This document shows, one piece after another, positions 1 through 64,000 of a DNA stretch of 64,000 nt (within the stretch, counting starts at the first letter, position 1; every line of letters starts with the position of its first letter). Source of the stretch: Algibacter amylolyticus (GTDB lineage: Bacteria > Bacteroidota > Bacteroidia > Flavobacteriales > Flavobacteriaceae); contig NZ_JACHGE010000001.1 of the NCBI RefSeq assembly GCF_014202225.1, positions 849,320-913,319 of the forward strand, written 5' to 3'. The notes under the pieces are model-generated. The model saw nothing but the letters and a program-made list of their open reading frames with translations, made no database searches and was not told the origin of the DNA. A program made the translations under genes and the position numbers.

Positions 1-1
1 A

Positions 2-385
2 AAAGGGTATCTTAATGCTGCTGAAAACGTAGGAAGTCCAACTTTAAAAATATTTTTTAAACGTAGGGCTACCGAGCGCAGTGAATTTGCCAAAAACTTA
101 AGGACAGAAATCTTAAGATATGGACAAATTCCGGAAGATTCAGGAAGTTTTAAAGGCGCTATGCACAGAAATTGGATGAGTTTAAAATCGCTATTTTCTT
201 CAAATGATGAAGAAGCTATTTTGCAGGAAGCCATAAGAGGCGAGAAAGCAAGTCTTGAGGAATACGATGAGATTTTAAAAGATAAAACCTTACCGCCAAC
301 CATCGATTCGATGTTATTTAAACAACGAAACGAAATTCAAGCAGCAATAAATTTAGAAAAAGTTCACGAGGAGTTAGTATCATAA
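2..385 (+). CDS. PA2169/DUF2383 family four-helix-bundle protein (5' end outside window)
   Basis: The reading frame is already open at base 2 and runs to TAA at 383-385, so the gene starts upstream of the window and only its last 127 residues are visible. The segment is helical, charged and free of membrane segments, and resembles the C-terminal part of PA2169 family (DUF2383, ferritin-like four-helix bundle) proteins. An internal ATG at 161 is possible but would discard conserved helical sequence in the same frame, so I treat it as internal. A hairpin terminator follows directly. The family's function is not well defined (often linked to stress); the assignment comes from general resemblance. 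Confidence 0.7.
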   Translation, partial: KGYLNAAENVGSPTLKIFFKRRATERSEFAKNLRTEILRYGQIPEDSGSFKGAMHRNWMSLKSLFSSNDEEAILQEAIRGEKASLEEYDEILKDKTLPPTIDSMLFKQRNEIQAAINLEKVHEELVS

Positions 386-411
386 AATGATAGTTAGTTT
401 GGTTAGTAAAG

Positions 412-442
412 AGTGGAATCCATTGGGTTCCGCTTTTTTTTG
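412..442 (+). terminator. Intrinsic terminator after the DUF2383 gene
   Basis: A GTGGAA/TTCCGC stem (one G-T pair) with a 9-nt loop is followed directly by a run of eight T. It separates the DUF2383 gene from dnaE. Confidence 0.75.
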
Positions 443-552
443 TTTACAACTCTTTAAAAATTCACTTTATGGTAGTGTAAATTCTATGTATTTTTATACA
501 CTTCGTTTTTTGCTCTAAACGAATACACACATCAATAAATAAACATGTTTTT

Positions 553-3500
553 ATGTATTTAATTTTCGATACCGAAACTACCGGATTACCAAAACGTTGG
601 GATGCACCAATTACAGACACAGATAATTGGCCAAGATGTATTCAAATTGCATGGCAACTGCACGATGGTATGGGTAACTGTATTGAAAGTCAGGATTATT
701 TGGTTAAACCAGAAGGCTTCAATATCCCTTATGATGCAGAAAAAATTCATGGTATTTCTACGGAGTTAGCACAAGAGCAAGGTGTCCCTTTAGCCGAGGT
801 TTTAGAGAAATTTAATATCGCTTTAGCAAAAACAAAGTTTGTAGTAGGGCAAAACGTAAAGTTCGATTTAAATATTATGGGTGCCGAATTTGTTCGTGGT
901 GCCGTTGATAATCCTTTACAAGAATTACCGGTTTTAGATACCTGTACCGAACATACAGCAAATTTATGTGAGATTCCTGGTGGGCGTTACGGAAAATTTA
1001 AACTCCCAACCTTAACAGAGTTACACGAGTTTTTATTTCAAGTACCTTTTTCTGAAGCGCACAACGCGACTGCCGATGTGGAAGCTACAACGCGTTGTTT
1101 TTTAGAGTTAATTCGTTTGGGCGAATACACCAAAGAGCAGCTAGAGGTGGAACCTGAATATTTTGAGGATTTCAAAAAGGAAAACCCCGATACTATTCAG
1201 CTTATTGGTTTAAAGCACATCAATCTTAAAAAGGAAAGTGCTAAGATTAATGCACGTTTAAAAAAGGCGCAAGAGGTTGATATTTCCTCGGAGGAAATTA
1301 ATAAAAATGTTTCCGATTTAGCCGGTGTTGATTTTGTACACTTGCACAATCATTCGCAATTTTCGGTATTACAATCTACTATGGGTGTTGCCGATATTGT
1401 TGCGGCGGCGGCCAAATACAACATGCCGTCTGTAGCATTAACCGATCATGCTAACATGATGGGGGCTTTTCACTTTATAAATGCTGTAAATAAACACAAT
1501 AAAGCGGCCGAAGCTAAAATTGCTGAAGCAGAAGAAAATGGCGAATCTACCGATGTAAAAACTATAAAACCAATTATTGGTTGCGAGTTTTTTGTTTGCG
1601 AAAATCACTTAGATAAATCTAGAAAAGATAACGGCTATCAAATTGTATTGTTAGCTAAAAATAAAAATGGGTACCATAACCTAGCTAAATTATCGTCGCA
1701 TGCCTTTGTTAACGGGTTTTACTATTTACCAAGAATTGATAAAAAGTTAATACAGGAGTATAAAGAAGATATTATTGTACTAACGGGAAACCTTTATGGT
1801 GAGGTGCCTAGTAAGGTTTTAAATGTTGGTGAAAACCAAGCGGAAGAGGCGCTTATTTGGTGGAAAGAGGAATTTGGCGATGATTTATACGTGGAGCTTA
1901 TGCGCCATAATCAAGATGATGAAGATCGTGTAAATCCAACCTTAATAAAACTTGCTAAAAAACATGATGTTAAACTTATAGCGTCCAATAATACCTATTA
2001 CCAAAATCAAGAAGATGCTAATGCGCATGATATTTTATTGTGTGTAAAAGATGGTGAAAAACAGGCTACTCCAATTGGACGCGGACGTGGTTACCGCTAT
2101 GGTTTGCCAAATCAGGAGTATTATTTTAAATCGCCAGATGCCATGAAGGAATTGTTTAAGGATATTCCTGAAGCGATTAGTAATGTGCAAGAAGTAGTCG
2201 ATAAAATTGAAGGCTACCAACTTGCTCGTGATGTATTATTGCCAGCCTTTGATATTCCTGAAGAATTTAGGCATGAAGAAGATGCTGTTGATGGTGGAAA
2301 ACGCGGGGAGAATGCTTTTTTAAGACATTTGGTTTATCAAGGTGCCAAAAAACGATACGGCGAAGAACTATCAGAAGAAGTTGTTGAGCGTTTAGATTTT
2401 GAGTTAAGCGTTATTGAAAACACTGGATATCCGGGTTATTTTTTAATTGTTGAAGATTTTATTCGCGAAGCCAGAAAAATGGATGTTTCGGTGGGGCCTG
2501 GGCGTGGTTCGGCGGCAGGATCGGTGGCCGCTTATTGTTTATGGATTACAAATATAGATCCTTTAAAGTACGATTTACTTTTTGAGCGTTTCTTGAATCC
2601 GGATCGTGTAAGTATGCCCGATATTGATATTGATTTTGATGATGAAGGTCGAAGTCGTGTTATGGATTACGTTATTGATAAATACGGTAGTAGTCAGGTA
2701 GCACAAATTATTACCTATGGTACCATGGCTGCAAAATCGTCTATTCGTGATACCGCACGTGTGTTGGATTTACCTTTGTTTGATGCCGATAGGATTGCAA
2801 AATTAATCCCGAATATGTCTAAACTAGGGAAGATTTTTGGTCTTTCTGAAAAGGAACTTGGGAAAAAATTTAGAGCCGAAGATTTAGAAAAAATCAACGA
2901 ACTTTTAAATATTGCCGACGGTAGCGATTTACAAGCTGAAACTTTAAACCTTGCAAGAACACTAGAAGGCTCGGTAAGAAATACGGGAATTCATGCCTGT
3001 GGTGTTATTATTACACCCGATGATATTACCAAATTCGTACCGGTTTCTTTAGCAAAAGATTCCGATTTGTATGTTACCCAGTTTGATAACTCGGTGGTGG
3101 AAGATGCGGGATTACTTAAAATGGATTTCTTGGGGTTAAAAACGCTAACCTTAATTAAAGATACCGTTAAAATTGTAAAAGCGAAACACGATATTTTACT
3201 CGATCCGGAAACCTTTCCGTTGGACGATGAAAAAACGTATGAGCTGTTCCAAAGAGGGGAAACCGTTGGTGTGTTCCAGTATGAATCTCCTGGGATGCAG
3301 AAACACCTTCGCGATTTAAAGCCTACCGTTTTTGAAGATTTAATTGCCATGAATGCCTTGTATAGACCAGGGCCAATGGAGTATATTCCAAGTTTTGTTA
3401 GAAGAAAACATGGAGATGAGGATATAGAATACGATTTACCAGCCATGGAGGAGTACCTAAAGGAGACTTATGGTATTACGGTATATCAAGAGCAGGTAAT

Positions 3501-4941
3501 GTTACTGTCGCAAAGTTTAGCAGATTTTACAAAAGGTGAAGCCGATGTACTCCGTAAGGCGATGGGTAAAAAGCAAATTGCGGTTCTTGATAAAATGAAA
3601 CCTAAATTTATCGAGCAGGCTAGTGCCAAAGGGCACGATGCTAAAATTCTGGAGAAAGTTTGGAAAGATTGGGAAGCCTTTGCTAGTTACGCCTTTAACA
3701 AATCGCACTCCACATGTTATGCGTGGATTGCTTACCAAACGGCTTATTTAAAAGCGCATTATCCTGCCGAATATATGGCGGCGGTATTATCGAATAACAT
3801 GAACGATATTAAGCAGGTTACATTTTTTATGGAAGAGTGTAAGCGTATGAAACTTGATGTTTTGGGGCCAGATGTAAACGAATCGTTTTACAAGTTTTCG
3901 GTAAATAAAGATTATGCTGTTCGTTTTGGTATGGGCGCCATAAAAGGTGTTGGACATGGTGCGGTAATGACGATTGTTGAAAACAGAGAAGAAGACGGTC
4001 CTTATAAATCAATATTTGATTTTGCGAAACGAATAGATTTAAGAGCAGCCAATAAAAGAGCTTTTGAAAACCTTGCTTTGGCAGGTGGTTTTGATGGTTT
4101 AAGTGATGTGCATCGAGCGCAGTATTTTCATGATGATGGCGATGGTATTACTTTTTTAGAAAAGGCTATAAAATTTGCTCAAAAGTATAAAGAGAACGAA
4201 AATTCGGCACAGATAGATATGTTTGGTGAGCAAAGTAATGTGCAATTTGCAGAACCCGAAGTGCCACCTTGCGAGGAATGGGGAACCATGGAGAAACTTA
4301 GTAAAGAGCGCGAGGTTGTTGGGGTTTATATTTCTGGACATCCGTTGGACGATTTTAAAACCGAAATGAAAACCTTTTGTAATGGTACCGTAGGAATGTT
4401 TAATACTTTGGAGCCTTATGTAAATAGAGAGTTGGTTTTTGGTGGTGTTGTTACCGATGTGCAACATCGTGTAAGCAAGCAGGGAAAAGGATGGGCTATG
4501 TTTACTATTGAAGATTATACCGATAGTTTTGAGTTTAGAATTTTTGGCGAGGAGTATTTAAAATTTAGACACTTTTTGTTACAAAATAGTTTTGTGTTTG
4601 TAAAAGCTTTTATTCGCGAAGGTTGGGTAAATAAGGATACGGGCAAGAGAAGTGATCCTAGATTGCAGTTTAATAGTTTCCAGTTGCTGCATGACGTGAT
4701 GGAGAATTATGCCAAAAAGTTATCTATACAGCTAAATATTAAAGAGCTTGATGAGCAAAAAATAACGGCCTTAAAAGAATTAATAAACATGCACCCCGGA
4801 AATCAAGCTTTAAACTTTTTGGTGTATGATATGAGAGAAAAAATAAAGCTAAATATGTCTAGCAGACGACAAAAAGTGAAAGTTTGTCAGGAGTTGATAA
4901 GTGAATTAGAGGCTCAAGATGTGAAGTTTAAGTTGAATTAA
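553..4941 (+). CDS. dnaE: DNA polymerase III subunit alpha with fused N-terminal 3'-5' exonuclease
   Basis: Replicative polymerase catalytic subunit, 1462 aa. The first about 190 residues are a DnaQ-type DEDD exonuclease: motif FDTETTG starts near residue 5 and HNATADVEAT near 170. Then comes a PHP domain (HLHNHS near 263), the C-family polymerase core with GPGRGSAAGS near 648 and the catalytic PDIDIDFD at about 689-696, and a C-terminal OB fold (VFGGVVTDVQHRV near 1295). E. coli DnaE is about 1160 aa and has its proofreading exonuclease as a separate protein; the N-terminal fusion is familiar in Bacteroidota. The ATG at 553 places the exonuclease motif at the extreme N terminus. No obvious operon partner. 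Confidence 0.97.
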   Translation: MYLIFDTETTGLPKRWDAPITDTDNWPRCIQIAWQLHDGMGNCIESQDYLVKPEGFNIPYDAEKIHGISTELAQEQGVPLAEVLEKFNIALAKTKFVVGQNVKFDLNIMGAEFVRGAVDNPLQELPVLDTCTEHTANLCEIPGGRYGKFKLPTLTELHEFLFQVPFSEAHNATADVEATTRCFLELIRLGEYTKEQLEVEPEYFEDFKKENPDTIQLIGLKHINLKKESAKINARLKKAQEVDISSEEINKNVSDLAGVDFVHLHNHSQFSVLQSTMGVADIVAAAAKYNMPSVALTDHANMMGAFHFINAVNKHNKAAEAKIAEAEENGESTDVKTIKPIIGCEFFVCENHLDKSRKDNGYQIVLLAKNKNGYHNLAKLSSHAFVNGFYYLPRIDKKLIQEYKEDIIVLTGNLYGEVPSKVLNVGENQAEEALIWWKEEFGDDLYVELMRHNQDDEDRVNPTLIKLAKKHDVKLIASNNTYYQNQEDANAHDILLCVKDGEKQATPIGRGRGYRYGLPNQEYYFKSPDAMKELFKDIPEAISNVQEVVDKIEGYQLARDVLLPAFDIPEEFRHEEDAVDGGKRGENAFLRHLVYQGAKKRYGEELSEEVVERLDFELSVIENTGYPGYFLIVEDFIREARKMDVSVGPGRGSAAGSVAAYCLWITNIDPLKYDLLFERFLNPDRVSMPDIDIDFDDEGRSRVMDYVIDKYGSSQVAQIITYGTMAAKSSIRDTARVLDLPLFDADRIAKLIPNMSKLGKIFGLSEKELGKKFRAEDLEKINELLNIADGSDLQAETLNLARTLEGSVRNTGIHACGVIITPDDITKFVPVSLAKDSDLYVTQFDNSVVEDAGLLKMDFLGLKTLTLIKDTVKIVKAKHDILLDPETFPLDDEKTYELFQRGETVGVFQYESPGMQKHLRDLKPTVFEDLIAMNALYRPGPMEYIPSFVRRKHGDEDIEYDLPAMEEYLKETYGITVYQEQVMLLSQSLADFTKGEADVLRKAMGKKQIAVLDKMKPKFIEQASAKGHDAKILEKVWKDWEAFASYAFNKSHSTCYAWIAYQTAYLKAHYPAEYMAAVLSNNMNDIKQVTFFMEECKRMKLDVLGPDVNESFYKFSVNKDYAVRFGMGAIKGVGHGAVMTIVENREEDGPYKSIFDFAKRIDLRAANKRAFENLALAGGFDGLSDVHRAQYFHDDGDGITFLEKAIKFAQKYKENENSAQIDMFGEQSNVQFAEPEVPPCEEWGTMEKLSKEREVVGVYISGHPLDDFKTEMKTFCNGTVGMFNTLEPYVNRELVFGGVVTDVQHRVSKQGKGWAMFTIEDYTDSFEFRIFGEEYLKFRHFLLQNSFVFVKAFIREGWVNKDTGKRSDPRLQFNSFQLLHDVMENYAKKLSIQLNIKELDEQKITALKELINMHPGNQALNFLVYDMREKIKLNMSSRRQKVKVCQELISELEAQDVKFKLN

Positions 4942-5011
4942 CGGGTTTTATTAATGCTTTAAATAATCTATTTTTTTTGATATTAAGTTAAAATTGTAAT
5001 TTGAATTTTTG

Positions 5012-5099
5012 CACGCGCGCAAGGGATTGAACGGCATGTTTGAGCGCCCGACGTAGGAGGTGCGAGTAGTGAAAGCCCGACCCTTGGGATGCGCCCAAT
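5012..5099 (+). repeat. Dispersed GCGTTA/TAACGC-type repeat, copy A (A/B subtype, degenerate)
   Basis: About 88 bp between dnaE and trxA. It shares with copy B (22518-22609) the segments AGGGATTGAA, GGAGG-TGCGAG and GAAAGCCCGACCCTTG, and ends in GCGCCCAA where other copies end in AACGCCCAA. The outer GCGTTA/TAACGC pair has decayed here. Unusually GC-rich for this genome. Confidence 0.8.
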
Positions 5100-5149
5100 A
5101 AAATTAAATAAAGCTAGCCAATAGCGTTATAGGTAAAACAAATTGTAGG

Positions 5150-5184
5150 TTTGTAAGCTTTCGTTTATTTTTTGACTAAATTTG
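5150..5184 (+). promoter_or_regulatory. Probable trxA promoter
   Basis: A TTTG at 5150-5153 and TAAATTTG at 5177-5184 match the Bacteroidota sigma-A pattern (TTTG, spacer, TAnnTTTG). The spacer is 23 bp, at the long end of the range. It lies 43 bp upstream of the trxA start. Confidence 0.5.
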
Positions 5185-5226
5185 TGTTAGTAAAACGAAT
5201 TAAAAACATATTAAAATATAAATATT

Positions 5227-5544
5227 ATGGCATTAGAAATAACAGATGCGACATTTGAAGAAGAAGTATTAAAGAGTGACAAGCCAGTTTTGGTTGATTT
5301 TTGGGCTGCATGGTGTGGACCTTGTAGAATGGTTGGACCTATTATTGAGCAAATTAGCGAAGAATATGAAGGTAAAGCTGTTGTTGGTAAGGTAGATGTT
5401 GATGCTAACCAAGAGTTTGCTGCTAAATATGGTGTGCGTAACATACCTACAGTTTTAGTGTTTCAAAACGGTGAGGTTGTTGGTCGTCAAGTTGGTGTTG
5501 CTCCTAAAAAAGCATATACAGATGCCATTGAAGGTCTTTTGTAG
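5227..5544 (+). CDS. trxA: Thioredoxin
   Basis: Cytoplasmic dithiol-disulfide oxidoreductase, 105 aa, the standard length for TrxA. The redox site WCGPC has cysteines at 30 and 33, and the conserved cis-proline is in RNIPT at 74. No signal peptide, so it is cytoplasmic, where it would reduce enzymes such as ribonucleotide reductase and peroxiredoxins. It has its own promoter and a strong terminator, so it is probably monocistronic. Confidence 0.96.
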   Translation: MALEITDATFEEEVLKSDKPVLVDFWAAWCGPCRMVGPIIEQISEEYEGKAVVGKVDVDANQEFAAKYGVRNIPTVLVFQNGEVVGRQVGVAPKKAYTDAIEGLL

Positions 5545-5565
5545 TAGATAAATAAAAAGAAACTT

Positions 5566-5598
5566 AAAAAGGTTTGCCATATTGGTGAACCTTTTTTT
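5566..5598 (+). terminator. Intrinsic terminator after trxA
   Basis: Stem AAAAAGGTT-(two wobble pairs)-CCA pairs with TGG..AACCTTTTT around a short TAT loop and ends in a T run. It isolates trxA from the ClpP-like gene. Confidence 0.8.
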
Positions 5599-5626
5599 TA
5601 TTTTAGATGCAAATTAAAAAAGAATT

Positions 5627-6169
5627 ATGAGTAAAACTATAAAAGTACAAGATGCTATTGATAGCAAATTGATTGAGGAACGCAAAGTGTTTTTGTGGGG
5701 TCAGGTGGACGATAAATCTGCTAAACATGTAATTGATAGGTTGCTTTATTTGGATGCCTTAGAGACTAAGGATATCCAGTTGTACATTAATAGCCCAGGT
5801 GGTTATGTAACATCGGGTTTTGCTATGTACGATTGCATAAAATCTTTAAATAGCGATGTGTCTACAATTTGTACAGGGTTGGCAGCTTCTATGGGATCTA
5901 TTTTATTATCGGTTGGTACTAAAGGAAAACGTTTTATACAACCTCATGCGCGTGTTATGATTCATCAACCTAGTGGTGGCGCTCGTGGGCAAGCTAGTGA
6001 TATTGAAATTACGGCCCAAGAAATTATAAAAACTAAAGAATTAAGTGCTAAGATTTTAGCCGATAATTGCGGACAAGATTACGATAAGGTAATTAAAGAT
6101 TTTAATCGCGACCATTGGATGGGTGCAGAGGAATCTGTGGCTTACGGTATTGTTGATGGGATAGTATAG
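5627..6169 (+). CDS. ClpP-type serine protease (probable second ClpP paralogue)
   Basis: Peptidase subunit of the S14/ClpP family, 180 aa. The triad is Ser88 (in GLAASMGS), His113 (MIHQPSGG) and Asp162 (NRDHWM, where housekeeping ClpP has RDRFM). INSPGGYVTSG lies at 54-64. It is shorter than usual housekeeping ClpP (about 195-230 aa), lacks a propeptide, and has no clpX next to it. I infer an accessory paralogue of the complex that degrades proteins unfolded by a Clp ATPase. Family certain, paralogue status inferred. Its stop codon abuts the MITE-like element at 6169. Confidence 0.85.
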   Translation: MSKTIKVQDAIDSKLIEERKVFLWGQVDDKSAKHVIDRLLYLDALETKDIQLYINSPGGYVTSGFAMYDCIKSLNSDVSTICTGLAASMGSILLSVGTKGKRFIQPHARVMIHQPSGGARGQASDIEITAQEIIKTKELSAKILADNCGQDYDKVIKDFNRDHWMGAEESVAYGIVDGIV

Positions 6170-6380
6170 CTCCACCTAACCTCCCCACGGGGGAGGGACT
6201 TTAGCTATTGTAGCAAGAAAATTGCTGATTACACTTAAAAAAATCTGTTAATCAATCAGAATTCCTAGACGCTCTGCGATTGGGTTTCTTATAAAACTGT
6301 CATTCCCGTTAAAACGGAAATTTAAATATTACACTTTTACCACAAGAGTGTTTCTCCCTTATGGGGAGATTAAGAGGGGC
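6169..6380. repeat. MITE-like element 1 with about 31-bp imperfect inverted ends
   Basis: The left end (6169-6199) and the reverse complement of the right end (6350-6380) align over 31 positions with about 22 identities, sharing the cores CTCCCC and GGGAG. The interior (about 150 bp) codes for nothing. The element fills the whole gap from the ClpP stop codon to 2 bp before the DUF58 ATG, so it must supply the DUF58 leader. A related element lies at 26684-26884. No transposase or clear target duplication is visible. Confidence 0.7.
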
Positions 6381-6382
6381 TT

Positions 6383-7312
6383 ATGAACTTACAAAACGAA
6401 CTTAATAAAGCAGAAGGTTTTAGAAATCTTGAGTTACTTGCAAAACAGGTGGTTGAAGGTTTTATTTCTGGTATGCATAAAAGTCCGTTTCATGGGTTTT
6501 CGGCGGAGTTTGCAGAGCATAAAATTTATAATCAAGGTGAAAGTACGCGCCATATAGACTGGAAGTTATTTGCTAAAACAGATAAGTTGTATACTAAGCG
6601 TTATGATGATGAAACTAATTTGCGTTGTCATATTATTTTAGATAATAGTAGCTCGATGCATTACCCTAAGCTGGATACGTTTTCCATAAATAGTTTAAAT
6701 AAGATTAGTTTTTCGGCGTTGGCAGCGGCCTCTTTAATGCAAATTTTAAAAAGGCAACGCGATGCTGTCGGTTTAAGTATTTATAGTGATAAATATGACT
6801 ATTATGCGCCAGAAAAGGGCAGTGAACGCCACCACCAAATGCTATTAAGCCATTTAAGTGATGCGGTAGTGTCTAAACCGTTAAATAAACAAACCGAAAC
6901 GTATAAGTATTTGCATGAAATTGCAGAAAAGATTCATAGACGTTCTATGGTTTTTTTATTTACCGATATGTTTCAAACCACGGAAGATGACGCGCGATTA
7001 TTCGAAGCTTTAAGGCACTTAAAGTATAATAAGCATGAAGTAGTGCTTTTTCATGTGTTTGATAAGCAAAACGAGCTTAATTTCGATTTTGATAATAAAC
7101 CTAAGCGTTTTATAGATGTTGAAACCGGAGCGTATATAAATTTGTATGCCGATTCTATAAAAGAAAGTTATACTAAAACGGTAAGTGCTTATTTTGAAGC
7201 TTTAAAATTAAAATGCGCACAATACAAAATAAAGTATGTTGAGGCCGATATTAATGAAAATTTTAATAACATCCTCACAACGTACATGGTAGAGCGCCAA
7301 AAATTTCGATAA
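6383..7312 (+). CDS. DUF58 domain protein with vWA-like fold
   Basis: 309 aa, no signal peptide or membrane segment. The N-terminal part carries the family segment with HIDWKLFAKTDKLY (about 57-70). A von Willebrand A-like domain follows with a MIDAS-type DNSSSM motif at 87-92. DUF58 proteins usually lie beside a MoxR ATPase and BatA/BatD in a stress-linked chaperone-like system; no such partner is visible here, so this is an isolated copy. The ATG at 6383 follows the right end of MITE-like element 1. Confidence 0.85.
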   Translation: MNLQNELNKAEGFRNLELLAKQVVEGFISGMHKSPFHGFSAEFAEHKIYNQGESTRHIDWKLFAKTDKLYTKRYDDETNLRCHIILDNSSSMHYPKLDTFSINSLNKISFSALAAASLMQILKRQRDAVGLSIYSDKYDYYAPEKGSERHHQMLLSHLSDAVVSKPLNKQTETYKYLHEIAEKIHRRSMVFLFTDMFQTTEDDARLFEALRHLKYNKHEVVLFHVFDKQNELNFDFDNKPKRFIDVETGAYINLYADSIKESYTKTVSAYFEALKLKCAQYKIKYVEADINENFNNILTTYMVERQKFR

Positions 7313-7376
7313 CCTATATTTTTAAAAAGGATAAACTATTTTTTTTAAATTTTTTTTAAAAAAAGTTTAAAAAAGG

Positions 7377-7407
7377 TTTGGGGAATTGAAAAAGGCGGTT
7401 ATCTTTG
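7377..7407 (+). promoter_or_regulatory. Promoter of tRNA-Asp
   Basis: TTTG ending at 7380, 19-bp spacer, then TATCTTTG (7400-7407), a full match to the Bacteroidota TAnnTTTG -7 box. The tRNA begins 18 bp downstream. Confidence 0.75.
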
Positions 7408-7425
7408 CACTCGCAATAATGCAAC

Positions 7426-7499
7426 GGTCTGGTAGTTCAGTTGGTTAGAATGTCGCCCTGTCACGGCGAAGGTCGCGGGTTCGAGTCCCGTCCAGACCG
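7426..7499 (+). tRNA. tRNA-Asp (anticodon GTC)
   Basis: 74-nt cloverleaf: acceptor GGTCTGG (7426-7432) pairs with CCAGACC (7492-7498), discriminator G at 7499. The anticodon GTC is at 7460-7462 in the loop CTGTCAC. The T arm contains GGTTCGAGTCC. CCA is not fully encoded. It reads aspartate codons GAC/GAT. Confidence 0.97.
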
Positions 7500-7515
7500 C
7501 AAAAATTGCAAAAAG

Positions 7516-7543
7516 AAAGCTCTGAGAAATTAGGGCTTTTTTT
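7516..7543 (+). terminator. Terminator after tRNA-Asp
   Basis: AAAGCTCT (7516-7523) pairs with AGGGCTTT (7532-7539) through one G-T pair and is followed by T's. Confidence 0.65.
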
Positions 7544-7567
7544 GGTAATTATAACGACGTTGTGTTG

Positions 7568-7612
7568 ATCACGCCACAAGCGTGATGTAGTTATACCAAA
7601 GTAATTTGGTAT
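7568..7612. other. Two adjacent perfect hairpins without T tails
   Basis: ATCACGC-CACAA-GCGTGAT (7568-7586) and ATACCAAA-GTAA-TTTGGTAT (7593-7612) lie between the tRNA-Asp terminator and the convergent end of the hybrid kinase gene. Neither has a proper T run. They may stabilise transcript ends or be a repeat remnant. Confidence 0.4.
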
Positions 7613-7699
7613 TCCAATGGAAAGCTTTCCTTTTTTCTGTGAAGAAGATGGGGATGCTTTTTTGTTTTAGGGTGGTTTTTAAATTAAAAGATGCTTGTA

Positions 7700-9442
7700 T
7701 TAGGCTTGACAGTTTACGTAAACGGTTTTAATTAGCTCTTCCTTTTTAAAGGGTTTAGTAATAAAATCATCGAATCCATGTGCCTTAAGCTTTATAATTA
7801 ATTCTTCACTAGGCATGTTAGCCGTAAAGGCAATGATAGTTAATTCTGGATTTAGTAATTTTAATTTGCCAATGGCTTCTAAGCCGTTTAGTTCGGGCAT
7901 TTCTAAATCTAAAAGAACAATATCTAGGTTGTTATGCTTTTTTGCTTGTGCTATGGCTTCAAGACCGTTGTTAGCTAAAAAGGTGTTTGCCCTATAAGTT
8001 TTTAGTAAGGTATTTGCGTATAGTAGGGTAACTTTATTATCGTCTGCTATTAAAATATTTTTTTGCAGTAAACAGTTTTTGTCGCTTAATATTAATTCGA
8101 TGTTTTGTGCTGTGTTTTCTTCAGATATTTTATTGAAGTTTATTTGAAATGAAAAAATACTACCTTGATCTCCATTGTTTTCAATTTTGATGAAGGATTG
8201 CATTTTGCTTAAAATAGTTTTGGTTAAGGATAAGCCCAAACCTGTACCGCCGTAAATATCGGTTGTTTCACTTTTTATTTGTTGAAAGCTTTCAAATATT
8301 TTTGAATAATTTTCTTTTAAGATACCAATTCCGGTGTCTTCAACTTTAAACAAAATAGAGGCTTCTGTTTCTGTTTCGTTGGTAATATGTGCTTTTAATT
8401 TAACGGTTCCTTTCTCTGTATATTTAATTGCATTACTTAATAGGTTTTTTAATATTTGAGCAAGTCTTAATTCATCGAAAATTAAATTAATATTGGCAAT
8501 ATTATTGTCTATTTCCTTTTTAAAAGTAATCCCTTTCTTTTCAGCTAATGGCTTAAATTGATTAGATATATTATTTAAAATAAGGTTTAGGTTTTCGGGT
8601 TTTTCTAGAAGTTCGAATTTGCCAGATTCAATTTTATGAATATCTAAAACATCGTTAACCAAATTTAGCATCTGCTCGTTACAGGTATTTAAGATGGTAG
8701 CGTATTGATCGATTAATTCTTTATTAGGTTTGGCTTCGTTTTTTTGTTCGGTTATAAGCTGTGTAATACCATTAATACTCGTTATTTGAGTTCTTAATTC
8801 GTGTCCTAAACTTGTTAGTGCAACTATGCGTTTGTCTTTTTCTCTTTCGGCAATTTTTTTATCTATTAAAAACGAAGTGAAATAATTTCGACCTACATAA
8901 ACTGAAAACACCATAAACATTGCTGCAGTTACTACACTAATTATAGAGTTCATAATCATTTTGGTGTAGATACCATCTGGTCCTAAATTTTGGTATATTG
9001 GATATGTGGGTGTCATTAATATAGTAATGCCAGCCATTGTGGTTACTAGTATAAATAAAATATAATTGTGCTTTGTGAAGTTTTTATTCCGTTTTATTAA
9101 AAATGGTACCGAGAGTATAATGGCAAAATAATATAGAAAATTAAAAGACAAACGGCCTTCAAAATACAAAGCAGCAGAAATACCAAGGGCTAATCCTAAA
9201 ATTGAAATATAAGCGCCTAGTGCGTATTTTTTATATTTAAAGTAGATGACTATGGATAAAATAACGCTTATTATTATGAAGGTGTCAAAAAATATAGAGG
9301 CTGTAAGCTCCAAGTAGTAGTTAAACACCAAGTTAACTAAGGCTAAAACTATGGCTAAAATATGGATAGCAAACGTAAAAACATCTATATATTTTTCCTC
9401 TTTATTATGCGAGTTATTGGTATGTTTTAAAATTATTTTCAT
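7700..9442 (-). CDS. Hybrid sensor histidine kinase / response regulator (second of a tandem pair)
   Basis: 580 aa inner-membrane kinase. Residues about 20-190 form some six hydrophobic segments with no large periplasmic loop. Then comes HisKA with the phospho-accepting His214 (SLGHELRTQ), a HATPase domain (N337 in LLSNAIKYT, DTGIGI at 369-374, GGTGLGLSL at 398-406) and a C-terminal receiver with Asp512 (LLDLEMP) and Lys563 (TKPF). There is no DNA-binding output domain, so it probably passes phosphate on to another protein. Its ATG overlaps the stop of the upstream paralogue as ATGA (9439-9442), implying translational coupling. The signal sensed is unknown. Confidence 0.92.
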   Translation of the reverse strand: MKIILKHTNNSHNKEEKYIDVFTFAIHILAIVLALVNLVFNYYLELTASIFFDTFIIISVILSIVIYFKYKKYALGAYISILGLALGISAALYFEGRLSFNFLYYFAIILSVPFLIKRNKNFTKHNYILFILVTTMAGITILMTPTYPIYQNLGPDGIYTKMIMNSIISVVTAAMFMVFSVYVGRNYFTSFLIDKKIAEREKDKRIVALTSLGHELRTQITSINGITQLITEQKNEAKPNKELIDQYATILNTCNEQMLNLVNDVLDIHKIESGKFELLEKPENLNLILNNISNQFKPLAEKKGITFKKEIDNNIANINLIFDELRLAQILKNLLSNAIKYTEKGTVKLKAHITNETETEASILFKVEDTGIGILKENYSKIFESFQQIKSETTDIYGGTGLGLSLTKTILSKMQSFIKIENNGDQGSIFSFQINFNKISEENTAQNIELILSDKNCLLQKNILIADDNKVTLLYANTLLKTYRANTFLANNGLEAIAQAKKHNNLDIVLLDLEMPELNGLEAIGKLKLLNPELTIIAFTANMPSEELIIKLKAHGFDDFITKPFKKEELIKTVYVNCQA

Positions 9443-11193
9443 TTAGAGAGATGCTCATGTAAAATTAAAAACATGTCTTCGTTTTTAAATGGTTTTGTTA
9501 GTATGCCATCAAAATTTAGGGCACTGATTTTTTCTATTAAGTTGTCGTCTGGAATATTTGCTGTAAACGCAATGATTTTAAATTTTTCATCCAATTTTTT
9601 AATATGTTTTACCGCTGTAAACCCATTCATTCCTGGCATTTCTAAATCCATAAGTATAATGGATAAATCTGGGTGATCTTTAGCTATCTGCACAGCTTCT
9701 ATGCCGTTGTACGCTTTAAGAACTTTAGCTCCATTTTTTTCTAATAACTTAGAGGCATAGAGCATGCTAATTTTATTGTCTTCAGCAATAAGTATTTTTT
9801 TTCCTTTAAGAATAGAAGTTGTTATTTGGGTATTGCTAATTTGATTTTCAGTTTCAGTTAAAGCCTGGACTTTATTCAGTTTTAAAACAAAATAAAAATC
9901 ACTGCCTTCTTTTGGTGAACTAATAACGTTAATTTGAGAATTCATTTTCTCAATTATTGTTTTCGAAATGGCCAAACCTAAGCCTGTGCCACCAATGTTT
10001 AAAGAGTTTTTATCTCGAATTTGGTGAAAACTATGGAATACCTTTTTAAGATTTTCTTTAGCTATGCCAATACCAGAATCTTTAACAGAAAATAGAACGG
10101 CAGCAAAATCTATGGTTTGCAACTCTATTTTTGCAGAGAATTTCACGTAACCTTTATCGGTGTATTTAATGGCATTAGAAATTAGGTTTTGAAGTACTTG
10201 GGTAAGCCTTGATGCATCTGTATTCACATAAAAGTTTTTTAATACAGGATCGATTGAAAATTCGAAAACTAATTTTTTTTCTAAGGCTTTATTTTTAAAT
10301 GGGGTTACAACTTTATTAAGTAGATTATTTAAATTTTCAGGTTTGCTATTTAGCGTGAAGTTTCCAGACTCAATTTTATGAATGTCTAAAATATCATTTA
10401 CCAAGAAAAGCATTTGTTTACTGCTAAGCTCTAGGGTTTCGGTATGTTCGGAAAACGTATTAGCGTCCAACTCGTTTTTTTTATTTTGATCGAGTATTAA
10501 TTGTGTTATACCATGAACGCTACTTAACTGGGTTCGTAATTCATGGCCTAAATTAGATAGGACACGAGTTTTTTTATCCATTTGAATTTCTGCATTTTTT
10601 TTAGCCTTAATTAAAGCTAAAATGACATTGGAAGACACTACTACCAAAATAAATGAAAAAATTATAAATAGGGTAAAGCTTAAAATAGAGTTTGTAAAAA
10701 GTTTATTGTTAGCATGTTCTACTGCTAAATTTCCGGTGTTGTATTGTGGCGAAAAAACAATAATTAAAATGGTAAATAGTAAAACGATTAAGGCTAGAAT
10801 TATACTATTTTGCAAGTAGTTTTTATTTCTTTTATTTAAAAAAGGGATGGCGCATAGTAAAACATAACTATACATAAAATAGGATGTTGTTAGTCCTACA
10901 TTATAACACAAGTAAAGGGTGGTGGCACTTGCACAGGTAATAAATATTACGCTAGATAAAAATTGTTTTTTAAAATTGAAGTATAATTGAGCTGCTATAA
11001 AGAATAAGCTAACCACAAATATAGCAACACTTTTAGGCGTTTCGTAGTGCAGAATAGCATTTAATATGTAAATTAAAAGACCTGTTAAAAGGCCAATACT
11101 GTAAGTTATAAAAGTAAGTTGGTCTGCTCTACTGAGTTCCTTATATGGTGTTCTAGTTAAAAGTAAATTAATGTTTAATGATTTGAATTTCAT
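9439..11193 (-). CDS. Hybrid sensor histidine kinase / response regulator (first of a tandem pair)
   Basis: 584 aa, same architecture as the downstream gene: about six membrane segments in residues 25-195, His217 (NLGHELRTQ), ATPase motifs LISNAIKYT (337-345), DSGIGI (372-377) and GGTGLGLAIS (401-410), receiver Asp516 (LMDLEMP) and Lys567 (TKPF). The two proteins are alike along their whole length, so the pair arose by tandem duplication and may work as a heteromer or a divided relay. It is the first gene of the two-gene operon. No cognate output regulator lies beside it. Confidence 0.92.
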   Translation of the reverse strand: MKFKSLNINLLLTRTPYKELSRADQLTFITYSIGLLTGLLIYILNAILHYETPKSVAIFVVSLFFIAAQLYFNFKKQFLSSVIFITCASATTLYLCYNVGLTTSYFMYSYVLLCAIPFLNKRNKNYLQNSIILALIVLLFTILIIVFSPQYNTGNLAVEHANNKLFTNSILSFTLFIIFSFILVVVSSNVILALIKAKKNAEIQMDKKTRVLSNLGHELRTQLSSVHGITQLILDQNKKNELDANTFSEHTETLELSSKQMLFLVNDILDIHKIESGNFTLNSKPENLNNLLNKVVTPFKNKALEKKLVFEFSIDPVLKNFYVNTDASRLTQVLQNLISNAIKYTDKGYVKFSAKIELQTIDFAAVLFSVKDSGIGIAKENLKKVFHSFHQIRDKNSLNIGGTGLGLAISKTIIEKMNSQINVISSPKEGSDFYFVLKLNKVQALTETENQISNTQITTSILKGKKILIAEDNKISMLYASKLLEKNGAKVLKAYNGIEAVQIAKDHPDLSIILMDLEMPGMNGFTAVKHIKKLDEKFKIIAFTANIPDDNLIEKISALNFDGILTKPFKNEDMFLILHEHLSK

Positions 11194-11699
11194 TTAAAAT
11201 ACGTGCTTCATAATGCTTCTTGCTGCTTGTGTTGTAAGAATTGTAGTTGCTTAACATGCAATTAAGTGTTTTTTAGCGATATATTCAAACATTTTAGCGA
11301 TGTTTTAGATGAATTGTTTAACTATTTAATTTTTAAGTCAAAACTTTATCTTTATTATAAATTAAAAGGCACTCAACATATTTTTTTTCATGTTGGGTTG
11401 TGTTGAAATCAAAAAAAGTCTTTATGGCTAAAGCTGAATCTAGGTCTCTTTTATTTGAAGCGTTATGGTTTGACAATGCGTGTGTTATTTGTAGTTAAAA
11501 ATAATGCTGGTCTTTGTTTTTTTTAAACTTGAAACCATGAATAATTATTACTACGATCGAGCATTTAACATTCAATGTCAATTTAATAAAATAAAGATGT
11601 GACTTTCTAAAAACAGTAGTGTCTAATAAATGCTATTAATCAATGAAAGAGGGTCTTTAAGAAATTAAGGCTCTTTTTTTTTATAATAGTTTCTCCTAT
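11194..11699. other. 506-bp intergenic region with an orphan plus-strand terminator
   Basis: No supported protein gene. A hairpin CTCAACAT/ATGTTGGG lies at 11372-11397. A terminator-like hairpin at 11646-11682 points along the plus strand, yet no plus-strand gene ends here: the genes on both sides are on the minus strand. A weak -7-like TATCTTTA is at 11347-11354, but no TTG lies at the right distance. This could be an unannotated plus-strand RNA, or just the end of antisense transcription into the receptor gene. Confidence 0.4.
11646..11682 (+). terminator. Terminator-like hairpin with T9 tail, no upstream gene
   Basis: AAAGAG + CTTTAA, GAAA loop, TTAAGG + CTCTTT (3-nt bulge on the left arm), then a T run. 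Read on the minus strand it has only three T's, so it would be a poor terminator in that direction. Confidence 0.6.
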
Positions 11700-14207
11700 T
11701 TAAAATTCGCGCTTGCCAAATTCACTATCTATAAATTTAGATTTGTTTTTTACCGTATTAAATGTGTAAGATAGGTTTAAAGTAATCATATCGACCTCGT
11801 AAACATAATTGGTGGTTGTGTAAAATTGATTAGGCCTAGAGGTGGTTATACGTTGTTCGTTAGTGTTAAGCATTCCCATGTCTATATTCTGCCATTGTAA
11901 GGTCGCCGATAAACGGTTGTCCATAAATGTTTTTTTGAACGTTAGATTTGGTGAGTAAAATCTTGAATCTTCGCCCATAGCGGTATTTCTATCCGATAGA
12001 TAATTGAAGGTAAACTGTATCGAGGCATTATCCCAAAATGAATATGTTGAGTTTAAATTTAAAGAGTAAATAGTCGATTTGCTATCAATTTTATAAGTTC
12101 GCTCAACGCCATCTCTGTGGTTAAAATTTAGTACACCATCAATAGCATAATTATAAATGTTTGCGCCAATAATATTAGTCCAGTTTTTTGTTGGTTTAAG
12201 TGTTGCTCCAAACTCTAATCCAATAGCGTTACTTTTCCCTACGTTAGAGTATACACGGTTTATAATGCTGTCAATAACTTCTCCTGAAGCTTCGTATGCT
12301 AAAGTGTTTACACGATTTATTACGTTATCTACATGTCTAAAATAAGCTGTAGCATAAATGGAGTTACCTCCTTTTATTTTTTTTGTAATGCCAACTTCGG
12401 CTAAATCTATAAATTCTGGTAATAAGGTGTTATCGCCTTGTTCAAATACTTCAGAATGTTCACGCTCCGCAAAGCTATTCATCTTTAAAGTGGTTGTGCG
12501 TTCTACTCTTTTACTGTAAGCGGCTTTAATTTTTGTTTTATCGTTTGCCGTATATTGTAAAGAGGCAGAAGGGAATAATTTTACAAAGTCGTATTTGTAA
12601 ACATTGGGTGTTGTTTCGCTTTTTAAGGCTTCGGTATACGTTCTATCCATAGACTCTAAACGTACACCAGCAACATAATCCCATCTGTCCTTTTTAGCGG
12701 TTAATTGCGCATAACCCGAATGTATTTTACGTTTTAATTCTATATCGCTAGAAAACTCTGTTACTAAATTGCCGTCGCGCTCATAAACAAACTCACCTGT
12801 ATGATCTATGTTTCTGTATTGGTAGCCTGTTTCAAGAGTGCCAAAAGAAAAAGGTTTCCATTGGTAATCAAGATTAAAACGGGTACCATATAATGGATTA
12901 TCGTTTGTGTTGTATTCTTGTTGGTATATAATGCTATTATCAGGATGTCCTAAGTTATCATTTTCTGTTGGTCCTCCCAAAAAGGTGTATTCATATAAAA
13001 AAGACGTTGATAATTTAGAGTCGTTGCTAAATTTGTGTGCATAGTCTAAACTACCTAAAGCAAAATCACCTTTTCTAACTCTTAAGTTGTGGTTGTAATA
13101 TTCAAAAGTATATAGTCTATTATCGCTTCCAATAGGTGAAATCGCATGATTGTCGTAATACACAATATCTGCAAGACGCTCTTTTGTATGTTTTCCGGCA
13201 AATAGGCCAAATGAAAATTCATTGTTTTCGTTAGGCGTAAAATCTAAGTTTAAACGTCCGTTATAACTAATATCATCAAAACTACGTTCGCCATCCGATG
13301 GTAAAAAAGTAGTTTTATTTTCCAGTTGGTTAACAATAAACATTTCGCCTTCGCGACGTCCGGTTTTATCGTTTCGCTGGTAGCTAGCACCTAAAGAGAA
13401 GTTCCATTTATCGCTACGCTTATTTATGGTAGCATCTATTCCATAACGTTGGGCAGGAACTTTTGTGTTGTATGGTTCTATTGAAGGTAATCCACCTCGC
13501 AGGTTTACTTGGGCAAAAGTACCATTAATGGCTCCTTTTTTTGTTTTAATATTTAAAATACCTCCTTTACCTTCTGGGTCATATTTTGCTGATGGTGCTG
13601 TAATAAGTTCTATAGTTTCTAAAGCATTTGCTGGTAATTGTGCTAAAATCGCACTAGCATCGCCTTGTGTTGGTTTTCCGTTAACCAATACTGTAAACCC
13701 TTTACTGCCACGAACACTTATTTCGCCTTGGCCATCAACGGTTACCGATGGTAAATTTTTTATAACATCAACAGCATTGCCGCCTTCGCTATTTTGATAG
13801 GTTTTAGTATCGAAAACTTGACGGTCAATTTTATGCACCACGGCAGATCGTTCGGCCTTTACAAGAACTTCGTTTAATTGGCTCCCTAAAGTTAGTTTTA
13901 GAGTCCCTAGATTTATGGCTTGTCCTTTTTTGTTAACCTTTATAGTATCCGTTTTTAAGGAGGTGTATCCCATAAAAGAGGCGTTAATAGTATAGGTTCC
14001 AGTTTTTATGTTTTCTAAGTTAAAAAACCCTTCAGTATTTGTTATTACACCAGTAATTAGGTTGCCCTCAATGTTATATAGGGCAGCTGTTGCATATTCT
14101 AAAGGTTCGTTGCTTTCGGCATCGATAATTTTTCCTGTAATTTGACTATGTATTAATTGGGTTGTAAAAAAGAAAAGGATTAAAAGCGTCGAAATTCTTG
14201 TTTGCAT
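11700..14207 (-). CDS. TonB-dependent receptor family outer-membrane beta-barrel protein
   Basis: 835 aa. Signal peptide (about 1-21, ending IHSQ), then a carboxypeptidase-regulatory-like fold (GKIIDAESNEPLEYATAAL, about 25-110), a plug domain with VDGQGEISVRGSKGFTVLVNG (split about 156-176), and a long C-terminal barrel ending in an aromatic-terminated strand. This is the OMP_b-brl_3 type common in Flavobacteriia rather than the SusC type: it is shorter than SusC and has no SusD partner. Substrate unknown. It is divergent from a LacI-type regulator, which may or may not control it. Confidence 0.88.
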   Translation of the reverse strand: MQTRISTLLILFFFTTQLIHSQITGKIIDAESNEPLEYATAALYNIEGNLITGVITNTEGFFNLENIKTGTYTINASFMGYTSLKTDTIKVNKKGQAINLGTLKLTLGSQLNEVLVKAERSAVVHKIDRQVFDTKTYQNSEGGNAVDVIKNLPSVTVDGQGEISVRGSKGFTVLVNGKPTQGDASAILAQLPANALETIELITAPSAKYDPEGKGGILNIKTKKGAINGTFAQVNLRGGLPSIEPYNTKVPAQRYGIDATINKRSDKWNFSLGASYQRNDKTGRREGEMFIVNQLENKTTFLPSDGERSFDDISYNGRLNLDFTPNENNEFSFGLFAGKHTKERLADIVYYDNHAISPIGSDNRLYTFEYYNHNLRVRKGDFALGSLDYAHKFSNDSKLSTSFLYEYTFLGGPTENDNLGHPDNSIIYQQEYNTNDNPLYGTRFNLDYQWKPFSFGTLETGYQYRNIDHTGEFVYERDGNLVTEFSSDIELKRKIHSGYAQLTAKKDRWDYVAGVRLESMDRTYTEALKSETTPNVYKYDFVKLFPSASLQYTANDKTKIKAAYSKRVERTTTLKMNSFAEREHSEVFEQGDNTLLPEFIDLAEVGITKKIKGGNSIYATAYFRHVDNVINRVNTLAYEASGEVIDSIINRVYSNVGKSNAIGLEFGATLKPTKNWTNIIGANIYNYAIDGVLNFNHRDGVERTYKIDSKSTIYSLNLNSTYSFWDNASIQFTFNYLSDRNTAMGEDSRFYSPNLTFKKTFMDNRLSATLQWQNIDMGMLNTNEQRITTSRPNQFYTTTNYVYEVDMITLNLSYTFNTVKNKSKFIDSEFGKREF

Positions 14208-14370
14208 GTGTTTAATGTAATTAATTTAGTGAAATATAGTCCGTTTTATACTTGTAATATTTGGGCAAAACTAAACTAATAATTATAATTTTAATACGGA
14301 TATTTAAAAATGTATTGCGTATTATGTGGGTTGTATTTTAAAAATGAATATATTTAAAACTTATTTTTAC

Positions 14371-14397
14371 TTGAACGGTTTACAAGTACTAATTTTG
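14371..14397 (+). promoter_or_regulatory. Probable promoter of the LacI-type regulator
   Basis: TTG at 14371-14373 and TAATTTTG at 14390-14397 (16-bp spacer) match the Bacteroidota promoter. The start codon is 30 bp further on. Confidence 0.5.
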
Positions 14398-14426
14398 TAA
14401 ATTGCTATTTTATCTTAATAAATTAT

Positions 14427-15431
14427 ATGGTTACACTAAAACAGCTGGCAAAAGAATTAAATGTATCTATATCAACAGTTTCTAAAGCTTTGAATAATAG
14501 CGAGGAAATTGGTGAAGAAACAGTAAGACGCGTTAAAGAGCTGGCCAACTTGTATAACTATAGACCCAATAAGGTTGCTTTAAGTTTAAAAAATAATAAA
14601 ACTAAAACTATTGGTGTTATTATTCCTAATATACTTAATCGCTTTTTGGCCAAAGTGCTTTTTGGTATTGAAAGAGAAGCTTCCAAACATGGTTATAATA
14701 TTATAACATGCATATCCAACGAATCGTTAGCCAAAGAAAAAGAGAGTTTACAATTTTTGGCTAATGGAAGTGTTGATGGTTTTATTTTATCTGTGTCGCA
14801 AGAGTCGCAAATGAATAATGAGGTAGACCATTTTAAAAACACTATTAAACAAGGCTTGCCAATTGTTATGTTTGATAGGGTGGCCCACGATGTTATGTGC
14901 GATAAAGTTATAGTTGATGATTTTGATGCCACTTATAATGCCACGAAAAGCTTAATAGAAGAAGGCAGAAAGAAAATTGTTTTTATAAGTAATATTAATG
15001 ATATAAGTGTTGGTAAGTTAAGAGAACGCGGTTATAATAAGGCTATTTTAGAGACTGGGAAGTTAGAAGCCTTGGTTTTAAAAATCAAGAAGAAAGACGA
15101 TACGGCTAAAAAAATCAAATCCTTTTACAAGAAAAATAAGAATATTGAAGGTGTAATAGCTGCCGATAGTTCTTCTGGAATCATTGCGCTTAATACGGCT
15201 GTTAATTTAGGATTGAAGGTACCAAAAGATATTTCTGTAATCGCTTTTGCGAGTAAATCGGACTCAAATCATACAATTCCTCGATTAACGACCATCAGGC
15301 AGCATGCAAAAGTAATAGGTACACATGCAGCCGAATTACTCATAAATCGTATGCAAAATACAGGAGTAGAAAAGGATATGAAGACAAAAATCATAAAAAC
15401 AAGCTTGATTAAAAACAATTCTACGTTGTAG
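14427..15431 (+). CDS. LacI-family transcriptional regulator
   Basis: 334 aa. N-terminal helix-turn-helix (TLKQLAKELNVSISTVSKAL, residues 3-22), then the hinge helix with YRPNKVALSL (about 47-56), then a periplasmic-binding-protein-like effector domain starting TIGVIIPN. Such proteins bind dyads with a central CG and release or bind on sugar-type ligands. It is divergent from the outer-membrane receptor gene. The pectin locus more than 20 kb away carries CG-centred operators but contains no regulator of its own in view; a link to this gene is possible but unsupported by position. Confidence 0.93.
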   Translation: MVTLKQLAKELNVSISTVSKALNNSEEIGEETVRRVKELANLYNYRPNKVALSLKNNKTKTIGVIIPNILNRFLAKVLFGIEREASKHGYNIITCISNESLAKEKESLQFLANGSVDGFILSVSQESQMNNEVDHFKNTIKQGLPIVMFDRVAHDVMCDKVIVDDFDATYNATKSLIEEGRKKIVFISNINDISVGKLRERGYNKAILETGKLEALVLKIKKKDDTAKKIKSFYKKNKNIEGVIAADSSSGIIALNTAVNLGLKVPKDISVIAFASKSDSNHTIPRLTTIRQHAKVIGTHAAELLINRMQNTGVEKDMKTKIIKTSLIKNNSTL

Positions 15432-15766
15432 CTGAATACCTCTATAACGGATTTTTATGTATTTCATCGATAAAAAATCGTGCATTTCATCGAATATTTC
15501 ACTTTTTTTCGAAAAAACTAGGCAAAAATATTTGTCTTAATATATTTTCGCATCCCTTAGTTGAGCGATCCGTATTTCCCTAAGTTCAATTAAGAAGAAT
15601 TAATCCATGTTGACTTTTTAAGTCATTTCCCTCAGTAAATTTATTTACAGAATCGTTTTGCATTGTATGTATTCGATTTGATTTTAATAAAAATTTTCAA
15701 GAAATTTTTGTTGGAAATGCTATTTTTTTAAATAGATATAATCTTGTAACCTTAAAATTTGAATAT
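15432..15766. promoter_or_regulatory. 335-bp control region of the small lipopeptide gene with repeated motifs
   Basis: The motif CATTTCATCGA occurs twice within the first 75 bp (around 15458 and 15483). Three direct repeats TCCCTnAGT lie at 15553-15561, 15577-15585 and 15628-15636. A -7-like TAATCTTG (15739-15746) precedes the start codon at 15767. The repeats are candidate regulator sites, for instance for the response regulator encoded just downstream; this is inference. Confidence 0.45.
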
Positions 15767-15916
15767 ATGAAAACCCTAAAAATTACATTAATTACAGCAC
15801 TTTTTTTTACATTTTTATCTTCTTGTACTAAACAAGATTTAACAGAAGATGATTTACAAGTAATACCTGATACAGAACAACCTGTTCCTCATACTGGAGG
15901 TCAAGGTCAAGATTAA
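15767..15916 (+). CDS. Small secreted lipoprotein, 49 aa
   Basis: A 49-residue frame with ATG at 15767 and TAA at 15914-15916. It has a lipoprotein signal: Lys at 2 and 5, a hydrophobic stretch, then lipobox LSSC with Cys at 20, leaving a mature peptide of about 30 residues that is acidic and ends in GGQGQD. It is followed at once by a strong terminator and then by a TPR sensor kinase and its regulator. The lipobox, composition and isolated control region argue that it is real. Its place suggests a signal, or an accessory to the kinase. Function unknown; the link to the kinase is inference from position. Confidence 0.75.
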   Translation: MKTLKITLITALFFTFLSSCTKQDLTEDDLQVIPDTEQPVPHTGGQGQD

Positions 15917-15940
15917 GTAATAATCTTAATATAATATAAG

Positions 15941-15972
15941 TCCCATATAATTTATTTTATATGGGATTTTTT
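15941..15972 (+). terminator. Strong terminator between lipopeptide and kinase genes
   Basis: Perfect 10-bp stem TCCCATATAA (15941-15950) / TTATATGGGA (15957-15966), 6-nt loop, then a T run. It should make the lipopeptide transcript far more abundant than any read-through into the kinase gene. Confidence 0.85.
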
Positions 15973-16047
15973 ATACCATAAATCTAATTGGGAAAAATCG
16001 AAAAATTATAAATACATTTGGAAATAGACTTAATGTACCATTTTTAA

Positions 16048-17886
16048 TTGAAAAATTTAATACGATATTCTCTTTTACTATGTTGTTTTCTAGGAATGCA
16101 AGCTCAAACCGAGTTGGCTACTAAAAAAATTGATTCCTTAAAAATAACGCTATTAGAGAGTAAGGGTCGAGATTCTATTTTTACAGCAAAACAGAATTAC
16201 AAAATAGGTGAGCTTTACAGGAAGTATATATTAAGTGATAGTGCATACTTATATTTCTATAAGGCCGAAAAAATATTTAGAAAATACAATTATAAATTTG
16301 AAACAGCTGCAACCCTTTTTGGTATTGCTGTTTGTCAAACTTACGATAAGGATTATACTGGTAGCGAGTCTACATCTATTGAGGCACTAACCCTATTAGA
16401 AAGTTTAAGTGAAACTAACGATGTTAAAAAATACAAAGCTTATATTAATAATAATTTAGGTATTGTTTTTAATGAACTTGGGCTTTATGAAGAGTCTATA
16501 AAATATCATAAAAGAGCCTTAGAGTTAAAACAGGATTTAGAAGGCAATTTTGAAAGAAGTATAGGGCTGTCTGAAAACAATATTGCGTTTACCTACAAAA
16601 ATTTACAGCAGTATGAATTAGCCTTAAAAGGCTATCAGAAAATTTTATCGAATACTAAATTAATAAATAATTATCCAGATGTGCATGTTTTAGCCTTAGG
16701 GAATTATGCTAATACACTCTATCTTTCTAAAAATTTAAAGCAGCTTCCGGGTCTCTATTTAAAAGCCTTAAATATTTGCGATAGTGTTAATGATACTTAC
16801 AATTCCATTATTATTCTTCAACATTTAGCGGAGTATTACAATGACTTTAATCAAAAAGATTCGGCTAAATATTATGCTTATAAGGCAAAAGGTATTGCCG
16901 AGGCTTACAATAATGATGATTTATTAAAGTCCCTTTTATTAATTTCAGAAATAGAAACGGGTGAATTATCTAATAAATATTTAAAAGATTATATTTCGCT
17001 AAGTGATAGTTTGGAACGTAGTGAAAGATTAAATCGCGATAAATTTGCCAGAATTAGGTACGAAACTAATAAAATAGAGCAGCAAAATATTCAAATTGCT
17101 AAGGAACGTATGTGGCTTTTTATTATATCAGTAGTCATTGTTTTAGCATCATTTTTGTTGTATTTAGTTATTGCTCAGCGAAATAAAAATATTGAATTAC
17201 AGTTTAAGCAAAAACAACAAGAAGCCAATGAGGAAATTTATAACCTTATGTTATCTCAAAATGAAAGTGTAGAAGAAGCTAGAGATTTAGAAAAGAAAAG
17301 AATTTCTCAAGAGCTTCACGATGGTGTCTTGGGGCGCTTGTTTGGTACGCGTTTAAGTTTAGATAGCTTAAATATGAGTAATAGTGAAGAGGCTATTAAA
17401 ACTAGAGAACAATATATTGATGAGTTAAAAATAATTGAGGATGATATTAGAAAAGTATCTCACGAATTAAATACCGATTTTGTGTCGGGTTCTGGTTTTT
17501 CAGATATTATTAAAACTCTAATTGAAACGCAAACTTTAGCCTATAATTTGGATTATGAGTTAACACATGATGATGATATTTCATGGGACTTTGTGGGTAA
17601 CAAAATGAAAATTCATATCTATAGAATTATACAGGAAACACTTCATAATATTTATAAACATGCCAAAGCAAGTGTTGTTGAAATTAGCTTTAAATTAAAA
17701 AATAATGTAATTTGCTTAACGATTAAGGATAATGGATCTGGTTTTGATATTAACCGAGCAAAATCAGGTATTGGTTTAAAAAACATGAATTCTAGAATTA
17801 AAGAATTGAATGGAACTATAAACATAACATCTAAAAAAAACATGGGAACTCAAGTAGTTATTGAGGCTCCTATACTCCAAACCTAA
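16048..17886 (+). CDS. TPR-containing sensor histidine kinase (HisKA_3 type)
   Basis: 612 aa, TTG start at 16048. No ATG gives a signal peptide, and the TTG yields a clean one ending in MQAQ near residue 20. The periplasmic part (about 25-340) has tetratricopeptide-like helical repeats (for example NNLGIVFNELGLYEESIKYH). A single membrane helix spans about 355-376. The cytoplasmic part has a short coiled coil, then HisKA_3 with His424 (ISQELHDGVLG) and a HATPase domain (HNIYKHAKAS, DNGSGFD). This NarX/DesK-like type pairs with LuxR-class regulators, and one follows after 2 bp. The TPR sensor suggests that it binds a peptide or protein ligand. Confidence 0.9.
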   Translation: MKNLIRYSLLLCCFLGMQAQTELATKKIDSLKITLLESKGRDSIFTAKQNYKIGELYRKYILSDSAYLYFYKAEKIFRKYNYKFETAATLFGIAVCQTYDKDYTGSESTSIEALTLLESLSETNDVKKYKAYINNNLGIVFNELGLYEESIKYHKRALELKQDLEGNFERSIGLSENNIAFTYKNLQQYELALKGYQKILSNTKLINNYPDVHVLALGNYANTLYLSKNLKQLPGLYLKALNICDSVNDTYNSIIILQHLAEYYNDFNQKDSAKYYAYKAKGIAEAYNNDDLLKSLLLISEIETGELSNKYLKDYISLSDSLERSERLNRDKFARIRYETNKIEQQNIQIAKERMWLFIISVVIVLASFLLYLVIAQRNKNIELQFKQKQQEANEEIYNLMLSQNESVEEARDLEKKRISQELHDGVLGRLFGTRLSLDSLNMSNSEEAIKTREQYIDELKIIEDDIRKVSHELNTDFVSGSGFSDIIKTLIETQTLAYNLDYELTHDDDISWDFVGNKMKIHIYRIIQETLHNIYKHAKASVVEISFKLKNNVICLTIKDNGSGFDINRAKSGIGLKNMNSRIKELNGTINITSKKNMGTQVVIEAPILQT

Positions 17887-17888
17887 CT

Positions 17889-18563
17889 ATGACCGAAAAA
17901 ATTAAAATTTTAATGATTGATGACCATCCGATGATTATCGAAGGGTATCAAAACACATTGCAATTCACCAAAAAAAGTAATCAAGAGTTAACCATTGATA
18001 TTGCAAATAATTGCGATGAAGCCGTGAAATTTATGGATAAATCTATAGAGGTAGAACGCCCTTATAACCTTTTATTTGTGGATATTAGTTTACCACCGTC
18101 TACCGATGGTTCTATGAGCTCGGGTGAAGATTTAGCCGAATATGCCAGAAAGGTGTTGCCTAATGCGAAAATTATAGTGTTAACTATGTTTAACGAGTCT
18201 TTTAGAATTCATAATATTATTAAAACTATAGATCCAGAAGGGTTTTTAATTAAAAGCGATTTAACGTCTAGAGAATTAGCTAGTGCTTTTCAAGCCGTAT
18301 TATATAATCCGCCTTTTTATAGCGGTACGGTAAATAGTCATATAAGAAAAACAATTGCTACAGATATTGTAATAGATGATAAAAACCGAAAAATTTTACA
18401 TTTACTCTCTCAAGGTATAAAAACTAAAAACTTGGTAACACATTTAGACATTTCTTTAAGTGCTATAGAAAAACGGAAGAAGCAACTTCGAGAAATTTTT
18501 GAAGTTCGCGACGGTCAAGATGAAACACTGCTAGATGAAGCCAGAAAAAAGGGTTTTATCTAA
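17889..18563 (+). CDS. LuxR/NarL-class response regulator
   Basis: 224 aa. Receiver domain: acidic pair DDHP at 10-13, phospho-acceptor Asp65 (LFVDISLPP), Thr in VLTMFN and Lys in LIKSD. The C-terminal helix-turn-helix lies at about 165-215 (ILHLLSQGIKTKNLVTHLDI), somewhat diverged from classic GerE. It starts 2 bp after the kinase stop, so the two are cotranscribed and are almost certainly a cognate pair. Candidate target sites are the TCCCTnAGT repeats upstream and the TTACGGG/CCCGTAA dyad downstream. Confidence 0.92.
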   Translation: MTEKIKILMIDDHPMIIEGYQNTLQFTKKSNQELTIDIANNCDEAVKFMDKSIEVERPYNLLFVDISLPPSTDGSMSSGEDLAEYARKVLPNAKIIVLTMFNESFRIHNIIKTIDPEGFLIKSDLTSRELASAFQAVLYNPPFYSGTVNSHIRKTIATDIVIDDKNRKILHLLSQGIKTKNLVTHLDISLSAIEKRKKQLREIFEVRDGQDETLLDEARKKGFI

Positions 18564-18581
18564 GAAATATGCCGTTGGAAG

Positions 18582-18621
18582 AAAAAAAATCAATTTTTTT
18601 TAAAAAAAATTGATTTTTTTT
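18582..18621. terminator. 40-bp perfect AT palindrome, probable terminator
   Basis: AAAAAAAATCAATTTTTTTT is followed directly by its exact reverse complement, ending in a nine-T run. The pairing is AT-rich with one G-C pair per arm. It lies 18 bp after the response-regulator stop and works in either direction. Confidence 0.6.
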
Positions 18622-18661
18622 TGCTCTCGAAACCCTTGCTCCTGCTAGGGTTTACCCGTTG

Positions 18662-18719
18662 CCCGTAAAATAGTTACGGGAAACCCGTAATCTAAACACG
18701 ATAGTTGTGAGTATATTTG
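18662..18719 (+). promoter_or_regulatory. CCCGTAA/TTACGGG dyads and -7 box of a possible small RNA
   Basis: CCCGTAA (18662-18668), TTACGGG (18674-18680) and CCCGTAA (18684-18690) can form two alternative hairpins or serve as protein-binding dyads. A perfect -7 box TATATTTG lies at 18712-18719, but no TTG lies at the -33 position, as expected for an activator-dependent promoter. The right-hand dyad is centred near -43 from the expected start. Confidence 0.45.
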
Positions 18720-18721
18720 TA

Positions 18722-18820
18722 TATCAACACTTCAGAAAAATTAAAGAATACCCTCAATTTTTTGTTGATAATAGCAATTTACATAAACCCTGTGGAGGTG
18801 AGAGACCCACAGGGTTTCTT
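18722..18820 (+). ncRNA. Candidate small RNA, about 95-100 nt
   Basis: Downstream of the TATATTTG box, TATCAACA (18722-18729) can pair with TGTTGATA (18763-18770), and the segment ends in an 11-bp terminator hairpin with a short T-rich tail. No open frame of note lies inside. The layout (regulated -7 box, 5' hairpin, 3' intrinsic terminator) is that of a small RNA placed just after a kinase-regulator pair. Inference from structure only. Confidence 0.4.
18785..18817. terminator. Bidirectional terminator
   Basis: AAACCCTGTGG (18785-18795) pairs perfectly with CCACAGGGTTT (18807-18817). It ends the candidate small RNA on the plus strand and the DUF456 gene (stop at 18825) on the minus strand. 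Confidence 0.75.
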
Positions 18821-18824
18821 CTGT

Positions 18825-19328
18825 TTAAGCCTGAAATAAGGCATAACGGTAATCCCAAAGAACACCAATGAATAACCCAAGGTAAATTATAGCCACTACA
18901 AACTTTATAAAGGTTGAAGTTAAAAAGCCTATAAAAGATCCAAAAGCTGCTTTTGTTGCTGTTTTACCATCACTTTTATTAATAAGCTCTCCTAAAAGTG
19001 CGCCTAAAAAAGGACCAATTATAATTCCTCCAGGAATAGGAGCTATTAAGCCAACAATTAAACCAATTGTAGTGCCTATCATACCATATTTAGTACCACC
19101 AAAGCGTTTTGTGCCAATAGCAGGAATAATATAATCCAAAATCCAAATAAATACAGCTATGGCAAAGGTTATAATTAAAAAGGTTTTGTCTAGAGGAATA
19201 GCCTCGGTAAAGTAAAGTACCAAAAGTCCAATCCAACTAGTTAATGGTCCTGGTAAAATAGGTAAAAAGCTGCCAATAATACCTAAAAACATAAGTAGCG
19301 CAGCAATAATGATTAAAATAATATCCAT
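18825..19328 (-). CDS. DUF456 family membrane protein
   Basis: 167 aa, almost entirely hydrophobic with about four to five membrane segments and glycine-rich stretches (GLIAPIPGGIIIGPFLGALLGE, about 92-113), the hallmark of DUF456. Inner-membrane protein of unknown function. Monocistronic, divergent from the blaI module and sharing a bidirectional terminator with the candidate small RNA. Confidence 0.85.
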   Translation of the reverse strand: MDIILIIIAALLMFLGIIGSFLPILPGPLTSWIGLLVLYFTEAIPLDKTFLIITFAIAVFIWILDYIIPAIGTKRFGGTKYGMIGTTIGLIVGLIAPIPGGIIIGPFLGALLGELINKSDGKTATKAAFGSFIGFLTSTFIKFVVAIIYLGLFIGVLWDYRYALFQA

Positions 19329-19386
19329 AAAATGTTTAAGTTATATACTGTTTAGACTAAAAATCGTGCCAAATGTTACATTTTTT

Positions 19387-19446
19387 AACTAATAATTTAG
19401 TTTTAACTAAATTATTAGTTATATTTGTTAAACTAAGAATTTAGTT
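19387..19446 (+). promoter_or_regulatory. Three tandem BlaI-type operators and promoter
   Basis: Three 16-bp dyads of the form AACTAA-N4-TTAGTT lie at 19387-19402, 19405-19420 and 19431-19446. The first two together also make a perfect 16-bp inverted repeat with a 2-bp spacer. A -7 box TATATTTG (19420-19427) overlaps the end of the second dyad and precedes the third, so a bound repressor would cover the promoter. The blaI start is 24 bp after the last dyad; autoregulation is the natural reading. Confidence 0.8.
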
Positions 19447-19469
19447 CAACAAATAAATTAGTACTAATT

Positions 19470-19832
19470 ATGAAGCAACTTACTAAGGCAGAAGAGGATA
19501 TTATGCAAATACTTTGGCAATTAAAAAAGGCCAATGTAAAAGCTATAATAGAAGAATTTCCGGAGCCTAAACCTGCATATAACACAGTATCTACAATAGT
19601 TAGAATTCTTGAGAGTAAGGGTTTTGTCGATTATGAAAAAGAAGGGAAAGGCCATGTGTATTTTCCATTGTTAGAGAAGCAAGAGTATAGTAATCAATCT
19701 ATAAATAAATTGGTTGATAATTATTTTCAAGGTTCTTTTAAAAGTATGGTGTCGTTTTTTGTAAAGAAAAATGATATGAATATTAAAGACTTAGAGTCTG
19801 TGCTTAAAGAGATTAATAAAAACGAATCTTAG
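19470..19832 (+). CDS. BlaI/MecI/CopY-family transcriptional repressor
   Basis: 120 aa with the winged-helix of the BlaI family: LTKAEEDIMQILWQL at the N terminus, recognition region PKPAYNTVSTIVRILESKGFV (split about 28-48), then a C-terminal dimerisation helix region (LDNYFQGSF-like, 80-120). Such repressors bind paired dyads as dimers and are inactivated by proteolysis triggered by the partner M56 sensor, encoded 2 bp downstream. In Flavobacteriia these pairs are common and often not linked to beta-lactamase; no beta-lactamase lies here. Confidence 0.92.
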   Translation: MKQLTKAEEDIMQILWQLKKANVKAIIEEFPEPKPAYNTVSTIVRILESKGFVDYEKEGKGHVYFPLLEKQEYSNQSINKLVDNYFQGSFKSMVSFFVKKNDMNIKDLESVLKEINKNES

Positions 19833-19834
19833 TT

Positions 19835-21847
19835 ATGTTACACTACATTATACAGGTTGTTGCTTTTCAGTTGTTCTTTTTAATTATTTACGATTTGTTT
19901 TTAAAAAAGGAAACCTTTTTTAATTGGAATAGAGCGTATTTGTTAATTACAGCTATAATGCCCTTAATACTTCCGTTTATTAAGGTGTCTAGTTTTAAGA
20001 ATATCCTTTCTCAAGATTACATCATTAATTTACCAGAAATTTTTATTGGTAGCGCATCGCAACACCCTGTAAATCCAATTCCTTTGGAAGGCATAATATT
20101 AAAACAACAGTCGTTTTGGAGTTGGGAACTTCTGTTTTATTTAGGCACAGGAATAGCAACATGTATTTTTATTTTTAAATTAATAAAACTACTAAAATTA
20201 CTTTTTAAAAACCCTAAGTATAAATACGGTAATGTTTTTATTGTTAGTGTGTTAAAAAGCGATATGGCCTTTTCTTTTTTTAATTATATTTTTTTAGGAG
20301 CACAGCTTAACAAAACTAATAGAGACACGGTTTTAAAGCATGAAATGGTTCATGTAAAACAAAAACATACTCTAGATTTATTGTTTTTTGAGCTGCTACG
20401 CATTGCATTTTGGTTTAATCCTTTAACCTATATCTATCAAAATAGAATAATGTCCTTGCATGAATATATTGCCGATGCACAAGTAGTTAAGAATCAAAAT
20501 AAAAATCAATATTATCAAAATTTATTGTCTCAAGTTTTCGATACCAAAAATATTTCATTCATCAATCCATTTTTTAAACAATCATTAATCAAAAAACGAA
20601 TCATTATGTTACAAAAATCGAAATCAAAACAGGTCAAGTTATTTAAGTATGCCTTGTTAATACCTATGCTAATAGCCATGTTGGTTTATACGTCGTGTAT
20701 GGAAACTAATCCCGCTACCACAATAGGTGATACCAGCAATGAGGAGATCCAGCAGAAAACACCATTAATTACTAAAGTAAAAGCCTTAAAGCATCAAATT
20801 GAAATACAAGGAGATGTAAACGAAGCAGAAGAAAGAGGGCTTAAACTGCTTTTAGATGCAGTTAAAGGCGAAGGCTTTAATCAAGCTTTGGTAAATGATA
20901 TTCAAGATTACACCACTAAAGGCTCGCAAACTGATTTAACTAAAAAAATAGCTGAGGTTTTTGAGCAAATTCAAGTACAAGGTGATATCAATGAAAACGA
21001 AGACCTAGAAATAAAAAAGTTACTTGTTTTTACAAGTGATAACGGATTTGAAGATCCGTTTTTTGCCGATATTATAAAACATTTAGATGTTCCTTTTGGT
21101 ATTATAGACCAAGTTCCTGTTTTTCCAGGTTGCGAAGATTTAACAGTAGAGGAGCAAAAAAAATGTATGTCGAAAAACATTGCAATGCATATTAATAAAA
21201 ACTTTAATACTAAGCTAGCCGACAGTCTTAATTTAAAAGGGAAACAGCGTATTAATGTTATTTTTAAAATAAGTATTGATGGAGATGTTGTTGATGTGCG
21301 TTCTAGATCGGAACATCCCGAGCTAGAAAAAGAAGCTATACGCGTTGTTAAAACGCTACCTAGATTTAAACCAGGTGAACATAAAGGGAAGCAGGTTAAT
21401 GTGCCTTATTCCTTACCTATTATTTTTCAAGTTAGCGATGTGCAAAACAAAAAAGAAGATACGGTACTACTCAATGAAGTGCCATTACATAAGGATGTAG
21501 CCATAGCACATCTAGATGAAGTGCCAAATTTTGAATCTTGTGATAATGCTTTAAGTAACGAAGAGAAAAAAGCGTGCTTAGATAAGGGCATAACAACGCA
21601 TGTCTCTAAACATTTTAACACAAAATTGGCCCATAAATTAGGGTTAAATGGAAAACAACGTATTCATGTTATTTTTAAAATTGATGAACATGGTCGTGTT
21701 ATAGATATTCGCTCTAGAGCAGCACATCCAGAGCTAGAGGCAGAGGCTATAAGAGTTGTAAAGTTATTACCTAAAATGATACCAGGAAAGGTTGATGGCA
21801 AACAGGTTGTAGTTCCGTATTCGCTTCCTATTATTTTTCAAGTTTAA
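19835..21847 (+). CDS. M56 (BlaR1-like) membrane metallopeptidase with two C-terminal TonB-type domains
   Basis: 670 aa. Membrane helices in the first about 120 residues, then a zinc peptidase site H169-E170-MV-H173 (KHEMVHVKQ) with the third ligand in HEYIAD (E210), then a further helix near 270-290 (LIPMLIAMLVYTSC). The periplasmic part holds two about 60-residue repeats (IQGDVNEAEERG..., VQGDINENEDLE...) and two tandem TonB_C-like domains (about 424-532 and 560-670), each with a VPxF...C...C start and a (V/I)PYSLPIIFQV end. It has no penicillin-binding sensor domain, so the signal is unlikely to be a beta-lactam. Translationally coupled to the repressor gene. Confidence 0.9.
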   Translation: MLHYIIQVVAFQLFFLIIYDLFLKKETFFNWNRAYLLITAIMPLILPFIKVSSFKNILSQDYIINLPEIFIGSASQHPVNPIPLEGIILKQQSFWSWELLFYLGTGIATCIFIFKLIKLLKLLFKNPKYKYGNVFIVSVLKSDMAFSFFNYIFLGAQLNKTNRDTVLKHEMVHVKQKHTLDLLFFELLRIAFWFNPLTYIYQNRIMSLHEYIADAQVVKNQNKNQYYQNLLSQVFDTKNISFINPFFKQSLIKKRIIMLQKSKSKQVKLFKYALLIPMLIAMLVYTSCMETNPATTIGDTSNEEIQQKTPLITKVKALKHQIEIQGDVNEAEERGLKLLLDAVKGEGFNQALVNDIQDYTTKGSQTDLTKKIAEVFEQIQVQGDINENEDLEIKKLLVFTSDNGFEDPFFADIIKHLDVPFGIIDQVPVFPGCEDLTVEEQKKCMSKNIAMHINKNFNTKLADSLNLKGKQRINVIFKISIDGDVVDVRSRSEHPELEKEAIRVVKTLPRFKPGEHKGKQVNVPYSLPIIFQVSDVQNKKEDTVLLNEVPLHKDVAIAHLDEVPNFESCDNALSNEEKKACLDKGITTHVSKHFNTKLAHKLGLNGKQRIHVIFKIDEHGRVIDIRSRAAHPELEAEAIRVVKLLPKMIPGKVDGKQVVVPYSLPIIFQV

Positions 21848-21892
21848 GGATAAATAATTCGAATTTCAATTATATTTCAAGTAATACTGTTT

Positions 21893-21919
21893 AAAACCGA
21901 AGTTAAGGCTTCGGTTTTT
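21893..21919 (+). terminator. Terminator after the M56 gene
   Basis: AAAACCGAAG pairs perfectly with CTTCGGTTTT around a 6-nt loop and is followed by T's. Confidence 0.85.
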
Positions 21920-21977
21920 CTTTTTTAGATTACAAAAAACCTAAAAAAATTGTATTTTTCGGTTTCAGATAAAATAC

Positions 21978-22454
21978 ATGAGGAAATTATTGGTTTTAAT
22001 AGTCATTTTATCACTCACATCATGCGAGTATTTTAATGTGAAGAAAACATCTTCTGAAGCGATTCTTAAAGAGGAATTAGAAACGTTTAATTGGAAAGAT
22101 GTTGATGAATACCCAAGTTTTTCGGTATGCGATTCGTCTAGCTCTAAGGCAGAAAGAACCTTGTGTTTTCAAACAACAATTACACAGCATATTACTAACT
22201 ACTTGCAAGAGGAGCGTATTGTGGTGACTCAAGATATTAATGATACGCTAATATTGAATTTTCAGGTGTCTAATACTGGCAATTTAAGCTTGTTAGAGGC
22301 TAAAATTGATTCGCTTACTTATAATGAAATTCCTAATATAAAAGAACTATTAAACCAAAGTCTGGATGTTTTGCCTAAAATATTTCCGGCTATTAAACGC
22401 GGACAACAGGTTACTACAGAATTTAAATTGCCTATAGTTATACATGTAAATTAG
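21978..22454 (+). CDS. Lipoprotein with a TonB_C-like domain, related to the upstream M56 protein
   Basis: 158 aa; lipobox SLTSC with Cys at 16. The mature part repeats the plan of the duplicated domains in the preceding gene: a Cys pair early (VCDSSSSKAERTLC), a central core ending in LPKIFPAIKRGQQ and a terminal FKLPIVIHV corresponding to YSLPIIFQV. It is thus a stand-alone third copy of that domain, placed 130 bp downstream behind a terminator. A role with the M56 protein, for instance as a periplasmic ligand or partner, is inference. Confidence 0.7.
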   Translation: MRKLLVLIVILSLTSCEYFNVKKTSSEAILKEELETFNWKDVDEYPSFSVCDSSSSKAERTLCFQTTITQHITNYLQEERIVVTQDINDTLILNFQVSNTGNLSLLEAKIDSLTYNEIPNIKELLNQSLDVLPKIFPAIKRGQQVTTEFKLPIVIHVN

Positions 22455-22517
22455 GTTTTGCAACGGCTTTTTTAATTATCACTACATTTTTGTTTTAAAA
22501 TGGCCTTAGCGGATTGC

Positions 22518-22609
22518 TGCGTTAGGGATTGAAATGGAAAGCCCACAGCCTGACGGAGGAAGTGCGAGGACTTGCAGAGGAAAGCCCGACCCTTGTGGTA
22601 ACGCCCAAA
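22518..22609 (+). repeat. Dispersed GCGTTA/TAACGC-type repeat, copy B (A/B subtype, well preserved)
   Basis: Starts TGCGTTAGGGATTG and ends CCCTTGTGGTAACGCCCAA, with GGAAAGCCC as a direct repeat inside. The ends GCGTTA and TAACGC can pair. It sits between the converging ends of the lipoprotein and the Bax-inhibitor genes and stops at the stop codon of the latter (22610). Confidence 0.85.
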
Positions 22610-23344
22610 TTAAAACTTAATGGCTAGTTTACGCATGAGTCTTAATACTTCCATATACAGCCAAACTAAGGTTACAAGTAGGCCCCATGTGGCTAGCCAC
22701 TCCTTGTATTTTGGCGATCTGTTTTTGTGGCGTTCTATATAATCGAAATCGAGTAGGAGCGAAAGGGACGCGAAAACGGCTGCTAGAATATTGAAAATTA
22801 TGGCTGGCCAAGAAATGCCCCAAATAAATACTTTAATGCCAAAAAAGCCTAATATCCAGGATATTAAATAAATTATAAAAATGCTGGTTACGGCTGTAAT
22901 AATAACGCTTCGTAGTTTTTTTGTTACTACAATTATGCGGGTTTGATAAAGCAATAGCATAACGATAAATGTTACCACGGTTATGCCTATGGCTTGGTAT
23001 GGTAAATTTGGAAATTGTGCATGTGCGTATACCGTTGCGGCTCCTAAAAAAAAGCCTTTGGCTATGGCGTAAAGGGGAACTAAAACGTGTGCCCAATGTT
23101 GGCGTACCGAAATAACAATGCTTATTACAATGGCTGCGAGCATGCCGCCTATAGAGTACCACTTAATGGATTGACCGTTGCTGTGAAGCTTCCACATACC
23201 AATGGAAATAATAACAATTATTGCAATGGATAGCATGGATTTAATAAAAATACCACTAACCGACATGGTTTTGCCAGATGTGTTTTTGGTGCCAAAAAAG
23301 TAATTGGTAAATGCCGGATTGGAGGTTTTATTAAAGATGTTCAT
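22610..23344 (-). CDS. Bax inhibitor-1/YccA family membrane protein
   Basis: 244 aa with about seven membrane segments and the family features (SGKTMSVSGIFIKSM near the N terminus, FFLGAATVYAHAQF, LLLDFDYIERH near the C terminus). Inner-membrane protein of the BI-1/YetJ/YccA superfamily, members of which act as pH-sensitive calcium leak channels or modulate FtsH. The substrate here is unknown. It is 20 bp from the start of the neighbouring glycosyltransferase gene's stop on the same strand, so may be in one transcript. Confidence 0.9.
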   Translation of the reverse strand: MNIFNKTSNPAFTNYFFGTKNTSGKTMSVSGIFIKSMLSIAIIVIISIGMWKLHSNGQSIKWYSIGGMLAAIVISIVISVRQHWAHVLVPLYAIAKGFFLGAATVYAHAQFPNLPYQAIGITVVTFIVMLLLYQTRIIVVTKKLRSVIITAVTSIFIIYLISWILGFFGIKVFIWGISWPAIIFNILAAVFASLSLLLDFDYIERHKNRSPKYKEWLATWGLLVTLVWLYMEVLRLMRKLAIKF

Positions 23345-23364
23345 AGAAACTAAAGCTACTAAAT

Positions 23365-24507
23365 TTATTTTTTAAACTGTCTGCCTTTCCATGTATAGCC
23401 AGAAAACATGGAGATACAAGCCACATAAACGCTAAAAAAGGGATAGACTAAAAACCCTAATATATAACTTTTTAAAATAGCTTTTTGCTTGTAAAACGAA
23501 GCGGTTATATACAGTAAATAAAAATCGATATTAAACTTTATAAACCCCATGTAAAACAAACTTTTAAAATTTATTACCCCTATAATGGCGAGTATTAAGC
23601 CAATAAGTATTAAGGCATTTGTAAGTAAAACAACTAAGCCTGTTAGTTTTCCAAACACATTACTATAAGCACTTGTTTTTGCAGCCCAACGCATACGTTG
23701 CGCTATTAAAAGGGTCCAGTTAGGTTGTGCATGTGTTTTTACAATGGCCTTTTCGCATTTTAGGTAATGTACTTGGTTGGGCTGTGCTTTTGCTATTTTT
23801 TCTAGCAGAAAAATATCGTCGCCACTGGCTATTTTAGTATTGCCATTAAAACCATTTACGGCGTTGAACGTAGCTTTTTTATAAGCAAAATTAGCGCCAT
23901 TACACATAAACCGTTTTTTTAAACCAAAACCACCAATGCTAGCGCCCTGTAAACTTAAAATATCTAGCGTTTGGAAGAGGTTTAAAAAGGTGCTAGTAGT
24001 TGAATATGTTACTGGTGCAGCAATACAAACTGGGTTATGTTTTAGGATATACTCATTGAAACTATCTAGCCAAAATTTAGGCAGTTGGCAGTCGGCATCG
24101 GTGGTAATAATCCAAGGGTGTTTGGCTATTTTTATGGCTGAAGTAATGGCTGTTTTTTTTGGAGAATTCGATTTTTTAGCGTTGGAAATGAGTTGAAAGT
24201 GAATCTTAGAGTTTATAGGTGTTTGTGCTGAATTTAGGGTGTTTTGAATGATGGTAACCGAATTGTCGTTAGAGTCGTCATCAACAAAAATAATTTCAAA
24301 AAGATGTTTTGGGTAGTGTAATGCGAGTACAGATTGTAATAATTGGGGTAAATGTTCTGCCTCATTTCTAAACGGAATAACTATCGAGAATTTGGTTTTA
24401 GCAGGCACGTCCCCTAAAATAAACGTAGATACTTTATTAAAACCAATAATAAAACCACCTATTAAAATCAGGTAACTTAGGGTTACAAAAAGTAGTGTTA
24501 AAATCAT
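23365..24507 (-). CDS. Family 2 glycosyltransferase with membrane segments
   Basis: 380 aa. One N-terminal membrane helix, a GT-A domain (FSIVIPFRNEAEHLPQLL about 41-58, FVDDDSND near 75, metal-binding TTDADC near 137) and about three C-terminal membrane helices. The active site faces the cytoplasm and probably extends a lipid-linked or cell-surface glycan. Its start overlaps the stop of the flippase-like gene by 4 bp, so the two are coupled; both are typical of membrane glycolipid synthesis. Product unknown. Confidence 0.88.
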   Translation of the reverse strand: MILTLLFVTLSYLILIGGFIIGFNKVSTFILGDVPAKTKFSIVIPFRNEAEHLPQLLQSVLALHYPKHLFEIIFVDDDSNDNSVTIIQNTLNSAQTPINSKIHFQLISNAKKSNSPKKTAITSAIKIAKHPWIITTDADCQLPKFWLDSFNEYILKHNPVCIAAPVTYSTTSTFLNLFQTLDILSLQGASIGGFGLKKRFMCNGANFAYKKATFNAVNGFNGNTKIASGDDIFLLEKIAKAQPNQVHYLKCEKAIVKTHAQPNWTLLIAQRMRWAAKTSAYSNVFGKLTGLVVLLTNALILIGLILAIIGVINFKSLFYMGFIKFNIDFYLLYITASFYKQKAILKSYILGFLVYPFFSVYVACISMFSGYTWKGRQFKK

Positions 24508-25478
24508 GATTCCACGTTATTTTTAGGAAGGCTAAAACTAAGCACATAGTAACTGCCAAACAAACTTGGTATTACAAAATTTAGCAACCACATGATAGTA
24601 ATTATGCATAAAACTATCAATTCGTTAACGCCAGAAAACGCAAACAAATAAACAGCAATACTGCCCTTTACTACCACATCGAATATAAATATAGATGGAA
24701 TACTAGAAGCTATTAAGTACATAGAACTAATAATAATCATAGCATTTAAATAGCTGAGTTCTGTTTTAAAAATATGTAACAGTAAATAGAATTGAAACGA
24801 AAAAATAGCATAACGTAGTAGTGATAAAAGTAGGCCTACAGCTAATTTGCTTTTAGGAAATTCTAAAATAAACTGCTTTAGTTTTTTTACCGAAAAGCCT
24901 TTGATATTAAACCTACTTTTGGAAATCCCAAAACCTAATATAATAAGGCTAGACAGTACAATGATTATAAATTTACTTAGCTTAACATAGTTTATATCCG
25001 GATTGTATTGTAAAATAAACAGGCTAAAACTAATAGCACCTATTAGGGTAGTTGCACCCATTTGTAGCACATTACTAAAAAGGTTAACCATCATAACACG
25101 TTTTCTAAAATGTGCGCTGTAATACATCGCTTTTGCGCCATATTCTCCAATTCTGTTTGGTGTAAGTAAAGATGCTGTTAAAGATCCTAAACTTTGTTTT
25201 AGGGCTGTTTTAAAACTGATTGGTTTTATAAAAGTTACTAATGTTTGCCATTTTAAAATTTCGAAAAACCAGTTAAATATGCTTAAAAGAAGTAAAAAAA
25301 TGATGTTTTTTAATGAAAACACCTCGTTTTTTGTTGAAAAATCGATAAATTCTGAAAAACTTAATGCCGTATTATGGGTTAGTTTATTGTAAATAAAATA
25401 AAAAGCACCAACTACAATGCTTATTTTAATAAGCACAAAAAAGAATTGTTTAGTTTTGTATGGTAACGTACGGATCAT
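24504..25478 (-). CDS. Lysylphosphatidylglycerol synthase-type (UPF0104) membrane protein
   Basis: 324 aa with about eight hydrophobic segments; SLTASLLTPNRIGEYGAKAM (about 92-111) is the signature loop of the LPG_synthase_TM/UPF0104 fold, related to the flippase part of MprF. It lacks an aminoacyl-transferase domain. Coupled by a 4-bp overlap with the glycosyltransferase downstream, so it may flip or help build the lipid product. Activity inferred from the fold only. Confidence 0.85.
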   Translation of the reverse strand: MIRTLPYKTKQFFFVLIKISIVVGAFYFIYNKLTHNTALSFSEFIDFSTKNEVFSLKNIIFLLLLSIFNWFFEILKWQTLVTFIKPISFKTALKQSLGSLTASLLTPNRIGEYGAKAMYYSAHFRKRVMMVNLFSNVLQMGATTLIGAISFSLFILQYNPDINYVKLSKFIIIVLSSLIILGFGISKSRFNIKGFSVKKLKQFILEFPKSKLAVGLLLSLLRYAIFSFQFYLLLHIFKTELSYLNAMIIISSMYLIASSIPSIFIFDVVVKGSIAVYLFAFSGVNELIVLCIITIMWLLNFVIPSLFGSYYVLSFSLPKNNVES

Positions 25479-25508
25479 TAGCGATGCAAATTAAATTAAT
25501 ATTACCAC

Positions 25509-26147
25509 ATGACCTCAAGTTTTAAATTGAATACTAATTTTTGGTTGGCTATAGCATTTTTAATCTACAGCTTTTCTGGGTTTTCACAAGGCGATACAAG
25601 TACTTTTAAAGCGCAATTTGCTTTGGGTGTAAATAGTCCGTCTTCAAGTGGGTTTGTAGAGGATTTTGAAAGTAATTCGATAAATTTTCCAACCATTAAT
25701 TTAGGGCTGCAATACATGTTTAAGCAACGTTTAGGCGTTAAATTAGACTTAGGCTATAATCGCTTTGCAAATGCCGATAATACACCAGAATTTAAAGTAA
25801 ACTATACCAGGATTAATGCGCAAGCAGTATACGATGCCTCGGTAATTACCAGTTTTGTAGATAACTTGGGTGCTTTTGTTCATGCCGGACCTGGGTTTAC
25901 TATGATAAAACCTTTAGGCGATTATGGTAATAATAAAACATCGTATTTAAATGCTATGGCAGGAATCGAGTTGCATTATGGTGTTTCTGATAAGCTGTCA
26001 ATTTATGTGGATGCCTCATATGTTAAAGGTTTTTCAAAGGATTTTAGTCCTGTTACTAGCGGATTCGGATCGTTTAATGGCGATATTTTAACCCTAACTT
26101 TTGGCGCGTCTATTTCGCTAAGTGGTTGTTATTACTGTGGAGATTAA
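25509..26147 (+). CDS. Outer-membrane beta-barrel protein (OmpA-like 8-strand type)
   Basis: 212 aa with a signal peptide (ending GFSQ near residue 27) and alternating hydrophobic strands. Typical segments are [21 protein letters not shown] and [15 protein letters not shown]; it lacks a C-terminal OmpA peptidoglycan domain. Its stop overlaps the ruvC start (TAATG at 26145-26149), an odd coupling of a surface protein with a DNA-repair gene. Function unknown. Confidence 0.85.
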
Positions 26148-26752
26148 TGAAAGAAAGAATAATTTTGGGTATTGACCCTGGCACAACCATTATGGGTTTT
26201 GGCATTATAAAGGTAGTGGGTAAAACCATGCATTTTGTTCAATTAAATGAATTGGATTTAAAAAAATATAGCGATCATTATTTAAAATTAAAACTCATTT
26301 TTGAGCGTACTATCGAACTTATTGATACGCATAATCCAGACGAAATAGCTATTGAAGCCCCCTTTTTTGGTAAAAACGTACAGAGTATGTTAAAATTGGG
26401 TAGAGCGCAAGGTGTTGCTATGGCTGCCGGTTTAAGTAGAGAAATTCCTATTACAGAATACTTGCCTAAAAAAATTAAAATGGCTATTACCGGAAACGGA
26501 AATGCTAGTAAAGAGCAAGTTGCCAAAATGCTTCAAAGTATGTTGGGGTTAAAAACCTTACCCAAAAATTTAGATTCAACTGATGGATTAGCGGCAGCTG
26601 TTTGTCATTTTTATAACTCTGGACGAATTGAGTTAGGTAAGAGTTATACGGGTTGGGACGCTTTTGTTAAGCAGAATAGTAAAGGTCCCCAAACCTCCAA
26701 AGGAGGAAGAAAAAACAATCCAATTGTCGATCTTCGGAAGAAGACTAAATAG
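26147..26752 (+). CDS. ruvC: Holliday junction resolvase RuvC with element-derived tail
   Basis: Endonuclease that resolves four-way junctions with RuvAB. Start ATG at 26147 (an upstream frame to 26126 only adds residues before the normal [13 protein letters not shown] start). The catalytic acids D10 (GIDPGT), E70 (AIEAPFFG), D143 and D146 ([10 protein letters not shown]) are all present. RuvC proteins normally end soon after the WDAFV region; here about 24 more residues ([14 protein letters not shown]... to the end) follow, and their DNA lies inside MITE-like element 2. First gene of a tight operon with hemW and three more. Confidence 0.95.
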
Positions 26753-26884
26753 CCATCGTTTCTGTAAGGGAAGTTATTTGTTTAAAAGAAAATTCAATCC
26801 TAATTTCAATACATTTTAATTGATAAAAAATAAACTTAAAGGTACGAGTACGAATTCCGCCCCTTCGGGGAGGTTAGGAGGGGC
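26684..26884. repeat. MITE-like element 2 spanning the ruvC end and hemW start
   Basis: The right end (26854-26884, read in reverse) shares CCTAACCTCCCC exactly with the left end of element 1 at 6169. The left end (from 26684) has the matching but more diverged core AACCTCC-AAAGGAGG. Length about 201 bp against 212 bp for element 1. The interiors do not obviously align. The element covers the last codons of ruvC, the gap and the first codons of hemW. Confidence 0.65.
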
Positions 26885-28019
26885 TTCGGCTTCTATATAC
26901 ATACACATACCCTTCTGCAAGCAAGCTTGTCACTACTGCGATTTTCATTTTTCAACCTCTTTAAAAAAGAAAGAAGAATTAATTCAGTGTTTGGTACAAG
27001 AATTAAAGCTTAGAAAAAACGAGCTAGAAAGCCAAAACATAGAAACCATTTACTTTGGAGGCGGAACACCAAGTTTATTGTCTTGCAACGAATTTGACTT
27101 TATAATAGATGCCGCTTACAAATATTATAACATTGTTGAGCATCCAGAAATCACTTTGGAAGCCAATCCAGACGATTTATCTGAAAGCGTAATACAAGAA
27201 TTGGCAAAAAGTAGGATAAACCGATTAAGCATTGGTATTCAGTCGTTTTACGAAAGCGATTTAAAACTCATGAACCGTGCGCATAACGCTAAAGAGGCGC
27301 TTAAATGTTTAGAAGAAGCCACGAAACATTTCGATAATATTTCTGTTGATTTAATTTATGGTATTCCAGGATTAACCAACGCAGCCTGGATTAAAAATAT
27401 AGAAACTGCATTAGCCTTTAATGTGCCACACATTTCTTGTTATGCCTTAACTGTAGAACCTAAAACAGCTCTAGAAACTTTTATTAAAAAAGGTGTTATT
27501 GCTAATGTAGACGATGATTTGGCACAAGAGCAATTTAATATCCTTGTAGATACTTTAGAAGCAGAAGGGTTTGTAAATTACGAGTTGTCTAACTTTGGTA
27601 AACCCGAGTATTTTAGTAAAAATAATTCGGCCTACTGGCTTGGTAAACCCTATTTGGGTATTGGCCCTTCGGCGCACTCCTTTAATGGTGACCAGCGTAG
27701 TTGGAATGTGTCTAACAATACAAAGTATATAAAATCTATTCAAAACAATACACTACCTAACGAAATAGAAACCCTATCTAAAACCGATAAATTCAACGAA
27801 TATATTATGACGGGTTTAAGAACTGTTTGGGGCGTTTCATTAGAAAAAATTGAGAATGATTTTGGCGAAACTTATAAAAACTATTTATTAAAACAATCAG
27901 AAATTTATATTCAAGAACATTTATTGTATATTGATGGTAATAAATTATTAACCACAAAAAAAGGTAAATTTCTTAGCGATGGTATCGCCGCAAACCTTTT
28001 TAAAATAAACTTATCTTGA
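26820..28019 (+). CDS. hemW: Radical SAM heme chaperone HemW (coproporphyrinogen-oxidase-like)
   Basis: 399 aa radical SAM protein with CxxxCxxC at C33, C37 and C40 (IPFCKQACHYCDF). FGGGTPSLL (about 79-87), LEANPDDL and RLSIGIQSF follow, as in HemW/HemN. The only in-frame start before the catalytic core is TTG at 26820; no ATG or GTG exists there. Residues of about 12-22 (NSAPSGRLGGA) are coded by the right end of MITE-like element 2, so the native start was apparently lost. HemW binds heme and probably delivers it to respiratory enzymes. The stop overlaps the next gene by 4 bp. Confidence 0.92.
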   Translation: MIKNKLKGTSTNSAPSGRLGGASASIYIHIPFCKQACHYCDFHFSTSLKKKEELIQCLVQELKLRKNELESQNIETIYFGGGTPSLLSCNEFDFIIDAAYKYYNIVEHPEITLEANPDDLSESVIQELAKSRINRLSIGIQSFYESDLKLMNRAHNAKEALKCLEEATKHFDNISVDLIYGIPGLTNAAWIKNIETALAFNVPHISCYALTVEPKTALETFIKKGVIANVDDDLAQEQFNILVDTLEAEGFVNYELSNFGKPEYFSKNNSAYWLGKPYLGIGPSAHSFNGDQRSWNVSNNTKYIKSIQNNTLPNEIETLSKTDKFNEYIMTGLRTVWGVSLEKIENDFGETYKNYLLKQSEIYIQEHLLYIDGNKLLTTKKGKFLSDGIAANLFKINLS

Positions 28020-28765
28020 TTGCAACGATTCAATACAACTCTAGAAAACTTCAAATCGATTTTTCAAAACCTTTGGATATTTCTATACCACTTATTTCAT
28101 CAGAAAAAAATGTGAATGCATGGTATGTGGACGCGCCAAAAATTGAACCTGTACAAGATGGAGAGTGGACAGCAGCTGTAAGTGAAGGTGCCGATATTAA
28201 TTTCAATAATATTCAGTTTAACCCACATGCACATGGCACACATACCGAGTGTGCTGGACATATTACAGAAAAAGTGCACTCTATAAATCAAAATTTAAAA
28301 ACCTTCTTTTTTCTTGCTGAAGTTGTTACGGTGGCACCCGAAAACGATGGGGAAGATAAAATTATATCAAAAAAGCAATTGCAGTTTGCTCTAGGAAATA
28401 AAAAAAGAGATGCTATTGTAATACGAACCATACCAAATACGCGCGAGAAACACTCTAGGCAATACTCCAATACAAATTGGCCGTATCTTGAAGCTGATGC
28501 GGTAAAGTTTCTTGTAGAAAAGGGTATAAAGCACTTGCTAATAGATTTACCTAGTATTGATAAAGAAAAAGACGGTGGCGAACTTTTAGGACACCGAGAA
28601 TTCTGGAATACTAAAGGGAAATTAAGATTAGATGCTACCATTACCGAGTTTATTTATGTGTCCAATAAAATAGAAGACGGAGAGTATTTTTTAAATTTGC
28701 AAATAGCGCCGTTCGAGAATGACGCTACGCCAAGTAAACCCATATTATACAAAGTTATTAGTTAA
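28016..28765 (+). CDS. Cyclase family protein (kynurenine-formamidase-like fold)
   Basis: 249 aa, TTG start overlapping the hemW stop as TTGA. Metal-binding motif HAHGTHTECAGH at 71-82 (H71, H73, H76, H82). The canonical family motif is HxGTHxDxPxH; here Glu replaces the Asp and the Pro is missing, so the active site is altered. The usual members hydrolyse formylkynurenine or related amides and esters; this subgroup's substrate is not known. Middle gene of the ruvC operon. Confidence 0.8.
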   Translation: MIATIQYNSRKLQIDFSKPLDISIPLISSEKNVNAWYVDAPKIEPVQDGEWTAAVSEGADINFNNIQFNPHAHGTHTECAGHITEKVHSINQNLKTFFFLAEVVTVAPENDGEDKIISKKQLQFALGNKKRDAIVIRTIPNTREKHSRQYSNTNWPYLEADAVKFLVEKGIKHLLIDLPSIDKEKDGGELLGHREFWNTKGKLRLDATITEFIYVSNKIEDGEYFLNLQIAPFENDATPSKPILYKVIS

Positions 28766-29374
28766 ATGGAAATTTTTTTAGCCGTTATTATTGCAGTTTT
28801 GGTAACACTAGGCGTAGTTACCGTTTTAAAATCTATTAAGAAAAAACAGCTTGTTAATTCGCAATCTACTATCCTTTTAGATAAGATAAAAAAGGTGTGT
28901 AAGTTTATAACCGTTGAGGGCGATTTTGCAGAAATTTACCACTACGAAGATGTTAAAGAACGCTTTTTAAAACTCATTACAAGTCGTAAAAAAGCATTAG
29001 TAGTAATTAACGCTAAAGCCCATATTGGTTACGATTTATCAAAAATAGATTTACAGGCCGATACCGATAAAAAGAAAATAATACTAAAACATTTTCCGCA
29101 GCCAGAAATTCTATCCATAGAAACTAATTTAAATTATTATGATAAGTCTGACGGCTATTTTAATAGGTTTGAGGCAAACGATTTAACCGGATTGCACAAC
29201 GAGGCCAAACTACATATAAAAGATAAAATTCCAGAAAGCGGACTCATTCAAGCAGCACAAAAAGAAGCCTTAGAAACCATTTTACTTATAGAAACCATTG
29301 TTGAAACTATTGGCTGGAAATTAGATTATTCGGCCCTAGAAATTGGAACAGAAGGGACTAAAAAGCTTAAATAA
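28766..29374 (+). CDS. DUF4230 domain protein, membrane-anchored
   Basis: 202 aa. A single N-terminal membrane helix (about 2-22) is followed by a soluble domain with CKFITVEGDFAEIYHYEDV and KALVVINAKAHIGYDL, features of DUF4230. The ATG follows the cyclase stop with no gap (TAAATG), so it is translationally coupled. Function unknown. Confidence 0.8.
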   Translation: MEIFLAVIIAVLVTLGVVTVLKSIKKKQLVNSQSTILLDKIKKVCKFITVEGDFAEIYHYEDVKERFLKLITSRKKALVVINAKAHIGYDLSKIDLQADTDKKKIILKHFPQPEILSIETNLNYYDKSDGYFNRFEANDLTGLHNEAKLHIKDKIPESGLIQAAQKEALETILLIETIVETIGWKLDYSALEIGTEGTKKLK

Positions 29375-29740
29375 ATGAATATCGAACAAATTCGAGATTA
29401 CTGTTTAGCTAAAAAAGGCACCACCGAAGATTTTCCTTTTGATGCAGATACACTCGTATTTAAGGTATTAGGAAAAATGTTTGCTTTAGTAAGTTTAAAA
29501 AAATGGGAGGCCGGCGAAACCACCATAAATTTAAAGGCAGATCCGGAATATTCGGAAGAATTACGCGCCGATTATAATAGTATTCGCCCGGGGTTTCACA
29601 TGAGTAAAAAACATTGGAACACCCTGTATCTTCACGAAGGAGAATTGCAACCTAAACTCATTTTAGAGTTAATAGACCATTCCTATGCCATGGTTATAAA
29701 AGGCATGACCAAAAAAATGCGCGAAACTTTGCTTGGTTAA
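29375..29740 (+). CDS. MmcQ/YjbR family protein
   Basis: 121 aa with the complete small YjbR fold: EQIRDYCLAKKGTTEDFPF at the N terminus, MFALVSLK in the middle and HWNTLYLHE near the end. Proposed to be a DNA-binding-like fold (CyaY-like); cellular role unclear. Directly abuts the DUF4230 stop (29374) and is the last gene of the operon. Confidence 0.88.
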   Translation: MNIEQIRDYCLAKKGTTEDFPFDADTLVFKVLGKMFALVSLKKWEAGETTINLKADPEYSEELRADYNSIRPGFHMSKKHWNTLYLHEGELQPKLILELIDHSYAMVIKGMTKKMRETLLG

Positions 29741-29880
29741 ATTCTTGATAATCAATAGTTTTTTGCATATATTTATCATCTCTCAATTACATAAGTATTT
29801 ATTTTTAGCATAATCGCACTCCCAAGAATATTAAAGCGTATTTAATTTCAACAAATTATTAACTTTAATTATTACAGATT

Positions 29881-30711
29881 ATGAAAAAAGCCAATCCATT
29901 ATTCTCAACATTAATTGTTCTTACACTGTTACTCGGTCAACTTGTAGTTTCCGCGCAAGACGATACGGAAAAGGAACAAGAGTACATGACGGTAACAATG
30001 AACCATTGGAACCCCGATAAAAAAGATTTTAAATTATCCGAATGGAAAGCCTTAGAAAAAGAGTATTTCGAAAAGGTAATCATGAAAAATGAATATATCA
30101 TGGGGCATTCTGTGTATATGCATAACATGAGCGAAGATAACACCGAGTTATTGGTGGTAAATAATTTTGCGTCATGGAACGATATTGGGAAGTTTGCGAA
30201 ACGAAGTGCCGAGTTAGAAAAAGAAGCATGGCCAGATGAAGCCGAAAGAAAAGCATATTTCAAAAAAATAAGCTCTTATTATACTAACGAGCATTCCGAT
30301 GAAATTTACGCGCCAATTTCGGGAGCCAAACACATGACTGAAAAACCAACTAAAGATATGCTGTGCTATGTTAGAAAAAGCCATTTTGCTTTTCCTGAAG
30401 ATGGCTCCATGGAAGAGTTTGAAAAGTTAAGAAAAGAAGGCCATGAAAAACTTACCTTAAAAAACGAATACATAAAAGCCTATTATCCTAATGTGCATGC
30501 TTGGGGCTCAGACAAAACCGAGTTTATGGAAGCCTATTTTCTAGATTCTTTAGCCGATTTAGATAAAATGTTTGATAGAGACGATGAGCTTATGAAGGCT
30601 GCATTTCCAGATAACGAAGAAAATAAAGCAAAAATAAAAGCATGGCAAAGTTATTTTACTGGAGTTCATGGCGATTATTTATACACCTGGATACACGATA
30701 TGTCAAAATAA
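29881..30711 (+). CDS. Secreted protein of unknown function with two related halves
   Basis: 276 aa with a Sec signal peptide (cleavage near VVSAQ at 26). The mature protein has two similar about 115-residue halves, each with a KNEYI..H/YYxxxxHxxxSxxxTE pattern, then an ASW/LADLxK helix and a (W/F)PDxxExKxxxK(K/I)xSYxxxxHSD end. This suggests a duplicated ferredoxin-like (dimeric alpha/beta-barrel) domain as in NIPSNAP/Dabb folds. No catalytic motif recognised. Own terminator; stand-alone gene. Confidence 0.7.
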   Translation: MKKANPLFSTLIVLTLLLGQLVVSAQDDTEKEQEYMTVTMNHWNPDKKDFKLSEWKALEKEYFEKVIMKNEYIMGHSVYMHNMSEDNTELLVVNNFASWNDIGKFAKRSAELEKEAWPDEAERKAYFKKISSYYTNEHSDEIYAPISGAKHMTEKPTKDMLCYVRKSHFAFPEDGSMEEFEKLRKEGHEKLTLKNEYIKAYYPNVHAWGSDKTEFMEAYFLDSLADLDKMFDRDDELMKAAFPDNEENKAKIKAWQSYFTGVHGDYLYTWIHDMSK

Positions 30712-30736
30712 TAACTAGTACAGTTTATAAGCAAAA

Positions 30737-30763
30737 AAAAAGGACGCGTTAAGTGTCCTTTTT
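30737..30763 (+). terminator. Terminator after the duplicated secreted protein gene
   Basis: AAAAAGGAC pairs with GTCCTTTTT across a 9-nt loop. Confidence 0.8.
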
Positions 30764-30875
30764 GTATTAAATAAGCGGTCGTTTTTATCTAATTATAGAG
30801 AGAATCATTATGTTGTAATCTCAAATTTGTACAAGCTGCTATTAAGCTGTATTATTGCACTACAAAATTTAAATT

Positions 30876-31454
30876 ATGAGTTTAGAAAGAGAATTATATA
30901 AAAGAGCAGATAATAAATGCGAATTATGTGGAAACGTAGAGCATTTACAAATTCATACATTATTACCACAAAAGGACGAGGCACTAAATAAGTCTTTAGT
31001 AGCCTGTAAAACCTGTGTCGATCAAATTGAAAATCCAGACACTACCGATACTAACCACTGGCGTTGTTTAAACGATAGTATGTGGAGCGAGCACGAAGCT
31101 GTAAAAGTAGCCGCTTGGAGAATGTTGTCGCGTTTAAGAAAGGAAGGTTGGCCGCAAGACCTACTAGATATGATGTATTTAGAAGACGATGTTTTAGAGT
31201 TTGCAAAGGCAACTGGCGAGGGCGCTCCAGATCCAGAACAACTTATTCATAGAGATGTAAACGGTGTAGTATTACAACACGGCGACTCGGTAGTACTTAT
31301 AAAAGATTTAAAAGTTAAAGGTTCTAGCATGGTAGCAAAACAAGGAACCGCAGTACGAAATATTCGTTTAGATCGCGAAAACGAAAAATATATAGAAGGT
31401 AAAGTAGGACCAACACTTACCGTAATAATTACAGATTTTGTAAAGAAATTGTAA
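30876..31454 (+). CDS. PhnA/YjdM-family zinc-ribbon protein
   Basis: 192 aa. N-terminal zinc-ribbon-like part with CELC (16-19) and CKTC (44-47), a linker region, and a C-terminal KOW/SH3-like barrel (DVNGVVLQHGDSVVLIKDLKVKG) that is the core of the PhnA/YjdM family. E. coli YjdM is about 111 aa; this longer form with a helical middle is usual in Flavobacteriia. Despite the name the family is not known to use phosphonates. Role unknown. Confidence 0.88.
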   Translation: MSLERELYKRADNKCELCGNVEHLQIHTLLPQKDEALNKSLVACKTCVDQIENPDTTDTNHWRCLNDSMWSEHEAVKVAAWRMLSRLRKEGWPQDLLDMMYLEDDVLEFAKATGEGAPDPEQLIHRDVNGVVLQHGDSVVLIKDLKVKGSSMVAKQGTAVRNIRLDRENEKYIEGKVGPTLTVIITDFVKKL

Positions 31455-31456
31455 TA

Positions 31457-31604
31457 TTTGGGCGTTACCTAAAGGTCGGGCTTTCCACTATATCTTTTTA
31501 AAGTGTCATGCAAGTTGTAAGTCATGGCCACCTTTTAAATTATGGATAGCCTCACCTTTTTGTTTTAAAGCTTTAAAAAGGATGCCGTTGCAATTCCTAA
31601 CGCA
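31457..31604 (-). repeat. Dispersed GCGTTA/TAACGC-type repeat, copy C (C/D subtype, longest)
   Basis: 148 bp, in reverse orientation, between two converging genes. Read on the minus strand it begins TTGCGTTAGGAATTGCAACGG, continues CATCCTTTTTAAAG and ends GGAAAGCCCGACC...GGTAACGCCCAAA. It shares GGCATCCTTTTT and AAAGATATA-TGGAAAG with copy D, with about 55 extra bp in the loop. Confidence 0.85.
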
Positions 31605-31665
31605 ACCATCTGCCAAGGGGCTGCCTTCAACTAGTATAAAACATTTTTACTTTAGGCGTTAACAA

Positions 31666-32097
31666 TTACGTTGAGGTATCTGCAATAATTTTCCATTCGC
31701 CATTAATCTTTTTAAAGACTAGCATAAAAATACCATCGGCATTTCCCATATCTCGTTTAATGTGGTATTCGCCTAAAACGTAATAAGCACCTTCACTTAT
31801 TTTGGTAATGTCATTAATTTTAAAACTAAGTTTTCCGGTATGCTCTTTTGTTGGGTAAGCTTTTTCATAACGGTCAAAAGTGTTTTCCCAACCATAGGTA
31901 ACACCATTTTTACTATAAAACTTTAATAACTCGCTGTCCCAATAGCCTGCCATGTAACCTTCAAAATCGTGGTTAGACCATGCTATTCTTTGTTTTTTTA
32001 AAACTTTGTTTATTGCCTTAACATCATCTTCATCATTTGTTTGCGAGTAACTATTGCAGAAACATAATATACATAGCAGTACAATAAGTTTTTTCAT
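31666..32097 (-). CDS. Secreted NTF2-like (DUF4440/SnoaL-type) protein
   Basis: 143 aa with a signal peptide (ending NSYSQ at 19) and an NTF2-like fold: KQRIAWSNHDFEGYMAGYWDS near the N terminus, GWENTFDRYEKAYPT, YYVLGEYHIKRDM and a terminal MLVFKKINGEWKIIADTST. Cone-shaped domains of this kind bind small ligands or hydrolyse them; no catalytic residues can be assigned. Probably periplasmic. Confidence 0.82.
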   Translation of the reverse strand: MKKLIVLLCILCFCNSYSQTNDEDDVKAINKVLKKQRIAWSNHDFEGYMAGYWDSELLKFYSKNGVTYGWENTFDRYEKAYPTKEHTGKLSFKINDITKISEGAYYVLGEYHIKRDMGNADGIFMLVFKKINGEWKIIADTST

Positions 32098-32394
32098 GGG
32101 TTTAAATTTAATTTATAATTAGCGGTTTATGTATTAAGTCTACTTCAATAAATATACCAATATTTTAAAGCATTGGTAAATGTAATAAAATCTTAATTGT
32201 TGTTTAGTTTTTTTATTGAGGTGGAAATCAAGTTATTCACCGATAAAATTTACAGAAAGTTTTTTTTCATCTAAAGTAAAAAAGGGTTGGTCGAAAAAAT
32301 TGTGTAAATACCTTACCTATTATGTACTTTTAAAATGTAATAAAAAATAATACTCTCCCTCAAGTTTATTTTAACCTTTAAAAATCAACAAATT

Positions 32395-32673
32395 ATGGAC
32401 TTTCAAATTTCAAATTGCAACAATTTCTTTAAAGTAAAAGGTGTGTTAAACAAACAAAGTTTAAATGTGTTTAATGCAGAGTTTAAAAACATTTTTGAGA
32501 AGGCAAATCATATCACTATTAGCATTCAGGATGTTGAAAGTATGGATAAATATGGTGTAAATGCTATTTCAAAATTACACGAAGAAGCATTAGCTAAAAA
32601 CAAACGACTGTCTATAGTTGGTTTTGGCTGTAAAGAGCTTTACGATCACTTTAAATCTGAAATAGCCGCATAA
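32395..32673 (+). CDS. STAS-like small protein
   Basis: 92 aa, no signal peptide. The pattern of beta strands and helices (ISIQDVESMDKYGVNAISKLHEEAL then RLSIVGFGC-KELYDHF) looks like a STAS domain of the SpoIIAA type, without a clear phosphorylatable Ser in the usual place (DKYG instead of DSSG). Its stop is adjacent to the stop of the convergent DUF4407 gene (32674). Confidence 0.6.
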   Translation: MDFQISNCNNFFKVKGVLNKQSLNVFNAEFKNIFEKANHITISIQDVESMDKYGVNAISKLHEEALAKNKRLSIVGFGCKELYDHFKSEIAA

Positions 32674-33774
32674 TCACAATATATTTTTCTGTTTTTTATA
32701 GAAGGAGTCTCCCTGCAATTGCATTAGTTCTCTCAATTTGTTGCGCTTGTAGGTATAGAGTTCCTCTTCGTTTTCAAGGTCGCTATAAATACGATCGTTA
32801 ATGGCGTAATCTGTTTTTAACAAAACATCGCGTTGGTTTTTATTTTGCAACACCTGTGTTTTTAATGCGGTTTCCTCGTCCTCTAATTTTAGATCGTATG
32901 CGCCCTTAGGAGACAATAACTTTGCTATTATTGGCGATGTTTCTATGGCTAAAAAAAGCAAGAATATAAAAAACGATGGAAGCCATGGTAACTTGCCCAG
33001 GGCTTCAACGCGTGTCATTAAGCCATCAAAATTATCGATAATAGGTTGAGATGTTGCTACTTGCAAATCGTATTGGCTTTTTAGATTAGCAATGTCGTTT
33101 TCAATGGCTATTATTTTAGCTTTATTTTCTGCTTTTAATAGTTGTAATTCGGCTAATAAGACGTCGTGTTTTTCGCGTTTTTCTTTATAAACAGGGCCTT
33201 TTCCTAAAAGATTAGTGCCTGCTGTTCCTTCGGCTTCGGCAATATAGGTGTTGTAAAGCGCGTTAACTTCTGCTTCTTTGGTGCTTACCGTATTGTTTAA
33301 ATTTTCTATATCGTTTTGTAGTGTTGTAATTGTGGGCAAGAATTGCTCAGCTAGTTGAGTTTTGTTAGCTAAAGTCATTTGGTTTTTCTGTTCTAGTAAA
33401 ACCTGATTTATCTCTTTTTCGAAAATTTTAAGTTCTAAGGGTTTAGAAATAACAATGGCTATAATTACGGCAAGCACTATTCTGGGCGATGCCTGAATAA
33501 TTTCCTTAAAAAAAGAATCTGTTTTTTTTATAGTTGAAACAATATAGCGGTCTAAATTAAAAATGAGTAATCCCCAAATAAGTCCGAAGAAAATGGAGGT
33601 GTACGGATTATCGAAAACCGTGTAAAGGGCATAACTACCGGCAATAAAAGCCATAATTGCAGTAAAGAAAACGGTGGCGCCAATACCTGCGTATTTATTT
33701 TGCTCGCCAACCGAACAGGTTTTTAAAATATCTGTGTCTGCCCCAGAGCAGATAATAAAAAATTGCTTTAACAT
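32674..33774 (-). CDS. DUF4407 domain membrane protein
   Basis: 366 aa. Three N-terminal membrane segments (about 30-115), with NLDRYIVSTIKK after the second, then a long coiled-coil periplasmic or cytoplasmic stretch (about 130-235), one more membrane helix (WLPSFFIFLLFLAIE near 255-270) and a helical tail. This is the DUF4407 pattern. Function unknown. Confidence 0.85.
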   Translation of the reverse strand: MLKQFFIICSGADTDILKTCSVGEQNKYAGIGATVFFTAIMAFIAGSYALYTVFDNPYTSIFFGLIWGLLIFNLDRYIVSTIKKTDSFFKEIIQASPRIVLAVIIAIVISKPLELKIFEKEINQVLLEQKNQMTLANKTQLAEQFLPTITTLQNDIENLNNTVSTKEAEVNALYNTYIAEAEGTAGTNLLGKGPVYKEKREKHDVLLAELQLLKAENKAKIIAIENDIANLKSQYDLQVATSQPIIDNFDGLMTRVEALGKLPWLPSFFIFLLFLAIETSPIIAKLLSPKGAYDLKLEDEETALKTQVLQNKNQRDVLLKTDYAINDRIYSDLENEEELYTYKRNKLRELMQLQGDSFYKKQKNIL

Positions 33775-33867
33775 AACTTGATTGATTTTTTGATTGATGA
33801 TTGTCTATTAGAACGTTAAAGCAGTCTATTTGTTACAAAATTTGATATAAAAATGATGTTGGTAGTG

Positions 33868-34725
33868 TTATTTCCTAGACCTAATACTCTCAATTACAAC
33901 GGTACCAATAATTAAAGCGCCTCCAATAAAGGTATTTAGTGTTGGTATTTCGTTTAGAAATAAAAAGGCTATTATAATACCAAAAATAGGTTGGGAGCTG
34001 CCAATAATACTAGCTGTACTTATGGAGAAGTGTTTAAAACAGCTAATTAATAACGAGTGGCCTATTGCTGTGGTAACTAATGCTAGTAAAATAACATAAG
34101 GGTATTGTGTGGTAATATTGGAGTTGTCTTTTATAAAAAGTACAGGGAGTAAAATTAGGGTTAAAAATAAGGTTTGGTACATCATTAAAGTCATGCCGTT
34201 GTATTTTGAAGCGGGTTTTTTAAGCATTAAATTCCGTATGGCGTAAAATAAGGCCGATAGCAAACCACAAAGAATCCCTTTTATTTGTGTGCTTTCAAAA
34301 TTAAAATCGGGCGCCAATATATAAATACCTAGCAATACCATTAAGGCTAAAAGGATGTGAATAGGATTTAGTTTTGTTTTAGTAAAAAAGGGTTCTATTA
34401 AAGCGGTTATAACCGGAAATGTAAATAGCGATAACATACCTAAAGCTACATTAGAGAGTTTTAGGGCGTAGAAATAGGTAATCCAGTGCGCACCCAAAAA
34501 GACGGCACTAATGAGTATAGTTGTGAAATCTTTTTTAGACTGAATTTTAAGATCTACTTTTTTCAATTTGCAGAACATAAACAGAAACACGGCGCCTAAA
34601 GCACTACGCCACCAAATTATTATTTCGGTTGGCATGCTTATAAAGCGCCCCAAGGCTCCAGAGGTACTAATTAGTAAAGTGGCTAATGTTAGTAATAGTA
34701 GGTTCTGGTTATGTTGGTTTTTCAT
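33868..34725 (-). CDS. EamA/DMT-family transporter
   Basis: 285 aa with ten predicted membrane segments in two EamA repeats, each ending with a SSxxxxxPVxxxxxAxxxLxE-like pattern (ALSNVALGMLSLFTFPVITA; ASIIGSSQPIFGIIIAFLFL). Inner-membrane exporter of metabolites such as amino acids; substrate unknown. Separated from the upstream dipeptidase gene by repeat copy D. Confidence 0.9.
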   Translation of the reverse strand: MKNQHNQNLLLLTLATLLISTSGALGRFISMPTEIIIWWRSALGAVFLFMFCKLKKVDLKIQSKKDFTTILISAVFLGAHWITYFYALKLSNVALGMLSLFTFPVITALIEPFFTKTKLNPIHILLALMVLLGIYILAPDFNFESTQIKGILCGLLSALFYAIRNLMLKKPASKYNGMTLMMYQTLFLTLILLPVLFIKDNSNITTQYPYVILLALVTTAIGHSLLISCFKHFSISTASIIGSSQPIFGIIIAFLFLNEIPTLNTFIGGALIIGTVVIESIRSRK

Positions 34726-34739
34726 GTTGTGTTGCTAAC

Positions 34740-34832
34740 TGCGTTAGCGATTGTAATGGCATCCTTTTTTTGCTGCCATATATGGCAAAAAAAGATATAA
34801 TGGAAAGCGCGACCCTTGTGGTAACGCCCAAA
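34740..34832 (+). repeat. Dispersed GCGTTA/TAACGC-type repeat, copy D (C/D subtype)
   Basis: 93 bp between the dipeptidase stop and the transporter start. It begins TGCGTTAGCGATTGTAATGG and ends GGAAAGCGCGACCCTTGTGG + TAACGCCCAA. A central GCCATATATGGC hairpin lies in an A/T-flanked loop. It ends exactly at the dipeptidase stop codon (34833). Confidence 0.85.
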
Positions 34833-36221
34833 TTACTTTGATAACTCGGTAAAATATTTGTAAAACAAAGGTATGGTTTCTATGCCTTTTAGGTAGTTCC
34901 AGACTCCAAAATGTTCGTTTGGCGAATGGATGGCGTCGCTGTCTAGACCAAAGCCCATTAAAATGGTTTTACTTTTTAACTCTTGCTCGAAAAGGGCAAC
35001 AATGGGTATGCTGCCTCCGCTACGTTGTGGTATTGGGGTTTTTCCGAAGGTGTCTTGGTAGGCTTTACTTGCAGCTTTGTAGCCTACACTATCGATTGGT
35101 GTTACGTAGCCTTGGCCGCCGTGGTGCGGAGTTACTTTTACGGTTACGCCTGGTGGGGCGATATTTTCGAAATGGGTTTTAAATAATTTTGTTATGTTTT
35201 GCCAGTCTTGGTTTGGGACTAAACGCATAGAAATTTTGGCGTAGGCTTTACTTGCAATAACGGTTTTGGCGCCTTCGCCGGTGTAACCACCCCAAATACC
35301 GTTAACGTCTAGTGTTGGGCGTATAGAATTGCGCTCGTTGGTGGTGTATCCGGCTTCGCCGTAAACCGCGTTAATATCTAAAGCTTTTTTATAAGTATCT
35401 AAATTGAATGGTGCTTTAGCCATTTCTGCACGTTCTTGTTGTGATAATTCTTCAACGTTATCGTAAAATCCAGGAATGCTTATATGATTGTTTTCGTCGT
35501 GAAGCGATGCAATCATTTTGGTTAAAATATTTATTGGATTTGCTACTGCGCCGCCATAAAGACCCGAGTGCAAATCGCGATTAGGACCTGTAACTTCTAC
35601 CTCGACATAGCTTAAGCCACGTAATCCGGTGGTTATGGATGGTACATCGTTAGCAATCATTCCGGTGTCGGAAATTAAAATAACGTCGTTTTTAAGTTTT
35701 TCGGTGTTGTTTTTTACAAAGGTTGCTAGGTTAGCGCTTCCTACTTCTTCTTCGCCCTCAATCATAAATTTAACGTTGCACGGCAGCTGGTTGGTAGCCG
35801 TCATGAATTCCATAGCTTTTACATGCATGTACATTTGCCCTTTGTCATCGCAGGCACCACGAGCAAAAATAGCGCCATCGGGATGTTTATCTGTTTTTTT
35901 AATTACGGGCTCGAAAGGTGGCGAGTCCCATAAATTTATAGGATCTGGTGGTTGCACATCATAATGGCCGTAAACTAAAATAGTGGGTAGGTTTTTATCA
36001 ATTATTTTTTGGGCATATACAATAGGGTAGCCCTCTGTTTTGGAAATTTCGACAGTATCGCAGCCTACTTTTTCTAGGCTATCCTTAATAGCATCGGCCG
36101 TTTTTAAAACATCTTTTTTATAAGCTTTATCTGCACTTATTGATGGAATTTTTAATAGATCGATTAATTCTGTTAAGAATCTTTCTTGGTGTTCTGCTAT
36201 GTAAGATTTGATTTGATTCAT
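34833..36221 (-). CDS. M20-family dipeptidase
   Basis: 462 aa cytoplasmic zinc metallopeptidase of the CNDP/DUG1-like M20 group. VYGHYDVQPPD (H86, D88), RGACDDKGQ with bridging Asp near 124 and EGEEEVGS (155-162, base E158) are the active-site motifs. A dimerisation insert and the final zinc His in SDAIHSPNEH complete it. It cleaves dipeptides. Stand-alone gene. Confidence 0.93.
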   Translation of the reverse strand: MNQIKSYIAEHQERFLTELIDLLKIPSISADKAYKKDVLKTADAIKDSLEKVGCDTVEISKTEGYPIVYAQKIIDKNLPTILVYGHYDVQPPDPINLWDSPPFEPVIKKTDKHPDGAIFARGACDDKGQMYMHVKAMEFMTATNQLPCNVKFMIEGEEEVGSANLATFVKNNTEKLKNDVILISDTGMIANDVPSITTGLRGLSYVEVEVTGPNRDLHSGLYGGAVANPINILTKMIASLHDENNHISIPGFYDNVEELSQQERAEMAKAPFNLDTYKKALDINAVYGEAGYTTNERNSIRPTLDVNGIWGGYTGEGAKTVIASKAYAKISMRLVPNQDWQNITKLFKTHFENIAPPGVTVKVTPHHGGQGYVTPIDSVGYKAASKAYQDTFGKTPIPQRSGGSIPIVALFEQELKSKTILMGFGLDSDAIHSPNEHFGVWNYLKGIETIPLFYKYFTELSK

Positions 36222-36282
36222 TGAAAATTTTATGTGGATATAATCAAAAGTATAAAAAAGAAAGTTTTTTGGCCCTATAAAG

Positions 36283-36312
36283 TTTGCAATTTAAAAATGT
36301 TGTTTATATTTG
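36283..36312 (+). promoter_or_regulatory. Promoter of tRNA-Leu
   Basis: TTTG at 36283-36286, an 18-bp spacer and TATATTTG at 36305-36312: a full Bacteroidota consensus. The tRNA starts 11 bp later. Confidence 0.85.
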
Positions 36313-36322
36313 CAATCCTTTT

Positions 36323-36404
36323 GCGGGCGTGGTGGAATTGGTAGACACGCTAGACTTAGGATCTAGTGCAGCAATGTGTGGGAGTTCGAGTCTCCCCGCC
36401 CGCA
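36323..36404 (+). tRNA. tRNA-Leu (anticodon TAG)
   Basis: 82-nt class II tRNA. Acceptor GCGGGCG (36323-36329) pairs with CGCCCGC (36397-36403), discriminator A at 36404. Anticodon TAG at 36357-36359 reads CUN codons. The variable arm is short and the T arm has GAGTTCGAGTC. Its 3' end faces the pectin locus. Confidence 0.97.
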
Positions 36405-36405
36405 C

Positions 36406-36435
36406 AAAAGTCGAAGATTTATCTTCGACTTTTTT
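36406..36435 (+). terminator. Terminator after tRNA-Leu
   Basis: Perfect 12-bp stem AAAAGTCGAAGA / TCTTCGACTTTT with a TTTA loop and a T tail. Confidence 0.9.
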
Positions 36436-36557
36436 CGTTTATACTAGTTGATGGTTTTCTTAAAACGGGAGGTTTTTGGGGTGCAAGTTTTATTTTAGGT
36501 TAATGTAGAGTGTAGCTAGTTCTCCAACTCCGCATATTGTACATTTACTAAGTTGCA

Positions 36558-37667
36558 TTACTCTTTTTTCTTAGAAAGTACGCTATCATATTTTAACTTC
36601 CATTCTGGATATTTTTCTAATACTTTGCTTGGTTGATTGGTGTACCATCCGTAACCATTTCTGCGTTCTTCTCCAATTTCTGCTAAAGTGGCTTTTTTTA
36701 TACCGTCTCTATCGCAGAAAAAGGGCGTGTTATTTTCTAAATCCATAAAACGTGCCCAAAGTGGTGGTGCCTTTTCATCTTGTATTATGGTCCTGCTAAT
36801 CGTTTTGCCTGCTTCGTTATAAATGCGTTCTTGTTTAATGCCTTTTAGTTTTACTTTTTCAAACCAAATACAGGCGCTGTTAATAGAATTTATAATGTCT
36901 GTTGAAGGGTTTTCAATGTCCATTAGCAATAAAACAATTCCGGCCGATTCTTGACCACTTAGCGAAGGGAGTTCGTAGGCCCTTGCTTTTGTGGGTAGCA
37001 TGGTGTTCTCGTCGTGTTGCGCACACCAACTTGTTAATACACCATGTTGTTTGTATTGGGTTTTAATAATACAGTCTATACCTTTTTTAAAGGCAATTTT
37101 AGACTTATTAATTATGTTCTTAGATGGTTTTATTGAAAAATAATCTGTGGTGTCTTTAATTTCTTTTAGAACATTTAAAATGTTTACCATAGAATCGTCA
37201 TTATAAGTAATATGCGTATAGTATCCTTTTCTTAAGGGATAATATTGGGGCCAACCACCATTGTCGTATTGGGCTTCTAAAATGTAATTTAAACCCGCAA
37301 GAAATGCTTTTTTATATCTTTCGTCTGGCACTTGGCGGTAGATTTTTGATAAAAATAACATCTCTTGGTAAGTCGCGCCATTATCGGTTGTACATCCTTT
37401 AGTACTATTTTTAAGATTTATTAATGCCTTTTTCTCTTCAATGGAAAGTGGTTTTTGCATTTGGATGTTTTTTTGCCATCCTCCGATATTACGTTGGTAA
37501 AGCAACACGTTTTCTGCTATGTCTTTGGCTTCTTGGTTAGCGAACCATGAGCCTTCATCCATATTGGTTATTTTTCTCCAAGATTTTTCGTGTACTTGAG
37601 CTTTAACAGTTAGGGTTACAGCACAGACAAGAAATAGTGTTAGTATGTTTTTTTTAAAATAATTCAT
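36558..37667 (-). CDS. Pectate lyase, family PL10
   Basis: 369 aa with a signal peptide ending VKAQ near residue 24; secreted or periplasmic. NIGGWQKNI (about 60-68), STKGCTTDNGATYQEM (about 88-103), YDNGGWPQYYPL (about 135-146) and HITYNDDSMVNIL (about 153-165) are hallmarks of PL10 (alpha/alpha-barrel pectate lyase). It cleaves polygalacturonate by beta-elimination with calcium, leaving 4,5-unsaturated ends, the substrate later used by GH105. It lies on the opposite strand to most of the locus, with its own operator-bearing promoter. Confidence 0.93.
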   Translation of the reverse strand: MNYFKKNILTLFLVCAVTLTVKAQVHEKSWRKITNMDEGSWFANQEAKDIAENVLLYQRNIGGWQKNIQMQKPLSIEEKKALINLKNSTKGCTTDNGATYQEMLFLSKIYRQVPDERYKKAFLAGLNYILEAQYDNGGWPQYYPLRKGYYTHITYNDDSMVNILNVLKEIKDTTDYFSIKPSKNIINKSKIAFKKGIDCIIKTQYKQHGVLTSWCAQHDENTMLPTKARAYELPSLSGQESAGIVLLLMDIENPSTDIINSINSACIWFEKVKLKGIKQERIYNEAGKTISRTIIQDEKAPPLWARFMDLENNTPFFCDRDGIKKATLAEIGEERRNGYGWYTNQPSKVLEKYPEWKLKYDSVLSKKKE

Positions 37668-37696
37668 GTTAACTTGTTTTTTAATAATTGGTCATG

Positions 37697-37741
37697 TGTT
37701 ATCGATTGCATAAATATATAGGTTTATGGATAATTTAGGCA
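37697..37741 (-). promoter_or_regulatory. Promoter and operator of the PL10 gene
   Basis: On the minus strand: TTG (about 37740), 21-bp spacer, TATATTTA (37718-37711), then directly TGCAATCGATAACA (37710-37697), a 12/14 match to TGTAATCGATTACA. Same arrangement as the two SusC promoters: the operator begins right after the -7 box. The start codon is 29 bp downstream. Confidence 0.7.
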
Positions 37742-37809
37742 AAAGCTTTAATAATTTATCAATAGTAGTAACGTTTAATTAGGTGGTTTTATTCTCTAGA
37801 TCACTTCCT

Positions 37810-39282
37810 CTAAAGACGTATAACTGGTTTTATACCATTTAAATAAACTTCTAACATCGGGTATCCATCTGGTCCAATTATGTTTCTATCACTAGGGTCT
37901 TTAGGGTTTAGGCCGTTTTTAATTTCCCATTTGTCTGGCATACCATCTTTATCGGTATCAGTAGGCGCAGACGTGCTTTTTAGTTCTGGCCAGCCGCCAA
38001 CGTCATTTGGTGTATCAATTATTCCGGAGTTTTTGGTTGGATCTGGTACATCCTTTTTTTGTTTATAGGTAGTACCTTCAAAAGTAGCAACACCTTTACG
38101 CACATCGTTTACAATACGGGTATCTACTGCATCCCTTTTAGGTAATGTTGCTCCCGCATTATTTAATACTAATTTATATGCTTCTTGTGCCGTGTGTTGC
38201 TTTATGGCCATGGCAGGCCAAGGTTTACCGCTTTTTAATATCTCAATGTCTGAGTTACCACCTTGAGGTTGTACACCACCATCCCAATTATTGGCAGAAA
38301 CTACTGGGTTGCGTTCCATAAAATTTTCTGCTACATACCAAGTCCCGTAATCGGTGGTAACATCGCGTCGCGATGGGCTTACAATTCTGTACTGCACGTT
38401 CCCTAGTGCAGTTGCAGGTCCTGGCTTATAATAATTAGCAACCATATTAATATTGCTAAATGAAAATTCGGGATTTACTGTACCATCATTATTTTTTTGT
38501 TGGTTTTCGCCGCCATAAGCACTTTGGTAGCCCCAATTGTAAATCACGTTGTTTCTATAATCGGTATTTCCAGAACCTGATGCAAAACGTACGTTTCTGC
38601 TTGAATGATGTGCCAGTAAATTGTGATGGTACGTGCTGTAGTTAGAGCCCCAAATACCACCAAATCCATGAATACCTTTAATGTGATTAGAGTTAAATAA
38701 GCTCTCTGAAATGATACACCATTGTACAGTTACGTTTTTGCAGTGGTATATAGACATGGTTTCATCTACACTCCAACTAGCGGAAACGTGATCTAGAATT
38801 AAATTGTTTACAAACCGACTTGAAATGGCGTCGGAATCAGAGCCAGACTCATTTCCAAACCGCACCTTTATGTACCTAATAATGACGTGGTCTGCTTCGA
38901 TAATTAAAGGCCATTTTCTAATACAAATACCATCACCCGGTGCAGTTTGGCCAGCGATAGTGATAAAAGGGTGCTTAATTCTTAAAGGGCTTTCTAATGT
39001 TATAGTGCCAGAAACTTTAAAAACTACTGTTCTGGGTTCCGGAGCTTCAATAGCTGCTCTTAAACTTCCTTCGCCACCATCATTTAAATTGGTAACCTCA
39101 TAGACCTCACCACCACGACCGCCTTTGGCATATTTACCATAACCTTCGGCGGTTGGAAATGCCAATTGTGAAACATTGGAAATAGCGTTATTGGAGGTTG
39201 TATTTACCGGTTTATTAATTTGCTTGCTCGAAGCGCATCCTATTATTATGGACAACACCATAGTAAAAATTGTTTTTCTCAT
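37810..39282 (-). CDS. Pectate lyase, family PL1, lipoprotein
   Basis: About 490 aa. I take ATG at 39282 because it gives a clean lipoprotein signal (MRKTIFTMVLSIIIGC); a longer frame to 39318 only adds 12 residues before it. The mature enzyme starts the family block AFPTAEGYGKYAKGGRGG, then a right-handed beta-helix with FITIAGQTAPGDGICIRKWP and an HSSRNVRFA strand, and ends with an acidic DTDKDGMPDKWE calcium-binding repeat. Surface-anchored endo-lyase on polygalacturonate. Followed downstream (same strand) by the PL10 gene after about 140 bp. Confidence 0.92.
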   Translation of the reverse strand: MRKTIFTMVLSIIIGCASSKQINKPVNTTSNNAISNVSQLAFPTAEGYGKYAKGGRGGEVYEVTNLNDGGEGSLRAAIEAPEPRTVVFKVSGTITLESPLRIKHPFITIAGQTAPGDGICIRKWPLIIEADHVIIRYIKVRFGNESGSDSDAISSRFVNNLILDHVSASWSVDETMSIYHCKNVTVQWCIISESLFNSNHIKGIHGFGGIWGSNYSTYHHNLLAHHSSRNVRFASGSGNTDYRNNVIYNWGYQSAYGGENQQKNNDGTVNPEFSFSNINMVANYYKPGPATALGNVQYRIVSPSRRDVTTDYGTWYVAENFMERNPVVSANNWDGGVQPQGGNSDIEILKSGKPWPAMAIKQHTAQEAYKLVLNNAGATLPKRDAVDTRIVNDVRKGVATFEGTTYKQKKDVPDPTKNSGIIDTPNDVGGWPELKSTSAPTDTDKDGMPDKWEIKNGLNPKDPSDRNIIGPDGYPMLEVYLNGIKPVIRL

Positions 39283-39861
39283 TGGTTTATATTGTTTAGT
39301 TTCTATTTGGATATTCATCCTTTAATTGGTACGCTAATAGTAGGTTCGCATGTAAATGAGGCTATGTATTTTAATTAGAAAGTATAAGCTAGTAGGTTCT
39401 ATTAAGCTTCAATACCATAAATGAATCTATTGGTACAAATTTTATTTAATCTTGTTATATGTTTAATTTTCAGATTTAATAATATATAAGGAGGTTTAAT
39501 TACATGTGCTATGGAATTTGCCAGCGCAGAAATAAAAAGGATCCCTTTATTACAGGATTTTTAAGGTTAAATATTTAAGTTAGTTTTTATTGAGTATTAG
39601 GGTTTTTAAAGATGATTTTTTTTTTTATAAATAGCTGGGGAAATAGAACTACCTTTTTTATAGTTTATGGATTATCTGTATTGTATACTTGCTCACAAAA
39701 AATGCTTGCAGCTATTTTAGCCATCTCAGTATGAGATTGATTTTAATACTCCATAAACGGCGCTGCTTTAATATCTAGCTTTTTGGTATGCCGTAAATAG
39801 TAGTTTTTTATCCATTAATAATAGAGTAGTATGTAATGCTTTAATAACTAAGATTTAGTAA

Positions 39862-39875
39862 TGGTATCGATTACA
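39862..39875 (+). promoter_or_regulatory. Auxiliary operator upstream of the SusC1 operon
   Basis: TGGTATCGATTACA, 12 of 14 matches to TGTAATCGATTACA. It is centred 143 bp upstream of the main operator. No -7 box precedes it. Confidence 0.6.
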
Positions 39876-39973
39876 TTATCTATTATTAAGAGTATAAATA
39901 TAATCCTAAAAAAGACAAATTGGCTAGAATTAAACCTTTTATTAACATAATATTAAGGAATTTAGTCTTTTTT

Positions 39974-40018
39974 TTGTTTTTTACGAGATAATTTATTAGT
40001 TTCGTGTAATCGATTACA
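39974..40018 (+). promoter_or_regulatory. Promoter and main operator of the SusC1 operon
   Basis: TTG at 39974-39976, 20-bp spacer, TAGTTTCG at 39997-40004 (near-consensus -7), followed at once by the perfect 14-bp palindrome TGTAATCGATTACA (40005-40018), which would cover the transcription start. A LacI-type dyad with a central CG: repression by roadblock is the natural reading. Confidence 0.75.
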
Positions 40019-40080
40019 TTTTTAAATGTTTTGTTAAAGGGTGTTTTTTTTAATAATATGGTTATAATTGTTTAGTTTTT

Positions 40081-40516
40081 ATGAGATATTTAGAAATTTC
40101 TACTCAGATTTTGAATCGGCTGGCGAGCTTTAAAATACTTTGCCTTCTTGGTGTGTTTGTTTTTTGTTTTGGGTGTAAAGGTCATATAGGTAATAATACT
40201 GCTGTTACTATCAAAAAAAAATGGACTTGGGAAACCATACAACAAATTGTTGATGGTTTTGAGGTGTCTAAATTTCAAGATAATTCTTTGAATTACGATG
40301 CAATTTCCAATAATCCTGATGCATTTAAAAAAGCTATTCAAAATTGTTTTGTAAGTGGCAGAGGAAGAGTTGATGTGTCATCCGGAAAGTTATATACGGG
40401 TCTAATAAATTTAAAAAGTAAAGTAAATTTTCATATTTTCTTTGGAAAATGTTTCGAAAATTCAATTTGTTAATGCTAAAATTAATGGATTGCTGGTAGA
40501 GAGTATAAATAACTAA
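40081..40516 (+). pseudogene. Remnant of a GH28 polygalacturonase gene (internal deletion plus frameshift)
   Basis: An open frame of 130 residues starts with a lipoprotein signal (FCFGC) and then matches the start of the intact GH28 at 59588. Its residues FKKAIQNCFVSGRGR.VDVSSGKLYTGLINLKSKVNFHI correspond to AIKKAIGACNESGGGKVVIPPGKFLTGAIYLKSNVNLHL. Near 40440 the frame breaks; the +1 frame then gives SLENVSKIQFVNAKINGLLV, the typical GH28 C-terminal strand, ending in TAA at 40514-40516. About 300 central residues with the whole active site are gone. It lies in the leader of the SusC1 operon. Confidence 0.8.
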
Positions 40517-40557
40517 AACTAATAAATAATAACTAATCTGAATTAAAAACTTAAATT

Positions 40558-43500
40558 ATGAACATTAAACTTTTATTTAGGAAATCAATAAAATTGTGTT
40601 GCACAGTTTTTCTTTTTCTGGGCGTGCTCATGGGTAATAAAATGTATGCACAAGATAAAACAATTCCAATAAGTGGAACTATTACAGATCAATCTGGGCA
40701 GCCCATACCGGGAGTTAATATTTTGGAACAGGGTACTACAAATGGAACAGTAACAGATTTTGACGGTAAGTATGCCTTTAAAGTTGCAAGTAAAAATTCT
40801 GTGTTAGTAATTAGCTATGTTGGATTTGAAACTCAAATAATTAATGTAGAAGGAAAAAGCGTTATTGATATATCGCTTAGTGATGATTTAGCAGCGCTAG
40901 ATGAGGTTGTGGTGGTAGGATATGGTTCTGTTAAGAAAAAAGATTTAACGGGAGCTGTAAATACTATAAGCGCTTCCGATGTTACAGATAGAAATGTTAC
41001 TAGTCCGCTAGAAGCCATTCAAGGTAATGTGCCAGGTGTTCAAATATCATCTTCAACAGGTCGTATTGGCGATGGTTTCGATATTACTATTAGGGGATCT
41101 AATTCTCTTCTTAGTAATACAGGACCTTTGTACGTTGTAGATGGGGTGCCTACCGATGATATTTCGTTTTTAAATCCGCAAGATATCTCAAGAATGGATA
41201 TTTTAAAAGATGCATCTTCGGCAGCTATTTATGGTTCTAGAGGAGCAAGCGGTGTTGTAATTATTACTACAAAAAGTGGTTCTACAGCAAAATCTGGAAT
41301 GAATGTGTCTTACGATACTTCGTACGGTACAAAAGAAGTTGCCAGATTACCTAAAATGATGAGTGGCGACAAATGGTGGTATTACCATGAATCTGCATAT
41401 TTAGCAACAACTAATGGAGGTAATAATGATACCACAACGCCAGAAATGTTGCAAGCATCTGTTATTGGTACTGCTAATGCTGTTTTAGCACAAAGAGTAG
41501 CAGAAAATAACACGTTTGATTGGTATGATGCTGTGTTGGAAAGTGGCCAACAAACAAATAATTATTTAAATATTTCTGGTAGAGCAGATAACGGATTAGG
41601 CTATAACCTAGGCTTAGGTTTGCAAACCGAAACGGGTAATATACCAAACGAGTCCATTGATAAATATACACTTAAGGCGGGGTTAAATCATAAATTTAAT
41701 GAGAAGTTTGCAACAGGGGTAAATGTTACTATTGCTAGAACAGACGAAGAGTTAGGTAGTGATGTGGCCATGCGTGAGGCATTTAGGCTAAATCCATTCT
41801 TATCTCCTTGGGCAGTAGACGATAACGGAGACGAAATTATTGGTGAGTATTTTGAGCAACCAGGTAAATTAACAACGCCAAGCGATCCTAATAGTTTTGT
41901 AATTAATAAAACAAGTACATACAATCCGCTTTTAGAAATAGCAAATAGTTCCGATCAAATTAAAAAATGGAGAACATTAGCAAATGTGTTTTTTGAATAT
42001 AAACCTTTAGAATGGTTAACTTTAAAAACAACCTACTCTGGTAATTACAATAATAATAGAAGAGGTAAGTATTGGGGTATTTTAACAAATACTGGTATTA
42101 GTAATCAAAACTTAGCGTCTTCAGAAATTGCTAATAGCCAAAACTTTAACTACACTTGGGATAATCAGTTTAATATAAATTATACCGTAAAAGAAGATCA
42201 TGTTTTTAACTTTTTAGGCTTGCAAAGTATATTTTCTAACGAAACAGAAAGTTCATTCTTAAGTTCATTAAGACAGCCTTTTGAAACTGGTTTTCATAAC
42301 GTAGGTTCGGGAGATTCAGGTACTTATAACTTAGGGTCTAATTACATTAAAAAGACGTTAAATTCTTATGCAGTGCGTTTAAATTATGCCTTTAAAGATA
42401 AATATTTATTAACGGTATCTAATAGGTGGGATGGTTCTTCCGTGTTATCCGAAGGTAATAAATGGGAGTCCTTTCCTTCTGTAAGTGCGGCTTGGAAAAT
42501 TAATGAGGAAAGTTTCTTAAGCGATAGCAACACCATATCTAGTTTAAAATTAAGAGCAAGTTTAGGATATACAGGAAATGATAGTGTAGATGCTTACTCT
42601 ACCTTAAACGGCTTAAACCAACAAAGGTATTACGATTTTAACGGTACTAATGCAAATGGTTGGTTAGCCGCAACTTTGGCTAATAGCGAATTAACTTGGG
42701 AAAAAACAAGAGAATTAAACTTTGGTTTAGATTTTGGATTGTTAAACAATAGAATTACCGGAAGTTTAGATGTGTATGATAGATTGTCTGAAGACTTAAT
42801 CTATCAACAAACACTACCATACGAATCGGGTTGGGAATCGACCTTTGCAAACGTAGGCTCTGTTAGTAATAAAGGTGTTGAGGTTTTATTAAGCACTAAA
42901 AATATTAAAACCGATAACATATCTTGGGAAACCACTTTTACTTTTACTAAAAACACCAATAAATTAGAGTCTATTTATGGGCAAAGTGAAGTGAGCGATA
43001 TAGGTAATAATTTACATTTAGGCGAGTCTTTAAACTCCTATTATAACTATGTGTTTGATGGTATATGGCAACCAGAGGAAGAAGCCGAAGCAGCTTCATA
43101 TGGTCAAACGCCAGGGCAAGCAAAAGTTAAAGATTTAAATGGCGATGGTGAAATAAATGCTAATGACGATAGACGCATTATTGGTAACTCAGATCCAAGT
43201 TGGTCTGGAGCCATTACTTCAAACTTAAGAGTTGGTAATTTCGATTTTGCTATTTCTGCATTTACAAATCAAGGCGTACTAGCGTTTAGTGAATTTCATC
43301 AAAACTTCACAGATGTAAGAGATAGAGGGCGTCAAAAATTAGATATTGCAGATTGGTATATACCAGAAAATGGAGCAGGTGTTCCGGCGCAGTATTCAAA
43401 TTCGTATCCTCAGCCACGTAACGGAGGTACATATTGGAGAAATGATAAGGTTGGTTATTATAGAGATGCTTCATTTATTAAAATTAAAAATATCACATTG

Positions 43501-43689
43501 GGTTATACTCTAGGAGATAACATTATCGATAAACTAAAAATGAAGAGGTGTAGAATATATGCCAATGTATTAAACCCATTTGTAATATCAGATTATGATG
43601 GTTATGATCCAGAATGGGCTGCAGCAGGTTATAATATTGCTCGTGTAAGTTCTATTACGTACCAACTAGGTTTAAGTTTAACTTTTTAA
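40558..43689 (+). CDS. SusC-family TonB-dependent outer-membrane transporter (first pair)
   Basis: 1043 aa. Signal peptide ending MYAQ near residue 31, a carboxypeptidase-like N domain (ISGTITDQSGQPIPGVNIL, about 36-55), TonB-box/plug region (VVVGYGSVKKKDLTGAV near 118-134, plug to about 240) and a 22-strand barrel ending YQLGLSLTF. It imports glycan oligomers across the outer membrane using TonB. Paired with SusD at 43701 (11-bp gap). Located in the pectin locus, so oligogalacturonides are the likely cargo. Confidence 0.95.
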   Translation: MNIKLLFRKSIKLCCTVFLFLGVLMGNKMYAQDKTIPISGTITDQSGQPIPGVNILEQGTTNGTVTDFDGKYAFKVASKNSVLVISYVGFETQIINVEGKSVIDISLSDDLAALDEVVVVGYGSVKKKDLTGAVNTISASDVTDRNVTSPLEAIQGNVPGVQISSSTGRIGDGFDITIRGSNSLLSNTGPLYVVDGVPTDDISFLNPQDISRMDILKDASSAAIYGSRGASGVVIITTKSGSTAKSGMNVSYDTSYGTKEVARLPKMMSGDKWWYYHESAYLATTNGGNNDTTTPEMLQASVIGTANAVLAQRVAENNTFDWYDAVLESGQQTNNYLNISGRADNGLGYNLGLGLQTETGNIPNESIDKYTLKAGLNHKFNEKFATGVNVTIARTDEELGSDVAMREAFRLNPFLSPWAVDDNGDEIIGEYFEQPGKLTTPSDPNSFVINKTSTYNPLLEIANSSDQIKKWRTLANVFFEYKPLEWLTLKTTYSGNYNNNRRGKYWGILTNTGISNQNLASSEIANSQNFNYTWDNQFNINYTVKEDHVFNFLGLQSIFSNETESSFLSSLRQPFETGFHNVGSGDSGTYNLGSNYIKKTLNSYAVRLNYAFKDKYLLTVSNRWDGSSVLSEGNKWESFPSVSAAWKINEESFLSDSNTISSLKLRASLGYTGNDSVDAYSTLNGLNQQRYYDFNGTNANGWLAATLANSELTWEKTRELNFGLDFGLLNNRITGSLDVYDRLSEDLIYQQTLPYESGWESTFANVGSVSNKGVEVLLSTKNIKTDNISWETTFTFTKNTNKLESIYGQSEVSDIGNNLHLGESLNSYYNYVFDGIWQPEEEAEAASYGQTPGQAKVKDLNGDGEINANDDRRIIGNSDPSWSGAITSNLRVGNFDFAISAFTNQGVLAFSEFHQNFTDVRDRGRQKLDIADWYIPENGAGVPAQYSNSYPQPRNGGTYWRNDKVGYYRDASFIKIKNITLGYTLGDNIIDKLKMKRCRIYANVLNPFVISDYDGYDPEWAAAGYNIARVSSITYQLGLSLTF

Positions 43690-43700
43690 AGAAAAGCAAA

Positions 43701-45302
43701 ATGAAAAAAATAATAATTATAGCAATTCTAGCAATAGCGTTTAGTTCTTGCTCAGGTTTTATAGAAGAAGAAAACCTCTCTAATGTAACTGCAGAGACAT
43801 TTTACAATACAGAAGAAGGTTTTAATGCCCTGGTAAATGCAAATTACAATCAGTTACGTGAAATTTATGGAGACGATGCCTATGTTTTTTGTGGTGGTAC
43901 AGATTTATACTCAGATGGTAGAGAGTCGGGACCAGAAGGTTTAATGCAGTATTCCCAATTAAATTCTTCTTCAGAAGGTGTAGATCAATTATATAGAAGT
44001 TGTTATAAAGCCATTCAAACAGCAAATACAGCTTTATATTATGCAAATATAACAGGGCAGACTTCTAATTTAGATCAGTTAATAGGCGAGGTTAAATATT
44101 TAAGAGCTAATGCTTATTTCTTATTGGTGCAAACCTACGGAGGTGTTGGTATTGTTACAGATTATATTACCAGTCCTCAGTTAGAATTTGAAAGAAACGA
44201 AGCTTCTGAAGTGTACGAGGTAATTATTCAAGATTTACAAGACGCGTTAACAACCGTATCAGATGGAGCATTTACAGGCCGAGTTAATAAAAGAGCGGTA
44301 CAGCATTTATTTGCAAAAGTGTATTTAACAAGAGCTTATGAGGGTTATGGAGATTCAACCGATTTCGATACAGCAGCAGCCTATGCAGAGGATGCTATTG
44401 CAGGACAAGCATTAACAATTCCTTTTGCAGAATTATGGTTTCCTGGTAACGAGCTAAATGCCGAAACCATATTTTCTGTACAATTTGATGCCGCTTCTGT
44501 TAGTACAAATCCAACCGAATTAGGCCATAAGCAAGCCAATTGGTTTGGTCCTTATTTAGGAGGTTCCGAGGTTGCTGGTAGTGCAGGTTATAGAACGTAT
44601 ACTTTATTGCCAACAGATTTTGCTTTAGAATTGTTTACTGAAGAAGACGAAAGGTATGATGCTACATTCATGACAGAAGCATTATGGAGGTATTATGCGG
44701 ATTTTGATGGAAACAATCCTACAGGAGATGTAAGGCATTTTTATGTGCCACAATGGATGACGCAGGCAGAAGTAGATGCATATGCATTATTACATCCAGA
44801 AGCAGAAATTCACGATTACGGAACTTATGGAGCTGCAGTTGTAAGTTTAGATTACCAAACTATACCAGCTAAAAAGTTTGATGATCCTACTGCGCCTTAC
44901 GAAAATGATGGTCGTGTAAGCACTAGAGATATTGTTTTGTCTCGACTTGCGGAAACATATTTAATAGCAGCCGAAGCGTATTTAAATACAAACCCAGGGT
45001 TAGGTTTGCAACGATTAAATGCAGTTAGAGAAAGAGCAGGATTATCTACACCATTAACAACTTATAATATTGATGATGTATTAGATGAAAGAGGTAGAGA
45101 GTTATTTGGAGAGTATCATAGATGGTTCGATTTAAAACGTACCGGAAAATTAGTAGAAAGAGCCGTAGCGCATAATTACCTTATTGAAACAGGTAATTTT
45201 TCAGGAGCAAACGGAGAACTTAAAATTTTAAGACCAATTCCGCAATCTGCTCTAGATTTAAATCAGAATAGAGATTTTCCACAAAATCCGGCTTACCAGT
45301 AA
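43701..45302 (+). CDS. SusD/RagB-family glycan-binding lipoprotein (first pair)
   Basis: 533 aa lipoprotein (lipobox AFSSC, Cys near 18) with the SusD alpha-helical TPR scaffold: NYNQLREIYGDDAY, LIGEVKYLRANAYFLLVQTYGG (about 127-148), and the C-terminal LSRLAETYLIAAEAYL and FGEYHRWFDLKRTGK near 475. It sits on the cell surface over the SusC barrel as a lid and binds the glycan. Confidence 0.95.
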   Translation: MKKIIIIAILAIAFSSCSGFIEEENLSNVTAETFYNTEEGFNALVNANYNQLREIYGDDAYVFCGGTDLYSDGRESGPEGLMQYSQLNSSSEGVDQLYRSCYKAIQTANTALYYANITGQTSNLDQLIGEVKYLRANAYFLLVQTYGGVGIVTDYITSPQLEFERNEASEVYEVIIQDLQDALTTVSDGAFTGRVNKRAVQHLFAKVYLTRAYEGYGDSTDFDTAAAYAEDAIAGQALTIPFAELWFPGNELNAETIFSVQFDAASVSTNPTELGHKQANWFGPYLGGSEVAGSAGYRTYTLLPTDFALELFTEEDERYDATFMTEALWRYYADFDGNNPTGDVRHFYVPQWMTQAEVDAYALLHPEAEIHDYGTYGAAVVSLDYQTIPAKKFDDPTAPYENDGRVSTRDIVLSRLAETYLIAAEAYLNTNPGLGLQRLNAVRERAGLSTPLTTYNIDDVLDERGRELFGEYHRWFDLKRTGKLVERAVAHNYLIETGNFSGANGELKILRPIPQSALDLNQNRDFPQNPAYQ

Positions 45303-45388
45303 TGGCTTAATAATACTTATTAAAAAAGAAGTTTTTTCATTTATAGTTTGAGTTAGTTATATCTAGTAGTTGATTTAATTTCTTAAGT

Positions 45389-45421
45389 AAGCCTGATTTT
45401 TATTAATCGGGCTTATTTTTT
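45389..45421 (+). terminator. Terminator or attenuator between SusD1 and the enzyme genes
   Basis: AAGCCTGATT pairs with AATCGGGCTT (one G-T pair) around a 6-nt loop, followed by an A and a T run. The esterase gene starts 10 bp later and no clear promoter lies between, so partial read-through is likely. Confidence 0.75.
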
Positions 45422-45430
45422 AAACATAAT

Positions 45431-46375
45431 ATGCATTTAAAAACACTAACATATTTAATTTGTTTTTGCTTTTTTAGTAAGGCGATGTTCGCAATTCAAA
45501 ATGTTAAAAAGGATACCTCTTTTACTTTAAATAGCGCCTACAATAAATACAAAAAGCAATTTCCTCTAATTAAAAAAGTAGGTTTTACTTGCTTTAGTAA
45601 TGTAACAGAAAAACATGGAGTAGCTTATAAAACTATTAATGATAGTAAACTTTATTTAGATGCATTTATTCATAAAAATAAAACTAATCCGGCAGTTGTA
45701 TTGGTACATGGCGGAGGCTGGAAGTCTGGAGATAAAATAAACATGCATGCCTTGGCTAAACATATTGCAAGTAAAGGGTATTCGTGTTTTGCAATAAACT
45801 ATAGATTAGCCGACGAGGCTAAATACCCACAAGGTGTTTTTGATGTTAAACATGCTATTCGATTTATAAAAAGTAATGCGAAGCAGTTTCATGTAGATCG
45901 CTTTAAGGTAGCAATTTTAGGCGCTTCTTCTGGAGCACAAATAGCAACATTAGTTGGTGCTACAAATAACAATAATAAATTTGAAGAGCACTCAGCTAAT
46001 AAAATATCATCAAGCGTTCATGCTATTATAAATTTAGATGGTGTTTTGGCATTTCATCATCCGGAATCAAAAGAAGGGAAAATGGCTAGTTATTGGTTAG
46101 GCGGAACTTATAATGACATTCCAGAAATTTGGGAAGAAGCTTCGGCATTAAGCCATATAAGCCAAAATACTCCTCCCATTTTATTTGTTGGTAGTCAATA
46201 TAAACGATTTCATGCCGGAAGGGAAGATGTGATTCGTGTTTTAAATCAATACAATATTTATAATCAGGTTGAAATTATTTCAGATAGTCCACATACTTTT
46301 TGGTTATTTCATCCTTGGTTTGATAAAACAGTGACACACATCATAACATTTTTAAACAATACATTCAAAAATTAA
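45431..46375 (+). CDS. Secreted alpha/beta-hydrolase (probable pectin esterase)
   Basis: 314 aa with a signal peptide (about 1-22). Oxyanion motif HGGGW (H93 on), nucleophile Ser166 in GASSG (164-168), and His in SPHTFWLF near 289 make a complete hydrolase of the BD-FAE/acetyl-xylan-esterase-like group. In this locus it would remove acetyl or other acyl groups from pectin. Substrate inferred from context only. It starts the three-gene set with the cupin and the GH105. Confidence 0.85.
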   Translation: MHLKTLTYLICFCFFSKAMFAIQNVKKDTSFTLNSAYNKYKKQFPLIKKVGFTCFSNVTEKHGVAYKTINDSKLYLDAFIHKNKTNPAVVLVHGGGWKSGDKINMHALAKHIASKGYSCFAINYRLADEAKYPQGVFDVKHAIRFIKSNAKQFHVDRFKVAILGASSGAQIATLVGATNNNNKFEEHSANKISSSVHAIINLDGVLAFHHPESKEGKMASYWLGGTYNDIPEIWEEASALSHISQNTPPILFVGSQYKRFHAGREDVIRVLNQYNIYNQVEIISDSPHTFWLFHPWFDKTVTHIITFLNNTFKN

Positions 46376-46380
46376 TAACA

Positions 46381-46896
46381 ATGAAAACACTAAAATTAAT
46401 AGTAGCATTATTTTGTGCAACTTCTATTGTAGCCTGTAAAACAGATAAAAAAGTAGTAGTCGAAGAAGATATAGTAATAGAGCAACAAGTGGTGTCTTCA
46501 ACAAAAACATATGCAGAACTTTCTATCTCAGAAGGAGAAAGAGGACAGAAAGAATATACCATCGAAAATTGTGTAAACACGTTTAGTAAAGAAGAAGCAA
46601 TTCCAACTAAAGTGGGTTATCAATATTGGTTTGCCGATAAAAATTTTTTAGATGGTCGCACTTTAAAAATGAGTGCTGTAGCACCAGGAAAAGCAACGCA
46701 TCCTCCACACAAACACCTAGAAGACGAATTCTTTTTTGTGTTAGAGGGCACTGCAAAATTTCACCTTAACGGAAAAGAAGTTATTGTAGCAGCTAATACC
46801 AGTTTGTATTGTCCGTCGTACAGCATGCATGGTATTAGTAATGCAGGAGATACAGAATTAAAATACTTAGTAATTAAAAAATACGAAACAAAATAA
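46381..46896 (+). CDS. Cupin lipoprotein (KdgF-like)
   Basis: 171 aa. Lipoprotein signal with Cys near 19 (SIVAC), a linker, and then an about 40-residue KTYAELSI... segment that resembles the start of the DUF4861 protein at 61033. A cupin domain follows with motif 1 H110-x-H112-x3-E116-x6-G123 and motif 2 His150 (YSMHG), so a metal site is complete. KdgF-type cupins linearise unsaturated uronates made by pectate lyase and GH105; unlike those (about 110 aa, cytoplasmic) this one is secreted and lipid-anchored. Enzymatic role inferred. Confidence 0.82.
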   Translation: MKTLKLIVALFCATSIVACKTDKKVVVEEDIVIEQQVVSSTKTYAELSISEGERGQKEYTIENCVNTFSKEEAIPTKVGYQYWFADKNFLDGRTLKMSAVAPGKATHPPHKHLEDEFFFVLEGTAKFHLNGKEVIVAANTSLYCPSYSMHGISNAGDTELKYLVIKKYETK

Positions 46897-46904
46897 ATAT
46901 TAAT

Positions 46905-48119
46905 ATGAAAAAAACAGCACTAGCAATACTTATGGTTACTTGCCTTTTTACAAGTTGTAAAGACCAAAAGAAAGAGGTTGTAAATGAAAATACGAAAACA
47001 GAAATAAAAATTTCGGACACCTTAAAATGGTCAGAGCGCATGGCATTATCTATAATGAAACGTTTTCCAAAAGCCAGCGATGTCGATAACCATGAAACCT
47101 TAAACTGGAATTATAAACATGGTTTATTGGCTTTGTCTTTCGAGAAATTATACCTAGAAACAGGAAACGAAAAATATTTTGAATATGAAAAAGGCTATGC
47201 AGACGATTTAATTGATAGCACAGGAACCATTTTAAATTACGATATCGAAAAGTATAACATCGATAATATTAATGCAGGAAAAACTCTTTTTTTCTTATAT
47301 GAAAAAACTAAAGACGAAAAATATCTAACAGCTATTAAAACGCTTAGAAAACAATTAGAAAACCATCCAAGAACCAAATCTGGAGGCTTATGGCATAAAA
47401 AAATATATCCATACCAAATGTGGTTAGATGGTTTGTATATGGGGCAGCCTTTTTATGCAAGGTATATTGCAGAGTTTGAAGATGGTAAAAATTTTGACGA
47501 TGTAGCGCATCAATTCGAGGTATGTTACAAGCAAACCTTAGATAAAAAAACAGGATTGTTATTGCACGCCTGGGACGAAAGCAAGCAAATGCAATGGGCA
47601 GATAAAACTACTGGTAAATCTCCAAACTTTTGGTCGCGTTCTTTAGGTTGGTACGTTATGGCGTTGGTAGATGTGCTAGATTATTTTCCAAGAGATCATT
47701 CTAAAAGAGGCATGTTAATTCAACAGTTAAACGATTTGTCTACCGCTTTAATGAAGGTGCAAGATGCATCTGGTATTTGGTATCAAGTGCCTAATTTTCC
47801 AGAGCGAGAAGGTAATTATTTAGAATCTTCAGGAACCGCTATGTTTGCTTATGCCTTTGCTAAAGGAGTTAAAAAAGGTTATTTGCCTTCAGATTTTAAT
47901 GATGTCGCTAATAAGGCTTTCGATGGTTTAGTAAAAGAATTAGTAAAAGTAGACCAAGATGGCAAAGTGCATTTAACTCAAACCTGTAAAGGTGCTGGTT
48001 TAGGCGGAAATCCGTACAGAGACGCATCGTATGAATATTATGTAAGTGAAGCAAAAAAAGTAAACAACTTGCATGGTACTGGGCCATTTATTCTTGCTGC
48101 GTTAGAGTTAAGTAGATAA
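46905..48119 (+). CDS. GH105 unsaturated galacturonyl/rhamnogalacturonyl hydrolase, lipoprotein
   Basis: 404 aa with lipobox LFTSC (Cys near 17). Alpha/alpha-barrel of the GH88/GH105 type with LKWSERMALSIM near 44, GGLWHKKIYPYQMWLDGLYM where Asp175 is the likely catalytic acid (as YteR Asp143), FWSRSLGWYVMALVDVLDY, and GAGLGGNPYRDASYEYY near the end. It removes the 4,5-unsaturated residue left by pectate or rhamnogalacturonan lyases. A paralogue lies at 62045. Follows the cupin gene by 8 bp. Confidence 0.93.
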   Translation: MKKTALAILMVTCLFTSCKDQKKEVVNENTKTEIKISDTLKWSERMALSIMKRFPKASDVDNHETLNWNYKHGLLALSFEKLYLETGNEKYFEYEKGYADDLIDSTGTILNYDIEKYNIDNINAGKTLFFLYEKTKDEKYLTAIKTLRKQLENHPRTKSGGLWHKKIYPYQMWLDGLYMGQPFYARYIAEFEDGKNFDDVAHQFEVCYKQTLDKKTGLLLHAWDESKQMQWADKTTGKSPNFWSRSLGWYVMALVDVLDYFPRDHSKRGMLIQQLNDLSTALMKVQDASGIWYQVPNFPEREGNYLESSGTAMFAYAFAKGVKKGYLPSDFNDVANKAFDGLVKELVKVDQDGKVHLTQTCKGAGLGGNPYRDASYEYYVSEAKKVNNLHGTGPFILAALELSR

Positions 48120-48215
48120 TAAATAGCAATAATGCGTCTTTCAGAAAATAGTTGATTCGTGTTATTTTGGTATTAGTTGGTAGGTGCTGCATGCCTCATG
48201 CATAGATTTTTATAT

Positions 48216-48290
48216 AAACCTTAGTAAAACGTTTTTTTTTTTTCTTCTATAAGTTAATTATAGAATAGATTGACGTTTTTACTAAGGTTT
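48216..48290. terminator. 75-bp inverted repeat with a nested hairpin, probable terminator
   Basis: AAACCTTAGTAAAACGT (48216-48232) pairs with ACGTTTTTACTAAGGTTT (48273-48290), one extra T. Between them TTCTATAA/TTATAGAA (48245-48265) forms a second hairpin inside, and a T12 run follows the left arm. It lies 97 bp after the GH105 stop and probably ends that transcript; a mobile-element remnant is the alternative. Confidence 0.6.
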
Positions 48291-48488
48291 TGTTTATTGT
48301 TATCCCATTACACCAAGTAACCTGCTAATTCTTTGTCAGCTTCATTATTATAAATGATTTTATGAGTAAAGTCTTTTTACAAATAGCTTTGATGCATCTT
48401 GGTAAGCATCCTATTTATATATGTTAAGAACTAGTTATGCTAAGTTTTTGTAACTAATTTAGATTTAAAGTTTTAGAAACCTATTTTG

Positions 48489-48502
48489 TGTAATCCATTG
48501 CA
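48489..48502 (+). promoter_or_regulatory. Auxiliary operator upstream of the SusC2 operon
   Basis: TGTAATCCATTGCA, 12 of 14 matches to TGTAATCGATTACA, centred 136 bp upstream of the main operator. Confidence 0.55.
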
Positions 48503-48594
48503 TGAGTGGTGGTTTTACTTTGAGCTCTGGTTCTTTGTTTTTTTGTAAATAATAGAAAGTGTGTGACTTATGAGTTTTGAAATAGTTAAAAAAT

Positions 48595-48638
48595 TTGGTT
48601 TTATGTAAATTTTTTATATATTCGCGTAATCGATTACA
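48595..48638 (+). promoter_or_regulatory. Promoter and main operator of the SusC2 operon
   Basis: TTG at 48595-48597, 19-bp spacer, TATATTCG at 48617-48624 (one mismatch to TAnnTTTG), then directly CGTAATCGATTACA (48625-48638), matching the palindrome at 13 of 14 positions. Same geometry as the SusC1 promoter. Confidence 0.75.
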
Positions 48639-48789
48639 TTTTAAAAGTGTTGTTAATACATTTAATAGCAACACGCTTTATAAGAGTTTCGATGGATTTT
48701 ATTAATTAATTCAATTCTTATTACGAATTAATTAGCGCAATCAAAAAGATTACAAACTAAACCAATATTAACTGCTAAACGAACTATTT

Positions 48790-51700
48790 ATGACGAAACA
48801 TTCATTATTCAATTATCTTTTTTTATTCCATAGGGAGAGAAAGAAAATAAATCTTTACGATAAAAATAAAGCCTTTGTTGCTTTACTTATAGGTGCGTTT
48901 TTGCTTTTTGCAAATAATTTACAAGCGCAAAATCAAACAATTACAGGGTTGGTAACAGATGGGAGCGAATTAGGAGGTCCACTTCCCGGTGTTACAGTTC
49001 TTGTAAAAGGTACTTCTAATGGAACTTCTACCGATTTTGATGGAGAATTTACACTTAACAATGTGGCTTCAAGTGCTACAATTGTATTTTCTTATATTGG
49101 TTACAAATCGCAAGAGGTTATTGTAAATAACCAAACGTCTATAAATATTACTTTAGAGCCTGACGTAAGTCAATTGGATGAAATCGTAATTGTAGATTAC
49201 GGTTATGGTAAGGTTAAAAAATCTGACATGACAGGTTCGTCTGCTAGTATAAGTAGTAGAGAGCTTTCAACCATGCCAATTTCAAGTGCTGCCGAAGCGC
49301 TTTCTGGTAGATTGCCGGGTGTAAATGTAACCTCGTCTGATGGTGAACCAGGTGCAGAAATTCGAATTCGAATTAGAGGAGGTACTTCGCTATCTCAAGA
49401 CAATAGTCCGCTTTTTGTAGTCGATGGTTTTATTGTTGGTGGAATTGATAATATACCGGTTAACGATATTGCTAGTATTGATGTTTTAAAAGATGCCGCA
49501 GCTACAGCTGTTTATGGTGCTCAAGCATCAAATGGTGTTATAGTTGTAACGACTAAAAATCCTGTGGCTGGTAAAACAACCATTTCATATAATAACTTTT
49601 TTCAATTCAATGAGTTACCTCAAGACAGGAAATATAAAGTACTAGATCCCTATGAGTTTGTTTTGGCAAATTACGAGTATCAGGCTTTACGAGGTGAAAC
49701 TGCAGTAGAAGGTTTTGAGAAGTTCTTTGGGAAATATGAAGATTTAGAACTTTATAAAAATAGAAAAGCTACAGATTGGCAAGATGAACTATTTGGAGGT
49801 TCCAGACTTTCACAATATCATAACCTTTCTATAGGTGGTGGAACAGAACTAACAAAAATGAACTTAAGCATTTCTCATAATGCTGACGAAGGATTGCTTA
49901 CTGGTTCTGGTTATGAAAGAACGGCTATTAACTTCAAAATAAACCAAAAAATTTCCGATCGTCTTTCATTTAACGCTCAAGCGAGAATTACAAACACCAT
50001 TAAAGATGGTGCAGGGACATCAAGCGGGCAATTAGATATTAAAGATGCTGTGCAAACAAGACCGGTAAATGGTATTGCTGATGAATTGGATATTGATTTA
50101 ACCCAAGTGAACTCCGATGACGATTTTCAACAGTTTCTATTAAGTTTAGTTAATCCTAACGAATTGGTCAAACAAGATTGGAGAAAAAGAACGGATAATG
50201 ATTATGTTTTTAATGCTGCGTTAACCTGGGCTGTTACAGATGATATAACGGCAAAGACATCCTTTTCTCGTTCAAAAGGGTTTCAAGAAGATTTAAGGTT
50301 TTATGGACCATTAACTAGCGAGTCGTTTAATAATGGTGGAAGTTTACCACTTGGTCAACGCACAAATAGGGAAGACCATAGCTACCGTTGGATTAATACC
50401 ATAAACTATAAAAAAGATTGGGGAGAATCTAAATTAGATGTGTTAGTTGGTCATGAGGTTTCTTCTAGCGGAGGTAAATCTAATTTTCTAAGAGCTGAAA
50501 ATTTTAGATTATCAGTTACTCCAGAAGAGTTATTTGCTAACATGCAATTTGGAGATGTCGATAGAATATCTGCAGGAGAATTTACCGATTCTAATAGAAA
50601 ATCTTTTTTTGGAAGATTTGATTTCCAACTACAAGACAAGTATATTTTTACCCTAACTGCTCGTGCCGACCAATCTAGTAAATTTGCTAAAGAAAACGCT
50701 TTAGGTATTTTTCCCGCACTAGCATTTGCTTGGAAATTAAAGGAAGAAGAGTTTTTGAAAGATGTCGATTTTATCAATCAACTTAAATTAAGAGTAAGTT
50801 ATGGTGAAACGGGTAACGACAGAATAGGTTCGGGTTTAACACAATTCCTTTTTGAAGGCACAACAGAAAGAGGGCCAGGTTTTGGCAATGTGTTTAACGT
50901 TTTTTATGAACCTTCAAGTAGTACCTTATATAACCCAAACTTAATTTGGGAAACCACTGTAACTAGTAACTACGGTTTAGACTTTACCTTATTTAAAAAA
51001 CGATTAAATGGTAGTTTTGACTATTATAAAAACGAAACTCACGATTTACTGTACACACAAGCTATTCCGCAAAATACAGGCTTCAATGATCAATATGCAA
51101 ACATAGGAAGCACCGCAAACGAAGGGTTGGAACTTGGTCTTTCAGGATACATAGTAGATACTAAAGATTTTACATTGTCGGCTAACTTTAACATTGGTCA
51201 TAATGTGCTTACCATAGAAAAATTAGATGGTACACAATCAAGATTTGCACAATCTAATTGGGCTAGTACCGACTTAAGAAATAGAAATGATTACATTCTA
51301 GAACTTGGCGGTAAATTAGGAAACATGTACGGCTTTGTTACAGATGGTTTTTATACTGTTGATGATTTTGAAAGTTATGACGTAGCTACCGGAACTTACA
51401 TCTTAAAAGACGGTATTGCAGATGCTTCAGGTACTGTTGGTAATACCTTAAGACCTGGTACTTTAAAACTAAGAGATTTAAACAACGACGGTATCATTTC
51501 AGATGATGATGACCGAAAAATTATTGGTAATGCTTTGCCAGATTTTCAAGGTGGTTTTGGTTTTAACGTAAAGTATAAAAACTTTGATTTTGCCACGTTT
51601 TTTAACTATCAAGTAGGTAACGATGTGTATAACACAGGTAAAATACAGTTCAACCAATTCAGAAGAGTGTCTAATGGTAACTTGTTAAATACTATGAGTT

Positions 51701-52113
51701 TAGATAATAGATTTACATATCTAGATATTGATGGTTCTTATACAGGGACACCAGGAGGTATTGTTACCGATTTAGAGCAATTAAGAGAATTAAATCAAGG
51801 AAAAAACATTTGGTCTCATGCCAGTCATGGCGCAGCAGCTGCTGTTATTCACGATTGGGCTATTGAAGATGGTTCTTTTCTAAGGTTAAACAACGTAACT
51901 TTAGGTTATAGCTTACCTGAAAAATTAATCTCTAAAATTGGATTAAATAAATTTAGAGTATTTGCAACGGGAAGAAACTTAGCCATTTGGACTAAGTATT
52001 CAGGATTCGACCCAGAGGTTAACTCAAGCAGGAACCCGTTTACACCTGGTCTAGACAAGTCTTCTTTTCCAAGATCACGTTCTTATACATTTGGTATTAA
52101 TGCAACATTTTAA
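48790..52113 (+). CDS. SusC-family TonB-dependent outer-membrane transporter (second pair)
   Basis: 1107 aa. The signal region is unusually long: about 26 polar residues come before the hydrophobic core (AFVALLIGAFLLFANNLQAQ ends near 47), and no later ATG offers a shorter start. Then come the carboxypeptidase-like domain (ITGLVTDG...GVTVLVKGT), the plug (SDMTGSSASISSRELST, then VDGFIVGG) and the barrel ending TFGINATF. It only partly resembles the first SusC, so it probably imports different oligomers. Paired with SusD2, 2 bp away. Confidence 0.94.
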   Translation: MTKHSLFNYLFLFHRERKKINLYDKNKAFVALLIGAFLLFANNLQAQNQTITGLVTDGSELGGPLPGVTVLVKGTSNGTSTDFDGEFTLNNVASSATIVFSYIGYKSQEVIVNNQTSINITLEPDVSQLDEIVIVDYGYGKVKKSDMTGSSASISSRELSTMPISSAAEALSGRLPGVNVTSSDGEPGAEIRIRIRGGTSLSQDNSPLFVVDGFIVGGIDNIPVNDIASIDVLKDAAATAVYGAQASNGVIVVTTKNPVAGKTTISYNNFFQFNELPQDRKYKVLDPYEFVLANYEYQALRGETAVEGFEKFFGKYEDLELYKNRKATDWQDELFGGSRLSQYHNLSIGGGTELTKMNLSISHNADEGLLTGSGYERTAINFKINQKISDRLSFNAQARITNTIKDGAGTSSGQLDIKDAVQTRPVNGIADELDIDLTQVNSDDDFQQFLLSLVNPNELVKQDWRKRTDNDYVFNAALTWAVTDDITAKTSFSRSKGFQEDLRFYGPLTSESFNNGGSLPLGQRTNREDHSYRWINTINYKKDWGESKLDVLVGHEVSSSGGKSNFLRAENFRLSVTPEELFANMQFGDVDRISAGEFTDSNRKSFFGRFDFQLQDKYIFTLTARADQSSKFAKENALGIFPALAFAWKLKEEEFLKDVDFINQLKLRVSYGETGNDRIGSGLTQFLFEGTTERGPGFGNVFNVFYEPSSSTLYNPNLIWETTVTSNYGLDFTLFKKRLNGSFDYYKNETHDLLYTQAIPQNTGFNDQYANIGSTANEGLELGLSGYIVDTKDFTLSANFNIGHNVLTIEKLDGTQSRFAQSNWASTDLRNRNDYILELGGKLGNMYGFVTDGFYTVDDFESYDVATGTYILKDGIADASGTVGNTLRPGTLKLRDLNNDGIISDDDDRKIIGNALPDFQGGFGFNVKYKNFDFATFFNYQVGNDVYNTGKIQFNQFRRVSNGNLLNTMSLDNRFTYLDIDGSYTGTPGGIVTDLEQLRELNQGKNIWSHASHGAAAAVIHDWAIEDGSFLRLNNVTLGYSLPEKLISKIGLNKFRVFATGRNLAIWTKYSGFDPEVNSSRNPFTPGLDKSSFPRSRSYTFGINATF

Positions 52114-52115
52114 TT

Positions 52116-53945
52116 ATGAAAAAGAAATTTATTAATATGAAAATCAAATATTTATTAGCTGTTGTAACAGTTATGTTAATAGCTTCGTGCGATAAGGATT
52201 TTTTAGAGCCTGAATCTATTTCAACATTCGATCTTGACTATATTTATTCAAATGTAGATGATGCTAGAAGTGGTGTAAATGCCATTTATAGATCTTTTAA
52301 CGAAGATGCTTTTAGATCTAGGCTATCAAATAATATGGCTGGTTGTACCGATATTGAAATAGGCTACCATAACGATGAATTTGACAATGGTAGACGTGAA
52401 ATTTGGAATTTAAATGCTCAAAGTTCTAATAACGACTTGAACATTGTTTGGATACACGCTTATAGAGCCATAAGAGATGCAAATATTGCTATTGAAGGTA
52501 TTACCAATAGTGGTAATTTAGAAGCTTCAGATGTTGTAGTAAGAAATACTTTTAACCAATTGCTAGGAGAGGCTTACACTATAAGAGCATATTGGTACAG
52601 CATGCTTACCTTTTATTTTGGCGATGTACCTTACACTACAGAGGCTCCTGTTGCTGGTGCTAATTTCTTTTTCCCAAAAACAAATAGAAATGTAATTCTA
52701 GCTAGTGAAATTCAAGCCTTAATCGATGTGGAAACAAACATGAAGTGGGCAGATGAATTGTCTAATGGTGTAGAGCAAGTAAACCGGGAATATACTTTGG
52801 GTATGATTGCTCGTTTAGCCTTACAACGTGGTGGTTATTATTTAACACCAAATCTAAGCATGGTGCGTGATGCTGATTATTTAGATTACTATGAAATAGC
52901 TAAAGAATACAGCGAGAAATTAATTGATTTAAAGGACAGAGAATTACCTTCAGATTATAAACAAATATTTTTAAATCAAAACATCTTTTTATCGCCTTTA
53001 AATCAAGAAATTTTATTCGAAGTACCATTTGCTGTAGGCGGTGGAGATGTAGGTTGGAATATTGGAATTAAAGTGGACGGTGGTAATGATGCAAAGCACG
53101 AATACGGGTCTAGTAACAATTTTATGGCAATGCCTGCAACATATTACATGTCGTTTAATAGCAAAGATAAACGTAGGGATGTGACCTGCGGTCTATTTAC
53201 CGTTACGGTGGAAGATACCTTGGCGCATGTTGGTGTCGATAATATTTCTCAAGGTAAGTGGAACAGACGCTTATTGCCAACGCCTCCAGGTAGACAGTCT
53301 GCCAAAGGTACGGGTATAAACTGGCCTATGATGCGATATGCCGATGTGCTATTAATGTTTGCTGAAGCAGAAAACGAATTAAATGGTCCTACAATAGAAG
53401 CGCAAAATGCGTTTAAAAGAGTGCGTCAACGCGCCTTTGATCCTGCCGATTGGAGCACAGAAGTAGATAATTATTTAGCTCAAGTATCGAGCTCTAAACA
53501 ATCCTTTTTCGATGCCATTGTAGATGAGCGAGCTTGGGAGTTTGGTGGAGAAATGATTCGTAAATACGAATTGATTCGTTGGAATCTTTATTCTGAAAAA
53601 GCAAAAGAAACAGTCGAAGGCTTAAAAAAATTAGCCGACGAAGCTTTTGCAGGAACGGGAACTGGTCCAGATTACATGTACTGGAAAACAGATGAAAATG
53701 GAGAGTTTGTAGTATTAAATCCAGATACAAAATTATTAGCTGCACCAGATGATTCTTGGATAAGGGAACCGTTTCTAATTGGGTTACACGACGATACAAC
53801 AACCTATTCGGAGTTTATTATAAACGATTATAATAATTATTATAATGGTCCAAAAGCTGGTGTTGCTAGGTACATTTTTCCTATTCCAGTTACTGCCATC
53901 GACAATAGTCAAGGGACATTAAGTAACGATGGCTATCAATTTTAA
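52116..53945 (+). CDS. SusD/RagB-family glycan-binding lipoprotein (second pair)
   Basis: 609 aa; lipobox LIASC. ATG at 52116 is 2 bp after the SusC2 stop; ATG at 52137 is an alternative that gives a shorter, more usual signal. SusD scaffold: NQLLGEAYTIRAYWYSMLTFYFG (split about 148-170), PMMRYADVLLMFAEAENEL and DERAWEFGGEMIRKYELIRWN near 480. Surface partner of SusC2. It is 76 residues longer than SusD1, with extra sequence in the last third. Confidence 0.94.
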   Translation: MKKKFINMKIKYLLAVVTVMLIASCDKDFLEPESISTFDLDYIYSNVDDARSGVNAIYRSFNEDAFRSRLSNNMAGCTDIEIGYHNDEFDNGRREIWNLNAQSSNNDLNIVWIHAYRAIRDANIAIEGITNSGNLEASDVVVRNTFNQLLGEAYTIRAYWYSMLTFYFGDVPYTTEAPVAGANFFFPKTNRNVILASEIQALIDVETNMKWADELSNGVEQVNREYTLGMIARLALQRGGYYLTPNLSMVRDADYLDYYEIAKEYSEKLIDLKDRELPSDYKQIFLNQNIFLSPLNQEILFEVPFAVGGGDVGWNIGIKVDGGNDAKHEYGSSNNFMAMPATYYMSFNSKDKRRDVTCGLFTVTVEDTLAHVGVDNISQGKWNRRLLPTPPGRQSAKGTGINWPMMRYADVLLMFAEAENELNGPTIEAQNAFKRVRQRAFDPADWSTEVDNYLAQVSSSKQSFFDAIVDERAWEFGGEMIRKYELIRWNLYSEKAKETVEGLKKLADEAFAGTGTGPDYMYWKTDENGEFVVLNPDTKLLAAPDDSWIREPFLIGLHDDTTTYSEFIINDYNNYYNGPKAGVARYIFPIPVTAIDNSQGTLSNDGYQF

Positions 53946-53966
53946 ACAACTTATATACTTATACAT

Positions 53967-55637
53967 ATGAAAAATAAAAGTAATATTTTCAATATAAAAA
54001 CGGTACTGTTTTTATGTTTGATCATTACCGTGTTTAATGCTTGCAGTAAAGATGATAATGAAACTTTTGAGAAAACACGTTTGTTTAGTCCTGTTCTTAA
54101 TGCTGGATTATTAGCAGAAGGTAATTCCATTATTGTTAATATGGGGAAACTAAAAGGTGCAGTTGGTTATACAATAGAGGTAAGTAGAGATACATTTCAA
54201 ACTATTGAATATACCGTTCCTGCTGATACTAATTATGTTAAACTTAATGAAAACAACCTAGGTGAAGAGTTGTTTTGGAATTCACTTTACCAAGTGAGAG
54301 CAACGGCTCATGATGCAGATCCTCAATACGACAGTAAAGTTTCAGATTTGGGAGGTGTAAGAACAGAAAGATTTCCTTCTATACTTAACGTACCAAAAAC
54401 TTTCGATGTTACAGATATTGCAGCTAGAGTAAGCTGGACACCATTAGGAGATGCTATTACAGGAATGAAGGCTTTTGCTCCAGATGATTTAAGGTTAGAA
54501 ACACCATTATTCCCTGAAACACCTGTTACAGAAGAAGAGTTTTTAGCAGGCGAAGCCATTTTTAACGGGTTAAGCCCCGAAACAGAGTATCAAATTGCCA
54601 TTTATAGTGGAACAGAACTTAGAGGATGGGTTAACTATACGACTAAAATAGCAGATATAGATCCTACAAGCCCTGGAGTTATAGATATTAGAGATAATGA
54701 AAATCCAGATGCGGTTTCAGATGCTGTTGCAGCTGCACCAAATGGCGCAATAGTTTTAGTAAAAAGAGGCGTAACTTATAATTTCCCAAGCGATAGATTG
54801 GATAAGTCTATAACCATTAGAGCAGCTTATGGTTTTGGAGAACAAAAAGCTAAAATAGTTACATCCGGTAGTTGGGATATCGAGGCAGGCTCTACAATTG
54901 ACCATATTCGATTTATCGATATGGAAGTTAGGGGTGAAGATTTTGGAGGCGATTATGTATTTAACACAAACAGAAGTGATGTTTATGTAGGAGAAATTCT
55001 GTTTGATAATTGCACCATGGGAACATTTAGAGGTCTTGTTAGAATTCGCGGAACCGTAGAAGTTGATAATTATAAAATTATGAACACTGTAGTAGATAGT
55101 ATTGGAGGATACGGTTTATTCACAACAGATACAAACCCGAGCGATCCGCCAACAGCACGTGTAAATAATATAGTGTTTTCTGGCAGTACGTTTAATAAAA
55201 TAGATACAGGAATTCAGTCAAGAAACAATTCACAATCCATTATTATCGAAGACTGTACGTTTGCTAACTTTATTAAAAATGGAGCAAGAATGTTTAGATA
55301 CCGTGGAGGCGATGGTAACGATAATGTTATTAATGGTATTAAAATTACCAATTCAATTTTTGGTCATTCATGGGATCAAGCAGAATCGGGTACTTATGGC
55401 ATGCAAGGTATTGCTCAAGGCTTAGCTAACACCAATTTCGAGTTACTTAATAATTACAGTACTACCAATTTCTCTTTTAGTGAAGGCACAGAGATTCCAG
55501 GTTTTCCAATTGGGAATTATACATCAACTCAAGAGGATTTATGGGTCGATACAGATAATAATGATTTTAACTTTAAAGATATAGGCTTTTTTGGCAAATT
55601 CAGTGCCGGAGCTCCTATGTGGCGTACTAAGTTGTAA
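53967..55637 (+). CDS. Surface lipoprotein with beta-helix (DUF5123/DUF4957-type)
   Basis: 556 aa; lipobox VFNAC near 23-27. The first about 230 residues look like two fibronectin-III-type strand-rich repeats (LKGAVGYTIEVSRDTFQ; AARVSWTPLGDA). The rest is a right-handed parallel beta-helix with repeated short strands (IDHIRFIDMEVRG, ILFDNCTMG, FSGSTFNKIDTG, IIEDCTFANF). This is the arrangement of the DUF5123/DUF4957 proteins of pectin loci, probably surface glycan-binding proteins; lyase activity cannot be excluded because of the fold. Confidence 0.8.
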   Translation: MKNKSNIFNIKTVLFLCLIITVFNACSKDDNETFEKTRLFSPVLNAGLLAEGNSIIVNMGKLKGAVGYTIEVSRDTFQTIEYTVPADTNYVKLNENNLGEELFWNSLYQVRATAHDADPQYDSKVSDLGGVRTERFPSILNVPKTFDVTDIAARVSWTPLGDAITGMKAFAPDDLRLETPLFPETPVTEEEFLAGEAIFNGLSPETEYQIAIYSGTELRGWVNYTTKIADIDPTSPGVIDIRDNENPDAVSDAVAAAPNGAIVLVKRGVTYNFPSDRLDKSITIRAAYGFGEQKAKIVTSGSWDIEAGSTIDHIRFIDMEVRGEDFGGDYVFNTNRSDVYVGEILFDNCTMGTFRGLVRIRGTVEVDNYKIMNTVVDSIGGYGLFTTDTNPSDPPTARVNNIVFSGSTFNKIDTGIQSRNNSQSIIIEDCTFANFIKNGARMFRYRGGDGNDNVINGIKITNSIFGHSWDQAESGTYGMQGIAQGLANTNFELLNNYSTTNFSFSEGTEIPGFPIGNYTSTQEDLWVDTDNNDFNFKDIGFFGKFSAGAPMWRTKL

Positions 55638-55655
55638 TTTAAACTAGTAAAATAC

Positions 55656-55700
55656 AAAGTGGATATCTAATGGAGTTTATACTTTAAGGTATCCACTTTT
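55656..55700 (+). terminator. Hairpin between the SusC2D2 module and the PL1 gene
   Basis: AAAGTGGATA (55656-55665) pairs perfectly with TATCCACTTT (55690-55699) across a 24-nt loop, with only a short T tail. Likely a partial terminator or processing site; the PL1 start is 21 bp later and no promoter is visible. Confidence 0.55.
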
Positions 55701-55720
55701 AATTTAAACGAATAAAAAAA

Positions 55721-57232
55721 ATGAAACTATATATTAACACATTCGTAATACTTTTTCTTTTTGCTGTTTCATGTAGTGAAAGTGCTCCAGGAGATGATAA
55801 AACAGAAGAAGAAGTTGAGGTTGTAGACCCTACTGAAGAAGAAGAGGAGCAAGAAGAGGAAGAAGAAAAACCTGTACAAGTAGATGAAGAAGCCTTTGCT
55901 TTTCCAGGAGCCGAAGGTTTTGGCATGCACACAACAGGTGGTCGTGGCGGTAAAGTACTATTTGTTACTACACTAGAGGATTATGGTCCTGGTAGTTTAA
56001 GAGAGGCTATTAATACAACAGGCGCAAGGTATATAATTTTCAAAGTATCTGGAACCATACGTCTGCTTTCCGAATTAAAAATAAAAAACGGAGATCTTAC
56101 AATTGCTGGTCAAACAGCACCTGGCGATGGTATTTGCTTAAGAAATTATCCCGTTACAATAGATGCCGATAATATAATTATAAGATTTTTAAGATTCAGA
56201 ATGGGTGATGAGGCAAAACAAGAAGGCGATGCTTTTGGCGGCCGTTTTCATAAAAATATAATAATAGATCATTGCTCCATGAGCTGGTCTACAGACGAAA
56301 CAGTTTCCATTTATAATAATGAAAACACAACGCTTCAATGGTGTTACATAACAGAAAGCTTACGTAATTCTGTTCACGACAAAGGAGCTCACGGATATGG
56401 TGGTATTTGGGGTGGTAAAAATGCATCATTTCACCATAATCTTTTAGCGCATCATGATAGTAGAAACCCGCGTTTGGGAGAATCAGCAGGATCGTCGTTC
56501 GCACTTACAGATTTAACCGATGTTAGAAATAATGTTATTTACAATTGGAGAGGTAATAGCGCTTATGGCGGAGAAGCTATGAATGTAAATATTGTAAATT
56601 GTTATTACAAACCAGGACCTGCAACTACAAAGAAAACTAGGATAATGGCTATTGATAAAAACAAAAATGAAGGCACCGATGTTTATGATATTTGGGGTAA
56701 GTTTTATATTGATGGAAATTATGTAGAAGGTAGTACGCAAACCACAGAAGATAATTGGACATATGGCGTTTATAATCAATATCATGGTAGCTATGGTACG
56801 GTTTCAGAAGAAGATAAAGCTGCCATGCGTATGGCAGAACCACATAATATTAACAACAATGTTAATACGCACACAGCAGAAGTAGCGTATAATAAAGTAC
56901 TTGCCTACGGAGGTGCGTCATATAAGCGCGATGCTGTTGATTTAAGAATTACTAATGAGGTAAAAAACACAACCTACACGTTCGATGGTTCTAATGGTAG
57001 TTCTAATGGAATTATAGATACTCAAGCCGATGTTGGTGGATGGCCAGAATTAAAATCAGAAACTGCTCCGGTAGATACTTCTGGTGATGGTATGCCAGAT
57101 GCTTGGAAAGAAAGCAAAAACTTAAAAGCAGCAGATAATAATTCTAATGGACATGATTTAAGTACAGGTTACGAAAATATTGAAGTATATATTAATAGTT
57201 TGGTGGCATCCATTACCGAGGGGCAAAAATAA
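55721..57232 (+). CDS. Pectate lyase, family PL1, with acidic linker, lipoprotein
   Basis: 503 aa. Lipoprotein signal (Cys near 18 in FAVSC), then an extremely acidic linker (about 26-52; more than half Glu/Asp) before the catalytic block AFPGAEGFGMHTTGGRGG. Beta-helix with LTIAGQTAPGDGICLRNYP, HHDSRNPRLG and a terminal DTSGDGMPDAWKE calcium-type repeat. The linker would hold the enzyme away from the surface. Polygalacturonate endo-lyase; cotranscribed with the PL1-CE8 gene after 9 bp. Confidence 0.92.
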   Translation: MKLYINTFVILFLFAVSCSESAPGDDKTEEEVEVVDPTEEEEEQEEEEEKPVQVDEEAFAFPGAEGFGMHTTGGRGGKVLFVTTLEDYGPGSLREAINTTGARYIIFKVSGTIRLLSELKIKNGDLTIAGQTAPGDGICLRNYPVTIDADNIIIRFLRFRMGDEAKQEGDAFGGRFHKNIIIDHCSMSWSTDETVSIYNNENTTLQWCYITESLRNSVHDKGAHGYGGIWGGKNASFHHNLLAHHDSRNPRLGESAGSSFALTDLTDVRNNVIYNWRGNSAYGGEAMNVNIVNCYYKPGPATTKKTRIMAIDKNKNEGTDVYDIWGKFYIDGNYVEGSTQTTEDNWTYGVYNQYHGSYGTVSEEDKAAMRMAEPHNINNNVNTHTAEVAYNKVLAYGGASYKRDAVDLRITNEVKNTTYTFDGSNGSSNGIIDTQADVGGWPELKSETAPVDTSGDGMPDAWKESKNLKAADNNSNGHDLSTGYENIEVYINSLVASITEGQK

Positions 57233-57241
57233 ATTAAGATA

Positions 57242-59482
57242 ATGATAAAAAAAGCATCTTTCTTAATCACGATTATTCTATTTGTCTGCCAATCAAGTTA
57301 TGCGCAAAGTTTAGCATTTCCTACAGCCGAAGGCTTTGGTAAATATGCTACCGGTGGTCGCGGTGGTATTATTTATACAGTCACTAATTTAAATGATGAT
57401 GGCGAAGGAAGTTTTAGAAAAGGCATATTAAAAAGTGGACCTCGAACAATTGTTTTTAATGTTTCTGGAACAATCGAGCTTCAAAAAAGTTTAGAAATTA
57501 ATAAAGGAGATGTAACCATATTAGGGCAAACGGCTCCTGGTAAAGGTATTACCATTAAAGGATATCCTGTTTTTATAAAGGGAGATAACGTAATACTGCG
57601 TTATTTAAGGTTTAGAATGGGCGATACAAACAAAGTTGAAGGAGATGCCTTAGGCGCTAGAAACACTAATAATGTTATTATAGACCATTGTTCAATAAGT
57701 TGGGGAACCGATGAAAATGCTTCTTTTTATAACAATACAAACTTTACGCTTCAGTGGTGCATAATTTCAGAAGCATTAAATAACTCTGTACACAGCAAAG
57801 GCGCACATGGCTACGGAGGTATTTGGGGCGGTGTTAATGCATCGTTTCATCATAATTTAATTGTTAGTAATAATAGTAGAAACCCTCGGTTTAGCGGGTC
57901 TTCATCAACAAAAAATTCAGAAAACGAATTTGTCGATTTTAGAAATAATGTGATTTATAATTGGGGTACTAATAGTATTTATGGTGGAGAAAAAGGCACA
58001 TATAATATCGTAAATAATTATTTTAAATCTGGGCCTGCTACAAAAGCATCAAGTGCTGGTAGAATAGTAAACCCGTATGCGCCGTATGGCAAGTTTTATA
58101 TTCATGGAAATTTTGTGAACGGTTATAATAATATTACCAAAACCAATTGGGATGGTGGTGTAAAATGCGATAATCCGTTAGATACAAAGTTAAACGCCGA
58201 AATTAATATATTCAACAATATTGAAACTCAAAACGCTAACGAAGCTTACTTAAAAGTTCTTAAAGAAGCAGGAGTTAGCCATCAAAGAGATGCTGTAGAT
58301 GTCAGGATTATAAACAACACAAAAGCGGGTACTGCCAATTATAAAAATGGGATTATAGATTCTCAAGATAACGTTGGGGGATGGCCACTTTTAAAAGTAG
58401 AAGAAGGACCGTTAGATTCAGATAAAGATGGAATGCCAAATGTTTGGGAGCTAGAAAACAATTTAAACCCTAATGTTAATGATTCAAATTTAAATACATT
58501 AGATAAAAAATACACAAACATTGAAGTTTACAGCCATTCGTTAAGTAATAATACTGCCGGTAACAAAAAAGTGATTAATGGTGAAAGTTACCATTTTATA
58601 GTTGATTCTAATGGAACTGGCGATTTTACAACGGTTCAAGAAGCTATAAATGCAGTACCGGATTTCAGAAAAAAGGAAACCAAAATTTTTATTAAAAACG
58701 GTGTTTATAAAGAAAAATTAGTACTTGCGGCTTCAAAAACAAATGTCACTTTTGTTGGAGAAGATAAAAGCAAAACCATATTAACCTTCAATGATTTTGC
58801 AAAAAAGCTAAATACATTTGGAGAAGAAATGGGTACTACAGGTTCTACATCGTTCTTTGTTTTTGGAAATGATTTTAAAGCAAAACATATAACTTTCCAG
58901 AATAGTGCAGGTGAAGGCAGTCAAGCCGTTGCTGTAAGAGTTGATGGCGACAGAGTAATCTTTGAAAATTGCAAATTCTTGGGCAATCAAGATACGCTTT
59001 ACCTTCATGGCGCTAAAAGCAGACAATATTTCAAAGATTGTTACATAGAAGGAACGGTCGATTTTATTTTCGGGTGGTCTACAGCATTTTTTGAAAACTG
59101 TGAGATTTACTGTAAGGAAAAGGGTTATATAACCGCTGCTTCCACTAATAAAGATACTAAATATGGTTTTGTTTTTAAAGATTGTAAACTATCAGGAAGC
59201 GCTTTAAAAAACACGTTTTATCTAGGGCGTCCGTGGCGCGACTACGCAAAAACCGTGTGGATAAATTGCTATATGGATAAGCACGTAAAACTAGAAGGTT
59301 GGCACAATTGGAATAAACAACATGCAGAACAAACTACATTCTATGCCGAATATAATTCGTTAGGACCAGGAGCTTCTAAAAATAGAGTAAAATGGGCCAA
59401 ACAATTAACAAAAAAAGAAAGCAAAGCATTCACACTAGAAAACGTGTTGGCAGGCTCAGACGTGTGGATACCTAAATTTTAA
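57242..59482 (+). CDS. Bifunctional pectate lyase (PL1) - pectin methylesterase (CE8)
   Basis: 746 aa with a signal peptide ending SYAQ near 22. Residues about 22-435 are a PL1 lyase (AFPTAEGFGKYATGGRGG, ITILGQTAPGKGITIKGYP-like, ending with DSDKDGMPNVWE). Residues about 450-746 are a CE8 pectinesterase (FTTVQEAINAVP, GNQDTLY with Asp584, GTVDFIFG with Asp607 and LGRPW). The esterase would free carboxylates for the lyase next to it in one chain. The frame is continuous through the joint, so it is a true fusion. Confidence 0.92.
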   Translation: MIKKASFLITIILFVCQSSYAQSLAFPTAEGFGKYATGGRGGIIYTVTNLNDDGEGSFRKGILKSGPRTIVFNVSGTIELQKSLEINKGDVTILGQTAPGKGITIKGYPVFIKGDNVILRYLRFRMGDTNKVEGDALGARNTNNVIIDHCSISWGTDENASFYNNTNFTLQWCIISEALNNSVHSKGAHGYGGIWGGVNASFHHNLIVSNNSRNPRFSGSSSTKNSENEFVDFRNNVIYNWGTNSIYGGEKGTYNIVNNYFKSGPATKASSAGRIVNPYAPYGKFYIHGNFVNGYNNITKTNWDGGVKCDNPLDTKLNAEINIFNNIETQNANEAYLKVLKEAGVSHQRDAVDVRIINNTKAGTANYKNGIIDSQDNVGGWPLLKVEEGPLDSDKDGMPNVWELENNLNPNVNDSNLNTLDKKYTNIEVYSHSLSNNTAGNKKVINGESYHFIVDSNGTGDFTTVQEAINAVPDFRKKETKIFIKNGVYKEKLVLAASKTNVTFVGEDKSKTILTFNDFAKKLNTFGEEMGTTGSTSFFVFGNDFKAKHITFQNSAGEGSQAVAVRVDGDRVIFENCKFLGNQDTLYLHGAKSRQYFKDCYIEGTVDFIFGWSTAFFENCEIYCKEKGYITAASTNKDTKYGFVFKDCKLSGSALKNTFYLGRPWRDYAKTVWINCYMDKHVKLEGWHNWNKQHAEQTTFYAEYNSLGPGASKNRVKWAKQLTKKESKAFTLENVLAGSDVWIPKF

Positions 59483-59558
59483 ACGAAAGCATAATTTGGG
59501 GTAGTTTATTTAATATTTTAAATAAATTATGCTAACAAATACAACTTTTGTATTTTTA

Positions 59559-59572
59559 TACAATCGATTACA
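59559..59572 (+). promoter_or_regulatory. Operator before the GH28 operon
   Basis: TACAATCGATTACA, 12 of 14 matches to TGTAATCGATTACA with a perfect right half, 15 bp before the GH28 ATG. The preceding TATTTTTA is only a weak -7 box and no clear -33 was found. Confidence 0.6.
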
Positions 59573-59587
59573 TTAAAGCAATAATCT

Positions 59588-61009
59588 ATGAAAATCATAT
59601 CACATTCTTCATTATATACATTAATTTGTTTGTCGGTAATTTTACTAGGCCTTAACTCTTGTAAAGAAAAGGAAAAAGCAGTAATCGATGTTTTTAATGA
59701 GGCAGATAAAATTATTAGTAGCATTAAGGTTTTAGAATTTCCAGATAACACATTTAATATATTAGATTTCGGAGCTATTGCAGATGGCGAAACCAATAAT
59801 TCACAGGCTATTAAAAAAGCCATTGGCGCATGTAATGAATCTGGTGGTGGTAAAGTTGTAATTCCACCAGGCAAATTTTTAACGGGTGCTATTTATCTTA
59901 AAAGCAATGTGAATTTACATTTAGAAGCAGGAGCCGAAGTGTTATTTTCAACAAGCACCGAAGATTATTTACCTGTTGTACACACCTCATACGAAGGTCA
60001 GGAGTTAATGAATTATTCACCTTTAATTTACGCTTACAAGGAAAAAAATATTGCTGTAACGGGTAAAGGAACCTTTAACGGTCAAGCGAGTAAAACCAAT
60101 TGGTGGCCTTGGTGCGGAGCCGAAAGATATGGGTATGTAAAGGGGGATCGCAACCAAAGAGATGAACATAATTTACCACGATTATGGGAAATGGCAGAAA
60201 GCAATATCCCTGTTTCCGAACGTGTATTTGGACCAGGACATCAACTGCGCCCATTATTTATGCAACCTTTTGAATGTGAAAACGTATTAATTGAAGGTGT
60301 AACATTTACTAATGCGCCGTTTTGGGTTATACATCCAATAAAATGTAATTATGTTAGAGTTGATGGAGTAACTGTTAATAGTCACGGACCAAATAATGAT
60401 GGTTGCGATCCTGAATATTCAAAAAATGTACATATTGTTAATTGTGTTTTTAACACTGGCGATGATTGCATTGCAATTAAATCGGGCAGAAATAATGATG
60501 GAAGGCGTGTTAACATTTCTAGTGAAAATATTGTTATTGAAAATTGCGACATGATAGATGGGCATGGTGGTGTGGTAATGGGAAGTGAAATTTCTGCAGG
60601 TGTTAGAAATGTGTTTGTTAGAAACTGTAAAATGAATAGTCCGGAGCTGGATCGAGCTATAAGGATTAAAACCAATACGTTACGAGGTGGTTTTGTTGAA
60701 AATGTTTATGTTAAAGACATAGAAGTTGGTCAAGTAAAAGAAGCGGTCTTAAAGATTAATTTATTTTATGCAATTTACGGTCCACAAGAAGGTGATTTCA
60801 TGCCTTCTGTTAAAAACATTCACCTAGATAATATTAATGTGAAAAACGGAGGTCAATACGGCGTTTTAATAAAGGGTAGACCACAAAGTCTTGTGAACAA
60901 TGTAACCCTTACTAATGTTCATATTCAGAATGTAGAAACTCCACTATCAGTAGAGAATTCAGAGCCAATTATATTTAAAAACACAAGTATTAACGGAAAA
61001 CAATATTGA
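59588..61009 (+). CDS. Polygalacturonase, family GH28, lipoprotein
   Basis: 473 aa. Lipoprotein-type signal (LGLNSC near 22), then the N-terminal block FNILDFGAIADGETNNSQAI and a right-handed beta-helix. Catalytic motifs: NNDGCDP (Asp271 and Asp274), GDDCIA (Asp292-Asp293), GHGG (His) and RIKTN. It hydrolyses polygalacturonate or its oligomers, probably from the end, on the cell surface or in the periplasm. It heads an operon with DUF4861, GH105 and GH43. A broken relative lies at 40081. Confidence 0.94.
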   Translation: MKIISHSSLYTLICLSVILLGLNSCKEKEKAVIDVFNEADKIISSIKVLEFPDNTFNILDFGAIADGETNNSQAIKKAIGACNESGGGKVVIPPGKFLTGAIYLKSNVNLHLEAGAEVLFSTSTEDYLPVVHTSYEGQELMNYSPLIYAYKEKNIAVTGKGTFNGQASKTNWWPWCGAERYGYVKGDRNQRDEHNLPRLWEMAESNIPVSERVFGPGHQLRPLFMQPFECENVLIEGVTFTNAPFWVIHPIKCNYVRVDGVTVNSHGPNNDGCDPEYSKNVHIVNCVFNTGDDCIAIKSGRNNDGRRVNISSENIVIENCDMIDGHGGVVMGSEISAGVRNVFVRNCKMNSPELDRAIRIKTNTLRGGFVENVYVKDIEVGQVKEAVLKINLFYAIYGPQEGDFMPSVKNIHLDNINVKNGGQYGVLIKGRPQSLVNNVTLTNVHIQNVETPLSVENSEPIIFKNTSINGKQY

Positions 61010-61032
61010 AACTAATTAACAAAATAAATATT

Positions 61033-62040
61033 ATGAGGAAAATAGCAGTCTTATCAGTTGCTCTTTTATGTTTGTTTTCTTGTAAAGACAAACAGTCTAA
61101 AACCAATACCAATACAACGGTTGGTGAAGAAATAACTGAGGTTAAAACCTATGCTGAACTGTCTATAGCACAAGGAGGAGAATGGAAAGATGGTCCGAGA
61201 GGACATAAAGAGTATAGTAATGGAACCTCTTTTAAAAACGTCAATTCGCTTCAAGTTCCACAAGAACATACCGATCATACATGGTTTTTACGCTATGAAG
61301 GTCCAGGTTGGGAAAATAGTCAAATAGGATATCGCCTATATTTAGACTGGAGAAATGCTATTGATATTTATGGGAAAAAAGTAGATTCATTAGTACTTCC
61401 TTATGTTGGGCAAGACGGGTTTGATTCGTATCATGAACCTGCAGATTGGGGTCAAGATATTTTAAAGGCAGGAAAATCTATGGGCATTGGTGGTTATGGA
61501 CGAATTGTTGCCGATACCGTTGTTCATTTTCAAAGTGTAAAAAGCACCTTTGCTAAAATGGAGAATTTAAATGCAAGTTCTTCTGTAAATATAGAATATA
61601 AAGGATGGGAGTCTGGCGATGAGAGTATTGATTTAACAACAAAACTTACAATTTATCCAGAAGACAGATTTACCAAAGCAGAATTAACACCTTCAAAAGC
61701 AATTCCAGGTATTTGTACAGGCATAGTGAAACATGGTATCAAGTTGCAAAAAAAAGAAGGTTCTAAATGGGCGTACATAAGTACTTATGGTAAACAAACA
61801 TTAGCTAGCCCGCCAGATAATTTAGGAATGGCGCTTTTTTATAAACTAGATGAGGTTGCCGAACAAAAAGAAGGTATTGATGATTACTTGGTTGTTTTTA
61901 AACCCGCTAATAAAACTTTAACATACTACTTTTTAGGTGCTTGGGAACAAGAAAAAAACGGCATTAAAACAGAAGAAGCTTTTATAGGCGACTTGAATAA
62001 AAAACTAGAATCTTTAGAAAAAACGAATTCAATAAACTAA
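61033..62040 (+). CDS. DUF4861 lipoprotein
   Basis: 335 aa from ATG at 61033, chosen because it gives a lipoprotein signal (MRKIAVLSVALLCLFSC); an upstream TTG at 61006 overlaps the GH28 stop but only adds 9 residues. The DUF4861 core starts KTYAELSIAQGGEWKDGPRG and contains HTDHTWFLRYEGPGWEN and GYRLYLDWRNAIDIYGKK. DUF4861 proteins are frequent in pectin and other uronate loci; activity not established to my knowledge. Its first about 45 residues resemble the N-terminal part of the cupin at 46381. Confidence 0.85.
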   Translation: MRKIAVLSVALLCLFSCKDKQSKTNTNTTVGEEITEVKTYAELSIAQGGEWKDGPRGHKEYSNGTSFKNVNSLQVPQEHTDHTWFLRYEGPGWENSQIGYRLYLDWRNAIDIYGKKVDSLVLPYVGQDGFDSYHEPADWGQDILKAGKSMGIGGYGRIVADTVVHFQSVKSTFAKMENLNASSSVNIEYKGWESGDESIDLTTKLTIYPEDRFTKAELTPSKAIPGICTGIVKHGIKLQKKEGSKWAYISTYGKQTLASPPDNLGMALFYKLDEVAEQKEGIDDYLVVFKPANKTLTYYFLGAWEQEKNGIKTEEAFIGDLNKKLESLEKTNSIN

Positions 62041-62044
62041 AAGA

Positions 62045-63277
62045 ATGAAAACCTCAACTAAATACATAGCACTTTTTACACTAGCATTAAGTTTAACTGT
62101 AACATCTTGTAAAAAGAATAAAGCAGAAGAAACCGCCAAAGTAGAAAAAATAGTTCCCGAAAACTTAAAATGGTCCGAGCGCATGATGCTTTCCGAAATG
62201 GAACGTTTCCCTAAACCTTCGTTATTGGATTTTAGAACATCACCTAAATGGAGTTATACTCCTGGTTTGGTGCTAAGTGCGTTCGCTAAAGTTTATGAAA
62301 AAACAAACCATAAAAAGTATTTCGATTACATTTATGCTTATGCCGATGAGCTAATAGATAGCACAGGTAGCATTGCTACATACAAACTAGAAAAGCAAAA
62401 TTTAGACATGATTAAGTCTGGAGATGTTCTACTCTATTTATATCCCAAAACAAAAGAAGAACGTTTTTTAAAAGCTATGCAAACTTTAAATAGTCAAATG
62501 GAATCGCAACCAAAAACTTCCGATGGAGGTTATTGGCATAAAGAAATTTACCCACATCAAATGTGGCTAGACGGTTTGTATATGGCAGAGCCATTTCACG
62601 CACAATATGCAAGAGATTTTATTAAAGATGAAGCCGAAAAACAAAAAATCTATAATGATGTGGTGCTTCAATTCGATTTAATTCAAAAACATAGTCGCGA
62701 TGAAAAATCAGGTTTACTGTATCATGGTTGGGATGAAAGTAAAGAACAAAGATGGGCAAATAAAGAAACTGGAAACTCGCAACACTTTTGGTCTAGAGGT
62801 ATGGGGTGGTACGGTATGGCTATGGTAGATGTTTTAGATTTTTTACCCGAAAACCATCCAGGAAGAGCGCATATTATAAAATACCTAAATCAATTTGCTG
62901 AGGCTATTATTAAGGTTCAAGATGAATCTGGTTTATGGTGGCAAGTTTTAGACCAAGGCAATAGAGAAGGTAATTACCTAGAAGCTACCGGAACCACTAT
63001 GTTTACTTACACATTTGCAAAAGGAGTTCGTAAAGGCTACTTAGATAAAAAATATTTAGAGGTTGCGGAAAAAGCGTATGCCGGCCTTTTAGAAAACTTA
63101 ATAACCGTTGAAGAAAATGGCGTTGTAAACTTAAATAAATGTTGTGGCGTTGCTGGATTAGGTGGTAAGCCTTACAGAGATGGCTCTTACGAGTATTACA
63201 TTAATGAAATGATTCGCTCTAACGACCCAAAAGGTACTGGTCCATTTATTTTAGCTAGTCTTGAGTTAAACAAATAA
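62045..63277 (+). CDS. GH105 unsaturated galacturonyl/rhamnogalacturonyl hydrolase, lipoprotein (second copy)
   Basis: 410 aa, lipobox TVTSC (Cys near 22). Close paralogue of the gene at 46905: LKWSERMMLSEMERFPKP, GGYWHKEIYPHQMWLDGLYM with Asp176, FWSRGMGWYGMAMVDVLDF and GVAGLGGKPYRDGSYEYY. Two copies in one locus suggest distinct substrates, for instance unsaturated galacturonide against rhamnogalacturonide, or different chain lengths. Cotranscribed with DUF4861 and GH43. Confidence 0.93.
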   Translation: MKTSTKYIALFTLALSLTVTSCKKNKAEETAKVEKIVPENLKWSERMMLSEMERFPKPSLLDFRTSPKWSYTPGLVLSAFAKVYEKTNHKKYFDYIYAYADELIDSTGSIATYKLEKQNLDMIKSGDVLLYLYPKTKEERFLKAMQTLNSQMESQPKTSDGGYWHKEIYPHQMWLDGLYMAEPFHAQYARDFIKDEAEKQKIYNDVVLQFDLIQKHSRDEKSGLLYHGWDESKEQRWANKETGNSQHFWSRGMGWYGMAMVDVLDFLPENHPGRAHIIKYLNQFAEAIIKVQDESGLWWQVLDQGNREGNYLEATGTTMFTYTFAKGVRKGYLDKKYLEVAEKAYAGLLENLITVEENGVVNLNKCCGVAGLGGKPYRDGSYEYYINEMIRSNDPKGTGPFILASLELNK

Positions 63278-63302
63278 CAAAAATTAAATAAACTAATATT
63301 CA

Positions 63303-64000
63303 ATGAAACTGTATTCTTTCTTATTTACATTAATTAGCACAACTCTAATATTTGCACAAAGCACACCATATGTTTCCGATGTTTGGGTAGCAGATAATGG
63401 CGATGGTACTTATAATAACCCCATCTTATATTCCGATTATTCAGATCCTGATGTGGCCAGAGTTGGGGACGATTATTACATGACTTCATCTAGTTTTAAT
63501 TCCGCTCCGGGCTTACCTATTTTACATTCTAAAGATATGGTAAACTGGAAATTAATAAACCATGCATTACTAGTGCAAGTTCCGGCAGAAGTGTTTAATG
63601 TACCGCAGCACGGAAATGGCGTTTGGGCTCCAGCAATACGTTACCACAAAGGCGAATTATACATCTATTGGGGAGATCCAGACTTTGGTATTTATATGGT
63701 AAAAACCAAAGATCCAAAAGGTAAATGGGACGAGCCTATTCTTGTTATGGAGGGTAAAGGACTTATTGATCCTTGTCCACTTTGGGATGACAATGGAGAT
63801 GCTTACTTAGTGCATGCCTTTGCAGGTAGTAGAGCTGGTGTTAAAAGTTTAATAACGGTAAACAAAATGAATCCGGAGGGAACTAAAGTTATTGATAGAG
63901 GTGTTCATGTATTTGATGGACACGAGAATCATAAAACCGTTGAAGGTACAAAGTTCTATAAGCGTAATGGTTACTATTATATTTTTGCACCTGCAGGAGG
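63303..64000 (+). CDS. Glycoside hydrolase family 43 (3' end outside window)
   Basis: The first 232 residues of a GH43 enzyme; the frame is open at 64000. Signal peptide ending IFAQ near 19. Catalytic pattern: Asp48 in YSDPDV (base), Asp156 in GLIDPCP (stabiliser) and Glu214 in TVEGTKF (acid), with HGNGVWAPAIRYH and YIYWGDPDFG as typical five-bladed propeller strands. Such enzymes release arabinose, xylose or galactose from pectin side chains; which one cannot be told. Starts 25 bp after GH105. Confidence 0.9.
   Translation, partial: MKLYSFLFTLISTTLIFAQSTPYVSDVWVADNGDGTYNNPILYSDYSDPDVARVGDDYYMTSSSFNSAPGLPILHSKDMVNWKLINHALLVQVPAEVFNVPQHGNGVWAPAIRYHKGELYIYWGDPDFGIYMVKTKDPKGKWDEPILVMEGKGLIDPCPLWDDNGDAYLVHAFAGSRAGVKSLITVNKMNPEGTKVIDRGVHVFDGHENHKTVEGTKFYKRNGYYYIFAPAG

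Follow-up and report, generated by a model that had tools for sequence, protein, structure and literature searches.

The window analysed here, a stretch of 64,000 nucleotides from a genome of the Flavobacteriaceae (the congeners referred to below belong to Algibacter), contains a two-component system whose elements follow each other in the order kinase, regulator, terminator-like repeat, and small RNA (sRNA) element. The kinase gene (16048-17886, forward strand) encodes a TPR-containing sensor histidine kinase with matches to Pfam TPR_12, HisKA_3, and HATPase_c. It is the upstream partner of a gene for a NarL-type response regulator (17889-18563, forward strand; Pfam Response_reg), and comparison of the loci indicates that the two genes are kept adjoining in relatives. 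The regulator, which is the putative activator of the sRNA and has its orthologue directly upstream of the sRNA in relatives, displays weak full-length similarity to the models of MctR, RcsB, and NarL, with scores below their cut-offs. An AT-rich inverted repeat with a T run (18582-18626, forward strand), probably the terminator of the kinase-regulator operon, stands between this operon and the sRNA gene, and a similar repeat is found in relatives. The gene on the 3' side of the sRNA is a convergent DUF456 gene that lacks conservation at several related loci. Elsewhere in the window, a gene for a BlaR1-like M56 peptidase, in which the TonB C-terminal domain is matched twice (19835-21847, forward strand), adjoins that of a BlaI-type repressor, and a Flavo-1 RNA (RF01705, 62.9 bits), a widespread flavobacterial motif of unknown function, occupies positions 34733-34818 of the forward strand.

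The sRNA is preceded by two dyads and a promoter box. A preliminary description of this DNA had pointed out a perfect dyad, TTACGGG-AAA-CCCGTAA, which is indeed present at 18674-18690 with 7 of 7 pairs, and an additional CCCGTAA. The latter is also present (18662-18668), but it had been missed that it constitutes half of a second, weaker dyad, TTACCCG-TTG-CCCGTAA (18652-18668, 5 of 7 pairs). Two dyads in tandem, exactly 22 bp apart, make up the putative operator. For a 17-bp dyad with at most two mismatches, 0.12 occurrences are expected per window and two were found, a number reached in none of 100 shuffles; the 4.35-Mb genome has the exact dyad at this one place only, and a 17-mer dyad of the exact type was encountered anywhere in only one other of the 60 relatives searched. 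A strict pattern that demands both dyads in tandem was without a match in the genus, since the congeners keep one good dyad only. Downstream of the dyads, the -7 box TATATTTG (18712-18719, forward strand) corresponds to the TAnnTTTG element of Bacteroidota sigma-A and, as had been claimed, is not accompanied by a -33 TTG. The flavobacterial sigma-A consensus TAnnTTTG is located at -12 to -5 (PMC9723704). By this measure, the sRNA is expected to start at about 18724, with its dyads centred near -42 and -64; the preliminary description had assigned the proximal centre to about -43.

The predicted transcript has a length of about 100 nt and lies entirely on the forward strand. Folding and conservation define a 5' hairpin at 18722-18770 (start near 18724), with the arms TATCAACA (18722-18729) and TGTTGATA (18763-18770) that had been proposed before, and a loop that reads GAAUACCCUCAA here and UUAAUCCCUCAA in most relatives. 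A single-stranded linker, AATAGCAATTTACA (18771-18784), highly conserved in the alignments, leads to the 11-bp terminator hairpin at 18785-18820, which likewise agrees with the preliminary description and consists of the arms AAACCCTGTGG (18785-18795) and CCACAGGGTTT (18807-18817), the loop AGGTGAGAGAC, and a T-rich tail. The sRNA folds better than its shuffled versions (z -2.4), and long invariant blocks run across it in the alignment of relatives. Covariation in homologues, by which the preliminary description had proposed to judge the RNA, is seen in the terminator stem, where three pairs are changed on both sides (8 cells; 0 of 500 shuffles as high). It is weak in the 5' hairpin, which lacks covariation in the main set because it is nearly invariant, being 97% paired across 57 diverse sequences, a set that is biased in that it was partly selected by the 3' arm of this same hairpin. 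In two divergent lineages (L251, L253) the helices of the 5' hairpin have changed and still pair, and in two other divergent relatives (L249, L243) the hairpin appears broken. The view that the transcript holds no protein frame is borne out in relatives: a short TTG frame in the window was considered as a small ORF and rejected, since stop codons and indels that are not multiples of three disrupt it there.

All nine congeners that were searched contain homologous DNA, as do three other genera. A covariance model based on 13 sequences detected the sRNA in 66 of 299 Flavobacteriaceae genomes, always as a single copy, and the core DNA pattern occurs at no fewer than 119 places in named genomes. 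Among the matches listed, these belong to Algibacter, Winogradskyella, Psychroserpens, Gelidibacter, Bizionia, Formosa, Hyunsoonleella, Seonamhaeicola, Tamlana, Mangrovimonas, and others, and no name among them is Flavobacterium. No Rfam family matches the sRNA locus at the gathering threshold, and relaxed thresholds yielded only weak sub-gathering matches there, none of them relevant. Among the regulator orthologues without a match to the model, most of those with at least about 58% identity are followed by ACGG-N5-CCGT dyads with a TAnnTTTG box downstream, and after the box by a diverged RNA with AATCCCTC and TAATAGC. Behind two regulator orthologues of 53-56% identity (L263, L264), a dyad and a box precede a different common sequence, GTTGGGGGGCCAACAATCAACGGTGAAG, which is perhaps another RNA. 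In genome G023, a second dyad-plus-box promoter (L438:1500-1680) is followed by a short hairpin-and-terminator transcript unlike this sRNA, and possibly drives another sRNA that answers to the same regulator.

The sRNA gene is tightly linked to the two-component system, next to whose regulator it is retained in dozens of related genera. In 49 of the 50 loci found by the model, the sRNA is immediately preceded by the orthologous kinase and regulator genes, which share its strand (the exception is L075). For the core pattern, among the matches listed, the regulator orthologue is directly upstream in all 109 evaluable loci, 128-430 bp from the sRNA core; two chance matches without any of these neighbors (L103, L145) and eight loci cut within about 250 bp of the core were left out of this count. 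Loss of the regulator is clear in two genomes only (G003, G184), where a remnant of the sRNA is still there with a drifted body and the dyads are gone, 1-3 of 7 pairs being left compared to 7 and 5 in the window. In the draft genome G322, the regulator copy contains stop codons, perhaps sequence errors, and one dyad is still there. The geometry of the promoter is equally strict: the proximal dyad, counted from its core start, precedes the -7 box by 36 bp in 92 of 93 related loci, and the two dyads are spaced by 22 bp in 49 of the 50 related loci in which both were recognized. When 80 genomes were searched for a TAnnTTTG box preceded at 36 bp by a dyad, a layout that would miss genes under weaker or otherwise placed sites, 28 of the 33 matches were the sRNA gene, and in the window's own genome the sRNA promoter was the sole match. 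The five matches outside the sRNA gene compare with 13 for the reversed pattern, and the four of them that were inspected, among which is the G023 promoter with its possible second sRNA, had no gene in common. Because of the linkage, the rigid spacing, the decay upon regulator loss, and the outcome of the layout search, the sRNA gene looks like the main, and possibly the only, conserved promoter output of the kinase-regulator system.

Some genomes carry the sRNA gene in several tandem copies. In G140 (L240:900-1517), the unit of dyads, box, and hairpin stands three times in a row behind the regulator with diverged bodies, the analysis covering the third copy in part, and at L142:4078-6012 a 294-bp unit with operator, -7 box, and sRNA is repeated 6.6 times in tandem. 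That the duplicates keep their own operators argues that operator, promoter, and RNA are one functional gene.

Our preferred reading, to which we give a probability of roughly 75%, is that 18652-18820 is a free-standing sRNA gene that is activated by the adjacent regulator and acts in trans by base pairing. Its own promoter and a terminator with covariation, in the absence of a conserved frame, mark the element as a free-standing sRNA gene, and the putative regulator-type site at an activating position, linked to the regulator, is what is expected of an sRNA driven by a response regulator. The reading is built on comparison of sequences, namely the conservation of a noncoding RNA, its linkage to the regulator, the geometry of operator and promoter, and their decay together with the regulator; the same conservation, linkage, rigid spacing, and decay lend support to the earlier suggestion that a DNA-binding activator, perhaps the adjacent regulator, switches on the sRNA. 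According to the mechanism that we propose, the kinase would phosphorylate the NarL-type regulator encoded next door, of which two dimers would occupy the pair of dyads, at about -64 and -42 and on the same face of the helix, and activate the sigma-A promoter with its -7 box and without a -33 element. The transcript of about 100 nt would stop at its own terminator and pair in trans with mRNA leaders through the loop of the 5' hairpin, the leader of a PID-CTERM gene being a tentative example. Regulator binding to the dyads, activation, mRNA pairing, the sign of the effect, and the signal are what we infer beyond the compared sequences.

It is unlikely that the sRNA is real but repressed by the adjacent regulator, or that another NarL-type regulator controls the dyads. 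The sign of regulation cannot come from sequence alone, but dyad centres near -42 and -64 combined with a missing -33 element are typical of activation, and although paralogous regulators exist in several genomes, it is the adjacent orthologue to which the sRNA is linked and with whose loss the dyads vanish. We regard it as quite improbable that the region, instead of being a trans-acting RNA, belongs to the 3'-UTR of the mRNA of the regulator or serves the downstream gene as leader or terminator. A separate terminator-like repeat and the sRNA's own conserved promoter precede it, although the region lies 100-200 nt downstream of the regulator; the downstream DUF456 gene, for which the hairpin might act as a terminator too, is convergent and not conserved at several loci, and the tandem copies bring their own operators.

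There is also very little to be said for the sRNA being the flavobacterial version of an already described one, for instance of Rfp18 from Flavobacterium psychrophilum. The latter, which is conserved in Flavobacterium, is described as using its third stem-loop for pairing with metalloprotease mRNAs (PMC9723704), whereas the sRNA studied here has two stem-loops, is not matched by Rfam, and has no Flavobacterium among the matches listed for its core pattern. The two are alike in that both are conserved in Flavobacteriaceae and have mRNAs of exported proteins as presumed pairing partners; they differ, by description, in the use of a third stem-loop and in that the accessible description of Rfp18 reports no link to a two-component system (PMC9723704). 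Flavo-1 RNA (RF01705) is a conserved flavobacterial RNA as well, and it does not match the sRNA locus even at relaxed thresholds. A partial literature search found no published description of this sRNA, and it belongs to no Rfam family; it is a new sRNA family, set apart from Rfp18 by description, within the known class of two-component-driven sRNAs.

Two well-studied members of this class resemble the preferred reading, an sRNA gene activated by the adjacent regulator, in their working principle only. In the GacS/GacA system of Pseudomonas, a NarL/FixJ-type regulator activates the promoters of RsmY and RsmZ via an upstream palindrome, and these RNAs, which are not linked to gacA, titrate RsmA/CsrA by several GGA motifs. 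The locus described here shares the NarL-type regulator, the upstream palindrome, and the sRNA as output of a two-component system. Unlike RsmY and RsmZ, however, its sRNA adjoins the regulator, is proposed to pair with mRNA, and lacks several GGA motifs, the single GGA in 18722-18820 being located at the terminator loop (18794-18796). In Vibrio, the response regulator LuxO drives one to several paralogous base-pairing Qrr sRNAs from sigma-54 promoters, with the use of Hfq. Here a response regulator would also drive the sRNA, but a conserved sigma-A TAnnTTTG box stands in place of a sigma-54 promoter (-24/-12), and the RNA is unrelated to Qrr. To our knowledge, the regulatory RNAs of Bacteroidota beyond Bacteroides and Flavobacterium are almost unknown, circuits of two-component-driven sRNAs are little known in this phylum, and how Bacteroidota sRNAs pair with their targets without Hfq is an open question. 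A conserved sRNA family in a major marine group, with a candidate activator, a defined putative operator, and a candidate mRNA target, allows the route that leads from the signal via the RNA to its target to be tested in cultured strains, and provides a kinase-regulator pair of otherwise unknown function with a concrete conserved output.

The candidate target emerged from the loop UUAAUCCCUCAA, which in most species is the most conserved exposed part of the sRNA. When the complement of this loop was sought in 26 genomes, six had one orthologous place besides the sRNA gene, situated just after a TATATTTG box and about 175 bp before a small PID-CTERM gene. This gene has about 66-86 codons, and its product begins like a signal peptide and contains a proline-rich stretch together with a PID-CTERM sorting domain. 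Predicted pairing between the sRNA loop and the first 60 nt of the PID-CTERM leader was better than in dinucleotide shuffles (p<0.05) in 22 of the 37 genomes with both parts, which are related to each other and do not represent independent events, and the longest predicted pairing comprises 18 uninterrupted pairs (G001). The leader site is absent from the window's own species, from G002, where the loop is changed as well (ACCCUCA for AUCCCUCA), and from several other species with an unchanged sRNA loop. No compensatory exchanges between seed and target were seen in the genomes compared, and hence the 5' leader of the PID-CTERM mRNA is a lead rather than a demonstrated target, and only tentatively assigned to the sRNA. 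Since another promoter-like box lies near the start codon of this gene, the distal transcript alone would be affected. A broader picture, which we put forward as speculative and somewhat doubtful, is that of a two-component system of marine Flavobacteriaceae whose sole conserved promoter output may be one adjacent sRNA, whose C-rich loop would pair with the extreme 5' end of the PID-CTERM mRNA, and whose dose some lineages may raise by tandem amplification of operator and RNA (three copies in G140; 6.6 units of 294 bp at L142).

Other candidate targets were rejected. In G002, a target co-varying with the changed loop was considered, but the apparent 12-nt match lies upstream of the promoter of the leader and is not mirrored in G000. 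With the exception of the PID-CTERM leader, the recurrent matches of the 12-mer AAATTGAGGGAT were confined to coding genes, in sense or antisense, and to a repeat resembling a terminator. The frequency of TGAGGGTAT in the window's own genome was at chance level (12 matches vs. 10 for the reversed control), and none of the leader sites there was conspicuous. The terminator loop at 18796-18806 (GGTGAGAGAC) and the degenerated leader site of the same genome (AGTGAGAGAAAC, L328) have GTGAGAGA in common, in the same sense. The proximal promoter of the PID-CTERM gene is preceded by direct TTTCATCGATGTTTTT-type repeats (L304-L309), which resemble a site for a LytTR-type regulator.
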